In this document: positions 1-57,355 of the stretch, piece by piece | How the letters are laid out: every line of letters starts with the position of its first letter | Numbering within the stretch: position 1 is the first letter of the stretch | Assembly: GCA_900404475.1 (NCBI GenBank) | Contig: OUQQ01000176.1 | Location: 4,956-62,310 of the forward strand | DNA from: Spongospora subterranea | Lineage: Eukaryota > Endomyxa > Phytomyxea > Plasmodiophorida > Plasmodiophoridae | Length of the DNA: 57,355 nt | Direction of reading: 5' to 3' | The notes under the pieces: generated by a model | Told to the model about the DNA's origin: nothing | The model's database searches: none | Seen by the model: only the letters and a program-made list of their open reading frames with translations | Program-made: the position numbers and the translations under genes

Positions 1-794
1 CCGCATTGGGTGTTGACAGTTTTCTAAACTTTATCTTTGTCCAGGCGCTGCGTCTTCTCTAAGGGATGTTCTCGATTTCACCATCATCAGGTAATTATTC
101 AGATACAGTAATTCAATGTTGGTGTTTCTTTTTTCTGATGAGATATGTCAAGTCCAATTCTAAATCACCATGTTGATTTGCAAATCGAGCTTTTTAAATC
201 TGAGCCTACTTTTTCCAGTTTTTGTTGTTTTACAGGGTATTGTTGCTGACGTCAATGTTCATTTAGGTGTGCTCTTGTCGTGTTGACCGTTCTCCTGCAC
301 CATCTTTAATACATTTTTCTGATCATTCTCCAGCAATCTCGCGACATCGTTTTGTATCGTAGATTGACGCTTTCATAGCAAGTCAGATTGTAGATTTGTT
401 GACCGCCTTTAGGGAAGGAAGTGACGTCCTCGTACGATTGCGAGATAATGGCACTGAATGTAGGGCTGGACCCATTAACCATAATTACGAGAACAAAACG
501 ATACACATTATGAAGGATTCACCATCATAGATGAACCAGACCGTCAACTGTAATTGCGACCGAATGCGGCAGAGTCGATCCGTTCATCACAGATTCGCGC
601 CGTAACGAACGAATACCAAAAAATCTGTGGGTTGCTCTGCCAAACCTAATCGGGCCAGATCGGCGCCGTTTAACGTTGCAGACTACGTAAACCCCGTTCA
701 AGTGTGATTGCTGTGTAACAGGCCATCGTACCATCGTTACCCCTGTCGTTACCACCAACAACCGCGCAGTTGTCATAGCAGTGTCGCTATTCAC
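1..794. other. no supported gene (upstream of ABC transporter)
   Basis: I see no recognisable coding exon here. A short frame near 46-60 ends in TAA shortly after a possible acceptor (cag), which could be the last codons of a gene lying off the left edge, but nothing confirms it. The remainder is probably promoter and 5' leader of the ABC transporter. Confidence 0.3.
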
Positions 795-6397
<5,603 letters not shown>

Positions 6398-6420
6398 TTT
6401 TTTTGAGTGTATAAATTACG

Positions 6421-7668
6421 TTAATTACTTTGTGGATCTGGCAATGGTGTAGGCGGGGGGTCGTCGGGGCTTTGTGGATCTGCAAATGCTGTAGACGGAG
6501 GGTCGTCCGGGCTCTCTTCATCGTCAGATAAAATTATCAATCCTCTCAACGGAGGATGAGGGTACATAAATTTCTTAGAATAGTCAACCTCGAACCCTAA
6601 ATGTTTGAGGACGCCTACGACTTCCTTTCGCTTCATTATATGTGGTATATGACTGACAGGTCTCACGTTTCGGCTCCTGCTTATGCAGATGATATTTCTC
6701 AGCACTGTCTCCAACCATTCTCGAAATAAATCATAGAGCGCCCCGGCTCCCACACGCCTGTATCCGTACTTTCGCCTGATCAATATTCTATAGAACAATC
6801 GCTCCTTCATGAAATCGGGAATGTCATATGTTTTCGAAGATGGAAGAGGCTGGTGATCGAACTCCACGTCGCTGCATGTAGAATCCGAATCCACAGTTAG
6901 ACGGTCAGAATCGGAATCAAGCCCGTCAACAGTTTCATCATCTTGGTCACTAGAAGCCCCAAAAAATATTGGTGACGGTGGCTCTGGAATAACCATAGCA
7001 TTCAAGGCCTCGATATAGTTGGCAATCTGGATGACATTCAGTGATGGTACTCTAGCAGCAATCAGATCAATATTTCCTCGTCCACAACGTCGTATGGCCC
7101 ATTGCAGTCTGTATTTTTCCTCTATTGTGAGGTCTGGCAGACGGAATATTGGAACATCCTCTTCTGGTAAGTGTTTCAATCGGGTCAAAGCATCATAATC
7201 TTCAAAATATGTTGATGATGCGTACGACATGTCATCTTCCTCTAGTTCGCTTTCCAGGTGTTGCCCTGGTTCGCTTTCCAGGTGTTGCCCTGGTTCGCTT
7301 TCCAGGTGTTGCTTTGGTTCGCTTCCCAGGTCTTGAAGTTGCCCTTGACTGTATTCATCAGAGCCGCACGACAAGGACGAATTTTGGAAAATTTCGAAAT
7401 CCAAATTGGCTGGTTTAAAGCGGAAAAGATCACGGTGAGGATCATCGTCGTCGATCAAATTGATGGGCGAACCTGAATCTAAGCCGCTCCGCATCCTTTT
7501 TATCACATCCACCAGCGGGCTATCCTCTGCCGGACGTTTGCCATGGCGTTCCATATCTTCTGTGACGGCCGCGAACAGGCGACGCCTTTGGGCGCAGGAC
7601 GGCCGTGCGGGAATGTCCCAAACCTGCGTAGCCTTCGACCACGCTGAGGAAACAACAATCAGATCCAC
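6421..7668 (-). CDS. SANT + histone-fold-like acidic protein, possibly Rrn5-like
   Basis: Intronless 415-residue frame. It has an acidic, low-complexity N-terminal third, then a SANT-like helix-turn-helix (LTIEEKYRLQWAIRRCGRGN, residues about 190-235), a second acidic stretch, and a C-terminal helical block (ALYDLFREWLETVLRNI followed by HIMKRKEVVGVLKHLGFEV) that resembles a histone fold. SANT followed by a histone fold is the layout of the fungal RNA polymerase I upstream-activation-factor subunit Rrn5, so a nuclear Pol I initiation role is possible but inferred from layout only. Initiation could instead be at the internal Met of MERHGKRPAED (7554). An imperfect 24-bp (8-residue) repeat, ESEPGQHL-type, is tandem in the acidic part. 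It faces the HFM1 gene across a divergent promoter of about 200 bp. Confidence 0.6.
   Translation of the reverse strand: MDLIVVSSAWSKATQVWDIPARPSCAQRRRLFAAVTEDMERHGKRPAEDSPLVDVIKRMRSGLDSGSPINLIDDDDPHRDLFRFKPANLDFEIFQNSSLSCGSDEYSQGQLQDLGSEPKQHLESEPGQHLESEPGQHLESELEEDDMSYASSTYFEDYDALTRLKHLPEEDVPIFRLPDLTIEEKYRLQWAIRRCGRGNIDLIAARVPSLNVIQIANYIEALNAMVIPEPPSPIFFGASSDQDDETVDGLDSDSDRLTVDSDSTCSDVEFDHQPLPSSKTYDIPDFMKERLFYRILIRRKYGYRRVGAGALYDLFREWLETVLRNIICISRSRNVRPVSHIPHIMKRKEVVGVLKHLGFEVDYSKKFMYPHPPLRGLIILSDDEESPDDPPSTAFADPQSPDDPPPTPLPDPQSN
7240..7337 (-). repeat. imperfect 24-bp tandem repeat inside the SANT/histone-fold gene
   Basis: About four copies of a 24-bp unit keep the reading frame and encode variants of ESEPGQHL. 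The two central copies are identical; the outer ones differ by a few bases. This is a coding minisatellite likely to vary in copy number. Confidence 0.85.
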
Positions 7669-7879
7669 GGTCGATTGTAGAATGACCTCACTGGCCTAGA
7701 GCAACATTCATGTCGAATTACGTTGCATTGATTCCTCCCACATGAACTTCAGGTCACGTGTCGACTGCATTGAGTGGGCATGCATTGCATTACATTGTTA
7801 GACACTCGTTTCGCTTATCCTTACAACATATACATAGGCATTGTAGTAATCATCGTTGCCGTCGATTCAAGAGCATCAT

Positions 7880-10800
7880 ATGGAGGGCAGCTTGGTTCAG
7901 GAATTCTTTGGTGAACAATACGGTACCCCACAACCAAAAAGGCCAAGAATTGACATTTCAGATCATCTCCAGCCAGCGCAGAAGTCATTGCGCTCTTTGA
8001 ATGAATTAGAACTCAATCACAGATCAGTATTTTCTGGTTATAAGACGTTCAATCGTGTCCAGAGTATTGTATTTGAAGATTTATATCACTCAGACAAAAG
8101 CATTGTCGTCGCAGCCCCGACCGCCTCTGGAAAAACCGTATTGTTTGAGCTTGCCATTTTGCGTTTATTTTCCTCCCAGCAGGACAGAAGTAGATTTAAG
8201 GCTGTGTACATTGCGCCATTAAAAGCATTATGCAATGAGAAACTACAATCTTGGCAATCACGTTTCGGCAACCTGGGATTGAAATGCTGTGAATTCACTG
8301 GAGACTCCAACAACGACGTGAATCGCATTGCATCCAATCATATCATGTTGGTCATAAACTTAAATGATAGAATGGTATTTAAGGCGGTTTCATCAGCATT
8401 ACAACTCCAGAAAAACTGGATGCGTCCTCCCGTCGGTGGCAAGAGAACAAGTTCTTCTTTGACAATATCGGGCTTATGATGATCGATGAAGTTCACACTG
8501 TAGGAGAACCTAGGGGTCGGGGTATCTGTCTAGAGGCGCTGATCACCAGGTTAATCACAGCAGTTTTGATAGCTTTCGCTAAAAGGGTATACGTTTTCCC
8601 AGGTGTCTTACCATGGGTATTCGAAAAAAGGAGCAAAACGATAATTGTCCAGCCTCAACTATGCGATTCGTTGCAGTTTCAGCAACCGTGCCAAACGCGG
8701 ACGAACTTGGATCTTGGTTGCAGGCAAAACACTTTCAGTTTGGGGACAACTTTCGCCCAGTTCCCTTACAGTATCATGTTTTCGGTTATCCTATTCGCAA
8801 ACAGCAGTCATATTATCCGTTTGATATGAGCCTAAATTACAAGGTATTTCACAATAAACTGGAATCACAGCTTATGACGCCTTGACCAGGTTTTTGATAT
8901 TATCCGACAATATTCTTCTGGCAGACCTGCTTTAGTATTTTGTTCAAGTAGAGCAGGCTGCTTGAAATGTGCAAAACAGGTTTTGGAAAGCGCAGCAAGT
9001 TCGGGATTCCGGTTTGTCAAAGATCATGAACATGAACAGTCTCTGAAAGTGCACAGCCAGCAACTCAAAGGTACACTGCTCTTCAAAACGCCCTGCACAA
9101 ATTGAGGTGGGTACCCAACAGATGCGTCTCTTCGTGACATTTTCTGTCGTGGTGTAGCGATACATACGGCTGCCTTATCTGCAGAAGATAGACAACTGAT
9201 ACTTGGCAATTTTGTTGCTGGGAGGATTTTGGTGCTCTGCGCAACAACTACATTAGCCCAGGGAGTTAACGTACCAATCTTCATTATTGTTTTGTGATTT
9301 ATGTTTTCGACATTCGACAATTTAGTTGCCGGCTGGTCTAGTGATCGTAAAGGGAACGCAAGTCTACAATAAAAGCCCTAGCGGCTTCACGGAGCATTCG
9401 TCAGCTACGATCTTGCAAATGTTCGTAAATTGATTCAAGATGTGCCGCATGATACTCTTTTACAGGATCGGGCGTGCGGGACGACCCCAGTTTGATGATT
9501 TCGGTGTTGCGATTGTTATGACAACAGCGAACATGGGGACGTTTTATGAAAATCTTTTGAAGGGTCAAAAGCCCATTGAGTCCCACTTGCTTGCTGGGAA
9601 CGCGGCTGAGCATCTTAATGCCGAAATATCCATGCGTACTGAAACAATGTTCATCTTGGTGTCACCTTGAAACTTGTTTACAGGAACAATCAATACTGTC
9701 CACGAAGCAGTGAATTGGATGCAAAACACGTTCGGGTCTGTTCGAATGAAAAAGTGCCCATCACAATTCGGGATTTCAGCTCGAGAAATTGAAGATCCTG
9801 CAGCTTATCAAACCGTCAGTGCAATCAAAGCTTAAGTATCGGAACTAACCCTTCCGGCAAGGTCCTGGAAAACCGAATTCGACATTCTATTGCAACCCTA
9901 GAATCTGCTGGAATGGTTGAAAGTCAGCTACTGGATAGCAGAGTGATTCCCACACGATTAGGCGTCACCATGGTATATGTAGACGAATGAGATAGCAAGT
10001 TCAGTTTCCATATCAAATTTCATAGGCCAAGTTTTACTTAAAAATCCCCACTGCAAGATTGATCGCTGACATTCCTCGAAACATAGACATGTGCGGTCTG
10101 ATTAATATTATCGCGTCGTCCATTGAATTCGTTGATATGCCCATTCGTCAAGGGGAAAAAGCTCGTAAGTCTGTTTAGTGATACTGAGAAACAAATTTAA
10201 CCGATTTTTTACATAGCCCTTAACGCCGCAAATAATAAAGAAACGATTAGGTTCGCATTCAAAGGAAAAGTTAAAACTCTGGTAAACAATAGCACTCTAG
10301 TTGATGGTGCCTCAATGGTTGTCAAGGTGCATAAGATATCCATTCTGCTTTTGTGCGCTCTGCAATCTGCCTCGTCCTCCCCTTTTCAGTTGAATCTCTT
10401 AGATCAAGACCTGAAAAATGCACTAGACATTGCCAAAAGAATTACGGTGACTACTTACTTGCATCAGTTCTCGTTTTTCAACCAGGTTTAGAGGGCAGTT
10501 ACCGAATATCATGGAGCGAGTGATAAGTCGTTTTCCGTTTACTTGAACAGCTTATTACTGTCAGTATTATTTGCTGATGAATAATCTGACTTAAGATTTA
10601 ACCATAGTCATAAAGCTTTTGAGAGGAGGATGTGGCATGACAGTCAATACTCTGTTAGGCAGATTGAGGGAATTGGGATGAAAAAAGCCGCACAATTGAT
10701 AGCTGCAGGGATTACAAGCATCGATAAGCTCAGAGAAATATCATCAGGGAAAATTGAAGCGGTTTGATGTTGTGGTATTCAAATTTTACGGCTATGATAC

Positions 10801-12181
10801 GCTATACACAGCTTTGCGATCGAAACCCACCGTTTGGCTTTCAAGTCAAACAGCGATTGTGTGGATTCCCAATGATCGAGCTCCGTATTCAGGTATATAT
10901 ATTTTGCAAATAATGTTGTTTGCACAACTTGTTGCCAGATCCCTGATACGACGAACACGTTGCGGTCATATCCTGTTAAGATTATGGTTCAACAGATTTG
11001 CCCAGACTTCTGTTGTTCGCAGTATTCTCCAGTAATTCTGCTAGCGGGGTTATCGGACGATCGACATCTCCTTTCTCGAAAGCTCAAGTGAGTGAGTCGA
11101 ATTTGTCTTATTTGACAATGCTGATACTTTGAAGTCTACCTAACGGAACGTCAAGCCATGAATTTAGTATAATGGGTACTTGAAAGTGTGGTGCCACACG
11201 AAATCCATTTGATTTTGAGCTGTGCATCAGTTCCATCCGACGCAGAAGGACTGGAGCTGCACGTTCATGCGATCCATGAAGACAAAATCGGTTGTGACCA
11301 GCACGTGCATCAGCCTTTATGTATGACATTTAATGATGTGGCTCTGTTGCAGCCTTCGGTGGCAGGTAAAGTACTATCATGTACATGCGGACCATTCTGA
11401 TTTGATGCACTTTTAGTGCCTGTAGAAAGGCTCGCTAAGAAACAGGATGTTTGGAGTCAACAAACGAAGGTCTCATTCAATCCCATTCTATCACTGAATA
11501 TAACGGTTTTAACAGTTTATGAGACAACAATTGGCAAGTATCGTGCCAGAGTCAAAAAAGATGCGGCTGCACACTGCAACAAGGCAAACGCAACCTGAAG
11601 TTTCCATGACTCAAAATCCACAGCAACGGCTTCTACTTTCACATCGCACCAATTCAAGTGACATGCAATCAAATATTGGATATTCACGGCCACGACTAGG
11701 TATAACATCGTGGAAGCTTACTCCTGAGGCGACAACCATTCATGGCTGGGAGATAAATGCCGGCGAAATGAGCGAGTCGAGAGCTACTCAAACAGTTCCA
11801 GATAGAGTCCTTGACAAGCCTATTTTTGGCATTCCAAACATGTTCAATGCTGTCTCTGATACTGCGTCAACGGTGTCGATGAGAAATCGAGATGGAGTTT
11901 GTGACCACAACGTTGGAACCCGGCATTTCGAACCATCAGATTACGATGAAACACACAATCTACGAGTTTCTTCAGGGCATGGTGCTATTCCTCTAGAACC
12001 ATACCGCTATTCCGGTGGAGTATCCGCAACACCTTCCAGCTGCATATGCGACACCTTTGAAAAGAATGATTTTCAAAATCGCTCCTGCGTTCCTCAAATA
12101 CCACAACTGCAATTCGAACAAAACCCAGATTTTTGTAGCAGCCAGTTAATATTTGGTGATATATTTGCAGAGCAGCAATAA
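7880..12181 (+). CDS. HFM1: HFM1/MER3-type meiotic DNA helicase
   Basis: Superfamily 2 Ski2/Brr2-class DNA helicase that in other eukaryotes promotes crossovers during meiotic recombination. Visible motifs: Q-motif region FSGYKTFNRVQS, Walker A APTASGKT (8113), APLKALC, TGDS, TTPEKLD (after an intron starting GTTGGT at about 8344), Walker B IDEVH (8481), VSATVPNADELGSWL (8668), VFCSSRAGCLKC, HTAALSAEDR and TTTLAQGVNVP (9170-9270), IGRAGRPQFDD (9466), then NLNAE-like EHLNAEI, a winged helix and a Sec63-like block (10090-10760). The closest family wording is HFM1/MER3 rather than Brr2 (one cassette only). A poorly conserved Ser/Thr-rich C-terminal tail ends with TAA at 12179-12181. There are at least ten short introns. 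The start could be ATG 7856 or 7880; 7880 gives a tail beginning MEGSLVQEFFG. Confidence 0.9.
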
Positions 12182-12878
12182 TGCGTTCTCAATACAAAAC
12201 GCATTGCTTGAGGTTTTTTTTTTTATTCAGTTGCAACCGTTTTCATCAACATAGGATTGGGTTTAGCAGGCAATCAACCAGAGTTATGAATGGTTGAAGA
12301 CGCAGCAGATGACGCTGGTAGAAATCGATGCTTGCTACCAAGTCCCACGCTGGTCACAGTCGCCGAAATGTCGGCTGTGCCCTGGCAAAACTGACACGCT
12401 CAAATAGTCTCAGGGACGACAAAATTTTTGTAGTTTTTTTTCGTCGGGGTTGTGTCTTTTCCCAAACAGGATTAGTTGCTTTCCATATAATTTGAGAGCA
12501 TTAATGCGCTCTCGGCAATTGCTATGCAAAGCGAAGAAAAGTTGGGATTAGACGGATTCCTAATCGGTTCAACGTTTGATAAAGCAATCAAGCAAATACT
12601 CTAGGTTTCTCAGAATAATGTCACTGGATTCAGAACAGCTCCTCTAATTGAAAAGCGGTAGTTTTTTTCTGCAAACCTAAACTCCCATATCGCCTTCAGT
12701 TCACACGAACGTTGCTGATCTGATCATATTACCATCCGCGAAAACAAATCTATACCTGATCCTTTCATATCGTGTTGGACGATGTTTGACAATCCCTCAC
12801 GCACCTGCGGATTGGTCAGGAATTGCCCACGCCATTTTACTAGCGGCTTCCAGGACGGGAACACAGATGAGCTGAGCA
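12182..12878. other. intergenic, no supported gene
   Basis: Contains a T-rich run just after the helicase stop (12214-12224) that may be part of a 3' processing signal. No frame here shows family similarity I can recognise. Confidence 0.4.
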
Positions 12879-13478
12879 ATGTCGACTCGTTCGATTACGT
12901 GTCGAGCGGCTAGTTTCCTTCCGATTATGGATACGAGAGATTGTTCATCTCCGGTATTGTTGATCTTGGGCTCGGCGCCAGGTGTTGTTTGTATGTTGAC
13001 AAAAATTTTCTCGACGTCGACACTCGGTTCTGACTCGAGTCTTTGGGCAGCGCTTCAAAAACAGGAATATTATGGGCATCCTTCAAACCACTTTTGGCGC
13101 ATTTTGGAGAACCTATTCGATATTCCAGCGGAATTACCGTATCGGGAGCGTTGTCGTCGGGTCATCCAGCGACGTATCGTTCTCTGGGATGTCTGCCATG
13201 AATTCAACAGAACCGGTAGCAGTGACAGTTCCATTCACGGCATCACCGTCAACGCGATCGAACAGTTGATCGCGCGATTGCCATCGATCCAGACAATAGC
13301 GTGCAACGGCCAGCAAGCAGCTCGCCTCCTCAATCGTCATACTCGTTTGCCGGCCGATATTCGTGTCGTGACGCTTCCATCGTCAAGCCCTGCTCACGCT
13401 ATCAAGAATGCCGTTCTCGCGAAGACGGAACTCTGGCGCAATATTCTCGGCTGTGAATTACTTGATCAGATAGTCTAG
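12879..13478 (+). CDS. UDG-superfamily (family 6-like) DNA glycosylase, one intron
   Basis: Predicted base-excision repair glycosylase of the uracil-DNA glycosylase superfamily. The unspliced frame has an odd insert after GSAPG; removing a 60-bp intron (12991-13050, GTATGT...CAG, phase 1) restores the family motif as GSAPGVVSLQKQEYYGHP followed by SNHFW, very close to the GSMPGxxSL...YYxHPxNxFW motif of bacterial and archaeal DNA-deoxyinosine (hypoxanthine) glycosylases, UDG family 6. Downstream, LWDVCHEFNRTGSSDSSI, ACNGQQAA and LPSSSPAHA match the other conserved blocks. The spliced product is 179 residues, normal for the family. Substrate (hypoxanthine versus uracil mismatch) is inferred. 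It lies between HFM1 and UXT as an independent gene. Confidence 0.82.
   Translation: MSTRSITCRAASFLPIMDTRDCSSPVLLILGSAPGVVCMLTKIFSTSTLGSDSSLWAALQKQEYYGHPSNHFWRILENLFDIPAELPYRERCRRVIQRRIVLWDVCHEFNRTGSSDSSIHGITVNAIEQLIARLPSIQTIACNGQQAARLLNRHTRLPADIRVVTLPSSSPAHAIKNAVLAKTELWRNILGCELLDQIV
12991..13050 (+). other. spliceosomal intron inside the glycosylase motif
   Basis: GTATGT donor, CAG acceptor, 60 bp, a multiple of three, so the unspliced frame stays open. The intron interpretation rests on family conservation: only the spliced form gives the uninterrupted PGVVSLQKQEYYGHP motif. Confidence 0.75.
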
Positions 13479-13575
13479 CGACTTTTTAAAGGTGATCTTC
13501 CAGTTTGGCCTTTCCAGTGGCATAATTCATATGTTAAGTTATATAAATACGTTTATACAATACTCTGGTCAATGG

Positions 13576-14223
13576 TCAGACCAATCTACCTAAAGATTGC
13601 GCTTTGACTATGTCGTCCATGCAGTCCATTCTCGAGATCTCCCTCTGGAGCTTCTGAACATTTTCCTTCACACGAGATTTGTGATTAGTGATCGCAACTG
13701 TCAAGATATCCCGAAACCGTCACCTCAATATTGACAATTTGGCCGGCAATCATATCAGATCGTTTGGTTAATAGGTCGAGTTTGGTCGGAATAAAATCTT
13801 GAGCTTCATCTAATGTTAGCGCAGGATGAAACCCAAACCCGATGTCGACGAATATTCGAGACGTATCAGGACTAAGAAATCAGTAGGATCACATGAGACC
13901 AGAGACAAAATCGTCGGAGGTTGAACAGATATATCCTACACGAAGGCCTTGACGTAAAATTGACAGCCCAAATCTATCATGGTTTCGAGTTCCTCCAACC
14001 TCTGATCGCGAACCAATGCTAGATACCCCAGCACCTTATGGCTGTACATCAGCATGAAAAACGACGCAAAATACGAAAACCTGGGACCCCACTATTGCTC
14101 AATTTTCTGGTCGACAGCAGACTTGGCTCCATTAAGACGTTTCAGCATGGGGACCAGACTGGTGTCGATGATATTCTGTACGTTGCCTACGGTTTCGCCA
14201 TTGCCAATGTCCACCACGTCCAT
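13576..14223 (-). CDS. UXT: UXT, prefoldin alpha-like subunit
   Basis: Small coiled-coil prefoldin-like protein of the UXT/ART-27 family, in other eukaryotes part of the URI/R2TP-associated prefoldin-like complex. Three introns (14042-14092, 13872-13939, 13666-13723) join four exons to 156 residues, against 157 in human UXT. Diagnostic text: QKIEQYHKVLGYLALVRDQ (N-terminal helix), MIDLGCQFYVKAFVPDTSRI and FVDIGFGFHPALTLDEA (central beta hairpins), then NIEENVQKLQREISRMD (C-terminal helix). The start is ATG 14223 (MDVVDIGN); an in-frame upstream ATG at 14322 would add an unusual N-terminal extension. It converges on the glycosylase gene. Splice joins are mine, but every one restores family conservation. 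Confidence 0.88.
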
Positions 14224-14529
14224 GGGCACTGCAAGGACTCTGTGACGTGCACGCAATCCAATCGTTACACCGTGGTTCAGAGATTTTGGGCAATTCGCGA
14301 TTACAGTACGGTAAAATTGCATAATAATGTCAAAGACTGTGGTATCGAATTATACTATATAGGCTGCCTTAATCAGTAAACCATGGAACAAATATCGTTT
14401 ATGATTTTTTTTAGTCGAGTTGGTTCATTTTCATTGAACCGTCATGGACAGTCGATGACTCGGCGATGACACGTGTATATCAAGGTCCTTGAAAAAAGCA
14501 ATTGCTCGAACCGACATTCAAAGCACATC
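14224..14529. other. UXT promoter region / edge of transposon block
   Basis: No independent gene recognised. It probably holds the UXT promoter and the boundary to the degenerate copia copy. Confidence 0.35.
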
Positions 14530-16217
14530 AACGTTCGTATCATTTCATCCAACCGAGAGCAAAATTTAGAAAAACGAATCGAGATCGGGCCATTTTACAA
14601 AAGCCCAATTCATGGGGCCTACAGAGGAAACATTCGTCTGTATGGGCACAAGCAACGGAGAGCGCCAAACTCATGACTCGCCTCACTACCTTGTTACCTG
14701 ACAATGGATCCGAGTATGTCAATAACCAGACAGCGCTTTCTTATCACAGACGAATATCAAACACCAACTTGGCCATTTGTAGTCCAATACTCAACCTACA
14801 ACGCTGAATCGACTACCGACGCGGCGCAACCCCTGTTGGATTATGGATGAACGACAAGCCTGACGTCGAACATTTGAGACCATTTGGATGTACTGCATAT
14901 GCGCACATCGAATCCACAATGCGAGATTCAAAATCAATCCAATCCACCTGACTAAAATGCCAATTCTTAGGATACTCACTATATCAGAAACGCTGCACAC
15001 TGTCACCGTCGAGCACCGCTGCGATCATCATAACACGAGACGTACAAGCGGCGATTGATATGTTTGACGAATCAGATTCATTGACCATCGTGGACGACGT
15101 GATTCGAAATCCATCACACTCTCACCAACTTTCCGAAAACTTACGAGGTTGCCATGACGCGGCTGACGCTCATGAATGGCATGCAGCCGCAGATCAGGAA
15201 ATGGCATTGCACAAAGAAACCATACTTGGGCACTCATATGTCTCGCAGTCAACAGCACCTGGAAGATAAACCAGAGAGATTTTAACCACAGCCTATTTGA
15301 ACGCGCCACTACTGATCCCGATCTACGTTCAACAGACGTAAGGTTTTATCGAGCCCGGGATGCGAACAGGATGTGCATGCTTAACAAAGCCCTCTACGGC
15401 TTAAAACAGGCCGGTTGAGCTTGGCAGGCATCACTCTTCGACCTGATTCGCAACAACGGATTTTCTCAATCCATGAAAGAACAGTGGGGATAACCATCTT
15501 CGGAACTGACGTCAATGATCTACTATTGACAGGAAAAGGACAAGGCTTAGTATTCGAAAAAAAATCCAGATTTAGATCTAACCTTCACACAGAGCGATCA
15601 CCAACTTACAGGATGGGCGGACAGCGATTTGCTGGAGACAGAAGCGAACTAGTGGATGGATATTTTGCGTTAAACATAACGTCATGATTCATGGTGATAG
15701 AGCGCCAAATATCGTCGGCAATCGGCAATGGGCAGAGGATCCCGCGTGGTCGATGACGACTGTCGTGGAAAAGTATAAAGCAAATTGCCATGACTTTATC
15801 CACAACAGAAGCCGAATATTGCAGCTTCGGATGCGACAAAGGAAACCATATGGTTACAAGATCTTCTTTATGAATAACGGTCAAGTAACTCAAGGAGCAA
15901 TTTTTGTTGAAACGAATACCTCCAACAAGTCACGAACCAAACACATAGACCTGAGACATCATTTCATTCGTGAGAAGACACAGGAAGGACGAATCAATTT
16001 TGAATATTGTCCAACCGAACTCATGATTGCAGACATTCTTCAAAACCACTCTCACATCCACTCTCCGTAAAACATCGCACTACGTTAATGGCCAAGAGAT
16101 CAGTGACTATTCAGTGTCACGCTTCTAGTCACAGTGATACTGTTAGATCTTGTTACTTGTACAACGCCAATGTTACAATCACACTGTATTGTATGTGAAA
16201 TCATAACAACGGGTGCA
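14530..16217 (+). mobile_element. Ty1/copia retrotransposon remnant, plus orientation (copy A)
   Basis: Decayed 3' half of a copia-type pol, spread over several frames with stops. In order: integrase core (DNGSEYVN at 14703, AICSP), integrase C-terminal wording (TPVGLWMNDKPDVEHLRPFGC, about 14833-14895), reverse transcriptase (LNKALYGLKQAG, 15381-15415; FGTDVNDLLLTGK, 15500), RNase H (TEAEY region near 15815, then QGAIF...SRTKHIDLRHHF at 15895-15965 and EYCPTELMIADIL). A tract GCCAAGAGAT (16091-16100) may be the polypurine tract, followed by an LTR-like tail to about 16217. No gag is visible. Non-functional. Confidence 0.88.
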
Positions 16218-16319
16218 CCGATTGATGTTCAATAGAAGAAGTGACTTGAATTATGGTACAGGTAACGATATCTAAGTGTCATTGTACGCCATAGTCACTG
16301 TGGTAGTGCCGCTGTTGCA
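16214..16319 (-). repeat. 3' LTR of copia copy B
   Basis: On the minus strand it begins TGCAAC directly after a purine-rich stretch (GACAAGAGATG) and ends GGTGCA, giving the TG...CA form. It shares ACTTAGATATCGT and ATCAATCGGTGCA with the other end of copy B at 19934-20004. About 106 bp, short for a copia LTR. Confidence 0.6.
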
Positions 16320-17032
16320 CATCTCTTGTCCATTAACGTAGTGCGATGTTTTACGTAGAGTGGATGTGAGAGCGGTTTGGGGGTGAGGATATCTGCAATC
16401 ATGAGCTCGGATGGACAGTATACAATATTGATCCGTCCTTCTTGTGTCTTCTCACGAATGAAATGATGTCTTACGTCTATATGTTTGGTCCGCGACCTGT
16501 TAGAGGTAGTCTTCTCAAGGAAAATTGCACCTTGGTTATCTTGATACAAAGTCGCGTGTATTTTGGAAAGTATTGCAAGTTCATAAAGTAGATCTTGTAA
16601 GCATCTGGCTCCTTCGTCGCATCGGAAGCTGCAATATATTCGGCTTCTGTTGTGGATAAAGTAACTGTATTTTGTTTCTTTTTTTTTTCAAGAGATGACG
16701 TTATGTCCAATTGAAAATATCCATCCAGTAGTCGACTTACGATCGCTCTTGTCTCCAGCAAAATCGCTATCCGCCCATCCTGTACGTTGGTGATCTCTCT
16801 GTGTGAAGGTTAGACCTAAATCTGGGAGTTCCTTTTAAATACTTGTTATTCTTTGAATGGCTATCCATAAAGATTTCGTGGGCTTGGTAACATGTCGGCT
16901 GATGTTGTTGATTGCGAATGCCAGGATCAGGGTCTCGTCGCATTTGCCAGGTAGGTAAGACTTCCAATGCTTCACAAATCGGGTATGTGGTGATGCTAGC
17001 GTCGTCATCTGGCGGACCATTATGGGCCAAAA

Positions 17033-17616
17033 CTTAAGATGAAAAACTTAGGTGAAATACAAAGATTTCTCGGACTATGAGGCAAGATGAAAAACTGAGG
17101 ACACAGATTTCTCGGATTACAAGCAAGATGATCGTCCTCACACACAAGGATTACACGCTCTTTATCATATCCAAATTCGGACAGGAGAACTGCGAACACC
17201 AACCCCCATATCGGAAATCTAAACGCCAGATGACAACGCTAGCATCACCACATACCCGATTCGTGAAGCATTNAAAACTTAGGTGAAATACAAAGATTTC
17301 TCGGACTATGAGGCAAGATGAAAAACTGAGGACACAGATTTCTCGGATTACAAGCAAGATGATCGTCCTCACACACAAGGATTACACGCTCTTTATCATA
17401 TCCAAATTCGGACAGGAGAACTGCGAACACCAACCCCCATATCGGAAATCTAAACGCCAGATGACAACGCTAGCATCACCACATACCCGATTCGTGAAGC
17501 ATTGGAAGTCTTACCTACCTGGCAAATGCGACGAGACCCTGATCCTGGAATTCGCAATCAACAACATCAGCCGACATGTCACCAAGCCCACGAAATCTTT
17601 ATGACTAGCCATTCAA
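17033..17616 (+). mobile_element. copia RT fragment in plus orientation inside copy B
   Basis: Plus-strand reading gives copia reverse-transcriptase wording (LGEIQRFLGL; EFAINNISRHVTKPTKS). The segment opposes the surrounding copy B. Its 3' part (17458-17616) is about 97% identical to the reverse complement of 16857-17012, forming an inverted repeat. It is split by an assembly join (N at 17273), with the same 230 bp on both sides. Confidence 0.75.
17043..17503. repeat. direct 230-bp duplicate flanking a single N
   Basis: 17043-17272 and 17274-17503 appear identical and are separated only by the N at 17273. This is more likely an unresolved contig overlap than a biological tandem repeat. Confidence 0.85.
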
Positions 17617-19933
17617 GGTTTTGAAGTATCTGGGCTCGTTCAGCTGAGATGTTCGACGAACTGCTGAGTGCGAGCACGTTCGGATTCTTTTATAAACGAG
17701 AAGGATTTGAAGTTGAGCTTTCTGAGTCCAGGGGTGGCGGTTCAGGAGCTTGACTAATTGTTTGAGTTTCTCTTGTAATTCAGAAGGAAAAATGGAATAA
17801 CAAAAGGCACGAATGGTTTGACTGGTCTAGCTATTGGTTCTCGTTGATTAATCCTGACAGCCCTCGTATAGTGGAAGCAGGGTGAGAAGAATGTGGTGGA
17901 AGATGCTGGAATGTGCTAATTGGTTCAGCGTAAGATTTAAACGAGATGATGCCTTCAGTGGACTTCACATGATAGTGAGGTCCAAGAAGTCGACATGTTC
18001 TTTAGATATGTTCCAGGTGAGTTGAATTCATGGAATGAACTCATTCATTTCATTCAAACATTGCCAGAGATCAAAGGATGTTGTCAATCTCGGCCCGTTT
18101 CCTGTTAGTAACAGATCATCGACAAATGTTCCGATGATGGTTATCCCCTTGCCCTTCTTCTTATACCATATACACGGCTCTTTCATGGATTAAGTAAATC
18201 CATTGTTGCGAATCAGATCGACTTTAATGATGTCTGCCAAGCTCTACCGGCCTGCTTTGAGCCGTAAAGGGCTTTGTTGAGCATGCACACCTTGTTCGCG
18301 TCCCCGGGCTTGATTCCAGCGGTCGGACGTAAATGGGATCAATAGTGGCGCGTTCAATGAGGCTGTGGAAAAGTCTCTCTGGTATATCTTGTGCTTCAAA
18401 AACTTGACCCATGTCCAGGTGGAGTATCTGTATCCTTCCTTGCTAAGAACCAGGAATGGTCCTTCAAGGTCTGAAAAAACGATTTCAAATGACCTAGTTG
18501 ACTTTGTCCAACGTTCCTGTGCGAATGGTTGCTTCCGTGACTTTCCATGGGCACAGTTTTCGCAGAGCTGTCGTTCTTGCGGTGTGATTTTGACGCCTTC
18601 AGTGGGTTCTTGTAAATGCTTCAGTCTCTCGTCCGATGCGTGATCGAATCTTCGGTGCGCTAGCGCCATGCTAAGTCGTTGTGCTTGTGCGCCGTAACGA
18701 TAACCTTTCCATCTTGATTCTTGATACGAGTCGATGACTACGCTTAAACCTTGATCGGTAAACGATTTCGTAGCTAACAGGGACGAAAAATATATTGTGG
18801 ATACAAATTGGTGGTTTGCATTGTATGGTCAGTGATCCTTGTCTGTATGCAGGTGATATCTCGCCGTTGCTGCAAGTGATCATGATCGGGTCCTGTAGTG
18901 ACCTGTGGTTGTGAAGTAAGTTCAAATCATTCGACGTTCGCGCGACTATCGATGATATAGGCACTGTTGATGGAAACGTTCTGGTGGACGCACTGTGGAA
19001 TCCTGTAAACTCCTGTTCCTTTTCGTCAGTCGTGGTCGTGTTGTTCAGTTCAGAGGACGGTTGTTCTTATATTGCGTCTTCAAGTGTGGGTGCAGTAGCC
19101 AGCATTCTTCGTTCGAATGCGTTTATCGACTGCAGCGTGTGCAGCACTTGCCGTTGTTGTATTTATTGCCTCTGTCTTTGTTGTTGTTATTTGACTTTTC
19201 CTTATGCCACTTGGTTCGCTCAATATTAAGAGATGTGTCATTTTCGAGGTCTTTTGTCAATAGTAAGTTCGTCAGTCTTGCAATAGAATTTATTTGAGAT
19301 GCTCTGGCGGCTGCCTTGGTGGTTGGTATTGATCCGGCAAGCCATCAAGGGCCTTGACGCATAGGGCTAGTTCGCTAACGTCGATGTTGTGGACTCTCAG
19401 GTCATGGTATAGTTCTACCATTTTGCCTAGGTGTCCTTTCATAGTTTGATTCGGCTGCTTCTGGTGGTGGATGAATCGAAGAAATAAGTTCGCTGCCTTG
19501 GATTTTGCTGTTTGAACGTAAATCTCCTGGAGCGTTGTCCATAATTCATTTGTTGTCGTGCATCTGGAAACCTGTTTATATTGAGTTTGTGATAATCGCA
19601 TGCTGGATTGAGCGGAGGCGAGTTGATCGTTGCGTTGTTCGATCGTGTTGCCGCGGGTTGGCGGGTAGGGTAAGAACGAGTCGATGTCCATTATTACAAA
19701 CTTTGTCTCGGTCGTGCGTCGGAATTCCTCCCAATTTCTTCCGGTGAATTCCGGGATCAGTTTTAGTCCCGAGTTGTGTTTCGAGATATTGGCCTCTTAT
19801 CTTGATCGGTGCGTGTATGGTGTTTACATAGCTTCGTTGGGTGTGTCTGGAGTGGTGTCCTCCTCTTGAGTCTCTCTTCGTGTTTGTATCATCTTGTGTA
19901 GAGCAAAACTGGGACTCTCAAGTTTATAACGGG

Positions 19934-20004
19934 TGCACCGATTGATGATCATTACAAGAAGTACGATATCTAAGTATCACTGTGACTAGAAGCGTGTAGT
20001 TGCT
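19934..20004 (-). repeat. 5' LTR of copia copy B, abutting tRNA-Met
   Basis: Seventy-one bp ending (minus strand) in ATCAATCGGTGCA like the 3' LTR, with about 35 bp deleted relative to it. It is followed on the internal side by CCCGTTATAAAC, which could be a half-tRNA (initiator Met anticodon-stem type) primer-binding site as used by some copia elements. Its outer edge is 17 bp from the mature 5' end of the tRNA gene. Confidence 0.55.
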
Positions 20005-20021
20005 AATTAACCATGTCCGAT

Positions 20022-20107
20022 GCCTCTTTAGCTCAGTTGGCAGTAGCGTAGGTCTCATATCCAAAAGAGAAATCCTGAGGTCGCGCGTTCGATCCGCGCA
20101 GGGGGCA
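20022..20107 (+). tRNA. tRNA-Met (CAU, elongator) with 12-nt intron
   Basis: Seven-pair acceptor stem GCCTCTT/AGGGGGC plus discriminator A, D arm GCTCAGTTGGCAGTAGC, anticodon loop CTCATAA after removing a 12-nt intron (20060-20071) at the canonical position 37/38, T arm GCGCG-TTCGATC-CGCGC. A T run (20110-20117) follows as Pol III terminator. A-box and B-box (GGTTCGA-like CGTTCGATCC) are intact. The T31-T39 mismatch also occurs in yeast elongator tRNA-Met, which supports elongator rather than initiator identity. Confidence 0.93.
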
Positions 20108-23100
20108 ATTTTTTTTGGCCTTGATCAGGAAACAAGCAATCGGTTGCATCTTGCAAAGAACAAAACTGTAAATGTCATGCAATTATTTGCTTACAGGATC
20201 TGGTGTGCTGAGGTCATGTGGGGTGTACTCAGTTGTTTGGGAAATACATATACTTTCGCTGCGAATGCCCGGTTTGCTTTTCCCATTTCCGATCCCCTAA
20301 CCAACACTGGAGCGAATGGCTGCAATTCCCACGAGTTACGGGAAAACGCCAAAATGTCATATAGATTCCACTCCATATAAGAAACAGCAGAGTTCATCGA
20401 TAGAGAGTCGAACGTCGACAATCGACTATACATGTTTATTGACGTTTACACGTAAATCCTGAAACTGTCGGCCGTTTTTACCCGAACGGCGGTCAAATGA
20501 GTCTGAGAAATGCTAAAGGGCAAGCAGGGCAGCGGCAACGAAAGGAACCAGAAATGTTTCCAANTCGCTGCGAATGCCCGGTTTTCTTTTCCCATTTCCG
20601 ATTTCCTAACCAACGCTGGAGCGAATGGCTGCAATTCCCACGAGTTACGGGAAAACGCCAAAATGCCATATTGATTCCACTCCATATAAGAAACAGCAGA
20701 GTTCATCGATAGAGAGTCGAACGTCGACAATCGACTATACATGTTTATTGACGTTTACACGTAAATCCTGAAACTGTCGGCCGTTTTTACCCGAACGGCG
20801 GTCAAATGAGTCTGAGAAATGCTAAAGGGCAAGCAGGGCAGCGGCAACGAAAGGAACCAGAAATGTTTCCAATATTATGGATGACCACAGGAAATTCGTC
20901 CATGAAATCCAGCCGTTTCCATTCGACAATGTGCGCTCACAAAATGCTAAAGTACTTCTCCCTTTTGTAAACGATGGTGATAAGCGAACGGTTAACCATA
21001 GTGGCGTCGAGGAGTCTGGATCCGACAGCAATCGTCGGAGTTTACAGGAAAGACAGGCCTCGTTGTTTCTCTGCATTGGGCACAGCCTAATATCCAACCA
21101 ATGCCTCACATTATCTTCCGTGGCAAAGGGCACTCAAATTCTACGATCATCAGAGCCGGATAAATGGGTAAATGTTATTATTTATATTATGTTGATATAA
21201 GTTGGTTTTCACAACTAAACAGGACGAACGCGTTCGTGTCCAATTCCAGGAGTGTGAGTTGGTAGATACGACGTCGGCAGTCAGGAATGTCAACGAGCTC
21301 AAATCCGATCCTGACTTTGCAGATCATGATTCCAATAGGATCCGTTTGCGGCATTCTTAAGTCACATATTGCCAAGCAATTGTTGATGCAATGAAGCCTA
21401 TCGGAAGACTTATGTTCTATCCGCCCAATGTCACCGATTACTTATCCAGGTTGCGAAATTTTCAGCCTGTTCTATGAGCCTTGACGAAATCTCGGTTGCA
21501 GTGGACGATGGTGGGAGAATTATGAAATAACTCATCACTTCTCGCCTGGATCAGCAACTGGAAGATGACGTTGCCTTTATGTCAAAAAATGGATTGACGG
21601 CAAATTTACTGCTTGAAAACAGGCGCATCCTCATCACCAAATGGGTAGGCGAGGCTTGGGATGAGTTCCGCAACGAACCGTGTATATATATCGACGTTTT
21701 GGAAAAAAGGGAGGCTTGCTTAACACTGCTGGAGCAGAATCCATCCAAAGTTATCTTCTAGGGCCTCAAGGTGTACCGATTTTAAATCTAAATTGAGCTC
21801 CTGTTCCGAGTCCGACAACTCGGTGTTTTCTGTTGACGACTACGATTCTTTAGTGAAGGTGATTTAGTACAGATTCTCAACGCGGAAGCAACAGCAATTG
21901 CCAAGGGTGTTATTACACCACCACGTGCTACACTGCACGGTCAACCAGTACCCTCAGGATTCCGTTGTTGTTTTAATTCAGCAGATCCGAGACGGTGGAT
22001 CACTGGTCAATGATTCGTTTGAGAAACCTATTGGTTTGAGTGATTATATCTCAGTTTCTACCAGCTGTTTACTAAAAAGCGAATATATTTGTTCGATAAA
22101 AAGCAACTATCAGCTCTAAAAAAGTCTGCTTTTTAAGACCCAGAAACAGAAACCTTGAAATGGTCCAAGTCCCCAACCCCAACCTCAATTCAATCTTCCA
22201 ATGTACTTGCTCTGTTTGAACTGGTCGTATGCGGGCTCGCCGATCTGTGGTTTTAGTTCCAATTGATTCGAGAGGTCCGGCATAGTTTTCCAGCATGTAT
22301 CCGGCTAAGGATCACAGTTAAAGAATCGTGCAGCTGAGGAATTGTGCTCTCGATTTCACATTGCAGGTTCAGTTCACGATCGCCTATATAGGACACGGGC
22401 TAATGGAACTGCCGAGATCGATGAGAAGCTTGCACCTCGTCAAGCAGATCGGTTGTTGCAGCGCTTCTTCATGTTCTTGACGTTGCGCGTTTATGTCTGT
22501 GAAAAAGGGCGTTCAGTTTCAGCTCAACTTCCATTCCGCAAACATCCGCCCTCAGCACATTGGTAGTCAGTAGGGGTTATTTCGGCAACGGTATTTGATA
22601 GTTTGACGATCTTGGCGCATGCTCGCGTAGATGTTTGCAAAATGATAAATATACGACCTGCTAGTTATCTACTGTAGTTGAACAACCCTGACGGCCGCTC
22701 CGCCACATCGCAATTTGGTGATTCACTTTGATATCTTCATCTTGATCACATTGCTCAAAACATTACTCGTTTCATTAGCTGGGGAGTTTTGAAAACAAAT
22801 TTGAGTGAATTTCTGGATGATTTCTGGAGAGTGGTACCAATCGAAGATGTTCAAGAATATGAACTCGAAATGGCGATGCTGGACCGCAAGTGGCAGGATG
22901 TAAAGTCATACTTGCAGCTTCTGAAGAACAAGCAAAAAAAATGGGCTTTTGCCTACACTCATAGGAATTTCGTTGCTGGAATATCATCGACCCAACGACA
23001 AGAACAAGTGAACTGTCAGATAAAATAATCATTGATGAGTAATCATCTCTGACTCGGATAATTGGTGGTTTCGATTCCGTTGAGACAAAGGTACTGCATT

Positions 23101-23349
23101 AAAGACCTTGACGTCGACTGTCAAAACGAAATTGCAGACTTTTACTGGGGATCCCCTTATTAATGATTCTCTTCAACACCTGACTTCATTTGCAGGAAAA
23201 AAAGTCTAATGCTGACGTGATATTGATATCAATACAAATCATGAGTTGCAAAACTCGGTCAGTATATGTCGTACACTTAGTTGGAAAAACCTCGTGCAGT
23301 ACTAGCAAGTTCGTAAAATATAAGTTTTGACCAGAAGTGTATGTCAGAT
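20108..23349. other. gene-poor block between the two tRNA-Met genes; unidentified fragments
   Basis: No confident gene. Protein-like stretches on the plus strand include 20877-21172 (an exon-like frame ending SSEPDKW at a GTAAAT donor), continuing at 21220 with DERVRVQFQECELVD, then 21579-21761 (ILITKWVGEAWDEF, only faintly reminiscent of the C-terminal helix of DDE/pogo transposases) and 22789-23028 (FLDDFWRVVPIEDVQEYELE). Stops and frame changes between them cannot all be explained by introns, so these may be remnants of one or more decayed genes. The block contains the 20256-20872 duplicate. Confidence 0.35.
20256..20872. repeat. 308-bp duplicate with sequence variants flanking a single N
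   Basis: 20256-20563 and 20565-20872 are the same 308 bp apart from a handful of substitutions (for example GATCCCCT versus GATTTCCT, AACACTGG versus AACGCTGG, TGTCATATAGAT versus TGCCATATTGAT). The N at 20564 is an assembly join. Confidence 0.85.
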
Positions 23350-23436
23350 GCCTCTTTAGCTCAGTTGGCAGTAGCGTAGGTCTCATATCCAAAAAGAGAA
23401 ATCCTGAGGTCGCGCGTTCGATCCGCGCAGGGGGCA
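23350..23436 (+). tRNA. tRNA-Met (CAU, elongator) with 13-nt intron, second copy
   Basis: Mature sequence identical to the copy at 20022; the intron (23388-23400) is one A longer. Short flank similarity remains upstream (ATGTC-GAT). Terminator T run at 23438-23444. Confidence 0.93.
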
Positions 23437-23954
23437 TTTTTTTACAGAATAGGCTCCGTTTGGATGTCGCTCAATATGCCAAAAATTCCACGGATACTGT
23501 ATTTTGCAAAATACAATTTTGATCTTGAAAGGGCCCGTTTATCAAACCCAGCATCGCGCGAGCAGATCCACCGATGAAAATGTCGAATTCGTCGTTTGAA
23601 ATGCAAAATTCGTTCTTTGCAAAATTCTGGTTAAGATTCTGCAGAAATTCAATTTGCTTGCTTTGGCAAATCCGGGTCAGAAGTCCGCATTGCATCTTGG
23701 GTGTTGTTATCATGTTGAACGTAGGGCAACAGACGCGGGTGGTTTCAGCTGCCAAATCAGAAGCAAGTGCTAAATGGACGGTGGAAAAGCAACAACATTT
23801 ACTGAGGCGAGTTTTTTTTACATCCCAAACAACTTATTGGGTACAGGTTGCCAAGGGCTGAAAATCGGAAAACGGATACGTACAATAACAATCGGGGCAT
23901 GCTGTTAACTCGGCATTTAATACGGAGTTCGGCACGGTTTATGAAACCAGATAA

Positions 23955-25618
23955 TTGAAATCGCAACTGAACGAGGAATGCACAGGACGCTCTGATCACA
24001 GTTTGGAATCAGTTTACCATTGATCAATCATCAGATCTACTGCCGGCAATCCAAGATATACTGTTGGATTCATTTTGCGTCCGTACAATCTGGCAAGAAA
24101 CATACTTGCTGTCAATGATCTACCGTTTCGTTATCTTCTCTTCAATGATGCCTGGCAATACAACAGGATATTCGTTTCGAAGCCAAAAAAAAAATCAGTT
24201 CATCGTTGCCGAATTTTTTTTTATCGGCCGCTCCATTGCCATCATGGAGCTGATGTCACATACGTGGAACCCCAAAACCCAAGAACTAATTTCAGACATG
24301 TAAGCAGAATCTCAGCTCTCATTTCACCAATATTCTTTCAAACTGTTTGCGGTTTTCCTGAGCATTCACATCATTGTGCGATTTCATTTTTTGAGTAAGA
24401 TCAAGCGAGAAAAAACAGTATCATCCGTTCCGATGGCGGGGGTGGTGTCAATTCACCCTTCAATTGCGTCCGAAACAACTTTTCATTTGAAATTTGGCCA
24501 AGGAGCGACAGATCGAACCCCAACAACAGGCAGGTATTCAGATCATCAAGTGTGTCTGCCGACAGTTCATCCACCAACTTGGAGAGATTCAGCATCGAAA
24601 TTGAGAAGCCAAGAAGCCATTGTTGGCTGACGTCAAAATTTGACCATGATCATCGGACCATCAAAACATTGGCATATCCGGCTGGGAACTGATGGATACT
24701 GACAACAGCCTGAGTATCTCCCGGACGCAATTGAAGGGTGAATTGACACCATCCGAATGTAAGAATATTGGGGAAATGAGTGCTGAGATTCTGCTTACAT
24801 GCCTGAAATTGGTTCTTGGCGAGTGGGATTCCAAGTATGTGACATCAGCTCCATGGTGGCCATGGAGCGGCCGATAAACTGAATTTCCGACAACGATGAA
24901 CTGATTTTTTACAGGCTTCGAAACGAATATCCTGTTGTATTGTCAGGCATCATTGAAGAGAAGATAACGAAGCGATAGAGCACTGACAGCAAGTATGCTC
25001 TTGCCAGATTGTACGGACGCAAAATGAATCCAACAGTATTTCNNNNNNNNNNNNNNNNNNNNNNNNNNNNNNNNNNNNNNNNNNNNNNNNNNNNNNNNNN
25101 NNNNNNNNNNNNNNNNNNNNNNNNNNNNNNNNNNNNNNNNNNNNNNNNNNNNNNNNNNNNNNNNNNNNNNNNNNNNNNNNNNNNNNNNNNNNNNNNNNNN
25201 NNNNNNNNNNNNNNNNNNNNNNNNNNNNNNNNNNNNNNNNNNNNNNNNNNNNNNNNNNNNNNNNNNNNNNNNGCCTGAAATTGGTTCTTGGCGAGTGGGA
25301 TTCCAAGTATGTGACATCAGCTCCATGGTGGCCATGGAGCGGCCGATAAACTGAATTTCCGACAACGATGAACTGATTTTTTACAGGCTTCGAAACGAAT
25401 ATCCTGTTGTATTGTCAGGCATCATTGAAGAGAAGATAACGAAGCGATAGAGCACTGACAGCAAGTATGCTCTTGCCAGATTGTACGGACGCAAAATGAA
25501 TCCAACAGTATTTCTTGGATTGCCGGCAGTAGATCTGATGATTAATCAATGGTAAACTGATTCCAAACTGTGATCAGAGCGCCCTGTGCATACCTCGTTC
25601 AGTTGCGAATAACTCAAA
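23955..25618. repeat. large diverged inverted repeat
   Basis: Plus-strand sequence from about 23955 (ATCGCAACTGAACGAG) through 24475 recurs reversed between about 25618 and 24715; for example the CGGACGCAATTGAAGGG block at 24721-24737 mirrors 24459-24475. The arms differ by scattered substitutions, so this is not a trivial assembly mirror of one read. The centre is near 24600. Confidence 0.8.
24801..25514. repeat. 242-bp direct duplicate flanking a 230-N gap
   Basis: 24801-25042 and 25273-25514 look identical and bracket the Ns at 25043-25272. Probably the same locus assembled on both contig ends. Confidence 0.85.
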
Positions 25619-26920
25619 ATTACGCAATACAATGGCGTATGTAGACCAACGTGAATCTGCTCCAATAACGATGTTAACTTGTGCAATTTGAAACAACGTT
25701 TACGCGCAGATTTGTCCAAAAGTTGATGAAAAAAACAATGGAGCTTCGCAGCAACAATCCTTCGTGGTTTCTGGGTAGTCTCAGCTCGAGAGTTTCCAAA
25801 CCGCAACGTATCTAGCACATCTTGATTATATATGCAGGTGAAAAACTAACAAATGGAGAAAGCAACAACTCCGTTTATTATTGTTCAAGGACTATTCTTA
25901 CGGATGTGTTTGGATAGTCAATCAAGCGATTTTCCATCGGTTCTCCGACCATCTTACAGCATTTGAGCTGCTACAAGACAGGTTTCTGGCGTCATACACC
26001 TATCAAAGGACCGTGCCTTATCAATAATTGCATCAATCACTGTTCTGCAGCGATTGAAAAACCTTTTCTCGTTGCCTTGTCACCATTTGGTTCCCCATCT
26101 CCTCTCCAAATCGGACTGCTGGACCTTCACCTATTCCTTCAGACCAGTCTCAACATAGGTCCACCATAAAATGAATTCCTCTGATCATCTCGTAGGAACT
26201 GGGTTCGCACCATAACCTCCGCCTGCATGACCGGATGTCCGACATCACATGGCTCTGTTGGACATTCATCTCGTAATTTTTGCCATTGGGAACCGGCACC
26301 CTGCCAGAAAGTTAATCACAAAAATTCTCCCGCAATCCCGACAGACTTAGCAAAATCGGATCGATTGTAAATGTGATGGTTGGTAAATATATCAATAATC
26401 CATAGCCGGTGATTTGGATACTGACACCTTAACTCGACAATGTTTGTATGTATTAGTTTAATGGATGGTTGCTTGAGCGGTGACCAATCTGTTTAGTTTG
26501 AGCACATTAGCATGAAATACCAGCCAGCTGTTGACCGAAACAAGATTCAAATTCGATTTTTCCTAGTAGCTCCGATGAGTCCGGATGATTCGACTCACGA
26601 CAAATGAATAATGGCACTTGTCAGCCTAGCGGCTACTTATAGACGTAAAGTGCATGAAAGTCGACATTATATGGCTACAAATAAGGTGTGCTTAGCGCAA
26701 GTTTACTGGGCATGAACAAAAATGAATCGGAAAAGAAACCAATTGTGATTTGGGAGCGTCAATACATGTTTTTGGCGCGCATGCTGAGTGCGAGGGGGGG
26801 GGGTTACGTCCCTACTCCAGTGGGCGTAACCCTAGCTAGATACAGTACGCTGTCATGTTGTTGATTTATCCTCATTGATCTGTCTTCGCATTGTTTTTCC
26901 AATTCTCTCCTTGTAATGTC

Positions 26921-29900
26921 ATGGAGAAAATCGCTGCTAACCTCATAGAATGTGTCGGGGGTGATCGAAATACAGTTGCCTCATTCACTGAACTCCTTAA
27001 GCCGTGCACCGCGTTCAACAAGGTTTTCCCTGGATGATAGCGCATAAAATTCACAAGCTCACATCTTGGTTACCTTAGGTTGAAGCATTTAATATACGCC
27101 ATGCACGTAAAAAAGTTGGAAGAAAAGCTGCAGATCTTTCTCAATTCAAGGAAAGAATAGATCAGATTGACAAGTTGACTGATTGGTAGGTGAACAATAC
27201 TGCCCGTTCGCATATGCTCTAATAACTTTCGTAGTCCGGTCAATGTCGATCAGTTTTTGCATGTTCTTGGTCATATTATTGATGACCCATCAACACGGTA
27301 GTTTTTTTCTCAAATTTCTGCTTCGAAGAACATGACAGTTCAACATTAGATCTATCATTTGCTCTGTGGCTTCTTCTAAACGTAAAGAAACCATGGCAAA
27401 CGCTTCCATCTCTACATCATCAAGGAGGTTGTCATCGTCATTTTCCACATCGATGAATACAACAGCAATGTTTGACGCATTGCCAGTTCAACCGACCACA
27501 CCTCACAAAACGACACCTTGTAAAGTCTAAATGCGTTGGACCGCTTCAATTACCGACTTGTTTTAGCGGTTTCCATGCACCGGTCTTTACCGACTATGCC
27601 ATCTAAATCAAGTACCATCGCTGAAACCAAGAGTTTGCCTGTGCAGAGCGTATCTGGTGCAAATTTCTAAGCATCTCTGGTTCGATGCCAAGTTTACTTT
27701 ATCTTTCAGATCGCAATACCCAGGTTGGCTTATCCTTTAGTGAAACAATATCGCTGCGATCATATAGAGGCTATTATGGTATTTTAAACACATTCATCAT
27801 GTTTCAACTCTCTAAATTTGTTAGGAGCCGTTTGTGATCTCGACTTCAATGCGACCTGGCCGATACCTGTCCCACTATCGGTTGTCAATGCATCGAACAG
27901 ACGGTGTCGTGGATCTATAAATTATGGAGACGTATATCCCATTTTAACAAGTATATCTTGATTTTAACTATGGGGTTTCAGGTTGTACTTTTCACAAACG
28001 GGTCATTATATCTAGGGGCCGAGGGCTCTGGGAACATTTCCATGATCAACGCAGTTGCTGATTCAAGGATTAAATGGACCGTATTACCAGGTTCCGATGC
28101 TATCTTGTTGTTAGTTCATGGGTCTGAATACTCGATTGAATAGCTGGATCTGCCCTTGATGAAAGCAGAATACATGTCAATGATCGGGTCGTTCTGAAGT
28201 CCTGTTTCGCCACTCTGCTATACTGCAACCCAGGTATGGCCTCAAATGCTTTCTCGAACAGGAGTATTCACCGCATGATGAAGACGGCTCTGTCAATTGT
28301 AACTGCAGTGACACATCCTTCCCCGGGGTCACGTGGACGATATCCAAATCCTCCATCCCTTTCGCGCCAAAATGGTTAGATGATCTTTATGATATATCTA
28401 TGTTTTCATTTTCCAAGGATGGAGGGAGATTCTCTAATGTAACCGACAAACGCGAGCAAGTAGGAACGTTTATTATTGTGGGCAATTGTCATCACAGCAT
28501 TATCGTACAGGAACTCGCCTTTGCCCGCGCTGTTAGGTCATGTTTACTTGGCATTCCAAGTGATCTGATTAGATTGGCCTCTTCAGGAGGCTCGGGTACA
28601 CCTCCATCTTTTGTGCTATCCGTTATGGAAAACCTTCCTGTTACTCTCAAGTTCCAAGCGGAACGTTTTCTGCCAACTGCTAATTGTTATTTAACAGTCA
28701 AGTCAGAAATTCAGGTGAATAAGCATATCTCAAAAATCATCAAGTGTTCATTTTCGTCTTAGAGAAGATCGAGGTATGAGTTCGGGTTTGTCAGTCAGGC
28801 ACTTGCGGCGTCGATTGAACAAGTTCTTGAGGTCTTCAAGTATTGCGGTCAATATCATCTGTGCTGATTGTTCCTAGACGTACATGATTAAGGTTACTCA
28901 GTTGGAAAAAGAGCCGCTGCAAACGCTGTGGTTTCATCTGCAAGACGAAATATACAAAATCAAGTTATTGCACAAGTTAGTTGAGGGCGTGATCAACGCT
29001 TCGGGAGGATTGCTACTTCATGAGGTCTACAAGCTTTACTGCTCTCAAGGGTTGTTCAAGTTGTCGTTTTGATCCGACTGATCCAAACTGATTTTTTTGC
29101 AGAGATGGTGTCAGCCGTCAACTGTTTCACAAACTGATGTCTGATGTGGCGACTCCGTATTTCAAAATGCTTTCTCAATGGATTCATTTCGGCGTTGTTG
29201 AAGATCCGTATGAGGAATTTCAAATCAGTGTGCGTCCATCCGACTTTTTTCGAACCTCGCTGTGTGAATTTCTAATGCTCAGGTTCGCCATGATCTAACC
29301 AAGGATAATCTCGAAAAAGAATTCAATGATGCCTTTTGGGTAACGTTTCTATATTCTGAATACTTTACGCTCTGATGCTCTTGTAAATTAGGATGACAGA
29401 TACGTGATTCGATCCGAAATGGTGCCATCCTTTTTGTCGCAATTTTCATCCCAGATACTGCTTACTGGAAAATATTTGAACGTTTTGAGGCAATGCAGCC
29501 TAAAACGATGTCTAAACATATCCAAGAAGTCAGGAGCCAATCCATCTTCGTTTTGCTTTGATGCTCCGCAGTAACCAACTTTGACTAACTGCGTTTTCAT
29601 TTCTCACCGTATTTTGCAAGGAACGGGAAAATCATCGAGGCCGCATTTCGAATTGCAAGCGCCGATCTTCTAGATGTGCTTCTAACTGAAAACCATCTTC
29701 CGGATCATTTGAGGTGGATGAGCATCCATTCTTCGCCTGATCTGAACATTTTCCAGGTGTATATACCGATATTTCTTGCATGGTCAGGGAGATTTTTTTG
29801 TCAACTTTCTTGATAGCGCGGAAGCCGAGTTAAGCCGTCCTTCTTCTGCACAATCACTAAATCGTCTGCAGTCACTGCTGGATCTGGCATTTTCATCAAT

Positions 29901-31066
29901 CCCGGATAATCCACTTCACGATCGTATTCATTGCCGCCTTGAGCAATACACATTGGTTCAAAAAATGTTGGTAGTTTAGTAGTGTGAGCAAACGCAGATA
30001 CTAAAATATAATGTCTAGGAATGTCATTCATACGCTTGCTAGGGAAACACTGGTCGGAGGAGCGCATCCGGGCATTGATGGTTTCACAGCTAAAGCATCG
30101 TTCACAGGAATCGAGGTATGGGCGAGGATTTTCGCGAGTTCCTATGTTGATGTGGGGATAGGCTTTTACTCTAGATTACAACGTTTCGTGGCCTTTGTCT
30201 TTGATTCTTTCCAAAAAAGCGCTCACCAAATATCAATTGATCTTCCGCCATTTGTTTTATATCAAGCATGTCGATCGGCAGGTTGGGATCACCTGGAAAT
30301 ATCAGCAACGGTCAGGCACCAAATATTTTATGTCACGTGCTCTCAAACTTGTTTTCCGTTCAGACTGAGAGAGCTCTCTCTCTCCTCCACCTTCTCTTTG
30401 TCGCTTGCTCTCAGGCTTCGTATGATGCATTTCTTACAGAACCTTCAGTTTTATTTGACGATCGAAGTATTGGAACCAAATTATCGTAAATTAGAGCAAG
30501 CTCTTTTGGCCGACGATGTCAACACTGTCGATCGCGTGCGCAGAAATGTTTTATATATTTTCGTGAAATGTAACTATGTTTTTTCAGGTTATTGAAGCGC
30601 ACGATCAATTCTTGGATACCTGTCTTAAGGAATGTCTGCTGACAAACCACAACATATTGCAAAGCCTCACATCTCTGTTATCATCCTGTTTGATTTTTGC
30701 CCGAAATATGAACAATTATCATGCATCTTTTGAACTGCTAGAGTAACACTTGTAGGATATTCGTTTGTATTTTTTAATGTTCATGAGTTTAGGTTAACAC
30801 AAAATGCAACTCCAATAAGTGGCTCAAAAAGACGCAAACGTCTGGCAATGCTGTCATCTCAGGTTATGGCTGCAGGTCAAAACAGCGATTACGTCGAGAT
30901 GATTGCGAAGTTTCTGGAAAAGTTCGACCAGAAGCTGACGGGACTAATCGAGCAGCTGACCGAAAGGGCCAACACATTGCACGAATCACACATGATGAAT
31001 CTTTGCACTCGCCTGGATTACAACTCATATTATCATGATAGGCGACACGCCAATAATCCATCTTAA
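26921..31066 (+). CDS. GCP2: gamma-tubulin complex component 2 (GCP2/Spc97 family)
   Basis: Microtubule-nucleation scaffold that binds gamma-tubulin in the gamma-tubulin small complex at spindle poles or centrosomes. Exons show RYEFGFVSQALAASI (28783), ISKVTQLE-type and LQTLWFHLQDE (28900-28945), GVVEDPYEEF (29190), DDRYVIRSEMVPSFLSQF then ILLTGKYLNVLRQC (29396-29500), QGDFFVNFLDSAEAEL (29782), GIEAFTLDYNVSWPLSLIL and SKKALTKYQLIFRHLFYIKH (after intron 30116-30161), RMMHFLQNLQFYLTIEVLEPN (30420), HDQFLDTCLKECLL, and the C-terminal MMNLCTRLDYNSYY (30993). This wording is GCP2, not GCP3 to GCP6. Start ATG 26921 (MEKIAANLIEC). A non-canonical beta-rich insert precedes the first GRIP motif (27716-28120). 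At least 15 short introns. Confidence 0.9.
27716..28120 (+). other. beta-trefoil/MIR-like insert in GCP2
   Basis: Joining exons across introns beginning near 27780 and 27931 gives repeated units: SFSETISLRSYRGYYG, then INYGDVVLFTNGSLYLGA with EGSGNISMINA, ending RIKWTVLPGSDA. The pattern ‘YGD-hydrophobic-x-L...G-YLG...W-x-I/V’ is typical of fascin/MIR/trefoil repeats. The domain assignment is inference. Confidence 0.45.
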
Positions 31067-31258
31067 ATTCTGATTAGCAATCACCAACCAAAAATCGCAT
31101 TTTTCAATTCCGTAGTTGAACTATCCACACTGTAGATTACCTAATGGCCGTTCCATCTCGCTGAATAGGCTTTTTTAAGTTCGAATTGATATTGTTGTCT
31201 TAATAGTCAGCGAGGACCCTGCCGGTACCTACACTGCACTCCGCGCGTTATTGTCAAA
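31067..31258. other. intergenic / chorismate synthase promoter
   Basis: Short AT-rich spacer between the GCP2 stop and the chorismate synthase ATG; nothing else recognised. Confidence 0.5.
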
Positions 31259-32662
31259 ATGAGTGTTTTTGGGCAGATATTGCGGGTGTCTACTTTCGGA
31301 GAGAGCCATTGCCCTGCGGTTGGCTGCGTTATTGATGGCGTACCGGCGCGCATGCGGCTTTCAGCAGATGATGTGCAAATTCAGTTGAATCGCAGACGTC
31401 CGGGGCAATCGACCATGACCACGGCAAGAGATGAATCAGATCTGGTCACGATATTATCTGGTGTAGAGCATGGGTATACATTAGGAACGCCCATCGCCCT
31501 CCTCGTTCACAATCGCGATCAGCGTCCATCTGATTACTCTGACCTGGTCGACGTCCCTCGGCCGTCCCATGCCGACTATACATATCAGGTAGCTCAAGTA
31601 TAAGAGTGACGGCGACCAATAACTGGATTCGTCCATTATGCAGGCCAAGTACGGCATCAGAGCTTCATCCGGTGGAGGCAGATCTAGTGCGCGTGAAACT
31701 ATCGGCAGAGTTGCTGCAGGAGCCATTGCTGTAATCAATTACTGACTTACAAAAATATGGGTGCCTTGTTCAGCTTTGTGTAGGAAAAGTGGCTTTCTGA
31801 AAAATATGGACTGAACATTGTTGCGTTTGTTTCATCCGTTGGAAACATATCAATGTCGGAGAAGGTGAATTTATTTATCGACCAATGTTTCATCATACAT
31901 TGTTGATTTGCTGTCGACTACAGATATGTTGGAACAACTGGTCTAGAGAACAGGTTGATCAGTCTCCAGTTCGTTGTCCCGATCTCGATGCATCCGAGAA
32001 GATGTGCTCTTTGATTGAGCACGTCAAGGCACAATCTGATTCAATTGGTGGGATTGTCAGTTGCGTTATAACCAATGTCCCACAAGGTTGGGGAGAGCCA
32101 GTATTTGACCGCCTGGTAGGGATATAGCGTTTTTGGACTGATTGCATGTTCAACATTAATGCAACATAGGAAGCTAGTCTGGCTCGTGCCATGTTATCGA
32201 TTCCAGCAACCAAAGTAAAAATCTACTCAGTTTGGGCGTCTTGACTAACGTATAGAATAGGGTTTCGAAGTAGGATCAGGATTTGCTGGTAGCACACAGC
32301 TAGGGTCAGAACATAACGATGCGTTTACTGCATCGGAACATCAAGGCGAAAGCATGTTGACTACAGCAACTAACAGAAGCGGAGGTATTCAGGGAGGAAT
32401 AAGTAATGGCTGTCCGATATATTTCCGTGTTGCGTTCAAGCCGCCTGCAACCATTGGCAAGGCTCAGGAAACAGCTACATTTTCCGGAGAAAATGTAGTT
32501 CTTCAAGCTAGTGGGCGCCATGATCCTTGCGTTGTGCCCAGAGCGGTTGCTATCGTTGAAAGTATGGCTGCATTAGTCTTGGCGGATGCTGCGTGCTTGC
32601 AAGAATCTCGAATTTCATCTTCTAGTTGTTACAACATCGTTGGCAAATGCAATTCCCACTAA
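31259..32662 (+). CDS. ARO2: chorismate synthase
   Basis: Last enzyme of the shikimate pathway: EPSP to chorismate, using reduced FMN. The N terminus [17 protein letters not shown] and [18 protein letters not shown] are diagnostic, followed by [23 protein letters not shown], then after introns [109 protein letters not shown] and [21 protein letters not shown]-binding and active-site His/Arg blocks are all present. About five introns (for example one after SHADYTYQ at about 31587). It implies aromatic amino acid synthesis in this organism, unlike obligate energy parasites such as Microsporidia. Single-domain form, not the fungal pentafunctional AROM. Confidence 0.95.
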
Positions 32663-32727
32663 TTCAAAATTCAAATTGTGTTAAGTAACTATCAACAAAC
32701 CTTTGGATATCATATCATAGGCAATGG

Positions 32728-33827
32728 TTATGAAGAACGGACTCGTTTTAATTGTGGCGGTGGAGGAGTTCCAGGGACATCATCTTCCGACATTTCCGAT
32801 TCTGTTTGAGACATGGATGCCGTACTAGATGATTTTGACGGCTTATCAACTTGTCGAACTTGCTTAACTGAGGTTTGATTTGTAAGAAAAGTCGCAGGAA
32901 CTTCGGGGGTTACAATATTTTCTTCATTGGATAGACCGTCTTCGCTGGCAAATGTAGAAATTGCTACGTTGAAGACCCATTGATCAGAGCAGTCATTGAG
33001 ATCGGCTGAGCTTAGAAGAATAGGATCCCCGGCGACGCTGAAAAACATATGCATATTGATACTCACCGACTATCATCACGTCAAAACACGAAAAGGATTC
33101 CCAGAAAACACGCGCCTCATACCTCACAGAACGCCAATACTGACTTTATGTCTTTAACGGTGATCACACTTGCACAACTCGAACTTTCTGCCACTCGGTA
33201 AAGCTCAAAATCGTCTGCCAGCAATCGCACCTCTGTTTGCAATATGTTCGGATCGTCAAATGCAGTATCGTCAACGTATGATCTGATTATCAATTCATTT
33301 GGCAGCGCTTGAAATGTTATTTCCTTCAATGACGGGTGAAACGCATCCAGAGTTTTGTGAAGCCATTTTGCACTTGCAGACAGCGCATTTGGCATGCTTC
33401 GCTTATCACAGTTATGTGAATAGATCGAGCCAGGAATATCATCGCTGCATATATATAATTTTTGCTCAAAACCATGAACGTTGCTGAATTCAAATGATAG
33501 TCCGTCAGCATCCAGACGCATTGAAACATTTGAATCCTTCACGTGAGCATTCATTCTTGGCCGCAGCGACCAGAGTAAATTGCGGACAGGCAGACGGCAT
33601 TTGATTGAGTTATATGAGCCATGGTCAAACCTTCTGAAGAATGACGCCGACAACTGTAGCGACGCGTATGACGACTGTGAGTCGTTGAGTACGCGCCATA
33701 ATATGCCTGCCGACGTCACTTCGATGATGACCGAGCCGGCAATTCGCCCCATGCAATGCAGTGCACGACTGAGTATTGTTATGTTTTGGGATGATATATC
33801 GGCGTCCATCATAAAACAATAGGACAA
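32728..33827 (-). CDS. RAD9: RAD9 checkpoint clamp subunit
   Basis: Subunit of the 9-1-1 (RAD9-RAD1-HUS1) PCNA-like clamp acting at damaged DNA. The N terminus contains ILSRALHCMGRIAGSVIIEV, AGILWRVLNDSQSSYASLQL and SASFFRRF, the PCNA-fold opening typical of RAD9. One intron (33070-33122, GTATGA...GATAG, phase 0) joins VLAFCE to SVSINMHMFFSVAGDPILLSS, matching the ‘F..pGkPv.lS’ block of the second half. The C-terminal tail is Ser/Glu-rich and Pro-rich (SQTESEMSEDDVPGTPPPP), as expected for the phosphorylated RAD9 tail. Spliced length 348 residues, near human RAD9A (391). Start at 33827, or the in-frame Met a few codons later (MMDADIS). It ends 65 bp from chorismate synthase in convergent orientation. 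Confidence 0.88.
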
Positions 33828-33910
33828 TAAACCAGATAATCGCTTGATAATCGGGTTCTGGGGTAACCCCTAATCCACCTGGCTGGTGGCTAACGATACC
33901 AGACTGCAGT

Positions 33911-34277
33911 TTGAGCACAGCTCCGCAAAATAAGACCGTGCTTTACTGGCAGCCGAGCACTGCCCGTGCCGGCATGCCGCCGACGGGAAACGAAGGAAAA
34001 ATGCCTAGTGTGAATTCACGTGGCGCACTGCAACAGCTTCGTCTATGCCACTTGGACCCACTTGCTCTAACCGAACCTGGAATATGGAAACGGCGCCTTT
34101 TCAATCATGATTTTGTTCATGCGTTATGGACTAGCAGGCAATACGTCGGGTATCGCCTGCATGACCACAGTCTTGTGAGCTTGAATCACACCTTTGTTGA
34201 TTCATTCAGATTATTGGTAATAATTTATTTGTGTTCTGGCACGGTTCTAGGTGGATCAGTCGCGTAAACTGAGCTGA
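33911..34277 (+). CDS. conserved-looking small protein, unknown function
   Basis: Protein-like frame MSTAPQNKTVLYWQPSTARA... with a dense block RQYVGYRLHDHSLVSLNHTF. With a 34-bp intron (34217-34250) it ends QSRKLS at TGA 34275-34277 (110 residues); without splicing it stops at 34267 (118 residues). I cannot name the family. Either version overlaps the end of the convergent POLE4/CHRAC1-like gene, whose stop is at 34225. Confidence 0.5.
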
Positions 34278-34989
34278 GATATTGATCCCGAGTGGTCATG
34301 GGGGGAATGATGTCAAGAAGAAATTCGAATGCAGGTCGATCCTTTACAGCAGCAGCTATGAAAAGAGAATGAATAAAAGCATTGATGTTCAAAGATGGGA
34401 AATACCGAGATCTTTGTACTGCAACGTTCGCCGAGAATCCCCCTTGGCCTTGGCAAATGCATCCTGAGTTAATCTCCAAATAAATAGCTCCTAAATCAAT
34501 ATTAAAAACTGCAATTTTTCATTGGGCTGTAATCAGTTTACAGCTGATTTTGCGAGTAAGAAAGATGCATCGCCGCCCAGCATGCTGATTTTAGATTCGG
34601 ACTTAGCAATGCGACGAACCTTGGTCAGGGCAAGCATACACGCTCCAGATGGAGCTGGTGGTAAAGTATTATCAAGTGGGCGCTTGACCCTCTTTGGTTT
34701 CGGTGGGGCGATCCTAAATCATAACATGAATGAACCGGGATGAGCGATCAAAAATCACCACCAACTGTTGAGGAATGACCGCCGATGACGAAAGTGGGTG
34801 ATGCGCTGTCAGATCGTCATCAGTGGTGACGGCCATCTGATGATCAGTCTGACTGGACTCTTGTTCCAGATCCGGACTGTATTGGTCCCGACGATCACGC
34901 GTATCAGCAGTCTGCTGTCCATGATCGGGTAACAACAGATCCCTGTCATGCAGGGGCCCACCGTCGTGGTCCACATTCGCAGTCTCCAT
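34225..34989 (-). CDS. histone-fold protein of the POLE4/CHRAC1/Dpb3 type
   Basis: H2A/NF-YC-like histone-fold subunit, in relatives part of DNA polymerase epsilon or the CHRAC remodeller. No single frame shows it; three introns (34714-34765, 34491-34541, 34356-34405) join LTKVRRIAKSESKISML, GGDASFLLAKSAELFIWRL, TQDAFAKAKGDSRRTLQYKD and LAAAVKDRPAFEFLLDIIP, the classic sequence of this fold. A Lys/Pro-rich stretch (APPKPKRVKRPL) precedes the fold and could be a nuclear signal; the N terminus is acidic. 203 residues from ATG 34989, or 209 from ATG 35007. POLE4 versus CHRAC1 cannot be decided by eye; the post-fold TTRDQYLSSVY resembles CHRAC1. Confidence 0.85.
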
Positions 34990-35024
34990 AACACAATTGC
35001 ACCTCACTCACCCACAACCACTAT

Positions 35025-35287
35025 TTACTGCTTACGGACCTCATCATCCATTACGGAGCAGGTTCCCTCGGGGGCGTAAAAAAAGTCACGATGCCTGCTC
35101 TTGACGAACCCGTTTGTATTGGCAGAATAATCCTCTTTGAATGGGCGTTGTTGCCGAGTCGACCGGATGCCAACTTTGACTGGATCGATATGTGTACCTG
35201 ATCGCATCACCAAACCGATATGATGATGCGTTAGAAACGGACCATATTTTCTAACCGGAATTGTTCTCCGGATTTTCTTTCGGTTCA
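35025..35287 (-). CDS. possible small basic protein
   Basis: Open frame of about 88 residues from the Met of MNRKKIRRTIPVRKYGP, rich in Arg/Lys/His, lying between two divergent genes. No family recognised. It could be a chance frame within their shared promoter. Confidence 0.25.
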
Positions 35288-35307
35288 TTTTTCGGCAGAG
35301 ACAAGGA

Positions 35308-38300
35308 ATGATCAATGACGGGATTGATGGTGCATCCTCCAAATCGTTCTCATTGTCCTGCGTCAACTCCTATCTTTATTCATCCCTGCTTATCTTAGCT
35401 GACTGCAATTTTGTGGCCATATCATTGGTCTGTTTTGGAGCGGTTATTGAGTGTTTACAGTTGATTGCCTTTTTATTATCCGACGATGATGCGTTATTTG
35501 CCTGGAATCCACAGCAGACTTCAGACTTGGGATCGATATTGCGCCTAATTGATCACATGATTTTGATTCGATTATTTAGTCTGCCGAACGCCTTTATTAT
35601 CGTTTCCGTAATGGTGGCCCTCTTGTTCTCGAGTTTAGTCATTATCGGATATCAATATGATGTGTACGGTATTGAACCGTCTGCGTTTCGGTTGCGAACT
35701 GTCAGGTCCCTCATATCCCTGTTTTCGTCAATCCTGTATGTTCCCGCATTATCGACACTAATCAAAGAAGCATGCTCGTCGTCGTTTCTGTTAGCTCTGG
35801 TGGCTGGTTGTTTTGCATTCTTTTATACTATCGGAATGATTATCTGTACAGTCGTGTTGCACGATATTCATATACAGTCAAGGTGCGCGTTAGCTCGCGC
35901 CCATTCTAGGTTTGAACTGACATATATATCGTTAAAGACTGTGTTTCCCATTCTATTCCTATGTTTTACGTCATCCCGTGTATTATTAGCATTTCTCGCC
36001 TTCGCATCCTCATCAGCCGTAGCAATTGCGTTCTTACTCTACATTCCTTATTACAATTATCTCATGGTTCATTTACGGTGTAGCCTTTTGTCATTATTAG
36101 TGTGGACTGGATCATCGTGTTTAATTGGCGAGATTATAAATGACCCTCGACATGATGGATCTATTTATATGGTATATGGAGGGGCACCGCTCATAATCAT
36201 ACTAACCAATCTACTTGTCCATATCCGGTTCAGTGTCGTACGAGAAATACCTGATGATAATTTAAATAACCAGTTTATTGCTGAGGCAAAATTTCGGCTT
36301 TTGCTTTTGGACGAACTCGGTGATACAGAACGAAGTCATCTCCAAAACGATAAACTCGTTGATGAGCAAAAATTGATTTGCTTGCGTCTGATTATTGACA
36401 GGAGCACCCAATGTTTTCCTAGAAACGCACTGATGTTAGTGATATCAGCTTTGTTCAATTTCGAGGTATTTTGTATACCCTTCCTCGGTATGTTGTGCTT
36501 TAATGCATTATTCACAAACTAATATGTTCTGTTTCTGTTGTAGCTTATTCAGATCTATCCAATGCCACCAAATGCCATCCGTTACTAGATATTGGGTTTA
36601 TGATCGCCCGCCTTCAGCGTCAATACGCTCAGCGAGTTCTTAAAGCCGCTCACAATCGTGACGTTATCGCCTACAACCGATACGTAGATTTACAATCATC
36701 TGCAACTCAACATGATTTGGATCTGACTCGCTCTCTGCTGTCGTTGTGGCGGGAATTACTTCAAGATGCACCAGACTTTGAAAAGTTGCATTCTGTTGCG
36801 CGTGAAATATCTTCCCAAATGACTGTTGCCAAAGTGGCGTACACTGCGATGATGAACATCTCATCCGAATCGACTTCTGCAGTGACAGCATATGCAGGGT
36901 TTCTGACAGACCTTTTGCACGATGATCTCGCCGCTCGGACATTAAAAGCTCGTGTTAAGGACCTCAATGCATCGAAAATCAGAGACCGGTCTTATCGTAC
37001 ATTACTGTTCAGCGATGATAATGCTGTTATCGTTATCAGTGGCGACATCCTGAATTTAGGCGAGATACTCGCAGTTAACGATGGCGCTCGTGCATTGTTC
37101 GGCGTTGCTATCGTTGGCAAGAATATCAGCGTGATCGTCCCTGAGCCGATCAGCCATCTGCATACCGACATCATGGTCAGGAACCTATCGCGAGGAAAAG
37201 GGACTGTGCTTGATCAGACTAGGAGGTTAATCATTCGTCGACAAACCGGATTCGTCCAGGATGCCGTTGTTTATATTAAGTCATTTGTAGACCATGAGCA
37301 TCTGTCATTCATCGGGATATTGGAGCCGATAGCAGATGAAACGTTCTCGTTCATCATCGTTGCTGACCAGGATTTGCAAATTTGCGCTATCTCTGAATCA
37401 GCATATGATTCTTTGATTGGCGCTGTTATTGGTCATCCGTTAAATGACCTAATGCCCATATCCGATGGGGACTTGACTGATCGCCAAGGGATGGTGTCAT
37501 TATCAGATGGGAGCCAAAGGTTGTATAATATCCAGATCGAAAAAATCAACCTTGATTTGGAGCGGTCGTTATTCGTCATCGTTATTCGTATGGTCCCAGT
37601 ACAGAATTATCAGGCACTCGATGAGTGTCCACTCGAACCTGAAAGCAAATTGATTGACCGATCCAGTTTCCGGAGTGATTTCGGGGCATATAGCAATGCA
37701 CCTTGGCAGAACGTACAAGTGGCTATGGCAAATCGATTGTTCGGTGACCTTGAGGATGATAGTCATGGTGAAGTTGACGAAGAAGCGTCGCTGACAGAGT
37801 CGATGTCAGCAACAGCTCGGGCGGTCAATCATGATGGGGATTATCTCGTCAACATTCATGACAGAATGTCCAAATTCTCAGAAATCTCACTTAATGACGA
37901 CAAACATGACGTTTGTGGCCGCAATATTTCTGTCTCTAGCGCATTCAACGATCACCACGGTCTGACTCACGAGAGAGTGATACTGCTTTGGCTAAACAGA
38001 TCATCGATCATCTTGTTAGTTATCGTCTCGATCACAATATTATCTGGTTTCGTATTCAGATCCAACTTCATTGATCGCAATATTCAGATATCGGACCGGA
38101 TATCGTCATCATCATCACGGTCTACTGATCTGATTAGCCTTTCTCTGGCAGCATATGATTTACAGCTCATGGCAACTGGGTATAAAGCATCCACTGATGT
38201 GAAAGCTGTACGGCAACGAATCAGCGCGTTCACCGACCAGTTAGAGTTCAAGGTCGACACAGAACTGCGACGGATGGGTTCGTGGTCTTCGCCCTTAGCG

Positions 38301-41017
38301 CAACTCAATTATGATCCAGTTTCAATGCTGTCTAACCAAACATTAACTGATTCACTGATGATGTCTGTGGCCTACTCTCGAGACCTTCAAAACATGTCGC
38401 TCTTGAGTATATCTGCAAATCCGCAAGTTGTTTCTTCTCTGATACAAATGATGACAACTGTTTCTGAGCGTTTATTCGATATATCTGGGCCAATGACTGC
38501 CCAATCAAATGAATTATCTTCCCTTTTTTCTACACTCAAGCTTTTTGTTCCTTATGTCTCTTGCATTTGCCTATTGATTCTTACGCTGTTTGCTCTGCGA
38601 CCGTCACTAATTGGTTCTCTCAATGGCAAGGATCAAGTGTTTATGAAACTATTTACGATATCGCGGGCTTGTTTGTTATCGATTATTCAGCCGTGCCTGA
38701 TACGACTGAGTTTATTTACTGCAAAAGGGGATCTAGTGATGGCGTCGCCCAACGAGCATGCCTTCGCAACGGACGACATATCCCCACACACCGCTGAAGC
38801 TAGAGGTCACCACTCTAGTCGTACAGCTGTCATGGAACATCGAAGGCACCCTCTGCATTGGCAAGGAACGCTATCCAGCAAAACGAACCGCAACAAGGTT
38901 AGAAGATATCAGCAACTAGGTCAGGGAGTTCTGATTATGGTTGGGGTGTATTCTGGAATCGTCGCTATGGCGCTGATTATGACTGATGACATATTAAGCC
39001 CCGCGTATTGGTTCCCAAATGAAATGAATTGGACTCGATATGAGGTTTGCCCAGCGCTCTGACTAATCGCCAAATGCCCTATTTTTATTCGTTTATTAGG
39101 AATATCTCATTCGACGGTCAGTGCTGACGCTTCAGCAAGTAGTGGTCAACGAAACAATGATAGCAACTCCTCAAATGCTGCTCAACCTGATTAACCAAAC
39201 TTCTGAGCATATGAACTATCTGATGTATGGGAATACTGGCCTAGGCCTTCCCACAAAACTGATGACGGAATCGAGCCAATATTTTCAATTACAATTTACA
39301 TCAACGTAGGATAGAAATTTTTGAGGCTACGCTGTTCTCTTTAGCATGCGACTAATCTCGCCTCTGAATAGTTGTAAACTGGAATCCATGAGATTGGTTA
39401 CGGATTGTCAAACATTCCGATCCGGAGTGGCGAATAACGGATTGCATGCTATTTTGATGGATCTTCTGTCTCTGGAACGGCAGGTATTAACTATATTCAC
39501 ATCTGGTTCGATGCGCGCCTCCGAAATTCTCGTGTCTCAACCATTCCGTGATTCAATTCGCCTTGAATGGGAGTTCCTTCGACCTGCCGTTCTGGAATTG
39601 GTGGATATTGTTGAGTCGGATATCGCATCAACATTTAATCTCGCTAATATTCTTGACATAGTATTCACCGTTGTTTTTCTATCGATTAACGTTGCAATGT
39701 ATATGATCTTGGTCAAACCCGTCTTGACTGCAGTCGCCAGGGAATTTGCTGAGGCGCGGGACCTATTTCATACAATACCTGCGCGAGCGTTCTTGGCGAC
39801 ATCATACAATGCCTCCGTCGGCAGCCATCACGGTAGCGATGATGATGACAATCCCAGTGAAAGCTCCGAATTCGACGATCGGGACACGCACGCTGCTGCT
39901 GTACACCAGGCTAATCGAAAACGTCGTCTACTTCGCATTCGTCGTCAGCGGCGTCTGCCGTTCCATCGTGTTTATGGATGTTTTCGGAAATATCGCGCAT
40001 TTGCTTGCATCGCATCAATACTGGTTGTGTTAATAATATGGCTGCAGTTCTGGCCATATGCAGCTGATTACGCCACAGCCGATGGTTATTCATCGCTTTT
40101 AATCAGTATCGGATCCTTTTTCTCTGGTGTCACCCCAGTCGACCCAGGCATTCTTTCGTGTTTTTTAGCCAATGTGGATTCGATCGTTTTTCGAAACACT
40201 ATCCTAGTCGTGCAAACTGTTGCAGCATTGTCTGCGTCTTTATTCATCATTTTGTCAGGACGATGTGTTGACTGGACAGTTTGCAACTACAGCACCGTAG
40301 GTGGAATGTTTGGTACTGCATTAGGATTATGGTTGTTTCCTAAATCGCTCGTTGACAATGAGGTCATTGCCGTGATCTCAGCCGCAATGATGTTAGGTTT
40401 TGCCAGCTCCATTGCTCTTACTCGTTTAATGTTGAGTTTTACTCGATCCGTTGAGCCGATTACCTCCGACTTGCGGTGTCGCTTCGATATCGTTGTTTTT
40501 GGTTTTTGTGGCGGTTTGATATCGTCAGTAAATGGGACCGGAACTGGGACGTTCGTTTTTGGCATGATCACTCTCTTCTTCACGTTAGAACCCCAAATTG
40601 TACTCTCGACGTCCATCCTTGTATGAATGATTGGCTTCTTCATACTTTGGTCCTAACTTCTTTGAATGTGTGCAGGTATCTGCTCTCAACGGCCTTGTTG
40701 TCATCGCTTGCCATTTCATCTACAATCTACAATTAGAGGCGACTATGCTAACCACGACATCAATGATGCCGTCGATAGTGTTAATGTCCATTGGAGCTAC
40801 TCTTCCTTATAATTTCGCCACGTTCTTTACTTTAGCTTTGTTGAAATTTATCGGTGTTATATTAATAACCTGGGATGGTTACTATGCGTGTTTCTTTGTT
40901 GGGGCTGCATTTCTTGCAGCTTGGACCGCTACCGGTTTTGCAATTGGCGTCGCGGGGATTATCCAATTCTCCAGTAATAGCGAATATGCTAAGCAAGATC
41001 AAGATCCAGGCGAATAA
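35308..41017 (+). CDS. TmcB/TmcC-like PAS membrane protein fused to TauE/SafE permease
   Basis: Five exons (35308-36487, 36544-39044, 39100-39305, 39345-40620, 40676-41017) sum to 5,505 nt, 1,834 residues. Residues 1-370 are multi-helix membrane and match the N-terminal module of TmcB/TmcC-like proteins of protists and zoosporic fungi (VIECLQLIAFLL...WNPQ). Then a cytosolic helical linker, a PAS domain (about 545-660: EILAVNDGARALFG, GKNISVIVPEPISHLH) and a second PAS-like domain (about 660-760). TM helices follow near 877-898, 1058-1080, 1188-1207 and 1396-1420, ending with the family's VAREFAEARDLFHTIP. A His/Asp-rich loop leads into a TauE/SafE-type permease (about 1518-1834) with two half-repeats: SIGSFFSGVTPVDPG and GGLISSVNGTGTGTFVFG. 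The fusion lies within one continuous exon. Substrate unknown; TauE/SafE proteins export sulfite or organosulfur anions. Confidence 0.85.
36488..36543 (+). other. intron 1 of the TmcB-TauE fusion gene
   Basis: GTATGT donor, CTAAT branch 25 bases before the TAG acceptor, 56 bp, phase 1. It joins IPFL to AYSDLSNATKCHPLLD. A good example of the intron type used throughout the window. Confidence 0.8.
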
Positions 41018-41087
41018 TATGCAACAGTTCGATATCTTAGGCGTTTTTGAAAAGGGCGATTCCGCTTAATACGATTTAATTATAAAA

Positions 41088-42248
41088 TTACTTGCGCTGT
41101 AAGATACTGGCGCCATATTCCTCGAATTCGGCTTTTGAAATCCAGAACTCATCCCTTTCCTTCATAATATCGGCTAAAACAGATCCACCCAGAAACACCA
41201 TGTGTTTGCGACGAGGAGGGTCCTCGATTCGTAATTTGAATTTTGACAATCGGGATTCGTCCCCTCCGAGGACGTCGTTCAGATACCGAGTTTTGATCTC
41301 CTTCTCCAAACGTGTCGGTAGACCAGGATACATGGTTGACCCGCCAGACAGTACGATGTGCTTGTAGAAGTCTTGCCTGAGATCGATGTCGGCAGCGTTG
41401 ATCGTATCGAAGAGCATATCTGCGATACCGGGACTCTCGACATCGATCAGGGAAGGTCGGAAGAGCACCTCAGGTGCTTGATACCTTTCTTGGCCCAGGG
41501 TTATGACACGTCCATCTGGCAGCTCATAAGTCTGCACTAATGAAGTTGTTTCTAGCGCTAGTTTTTTTTCGACTTCTAGATCGTATCCAACAAAGCAGCA
41601 TGCCTCCTTGATTTGTCTGACCGTTTCGAAATCCGCCGAGCGATTGAGATTGTATCCGCGCAACTGCAGTAGTTTGATCAGGTACCGGGTCATATGTCGT
41701 CCAGCGACATCCAGACGGCGTATTAGGTTGGCAGGACAGACGCCATCGTATACAGGGACGATATGTGTGACACCGTCACCGGAATCAACGACAACACCGG
41801 TCAACAGCCCTTGGGCATAGAGCACCAACACTGCTTGGATCGAGACTTTGGTTGCGGCGAACCCATACGATTCGAACATGTACTGAAGGAACAGTTCCCG
41901 ATTGGCTTTGGGATTAAGAGGGGGCTCAGTTAGCATGATCTTGTGATTGGACGGATCAATCTGTAGTCGCTCGTAGAATGTGTAATCCCATACGTGCTGC
42001 ATATCTTCCCAATTCCTCACTATTCCATTCTCCACCGGATAGGTGCATTCAAGCATGTGGCGAAGCGCTGCGGCTTCGTCCCCACACATGATGTCCTTGA
42101 TCTCGTTGGTCGATACGGATTCCTCATATCGCAACAGCGGTCGCCCAACCATCGACGGAAACACGACCTTCGGGAAATTGGATCCGGCGAACCCCGCCTT
42201 GACAAACCCGGTCCCATTATCGCAAACAACAGGTGTCGATAGCGCCAT
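41088..42248 (-). CDS. ARP2: ARP2, actin-related protein 2
   Basis: Subunit of the seven-protein Arp2/3 complex that nucleates branched actin. The frame is intronless, 386 residues, the normal length. Actin-fold nucleotide-binding text is intact: [19 protein letters not shown] (phosphate loop 1), [15 protein letters not shown] (phosphate loop 2), [19 protein letters not shown] (adenosine motif). ARP2-specific wording includes [47 protein letters not shown]. It lacks introns while its neighbours are full of them. Convergent with the TmcB-TauE gene (70 bp apart). Confidence 0.96.
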
Positions 42249-42423
42249 GGCGGTGACGGTGTGATGAAGTTAAGAGAGAGAAAGTGGGAAACATAACTTT
42301 TAACTCGGGGCCTGTCCTCATGTAGATACACTATCACTGTATATTCGCACTGGACTCGCCGATCTCTATCGTTTTCGTTGTCGCCAACGGGGGCCGTGAA
42401 AGATAGAGATTTCGACGTCTGGC

Positions 42424-42873
42424 ATGGGCGTATTTCTGCTCGTAGAATTACTTGTGTTTTTTTCTTGGCATATTATCCCGCTGTGTCTCGCCTCACTCAT
42501 TCCTCGAGAAACGGGCTGCGATAACTCTGCCCAAAATACCAGCAATAGCGCCTCCGTAAAACCGTCAATACTTAACAAAGCTGTTCCAATCTTGAGAGAT
42601 TTTTTTGGTCATGATGCAACACAGTATAGGGCGATGCGCAAAATCGCTCGCTAATTTCTGAGGACAGAGGTCATTCTCGCCACATCCCAAGACAACCTTC
42701 CGGTGGCGCAAGACGAGCAATGGACCGATTTACTTCCGGCCTCAAGTAAAAGGTCGCCGACATCAAACGATGCAAATTCGAGATCCTTTAGCGGATTCGT
42801 TTCCAGAAGGTTCGCTCAACACCACTCGCCCATCATGAAACTGAGTACCAAATCTCTACTGTCGTCGTGGTGA
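42424..42873 (+). CDS. small single-pass membrane protein, unknown
   Basis: Two exons (42424-42623, 42663-42873) joined across a 39-bp intron containing CTAAT give 136 residues. The N-terminal hydrophobic segment GVFLLVELLVFFSWHIIPL looks like a signal anchor; the rest is polar and Ser-rich (QDEQWTDLLPASSKRSP). No family recognised. Divergent from ARP2. Confidence 0.45.
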
Positions 42874-43047
42874 TCAGGTAATTGGCGGTAGGGCCACAGC
42901 CGATGGAATCCTTCCGAATATTGCTGGGAACACTCTGTAGACATTAAAAAAAAAGTACAATCGGTTGAGCCAAAAAGCAGAAATAATGTTTCGCCAAAGT
43001 TTGCCAATGGGTTGGCGCCATCTTCTTTTATTTAGTCACGACGCTGA
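42874..43047. other. intergenic
   Basis: Spacer between convergent small genes; nothing recognised. Confidence 0.4.
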
Positions 43048-43389
43048 TCAACGACGAGATTGATGGGCGTTAGGATCCCGACCCCATTTGCTCTTAACTC
43101 CTTTCTCTGGCGCCGACGGGGGAACATGTGACAACGACTTCGTCTGAGCAACCGACGCCCTAATCCAATCCGTCAAAACCCATTCCACGATCACGCCCCG
43201 CCACGTATTAAGCGCATCGGGACGATCTCACCTTGAAATATCGCCCATGGCGAATATATTACTGCGATATCTGGCGCCCAAAACCCCACCGGCAATCATG
43301 CAGAATATCGTCAGCATGCCTAACCCGCCCCAGGAATTCCACTTGAACGCGTTCTCATGGAGGTTTTTATGCTCTATTTGATCGCCCAT
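43048..43389 (-). CDS. small membrane protein, unknown
   Basis: Two exons (43389-43232 and 43159-43048) around a 72-bp intron (GTGAGA...TTAG) give 89 residues: MGDQIEHKNLHENAFKW, a hydrophobic helix (GLGMLTIFCMIAGGVLGARY), and a basic tail (KGVKSKWGRDPNAHQSRR). The size and single N-terminal helix would suit a mitochondrial inner-membrane accessory protein, but I recognise no family. It lies between two other small membrane-protein genes. Confidence 0.5.
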
Positions 43390-43510
43390 CACTATTGATC
43401 GCCTCTAATACAACAATGATCGCAGATCGCTGAATTTATAGCCGCACGCACCAATCTGCAACTACCTGATCAAAACGACGAAACACGACGAATGGCATTA
43501 TTTGTTTATT

Positions 43511-43714
43511 TTATGCAGGAGAGTCTGAGCACAATCCGATTCTTGTGTTCGGAAAGCAGACGATGAATAGGGCGTGGATAATGCCCGGGACGAAAAACAA
43601 AATCGTCAAAATGACCGAGATGAGGAATTGACAGCTGATGCCACGCTCGATGAAGACGGCAACGGGCGGGAGGAGGAAGGCGAATATCAGAGAGATGATG
43701 CCGATCTGACCCAT
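43511..43714 (-). CDS. PMP3: PMP3 / UPF0057 small hydrophobic membrane protein
   Basis: 67-residue proteolipid with two TM helices. Conserved core LLPPVAVFIERG, then FLISVILTILFFVPGIIHALF, is the Pmp3 (stress-induced hydrophobic peptide) signature. In yeast and plants such proteins sit in the plasma membrane and influence membrane potential and salt tolerance. Family length 52-75, so it is complete. Single exon. Confidence 0.94.
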   Translation of the reverse strand: MGQIGIISLIFAFLLPPVAVFIERGISCQFLISVILTILFFVPGIIHALFIVCFPNTRIGLCSDSPA

Positions 43715-43885
43715 CGTCGGTGAGCAGCTGTTCCTAGACCTCGACGAGCCGTTGATGAATAATTTGCGACCGAAATAGTGTTGTGATGAATATAGGGTGT
43801 TCGCGTCCCTGGAAGTTCGAGATTGCTCCAGAAATGCAAATATCCATCCGACGTGTGACTCAACCGATGACTCAACCGGTCTCCG

Positions 43886-45253
43886 TCAATACCGATATCT
43901 GTGTCGAAACGGGCGTGGACCTTGGTGCTGAGCTCTGAATATGAACGCCGATTTCCAGTCGGAAACGGGCTGGTTATCATACCCATGACGCTTTCGATAA
44001 AGATCCTGCGATTGTCGAGTTAGTGGCGGGTTCCGTAGTGAAATCGAGCGGAGAGCAAACGAGAGTACCTTCCACAGAATCGGATGGGCGCCGATCTGGC
44101 CGAGATACGGGTTGACACAGCGAATATTGGATAGATCCTTGTACGAAAGGAACGAGAGGCACATCAGCAACAGAGGCGGCGATAGATAGAGGCTGTCGGC
44201 ATCCATCACCGGTTTCCACAACACCTTGCAGATAGAATTCGTTATTGTCAAAATGAGCCCTGAAAGCACATGAACGTTCTCGGTTGTCGCACGATTCAAT
44301 CGTGTACCTGGTAGGTTTTTGAGCTGGAGATGATCGCTGGCTGTGTATGATCGGATCGACAGCTTGACGGTCGACTTGCGAATTTCCAGACATAGGTCCG
44401 ACGACGATCTCGTCGATTCGGCAGTGACGATGATCTTATCGGCGGATGGAAACGGGAGACACATCAGCAGAATATCCTCGACGTTGGTCCGCGGATTCTG
44501 CTCCCCAACCGAATACCCGAACCGGAACAGATTCCCGTTGGACGCCCAATGCGCCGGCAGCGCCACCGGTGAATCACATGGCGTATCGGCGTTGTTGGCC
44601 CATAACAACCTCAGGCCATTGTTGACCATAATGCAGTGAATCCCTGCACAAACCAACTGAATCGGGTCTTGGCAGTTCGGGCGAAGTTCGTCCAGCGTCC
44701 GCTGTAGAGCGAGCGCGTCGCCTGTGAGCGCGACCAGACGATTCCAGCGATCGCGCACCGGCGCTATGATCCCGCTGCCGACCAGGTCGCGCAGGTGGTC
44801 GGTGCCGAGAAGGCGAGTGGCGGCCACCAGACAGACATCGACATGGCGATACGGGAACTGCAGTGTGAATATGTTTCGATCCGACGCAATCCGGGCATGG
44901 GCGATGATCGTGAGATTCACGCTGATGATGTGCAGGTCGAACGTGAATTCGGGGCGATCGGATCGATAACGGAACGAGTGCTGGGCGACGGAAGCACCAG
45001 CTGGGAGGCGAAACGATTCCGCCAGATATTCTGTGGGCAATGGCGTCATAAACATGCTGGGCATGCGATGGCGCAAAATGGACAGTTCAAGCACACCCTG
45101 ATTATCGAATTCGGTGCAGACGAACCCGGATTGCAGCAGGATCTGGTGGATTAGCCAGGTGACCAGCTCGAACGGATTGCTCAACGACGCGATCACGTTC
45201 TCGGAACCAAACAGGCGCGTCAGCAAACGACTGTCGTCTGTTGGGCTGTTCAT
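43886..45253 (-). CDS. F-box protein, FBXO7-like (PI31-type N domain)
   Basis: 441-residue frame (from the Met at 45274; I favour the downstream MNSPTDD at 45253, which avoids overlap with the divergent gene). A 63-bp intron (44006-44068, GTACTC...CGCAG with CACTAAC) separates the F-box from its tail. N-terminal half (SNPFELVTWLIHQILLQSG...) resembles the FP/PI31 proteasome-regulator domain; the F-box is SPPLLLMCLSFLSYKDLSNI then RCVNPYLGQIGAHPILWK, continued after the intron as DLYRKRHGYDNQPVSDWKSAF, as in FBXO7 (SCF substrate adaptor). The F-box is clear, the FBXO7 orthology likely but not proven. Confidence 0.72.
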   Translation of the reverse strand: MNSPTDDSRLLTRLFGSENVIASLSNPFELVTWLIHQILLQSGFVCTEFDNQGVLELSILRHRMPSMFMTPLPTEYLAESFRLPAGASVAQHSFRYRSDRPEFTFDLHIISVNLTIIAHARIASDRNIFTLQFPYRHVDVCLVAATRLLGTDHLRDLVGSGIIAPVRDRWNRLVALTGDALALQRTLDELRPNCQDPIQLVCAGIHCIMVNNGLRLLWANNADTPCDSPVALPAHWASNGNLFRFGYSVGEQNPRTNVEDILLMCLPFPSADKIIVTAESTRSSSDLCLEIRKSTVKLSIRSYTASDHLQLKNLPGTRLNRATTENVHVLSGLILTITNSICKVLWKPVMDADSLYLSPPLLLMCLSFLSYKDLSNIRCVNPYLGQIGAHPILWKVLSFALRSISLRNPPLTRQSQDLYRKRHGYDNQPVSDWKSAFIFRAQHQGPRPFRHRYRY

Positions 45254-45261
45254 CGCTGACG

Positions 45262-45622
45262 ATGGCGCCATCAAATGACCCTTTAGTGTTCACACGAACC
45301 ACGGAATATTTCCCGCCGAATCAATTGAACGCCCGTGGCCACATTCTGTTCGGGAATGGCCTGTGGTCAAAGATCATGGAACCAAATGCGAAATTCATCG
45401 GCTCCTGCGAGAAAGTCACATTGAACGCTGATCGAAAGGGTGAATGACAAAACGACTGTCATAAAGCGTGCTGTTTTATCAAAAGGAACATGTATTCGAG
45501 CATTTCTTGAGAAAACTCCATCTGAGGTTGGCCAATTCACCACATCAGCGCCGATCCCCCCGTCAAACAATCTGGGAGGGCGAATGTATTTCATTCAGAG
45601 AGTGTATTTCACTCAGAAATAA
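45262..45622 (+). CDS. unidentified protein, 3' part disrupted by duplication
   Basis: Exon 45262-45439 (MAPSNDPLVFTRTTEYFPPN...ADRKG) and, after a 46-bp intron (45440-45485), exon from 45486 (TCIRAFLEKTPSEVGQF) read well. After 45590 the frame runs into a stop at 45622, but a nearly identical segment (45637-45716) with two extra Cs in the C run continues openly as WEGEISPEYVDSN...APTVINNT and VVEIRFDRIMFDNKVVDRINK into the region before the N at 46095. Either the gene is broken by a short tandem duplication or the assembly is wrong here. Family unknown. Its ATG lies 8-12 bp from that of the F-box gene on the other strand. Confidence 0.5.
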
Positions 45623-45716
45623 GTCCAGAATATGTTGACCAATTCACCCCATCAGCGCCGATCCCCCCCCGTCAAACAATCTGGGAGGGCGAAATAAGTC
45701 CAGAATATGTTGACTC
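45537..45716. repeat. short tandem duplication around a C run
   Basis: The segment AATTCACC...AATCTGGGAGGGCGAA occurs at 45532-45584 and again at 45640-45692. The C run is 6 long in the first copy and 8 in the second, and TAAGTCCAGAATATGTTGAC also repeats. Confidence 0.8.
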
Positions 45717-45819
45717 GAACACTCCCTTTGCCCCAACTGTCATCAATAATACGATGGGCCCCGCGTCCATCTCGATCACGCTAATCACCCGCCAAAAACG
45801 ATCAACCGGCGATAGCGTC

Positions 45820-46375
45820 GTTGAAATTCGATTCGACCGCATTATGTTCGACAATAAAGTTGTCGACAGAATCAATAAAGTACGATTGTGTATGTTGTCA
45901 ATCATTGCGACCGCCCGGTCCCGTTTTTCTCAGACAGGTCGTCAGCGCCCCCGCCAACCCGTACCGTACTGGCCCGCGCGCGTCCCCGTCCCTGAGACAA
46001 CAAGCGCCGTCTCTCCGAGATGCCGTCCCTTTGGCGACAACAACCCCTGTCATCGTCACGACGAGTCCGGCCGGAGTTTCCCTAACACCCATTGNGTTGA
46101 AATTCGATTCGACCGCATTATGTTCGACAATAAAGTTGTCGACAGAATCAATAAAGTACGATTGTGTATGTTGTCAATCATTGCGACCGCCCGGTCCCGT
46201 TTTTCTCAGACAGGTCGTCAGCGCCCCCGCCCCGCCAACCCGTACCGTACTGGCCCGCGCGCGTCCCCGTCCCTGAGACAACAAGCGCCGTCTCTCCGAG
46301 ATGCCGTCCCTTTGGCGACAACAACCCCTGTCATCGTCACGACGAGTCCGGCCGGAGTTTCCCTAACACCCATTG
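45820..46375. repeat. 275/280-bp duplicate flanking a single N
   Basis: 45820-46094 and 46096-46375 are the same sequence except for a 5-bp insertion in a CCCCG stretch of the second. The N at 46095 marks an assembly join. Confidence 0.85.
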
Positions 46376-46522
46376 GCCGATTCGATGACAATGATCTGAG
46401 ATGATGTCGTTCGACACCGTCTGTTAGAACAGCACAGCTCGGTTCCGAACCCAGTCGGTAGAAAACGTCTGGACACGGGCCAGCTGCCGCCGCCGCCGCC
46501 GCGAACCTGGCCCCATTCGACG

Positions 46523-47503
46523 ATGATGGGGGACGACAACGGCAGTGTGTTCGAGCAAGAGGTGATGGTGCTGTCGTCCATATATGGTGAAGCCAACCAA
46601 ATGATCCATCATATCATGGGGTCGTCAGATGGCGCCAGCGAATCGCGGCTAATCGCGCTCTGGTTTAGGGGATGAATTCAGTGATCTCAACGCGAATCGT
46701 TATGAAATCCTGATCAATTACGACATGTCCTTGATATTTTGGCCATCCGGTTCATCAGTCTCGTACACATCGCCACCCTTATTCAGGTACTGGGACACAC
46801 GCACCGCGTCAGCCTCGTTCGACAGCTGACAATCGCCGCTGGAAAATGGCGCCATTAGGCTGGAATTGCGCCCGAAGCGGTCATGGCGCTCGCGGGCCGC
46901 ACTTCACGCTGTCCAGGAAAGGATGGGCGCCATGTTCAGGGCGGGCGAACCTGTTATACACGATTGGGTCGAATACCTCCGATCGCTGCCCAGCGTAAGA
47001 TCACGATTTCTATTATCGAAAACATTGTGAAATAATCGTCGTTTGTGGGCCAGGATTATATCGAACAGGAACAGGGCGTGATCGCGACCGCGAACACGTT
47101 GGTCAGTGATGATGGTGCAGTTCCTGAGATCCACCACGGCGCAACTGTTGTTGAGCGAAAATCGCGATTCGTTGCGCACGTTGCCCGGGTCGCCAATCTC
47201 GAACAAGTCGATCGGGTCCTAAGACAGCTGAAGAGCGATGCGAAGATTGCTCAGGCGACCCATAACATCATGGCATACAGGGTCGGGGGCCACGAGAACC
47301 GCGACGACGACGGTGAAGGTGCGGCGGGCGACACACTATTATACCTTCTACAGCGAATGGGGATCACCAACACGGTCGTGGTCGTATCCCGATGGTTCGG
47401 CGGCGTTAAACTCGGGCCGGATCGGTTCAGGATCATCGCCAAAGTCGCCAAGGATCTTCTCGACGCGCTCAACTGGCAATCATCTCCAGCACCGCTCACC
47501 TGA
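46523..47503 (+). CDS. YIH1: IMPACT/YIH1 family (RWD + UPF0029)
   Basis: Regulator of the GCN1-GCN2 amino-acid-starvation kinase pathway; the yeast homologue also binds monomeric actin. Four exons (46523-46586, 46669-46786, 46859-46994, 47054-47503) give 255 residues against 258 in yeast Yih1. RWD domain: EVMVLSSIYGDEFSDLNAN...YTSPPLFRLELR...GEPVIHDWVEYLRS. UPF0029 ancient domain: ERKSRFVAHVARV, ATHNIMAYR, DDDGEGAAGDTLLYLL, TNTVVVVSRWFGGVKLGPDRF. All conserved blocks are intact after splicing. The C terminus is normal. GC-richer than genes left of 35 kb. Confidence 0.9.
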
Positions 47504-48463
47504 CGTAGATGCTCATGCCCCATTCGAAAAATCAGCTCCAAACGCGTTGCGTTTCGTGGACACGAGTCGACACTGTGCGACTTCATAATCGCTCACAGTA
47601 AATCAACAACAAAACAACGGACACATCTTTCCAGCATTACTATACGCTGCATTTTTCGGCACGATAACGAACTTGCTCACGGGAAATATGACGTCCATAA
47701 TAATCGTGTGAAACCTACGAAGCGAGTTAGAGAATAACGACAAGTAGAAGTTGAAGGCGTTGAAAAATTCTTATCTAGCTCTGGCGTGGAACATTTCCAC
47801 GAACGACGGCGCAGCTTTGCATTTTCTGTGCTCGATTCGAACAATGTTAGATTATGGAATTTCCCGCAAAGGTCGGGGAGGATCAGATGACAACGTCGAG
47901 GGAGAATCGCGAGCGTAAATCCGATTGCCGTTGACATCGAGCAGAGTGCCTGGCAATGCGCCATCGGACCTACTCTCGCAATCCCTCTCTCGACATTGAC
48001 TGACAAACGGTCTCCCTCGCCTTCGTGAACGATGCTCCAGCTGAACATGCATTCCCCGATCTGGGGTGTTGGGCACACAACAACCTCAGTCAAATAATGC
48101 GAGAACCGGGACGTTGTCGAAATATGACGACAACGTCGGCCTTCACGTCGTCCTGATACCTTAACCGGATCGACATCCCCAGAACGTTTCGAATCTCCCA
48201 AGAAATTTCAACATTTTTTTTGCAAACACCAGCTCGAGAGCGCTCGATCCGAGCTTTGCAGAACAGCTGACAGAAATTCTGCTCTGCGTCGCCCATGACC
48301 TGGCGATAAAAAAACCGGGTGATTCATGTTACACACACACACCACAGCCCGTCCGCCACGGACCTTTTGGAAATGCGCACGATTTGAAATGTTTTCGGTC
48401 TGGTTGTCAGTAGCTTATAAAGGGAGCCACGGAAAGTAGAGCTGGTGTTGGGTCTTTCGCTCA
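47504..48463. other. unresolved region; possible minus-strand gene
   Basis: On the minus strand, 48296-48090 begins with a plausible MGDAEQNFCQLFCKARIERS and later frames (IGECMFSWSIVHEGEGDRLS, about 48060-48000) look protein-like, suggesting an intron-containing gene reading leftwards to about 47700. I could not find splice joins that give a recognisable family, so I do not call a CDS. Confidence 0.3.
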
Positions 48464-49599
48464 ATGGACGAGGATGAGACTAAGGATTCGACCAGGATTC
48501 CTCATTTGTACGGAATCCGCCGCCCCCTGGGCAATTTTCGCCCAGCAATTTTTTTTTTGTGTGTGTCCTGATAATTCGTGTGTGCTCAGCCTGGTGGAGA
48601 CCAAGGATGGCGTCACCATATTGACGAATCGCCACCCAGAGCAGCCGTCCTTTCTGCACTCCGAACGCGAAACGTCGTCGAACGAGGAGCTGGAAACTCC
48701 TGTCGAATGCAAGAACTGCAACTGTAAAAACTCGAAATGCCTCAAACTGTAAGGAAATATATGGTCATCGACCCCGTCCGCATTGAACTGATTTCACCTT
48801 GGGAACGATCTTAGCTACTGCGAATGTTTTGCAGCGTCCCTGTACTGTACCGGCTGCAATTGTTCGAACTGCATGAACACCCCCGATTGCGATGAAATTC
48901 GTTTGACCGCAATCCAGGCCATCCGCAGCCGAAATCCGGACGCGTTCAAGGCGAAATCGTCGAAATCACGCGAGTCAACGGGCTGTCGATGCAAAAGGTC
49001 CGGCTGTACAAAAAAATACTGTGAATGTTTTCAGAATAAGTACGCCGGGATTGCCACGCGTCGTATGCGCCCGCTAACCGCTCGTTTTTGTCAGCCGTCC
49101 CTGCACGAACCTGTGTCAATGTTCAGCTTGTCGAAACCCGTTCCACTCACATTCGCCGCCATCAAGGTCGAGTACGCATCGGTTCAACTTCTCAGCCATC
49201 AATAAGGTGCGGTTTTGTTTCGAGCGCCCGTTCGGAAGGCGTTGTGACATTGGAAAAAAATTGCAGGGAGTTGTCGAGCTGACCAGAAGCATGGTGTTGG
49301 CCGTTCAGCGTTTAAGCGACCAGGAAGCGGCTCAAGGTCTGTTGACCCTGTCGTTCCGTTCCCCAGATGGTCCAAGGGGCCACAAACGGTCTTGGTCAGA
49401 CTACGATGCTGATAATTCATTGCTGAACCCCCCCTCTCCGGAAACGGCCCGGTTGCTATGCGATGAGAATCCCCAGCAATTCTCGCTGTCGTCGGAGCGC
49501 ACCGATCTGTACCGTCGTCAAGAGTATGAGGTCCTGTCCAGGGTCGACGCCTACTTCAAAACCCTAGTCTCCGAGACCTTCCCCAGGAGTACTTCGTGA
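48464..49599 (+). CDS. LIN54/tesmin/TSO1-like CRC (CXC) domain protein
   Basis: DNA-binding protein of the tesmin/TSO1 family; LIN54 in animals is the DNA-binding subunit of the DREAM/MuvB cell-cycle repressor. The first CXC motif runs across an intron (from about 48749): ECKNCNCKNSKCLKL joined to YCECFAASLYCTGCNCSNC; the linker IRSRNPDAFKAK is the conserved RNPxAF spacer; the second CXC is GCRCKRSGCTKKYCECFQ joined (intron about 49038-49091) to NNRPCTNLCQCSACRN. All zinc-ligand Cys positions are seen. A further intron (49207-49266) leads to a helical C terminus (VVELTRSMVLAVQRLSDQEA). Start ATG 48464 (MDEDETKDSTR); the first intron, around the T run at 48549, is uncertain. Confidence 0.87.
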
Positions 49600-49959
49600 C
49601 CTCCTCGTCTTGATCGCCGTCTCTATAGTGTCCAGTAATTATTATATATATATATAACCCATTTTAGCGCACCCTCCTTTTATCGCCATTGTGTCGGTCG
49701 CCCCGAAGTCCCTCGGCGAACGCGAAACGTGTACACAGTAACAAGTGTATGTTACCGTACAGGGGTTCAGGAATCGTTCAGGTTACCACACGGTCGCCGC
49801 GTTTTAGCAGTGCAATGCGAATCTGTTACACACCGGTGGGTCGCGCCAGACTCATCCAATTATTTGCTGAAACATTAGTGCAGCATGGCATCCAGTGGCG
49901 TAACGATACTCGTGAAGTGTCTTCTGTGATCTAACTCGGGTCTCGTTATCATTCCCAAA
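49600..49959. other. intergenic / upstream of MCM8
   Basis: Contains an alternating AT run (49644-49657) that could serve as a TATA element. An open frame at 49689-49934 may hold an upstream MCM8 exon, but I see no conserved text. Confidence 0.35.
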
Positions 49960-52784
49960 ATGGAACATCTTTGGTGTCTGTATTTCATTGGCGAACAGTT
50001 CTCCGTTGATGACGTCCGGGTGCCCGTGATCCAGGCGCTGAGCGAGTATTTCCAGGATCGTCTGGACCGCATTCGTGAGAATCTCGCGAAGCTCTCGTTT
50101 GTGAAAATTGACTTGACCGATATTGATGACGAAATGCCCATCGAGGGATTCACCAACCTTCTACGAAATGAACCGACTCATCTTATTGCCTGTGTCGAAA
50201 TGGCGATACATCTGGTATCTATCCATCTAATCCAAATATCATAGCTAACTCAAATTAGATGTTAGAAAATGCAAACGAGCCCCCGACTTCAAAGGTTATA
50301 GTGAGGTTTTATAATTTCAATCCGGTTTTGCAACTTCAAAACCTTATGCGCTCAAGTAATGTCGAAAAATTTTCAAGCCTTAGAGGAACTGTTGTACGAA
50401 TGACGTCGATTCAGCCCCTAGTAACTTCACTGCAGTTCATTTGCAACCGCTGTGGTGCTGAAACAACCAAACATTTTCCTGACGGAAAATACGCACCACC
50501 GCTCAGGTATGTTTTCCTCGAAGTATATGGTTGTAATTCCGAACTCGATTTTTGTAGTTGCGTGAATTCTGATTGTAGAAACCGTGCGATGCAGCCGGAT
50601 AGATTATCAGCTGTAACTGTAGATTATCAGAAAATTCGAGTTCAGGAATTATTCACCGATGCCGGATCAGATATCGGAAGAGTACCGAAATCCATTGAAA
50701 TTGAGCTGAAGGAAGATCTGGTTGATTCCTGTTTACCTGGGGATGTATTAACGGTATCAGGAATAGTTAAGGTCTGCAGTGCCTCCTTTGCCATGGTTTC
50801 AGGTCAAAATATCTTACAGACTTGATGGTAGGCCCTAAAAACTGACTCGCGTTCCAATGGCAAGCAAGAAACTTGCCTTTATGTACTATATGTTGTTGCG
50901 AACTCTGTCGTAAACGAAAAACGTATAAAAGGGTCAGATGGCCGGTTCCAGGATAAAGATGCTGTCTCAAACTCCGATGAGTCGTTCACTCTGCAAGAAC
51001 TGCACGGAATTTGCGCTGTGCACGAATCCGAACACCTTTTCGAACTCATTGTAAACTCCCTTTGTCCTGGGATCTTCGGTCATGAGCTGGTCAAGGGTTA
51101 GTATGAACAATTCTGTGGTTACGTCATCAAGCTCATTCCTCACTTCGCAGCGGGTTTGTGCTTGGGCCTGTTCTCTGGCGTACGGAAACATGTAGGAAGT
51201 TCGCATCAGATTCCGATGAGAGGTGATATACATGTTCTAATGCTTGGAGATCCTGGTAAAGTTGACTTGCCTAGACATTTGCAAAAGATTTATCTTCTCG
51301 TTTTAGGACTAGGGAAGTCCCAGCTGCTTCGAGCCTGTACCGTGGTCGCTCCCCGAGCTGTTTATGTATGCGGAAATTCAACGTCAACAGCAGGGTTGAC
51401 GGTTTCCATGGTGAAAGACAGCAACGGCGATTCTGCATTAGAAGCAGGAGCACTGGTTCTCGCGGATAACGGTATCTGTTGCATCGATGAGTTTGATAAG
51501 ATGACCAGCGATCCCCAAGCTCTTCTTGAGACCATGGAGCAGCAGAGTATTTCAATTGCAAAGGTTGGAAGCTTTCTTCTTCTTTTTGAAGGCTGGGAAT
51601 GACGTTTGCTGTCTGTCAGGCAGGAATCTGTTGTTCGCTTTCTGCTCGGTCTACTGTGTTTGTTGCGGCAAATCCTATAGGTGGCCACTATAAGTTGGTG
51701 CACGAATGCAATCCATCATGTTGAAGAATTAAAACCGGATTGCAGCCGGACCAAAACTGTCCTTGGGAATATGAAAATCTCTGCTGCGTTGCTTTCTCGG
51801 TTTGATTTGGTTTTCGTGTTGCTCGACGATCCTGACGCTAACAGAGATGAACTACTATCCGAGCATGTTCTCGCAGTAAATTTGCAGATTGTCGTAAATT
51901 CTTGGCAGCTTCTGATTTGATATTTTTGTCAGTTACATTCTGGAGGCACATCCAATTATCAACGATCTCATGGTTCTGATCATGATTCAAGAAGTTCGTA
52001 TCCAAGTTAATGAATGATGTCAGTGTGCTGACCCTTCAGTAGTCAAATACCAACCCGAAAATTTGGATGACTGGGGCGACGATGCCACCCTGGTTTCGCG
52101 TATCAAACAGCAAGGGCCGAAATCGCCGCATTTTGATGCAATTCCGCCACAATTGCTCAGAAAGTACATTGCGTATGCCAAAGAGTTTGTTCGACCTCGG
52201 TATAGACACATATTTCTTTGATTGACTGCACATCTTTACGTTCATTTCTTTTCAGATTATCGCAACAAGCAAAACATATTTTGAAAGAATTTTATTTATC
52301 GCTCCGCAGAGAAAGAAATACAACTGATGTCAGCCAGATCACTACCAGGCAATTGGAGTCATTAATTAGATTGGGAGAAGCCCGGGCGCGTATGGAGCTT
52401 CGGGAAATAGTTACTGAACAAGATGCAAAGGTGATCTCATGACACCCAATTGCGACTCAGCTTACCAATTTCATGCGAAAGGACGTCGTTGAGATAATGA
52501 AAGAATCGCTTTTCGATCTTTACTCTGACGAATTTGCTTCTGTTCATGTCGAGGCTGCTACAACTAGCTCGTTTCGATCCAAAAATGCAAAAGCTTTCAT
52601 CAAAAAAGCAGTCGAGTTCAGTCGCCATTCCGACAAAACGCTGTTTACCAGATCAGATCTACGAACAATCGCCGAATCTTCTGGCATAGCGAGCGCTGAT
52701 GTCGAGGCTTTTTTGGACATGATTAACCAACAGAATGTTATTCTTTGCAAAGGAGGAAATAAATACCAGTTGATGTGCGGATGA
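49960..52784 (+). CDS. MCM8: MCM8 DNA helicase
   Basis: AAA+ MCM helicase of the MCM8 subgroup, which with MCM9 acts in homologous recombination. N-terminal [15 protein letters not shown], then an OB/zinc region with CNRCGAET and [11 protein letters not shown] (split by an intron), [14 protein letters not shown] and [17 protein letters not shown]. Walker A is assembled across an intron ([12 protein letters not shown], acceptor near 51307); [10 protein letters not shown] and CIDEFDKM (Walker B) follow, then [15 protein letters not shown], and the Arg finger [13 protein letters not shown]. The MCM8-type C terminus [22 protein letters not shown] and [16 protein letters not shown] is strongly diagnostic against MCM2-7. 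Starts at ATG 49960 if no upstream exon exists. About ten introns. Confidence 0.92.
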
Positions 52785-52810
52785 CGAGCAGAAGCGTTCG
52801 AGAACACTTG

Positions 52811-53074
52811 TCAGTGAGGAAACGGTGCCGCGGTATGCCCATCAAGTACATCTCGACAATTTAGTAACAGTGTACCAAAGTGTAAAGGGTATTCTGGAAC
52901 GTCAACACTGACCATTGGCAGAAATCTTGATTCAATCAGCACGAAGTGGTCGTACCACATCATCATCGTTTCAACAGCAAGGCAGTTTCGACACGCAACT
53001 GTAGTCGGTCCAGAAATATAGACGAGCTCGTTGACGACGCTGACTACGTCGTCCAAAGGATAATTATGAATCAC
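52811..53074 (-). CDS. hypothetical protein (possible exon)
   Basis: Open frame MIHNYPLDDVVSVVNELVYI... CRNCLAVETMMMWYDHFVLI with protein-like composition. It may be the 3' exon of a gene starting near 53200 on the minus strand. No family recognised. Confidence 0.35.
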   Translation of the reverse strand: MIHNYPLDDVVSVVNELVYISGPTTVACRNCLAVETMMMWYDHFVLIESRFLPMVSVDVPEYPLHFGTLLLNCRDVLDGHTAAPFPH

Positions 53075-53635
53075 TGATGACGCCTATTTTATCCTTAAGT
53101 TTTTTGTTCGAATCAGCTGGAAATCCGCCCTGGGGCTGAACTGTAAACTATTCGGCGTTGATATCAATAATAGTCTACGATGCTTGTCATCGGTGCGATG
53201 ACAACCAGGGATGGTTGATCTTGTGAACACTGGTTATCCCCTGCCCATTATCTTGTCAAATCTGAACAGATACGCGGCCTATGAAATTCAATGGTAAAAT
53301 CATAAATATCAATGCTTAGAAAATCACTTACAACTGGCCCCAAACCAGCGAGATGAAAAAACTCTCAACCGTATAAATGTGTATTTGCATATGTACAAGT
53401 TTAATACGAGATTTGGGGTCTGTAGAGTTAGCAGTCAGCTCAACTCTCACTTGTTAGACATGAACAATAGATCCAGTTTAAGTTCTGCTGTCAACATTGC
53501 GCGCCAGTGGCCAGTAGAGTGTTGTCCCGGGTCCCTGGTCTGGCAGACGGCAGTTGACGGACTTGGTGTGTGGATGGATTTGGGTGGTCATTGACTGTTG
53601 TGGCTGCACGGCACCCTGCCAATCCACTCACTCAA
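53075..53635. other. intergenic / TSC13 upstream region
   Basis: No gene called. It may contain a first exon of the minus-strand hypothetical and the TSC13 promoter. Confidence 0.35.
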
Positions 53636-54853
53636 ATGGCAATCGAGGCGAATATTGTCAGCCGCAATGGAAAAGAGCTTTGCAGGTCTGCTGTGCATAA
53701 TAATCCCCTGTTCTTTGTCCTTTTTTTACTTTTGGATTAGACTCACGCTTGACCAGGACGCAACCGTATCTGAGCTCAAAAAGGAGTTTTATCGCCAAAG
53801 TAATTGTTGCATTCATATTTAGTGTTTATTTGTACTGATGGGGTTTAGATCCAAAATACCCGACCTGTCGTCAGTATTTTACTGTCGGTTCTGGCGTCGA
53901 CCGTGTTGCCCTCAAAAACGATAAGACACAATTGTCGCAATACTGTGAGATTTGCTGCGTCTTGTTTCAGTGTCAGATTGCTATTTACACATAAGGCAGT
54001 AAATGTACAAGGCGCTTCTCCAATCACGATCGCATTCAAAGATTTAGGGCCTCAAGTCGCCTGGCGTACCGTGTTTCTCGTGGAATATGCTGGTCCATTG
54101 TTCGTTCATCTCCTTGTGTTCTTTCTACCGTCGTTATTCTATTCGGTTCCTGTAAAATCTCGTCATCCAATTCAATGGTGATCTCAATCGGTGTCGTGCC
54201 AACGAGACCAAATTCAATTTGTTAGGATCGCGTTGCTCCTGGCGGTACTTCACTATGTCAAACGTGAACTGGAGACAATCTTTGTGCATCGATTCAGCAC
54301 AGGGACAATGCCCATCATGAACATCTTCAAGAACAGTTTCCACTACTGGGGATTAGGTGAAAACATGTCGTGGTCCGATCTCCCCCGATCTTATCGGTTT
54401 GTTGTTCAGGTGGACTGTTCATCGCATACTTCGTCTACCATCCTCTCTATACGCCCACAGTTAGCTTGAACACTGCCTACATCTGTGCAGGCGTCTTCAT
54501 CGCCGCCATGCTCTCCAATCTTCACTGTCATATCATCTTGATGAATCTTCGTCCCGCTGGTTCCACGATTCGGCGCATTCCTAAGGGGTTCCTGTTTGAG
54601 TTTATCTCTTGTCCAAACTACTTTTTTGAGATCGTGGCCTGGTCGGCGTTTGCTGTTCTCACTGGAGCATTGACGTGTAAGAGTATCGGCATAATTCACC
54701 CACACCGGTCTGAGTGTTTTCGTAGCTTTTTTCTTCGTCCTGGTCTCAGCTGGGCAAATGTATATTTGGGCGATCAACAAGCACAAGGCATATCGTAAAG
54801 AGTTCCCCGATTACCCGAAGGGCAGACGGGCCCTGATCCCATTCGTCGTCTAA
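53636..54853 (+). CDS. TSC13: very-long-chain enoyl-CoA reductase (TSC13/TECR)
   Basis: ER membrane enzyme catalysing the last step (trans-2-enoyl-CoA reduction) of very-long-chain fatty acid elongation, feeding sphingolipid synthesis. Seven exons (53636-53685, 53741-53799, 53849-53944, 54000-54179, 54228-54356, 54410-54674, 54715-54853) sum to 918 nt, 305 residues (human 308, yeast 310). N-terminal ubiquitin-like part: NIVSRNGKELCRLTLDQDAT, NPKYPTCRQYFTV. Then FKDLGPQVAWRTVFLVEYAGP, HYVKRELETIFVHRFSTGTM, GLFIAYFVYHPLYTP, NLRPAGSTIRRIPKGFLFEF, SCPNYFFEI and the tail AYRKEFPDYPKGRRALIPFV. Introns of 40-55 bp. Family certain. Confidence 0.95.
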
Positions 54854-54982
54854 CGCCATCGTACGGGACGGTTATGCAGCAGAATCGCCTTCAGAACAGT
54901 GTCAGAATTGACCAATAAACCAAACCATCAGGCCTGATTTCGATGACGATCGAGTACAGAATTGATAACTTGCCCAAGCTAA

Positions 54983-55693
54983 ATGGCGCATCAGATACGC
55001 GAACTTGCTGAAGACTGGGCGTCCCGATGTTATACCGATCCGGATATGACTCAATATTGGATTGCGTCGGTTTATTTTGCGTTCTCTCGATTCAGTCGAT
55101 TTCTGGAACTGCGATTTGGAAAAGAGATGCCCAGCCTCGTTCGGGAAGCCTCCCAATCGACCAAGGAGTTGCACCGTGAGGCCTATAACATCAGCCCTAC
55201 CCTCATATCGAGCTCGGCCGCGCCTGTTGACATTGTCCGCCTTATCAAACACGTCGAGGGTCTTGACAATTCCGGCGCTCTCGTATTCGCGTTCGTGATG
55301 TATTCTGGACTAAACCACGTATTCCAGAACAGTCATCACTGTCCAACATTTCTAGTTGATTATCGAGACGATCTGAGTGTCGCCGACAGCCAAACTGCAG
55401 TAGAGGTGGCGACATCGTGCCATAAACTTATGAGTCAGATTGTCGATCCAGTTGCGATGCATAAGCACCATCATCATTTCAATGGGAAGGCGCCGATAAA
55501 TGGATCAGGTTGTCCATTTCTGAACGCTGATAAGGCCATGTCGCAGTGGATGACAAAACTGATCGGACTCAGCTTCGCCACGTGCATTATCGGTATTGTG
55601 TCTATCGTACAAACGCCGGCAGAACTGATTCGGTTTTCATCAGGAGGGCTTGCCGTGATTCTCAACGAAACCTTGCGACGATCGTGGCAATGA
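54983..55693 (+). CDS. unidentified protein with C-terminal membrane segment
   Basis: Uninterrupted 236-residue frame starting MAHQIRELAEDWASR. It has an aromatic/Arg-rich segment (YFAFSRFSRFLELRFGKEM), a His cluster (MHKHHHHFNG) followed by GCPFL, and a likely TM helix near residues 195-215 (LIGLSFATCIIGIVSIV). GC and codon use look like neighbouring genes. I do not recognise a family. 130 bp downstream of TSC13 on the same strand. Confidence 0.6.
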   Translation: MAHQIRELAEDWASRCYTDPDMTQYWIASVYFAFSRFSRFLELRFGKEMPSLVREASQSTKELHREAYNISPTLISSSAAPVDIVRLIKHVEGLDNSGALVFAFVMYSGLNHVFQNSHHCPTFLVDYRDDLSVADSQTAVEVATSCHKLMSQIVDPVAMHKHHHHFNGKAPINGSGCPFLNADKAMSQWMTKLIGLSFATCIIGIVSIVQTPAELIRFSSGGLAVILNETLRRSWQ

Positions 55694-57355
55694 ATAACAC
55701 GCTCATCATCATCAGTGACAGTAGCGCTCGATGTTCAATCAGAACCTAAGCGCTGGTTGTCAGGTCTATTCGTTGATCCTAAACGTGTTTATATACAGCA
55801 AAATGATTTAGAATATCATTGCCAGATTGTTGTCCAGCTGAACAACATCTTGCAAAAGCTCCATTAAGGGTCGATAGGCTGAATGAAAAGTTTCGACGCA
55901 GCACGGTCTCTCTCAAATTGGTGATCGTATGTGCTCCCAAAAATGAACTTGATAATTTTTTCTTTAACCACGATGTTACGCCATGGCGAACCTTCTTGAT
56001 CCTTTTTTTCTTCTGAAACAACGCTCGAACGACGCTTCCGATAGAATCCGTGAAACCCGACAGCACACTCCACAGAACGTTTGAATTCTCGTCAAGGGAA
56101 CAGTTCTATGAATCGACAGACGCATCGTGTTTTAATCGCCTCAATCTAACCGATCATCGCACAGAGATGAGGTTTTGTGCCCTGGCAGGCATCTTGTACA
56201 ACGGTAACCCCAACAAATACAACACAGCTTTCGCTGTTGATAAACGACAAATCGGATCCTACAAGAGCTCACAAGAGCTCATCTATTCGCGAAAACAGAT
56301 CAATTACGTGATCGTGAGGGTCTTACCGCATGTCCATCAGGATTGTGTCTTTGAACCCCGGACATATCTTTCACGGTTTTGTTTTGTCAGATGGGATGTG
56401 ATGTTTTCCTATCTCGAACTTTGCAAGGCGTTTAAGCCGAAAGAGGGTCAATGGTGCTTTCGAAAAAGACGGCTGTTTTTAGCTTCACCGCATGTTGCCG
56501 ACAGAAAGTGGCGATTAAGGATCACTGGTTGCAAGTGTAAGTGCTTCAACGGGAAGGTTGCTATATAAGGTCAAAAGCTATGAAACGTCTTTACTGACCT
56601 TGAGAGACGTGAGGCCAGCTGTATCCAATAAAAAATAAACCAAGATTCACGAGAAAGGAGTCATGTATTACACCTGATTCGGGTTTACGGAGGGGCGGTG
56701 CAACCAGAAGTGGCATGGCATTCGCCGAGATGGCCCATCAAACCGCAATCAGCTGCTGCTGTTCAAACAGAATATCTATTGATAACGCTCAAGAGCTTGC
56801 CTCTGAAATCAAGGTATTTTCTAGCTGCAACTGCTTTGTAAGGCCCGTTTAGATCCACCTTATGAGTTTGCGGTCTCACTGTTCTGAAAATGCCACCAGA
56901 GAGTTTGTCTCCAATGTTCATTCTAGCGGTCTGGCCTGAGTACAGAACGACGCGGATGAGAGTTTCAACACAGTTGCGTTCAGTCTGAACCCGCACAGTA
57001 AAAATACAGATGGAATGGCATACAAACGTTCAAGCAGTTGATTCTTTTTGTCAAATCCTAGCGCTTGATGCACCTAGTGGATAACAGGCAACGCTTGCGG
57101 TGCTTGGCTGCATTTATGCAGATCTGAGACTGTTTTCAACAAGGAATCGTACTTGAACAAAGTCAAATCGATCAAGCAGTTGATTCCCGTTGTTGCTTTA
57201 TATATCACGGGTGGGCCGACTCCATTATCGGAATGAATCAGATCCCGACCGGGTTCATGATTTCCGCCCCCTGCCCCTTGCGTTCTCCACAATGTCGATC
57301 CTCATGACATATTGTTGCAGACGCATTTACGCCTGAACACCGGGACCTGGGCTAT
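55694..57355. other. right end of window; unidentified
   Basis: The longest frame (56050-56568, plus, starting MKPDSTLHRTFEFSSREQF and containing GYKSS-like and KCKCF segments) and minus-strand frames 56996-56763 (LNGPYKAVAARKYLDFRG) and 57292-57074 are protein-like, but none carries a motif I can name. They may be exons of a gene that continues beyond the edge, or transposon remnants. A small direct repeat ACAAGAGCTC occurs twice in tandem at 56261-56280. Confidence 0.3.

Follow-up and report, generated by a model that had tools for sequence, protein, structure and literature searches.

A TmcB-like membrane sensor fused to a TauE/SafE domain in Spongospora subterranea, with a predicted FixL/DosP-type PAS domain

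Introduction

TmcB-like proteins, which we take to be the 'tiny macrocysts' family, are little-studied eukaryotic membrane proteins, and we know of no ligand for them.

The haem PAS domains of the FixL/DosP cluster are described at the level of single residues. The excerpted text of PMC10468136 has haem binding in this cluster determined primarily by a histidine on helix F-alpha; it also places the PAS domains of eukaryotic PASK nearby, the human one having lost the haem residue. In DosP, H77 is the proximal ligand, and a hydrogen-bond network links N84 and R97 to the haem propionates (PMC4263535, in excerpt). A PAS domain can also share its polypeptide with a transporter domain: in bacterial CbrA, the excerpt of PMC8871633 has the fused SLC5 domain proposed to modulate the sensor kinase.

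Here we describe a gene in a 57,355-nucleotide stretch of Spongospora subterranea DNA (the window) that joins a TmcB-like sensor to a TauE/SafE domain. The two halves together would most likely make a gas- or redox-sensing sensor-transporter in one piece.

Results

The window gene, as predicted, is a single-gene fusion. A rebuilt spliced model gives one open frame across 35308-41017 from five GT-AG exons, with the following features:

35308..36487, plus strand: exon 1, encoding the multi-helix membrane region at the N-terminus, about aa 1-393 (open frame, GT-AG junctions, hydropathy)
36544..39044, plus strand: exon 2, holding TPR_TmcB, predicted haem-type PAS1, PAS2-like stretch, acidic linker and TM-outside-TM module 1
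36639..36974, plus strand: TPR_TmcB domain (PF25474), aa 426-537 (Pfam, 53.8 bits)
36996..37328, plus strand: PAS1, about aa 545-655, closest to the FixL/DosP haem type (PDB sequence matches)
37161..37223, plus strand: putative haem ligand His600 (37161), with Arg606 (+6), Asn607 (+7) and Arg620 (+20) (alignment)
37335..37598, plus strand: PAS2-like stretch, about aa 658-745 (by eye only)
38001..38597, plus strand: TM-outside-TM module 1, aa 880-1078 (hydropathy peaks, from which the topology is predicted)
39100..39305, plus strand: exon 3, part of TM-outside-TM module 2
39306..39371, plus strand: intron 3, corrected (branch-point-like CTAAT; comparison with the C123 gene)
39372..40620, plus strand: exon 4, corrected start, which carries the last stretch of module 2, then Tmc tail and charged linker, then most of the TauE domain
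39736..39996, plus strand: Tmc tail motif, starting at aa 1418, with the charged linker; the two non-fused Tmc genes end near here
39997..41017, plus strand: TauE/SafE domain with leading helix, aa 1505-1825 and stop (Pfam; spans the intron at 40621-40675)
40621-40675, plus strand: intron inside the TauE domain (GT-AG junctions)
40676..41017, plus strand: exon 5, last TauE helices and stop (open frame, GT-AG junctions)

The product of exon 1 has nine hydropathy peaks up to aa 393, and exon 2 is an unbroken open frame of 852 aa. An earlier sequence-only reading had counted five exons and 1,835 codons (1834 aa and a stop). The five GT-AG exons and the open frame stand; the end of intron 3 was misplaced, and moving it from 39344 to 39371 gives a protein of, probably, 1825 aa. 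The most likely extent of intron 3 is 39306-39371 (66 nt); the earlier reading had 39306-39344 (39 nt). The 66-nt form has a branch-point-like CTAAT at 39352, 15 nt 5' of its AG, whereas the 39-nt form has no such site; CTRAY sites are present in introns 1, 2 and 4. Moreover, only the 66-nt form removes a 9-residue insertion relative to a diverged gene on another contig (C123), and it raises the local score against that gene from 70 to 85. We favour 39371 because of the CTAAT and the loss of the insertion.

Two claims of the same reading, that a TmcB-like sensor and a TauE/SafE domain lie in one protein and that Tmc tail and permease share an uninterrupted exon, are both upheld. Exon 4 encodes both the Tmc-type tail AREFAEARDLFHTIPARAF and the beginning of TauE, and the C123 gene, like the window gene, combines the two parts. 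We take the fusion to be real because C123 repeats the order and exon 4 holds both sides.

The C123 gene runs colinear with the window gene, beginning at residue 3 and reaching into TauE. The two are identical at 421 of 1670 aligned residues (score 633, against 45-62 in 12 shuffles), and the similarity holds for both the Tmc C-terminal region (score 223; maximum 68 in 300 shuffles) and the TauE part (182; maximum 71 in 300 shuffles). The C123 TauE frame continues to C123:14250.

The same genome also holds the parts unfused. C341, which is colinear with the exon 1 region starting at residue 46 (C123 is colinear there as well) and is identical to the window gene at 179 of 628 aligned residues, ends at the Tmc tail (RTRSLLLLIPSDVV...KTK stop), and so does C251 (LLNELLLHESCIGKMRKLLHNFTD stop); neither has a TauE domain, and both stop about where the fused genes go on. 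C652 is a free TauE gene. A further Tmc candidate, C231, scored 28.6 bits for TPR_TmcB (cut-off 27); its match sits in a 726-aa frame that is nucleoporin-like by eye, its spliced alignments scored 35 to 50, close to what shuffles give, and we judge it, short of proof, to be spurious. The simplest history is a single fusion event followed by a duplication that gave two diverged copies. In a tree of the four sensor cores the fused genes do not group, C123 falling with C251 at 84% bootstrap; these are too few sequences to tell one fusion and a loss from two fusions.

By domain score and domain order, the window gene can be classed as a TmcB-like protein. TPR_TmcB (PF25474) scores 53.8 bits in the full protein (Pfam cut-off 27) and 59.7 bits in a profile search of the genome itself, and the order of helices, TPR, PAS, TM modules and tail is that of the other Tmc genes, as compared within this genome. 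Pfam found no kinase or cyclase output domain in the Tmc part. The double PAS that had been proposed is half supported: PAS1 has profile support, weak in Pfam (PAS_9, 19 bits, cut-off 27) and joined by FixL matches in the PDB, while the second PAS is read by eye, with no match in the Pfam search. A TauE/SafE match (PF01925) had been expected at the C-terminal end and is there, with scores about at the cut-off of 32.6. The full 1834-aa protein scored 32.5 bits, a longer C-terminal piece 32.8 and a shorter one 34.3; exon 4 alone stayed below the cut-off (29.9, and 30.7 in the genome search). The match covers profile positions 39-213 of 237, and the C-terminal piece of C123 also matches. Exon 4 matched no NCBIfam family at E<=1.

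For the sensing half we can be more specific than the earlier reading was: its first PAS is closest to the FixL/DosP haem type. Searched alone against PDB sequences, PAS1 of the window gene matched FixL/DosP in all ten cases at E<=10 (best 1.8e-4), and a three-gene PAS1 profile did so in 13 of 13 at E<=1 (best 4e-8). The PAS of C341 gave FixL/DosP in 13 of its 14 matches; for C123 the first 13 of 20 (E up to 0.011) were FixL/DosP, with seven others from E 0.046. FixL/DosP haem PAS domains are thus the closest solved relatives that these comparisons indicate.

The putative haem pocket is retained as well. In the alignment, His600 falls in the column of the DosP histidine and of RmFixL chain position 73, presumably the haem ligand H194. 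The window gene, C123 and C341 all have the histidine, Arg+6, Asn+7 and Arg+20 with no change in spacing, at about 32% identity over the sensor core; N84 and R97 of DosP lie at +7 and +20 from H77. C251 has a nearby histidine, but lacks the pocket arginines and does not keep the pattern.

In the TauE domain the two half-repeat loops, at 40111 and 40510, have fared differently. The GGG-type first loop of the free TauE protein C652 (SGGGVGGGGVFIP) is replaced in the fused copies by SGVTPVDPGILS (window gene) and SSLTPFGFGVIS, so transport may be lost or altered. The second loop, GGLISSVNGTGTG, is kept by eye against C652 and C123, with NGxGxG retained in both fused copies, and the frame is open to the domain end in both. 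AlphaFold models from single sequences, one for the PAS region (220 aa, pLDDT 38.9) and one for exon 4 (425 aa, pLDDT 42.7), were unusable.

Searches for outside relatives found none with the full protein (7992 candidates scored), the three-gene profile A1, in which the C341 row ended before its C-terminal end (7994 scored), or the two-gene C-terminal profile A2 (7994 scored). Pattern matches in viral_contigs (91 with A1, 84 with A2) and in genome_contigs (26 with A1) yielded none that was confirmed; two of the searched collections are viral or prokaryotic by description, and absence there says little about rarity. Against the PDB, the only match of A2 was 8kei_D (cytochrome b-245 chaperone, E 0.041), and the only one of a 94-aa fragment from the free TauE gene was HIV gp120 (E 6.3); we take both as noise. 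The fusion was not described among the matches listed in literature searches on TauE-PAS fusions in eukaryotes and on TmcB.

Discussion

Our best explanation of the whole, held tentatively and at somewhat less than even chances, is that a haem signal in PAS1 reaches the attached TauE domain and alters anion transport. PAS1 would bind haem through His600 and change shape once the haem binds oxygen (or NO or CO) or shifts its redox state. That change may travel along the remaining Tmc part, with its membrane modules, to the TauE domain, where it would alter transport of a small, perhaps sulfur-containing, anion. We consider it unlikely that this two-gene family works as a one-protein device in which oxygen, or another haem ligand, is sensed by a FixL-type haem PAS that directly sets how active the fused TauE/SafE permease is.

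Control might also run the other way. TauE could be a 'transceptor', a receptor that binds its substrate without bulk transport and passes an anion signal to the Tmc sensor, with the output in the Tmc part. The loss in both fused copies of the glycine-rich first loop that free TauE keeps would fit such a receptor, as would the role proposed for SLC5 in CbrA. However, NGxGxG survives in the second loop, the frame is open to the domain end in both copies, and Pfam detects no kinase or cyclase in the Tmc part through which the signal could leave; we regard this reading as rather unlikely.

A fusion that serves only co-localisation or dosage, with PAS1 as a haem-free dimerisation domain and no allosteric gating, seems to us quite improbable. 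Against it stands the conservation of the haem-pocket residues (His, Asn and Arg) in three genes whose sensor cores are about 32% identical, even though haem binding and gating are predictions in our model and the excerpt of PMC10468136 reports the histidine missing in 40% of the FixL/DosP cluster, which makes non-haem use common. Finally, a wrong join of two adjoining genes, Tmc and TauE, by splice guess or assembly error is rejected as very improbable: the model is built from genomic sequence alone, and read-through from exon 3 meets a TAG and then an ATG at 39346, but that ATG becomes intronic with the corrected intron 3, exon 4 contains both Tmc tail and TauE start, and C123 has the same order on another contig.

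Three of the four Tmc genes here carry the FixL-type pocket, which suggests a candidate ligand, haem and then oxygen, NO or CO; the TauE fusion suggests anion transport as a candidate output. If the sensor half works in this way, TmcB-like proteins more widely may be haem-based gas sensors. A eukaryotic polypeptide that couples a haem gas sensor directly to a transporter domain would be a new link from oxygen supply to ion or sulfur traffic.

The window gene resembles several known systems and departs from each. It has the TPR_TmcB domain, N-terminal helices, PAS and TM modules of TmcB-like proteins, of which C341 and C251 are the non-fused members here; those end at the Tmc tail, whereas the window gene and C123 run on into TauE. 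With TauE/SafE permeases such as the free C652 it shares profile positions 39-213 of 237 and the second half-repeat loop, but its TauE domain is fused C-terminally to a sensor and its first glycine loop is replaced.

With FixL and EcDosP it shares the PAS sequence, the haem-ligand histidine and the arginine at +20. RmFixL also has the Arg at +6, but Tyr at +7; DosP has the Asn at +7, but His at +6. Unlike either, the window gene encodes a eukaryotic membrane protein in which no kinase or phosphodiesterase was found and haem binding is a prediction. CbrA (SLC5-STAC-PAS-histidine kinase), as excerpted in PMC8871633, likewise carries a transporter domain and a PAS in one polypeptide, but its transporter belongs to another family, the order is reversed and the output is a histidine kinase; the likeness is one of architecture and does not imply homology.

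Results

The five-exon model of the sequence-only reading could be reproduced, with GT-AG introns throughout and a single frame of 1834 aa plus stop. By itself, an open frame is not enough to place the junctions: with intron lengths kept within limits, 72 combinations of GT-AG pairs across the four intron areas give open models. Introns 1, 2 and 4 carry a CTRAY branch-point-like site; the 39-nt intron 3, which starts exon 4 at 39345, has none. A 66-nt intron 3 at 39306-39371 has CTAAT 15 nt upstream of its AG, and it alone removes a 9-residue insertion relative to a related gene on contig C123 of the same assembly (local score 85 versus 70). For both reasons intron 3 most likely lies there, and the protein so corrected has 1825 aa.

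Gene models and neighbouring frames in the window
35308-36487, + strand, fusion gene exon 1
36544-39044, + strand, exon 2
39100-39305, + strand, exon 3
39345-40620, + strand, exon 4 as first read
40676-41017, + strand, exon 5
41091-42269, - strand, Arp2 (actin-related protein 2) gene, single frame, convergent with the fusion gene; best PDB match of the product Arp2, E 1.5e-175
43889-45289, - strand, frame whose product matches the PI31 proteasome regulator N-terminal domain at 43.2 bits
6424-7695, - strand, open frame of 424 aa, no Pfam match at E 0.001
45526-46401, + strand, open frame of 292 aa, no Pfam match at E 0.001

Pfam matches in the window protein
TPR_TmcB, aa 426-537, 53.8 bits (cut-off 27)
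PAS_9, aa 564-623, 19 bits (cut-off 27)
TauE, aa 1581-1764 of the 1834-aa version, 32.5 bits (cut-off 32.6)

The C-terminal piece of the protein reached 34.3 bits for TauE (cut-off 32.6). Exon 4 by itself scored 29.9 bits in Pfam, and no family was found for it in NCBIfam. TauE was matched by both members of the window-C123 pair (best E 9.1e-9), PAS_9 by all three of the window, C123 and C341 proteins (best E 1.6e-5) and PF00989 by two of these three. The junction between Tmc tail and TauE sits within exon 4, so that no splice is required to join them, and their union is as independent of splice guesses as had been claimed.

The genome contains a second fused copy. On one strand of C123, a TPR_TmcB match (9093-9479) is accompanied by a TauE match (13495-14103) whose frame extends to 14250. 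The corrected window protein is colinear with this gene from residue 3 to 1750, bearing out the proposed single polypeptide: in a spliced alignment with 14 introns, an approximate set, 421 of 1670 aligned residues are identical (25.2%), and the score is 633 against 45-62 in 12 shuffles. Compared separately, the Tmc C-terminal regions score 223 (maximum 68 among 300 shuffles) and the TauE parts 182 (maximum 71 among 300). At the level of sequence, we take the C123 copy as proof of the fusion in the window gene.

Across the assembly searched (20.59 Mb, 679 contigs; window G000:C309:4956-62310), TPR_TmcB exceeds its cut-off at five places. Spliced genes and the Arp2 gene next to the fusion point to a eukaryotic source. 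Two are the fused genes and two are non-fused Tmc genes, on contigs C341 and C251; the fifth, on C231 (28.6 bits), was judged spurious. The C341 gene stops at position 7063 of its stretch L015, after RTRSLLLLIPSDVVSSMSSIRDYVRRQQEKTK, and the C251 gene after MRKLLHNFTD. A tblastn search of the available DNA 3' of both stops with the window TauE part gave a best match of only E 2.1. Genome-wide, there are four TauE matches on three contigs (C309, C123 and C652), none above the cut-off exon by exon. The C652 match belongs to an apparently free TauE/SafE gene spread over several frames (5042-6637 of stretch L006), providing a natural control against which to read the two fused copies.

The PAS domain of the sensor resembles those of FixL and DosP. 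All 13 distinct PDB sequences matched at E<=1 by a profile of the window, C123 and C341 proteins are FixL or DosP (best 4e-8), DosP also being listed as YddU or as a haem PAS sensor. Alone, the window PAS finds only FixL/DosP (10 of 10 at E<=10, best 1.8e-4), and the C341 PAS does so in 13 of 14 matches (best 6.6e-7). For C123, the first 13 of 20 matches are FixL/DosP (E up to 0.011) and the other seven start at E 0.046. In NCBIfam, all three domains match the FixL and DosP models alongside the general PAS S-box model (window: S-box E 0.0036, FixL 0.0069, DosP 0.01); C123 also matches four further models, from E 0.027.

All three proteins have His at the FixL haem-ligand column, followed by Arg+6, Asn+7, Gly+11, Arg+20 and Gly+29. 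RmFixL shares His, Arg+6, Gly+11 and Arg+20 (the His and two Arg presumably being H194, R200 and R214) but has Tyr+7 in place of Asn. DosP shares His, Asn+7, Gly+11, Arg+20 and Gly+29 but has His+6 in place of Arg. The full set thus occurs in neither. C251 is the most diverged of the Tmc genes; a His lies close by, and the Arg residues are missing.

Discussion

FixL-like haem PAS proteins have been reported from the alga Chlamydomonas. In DosP, H77 is described as the proximal haem ligand, and N84 and R97 (+7 and +20) take part in a network of hydrogen bonds to the haem propionates; in FixL, oxygen is likewise stabilised by an Arg (PMC4263535). Haem binding in the FixL/DosP cluster is said to depend primarily on the F-alpha His, which 60% of the cluster has; the adjoining eukaryotic PASK PAS domains include that of human PASK, described there as without the haem residue (PMC10468136). 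Because the non-fused C341 gene also carries the FixL-type pocket residues, a haem-sensor reading may extend to TmcB-like proteins more generally.

The permease half bears on the history of the fusion. In both fused TauE copies the first glycine loop is replaced by S.[VL]TP...G[IV], and the second reads NG.G.G. The C652 TauE keeps both loops, SGGGVGGGGVFIP and GGLLGIGGGMVLAP, and looks like a free TauE with its glycine loops intact. The changed first loop common to both fused copies fits a single fusion followed by duplication. In a tree of the four sensor cores, the fused genes do not group (C123 pairs with C251 at 84%), which makes loss of TauE from C341, or two fusions, possible.

We class the window gene as a sensor-transporter fusion, a known kind of device, with an apparently new pairing. 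Among the matches listed in a literature search only partly aimed at such fusions, none described a Tmc-TauE or haem-PAS-TauE fusion. Searches of sequence collections gave no relative outside this genome, a result that is no gauge of rarity.

We propose that the putative haem PAS would respond to oxygen, NO, CO or redox state by switching, and that this switch would be relayed to the attached TauE, a putative transporter, by way of the Tmc membrane modules and tail motif. The reverse arrangement, with TauE as receptor and Tmc as output, is almost equally likely. Of known devices, bacterial CbrA comes closest in kind to the Tmc-TauE fusion; it is described as a histidine kinase that contains both a PAS domain and an SLC5 transporter domain (PMC8871633).
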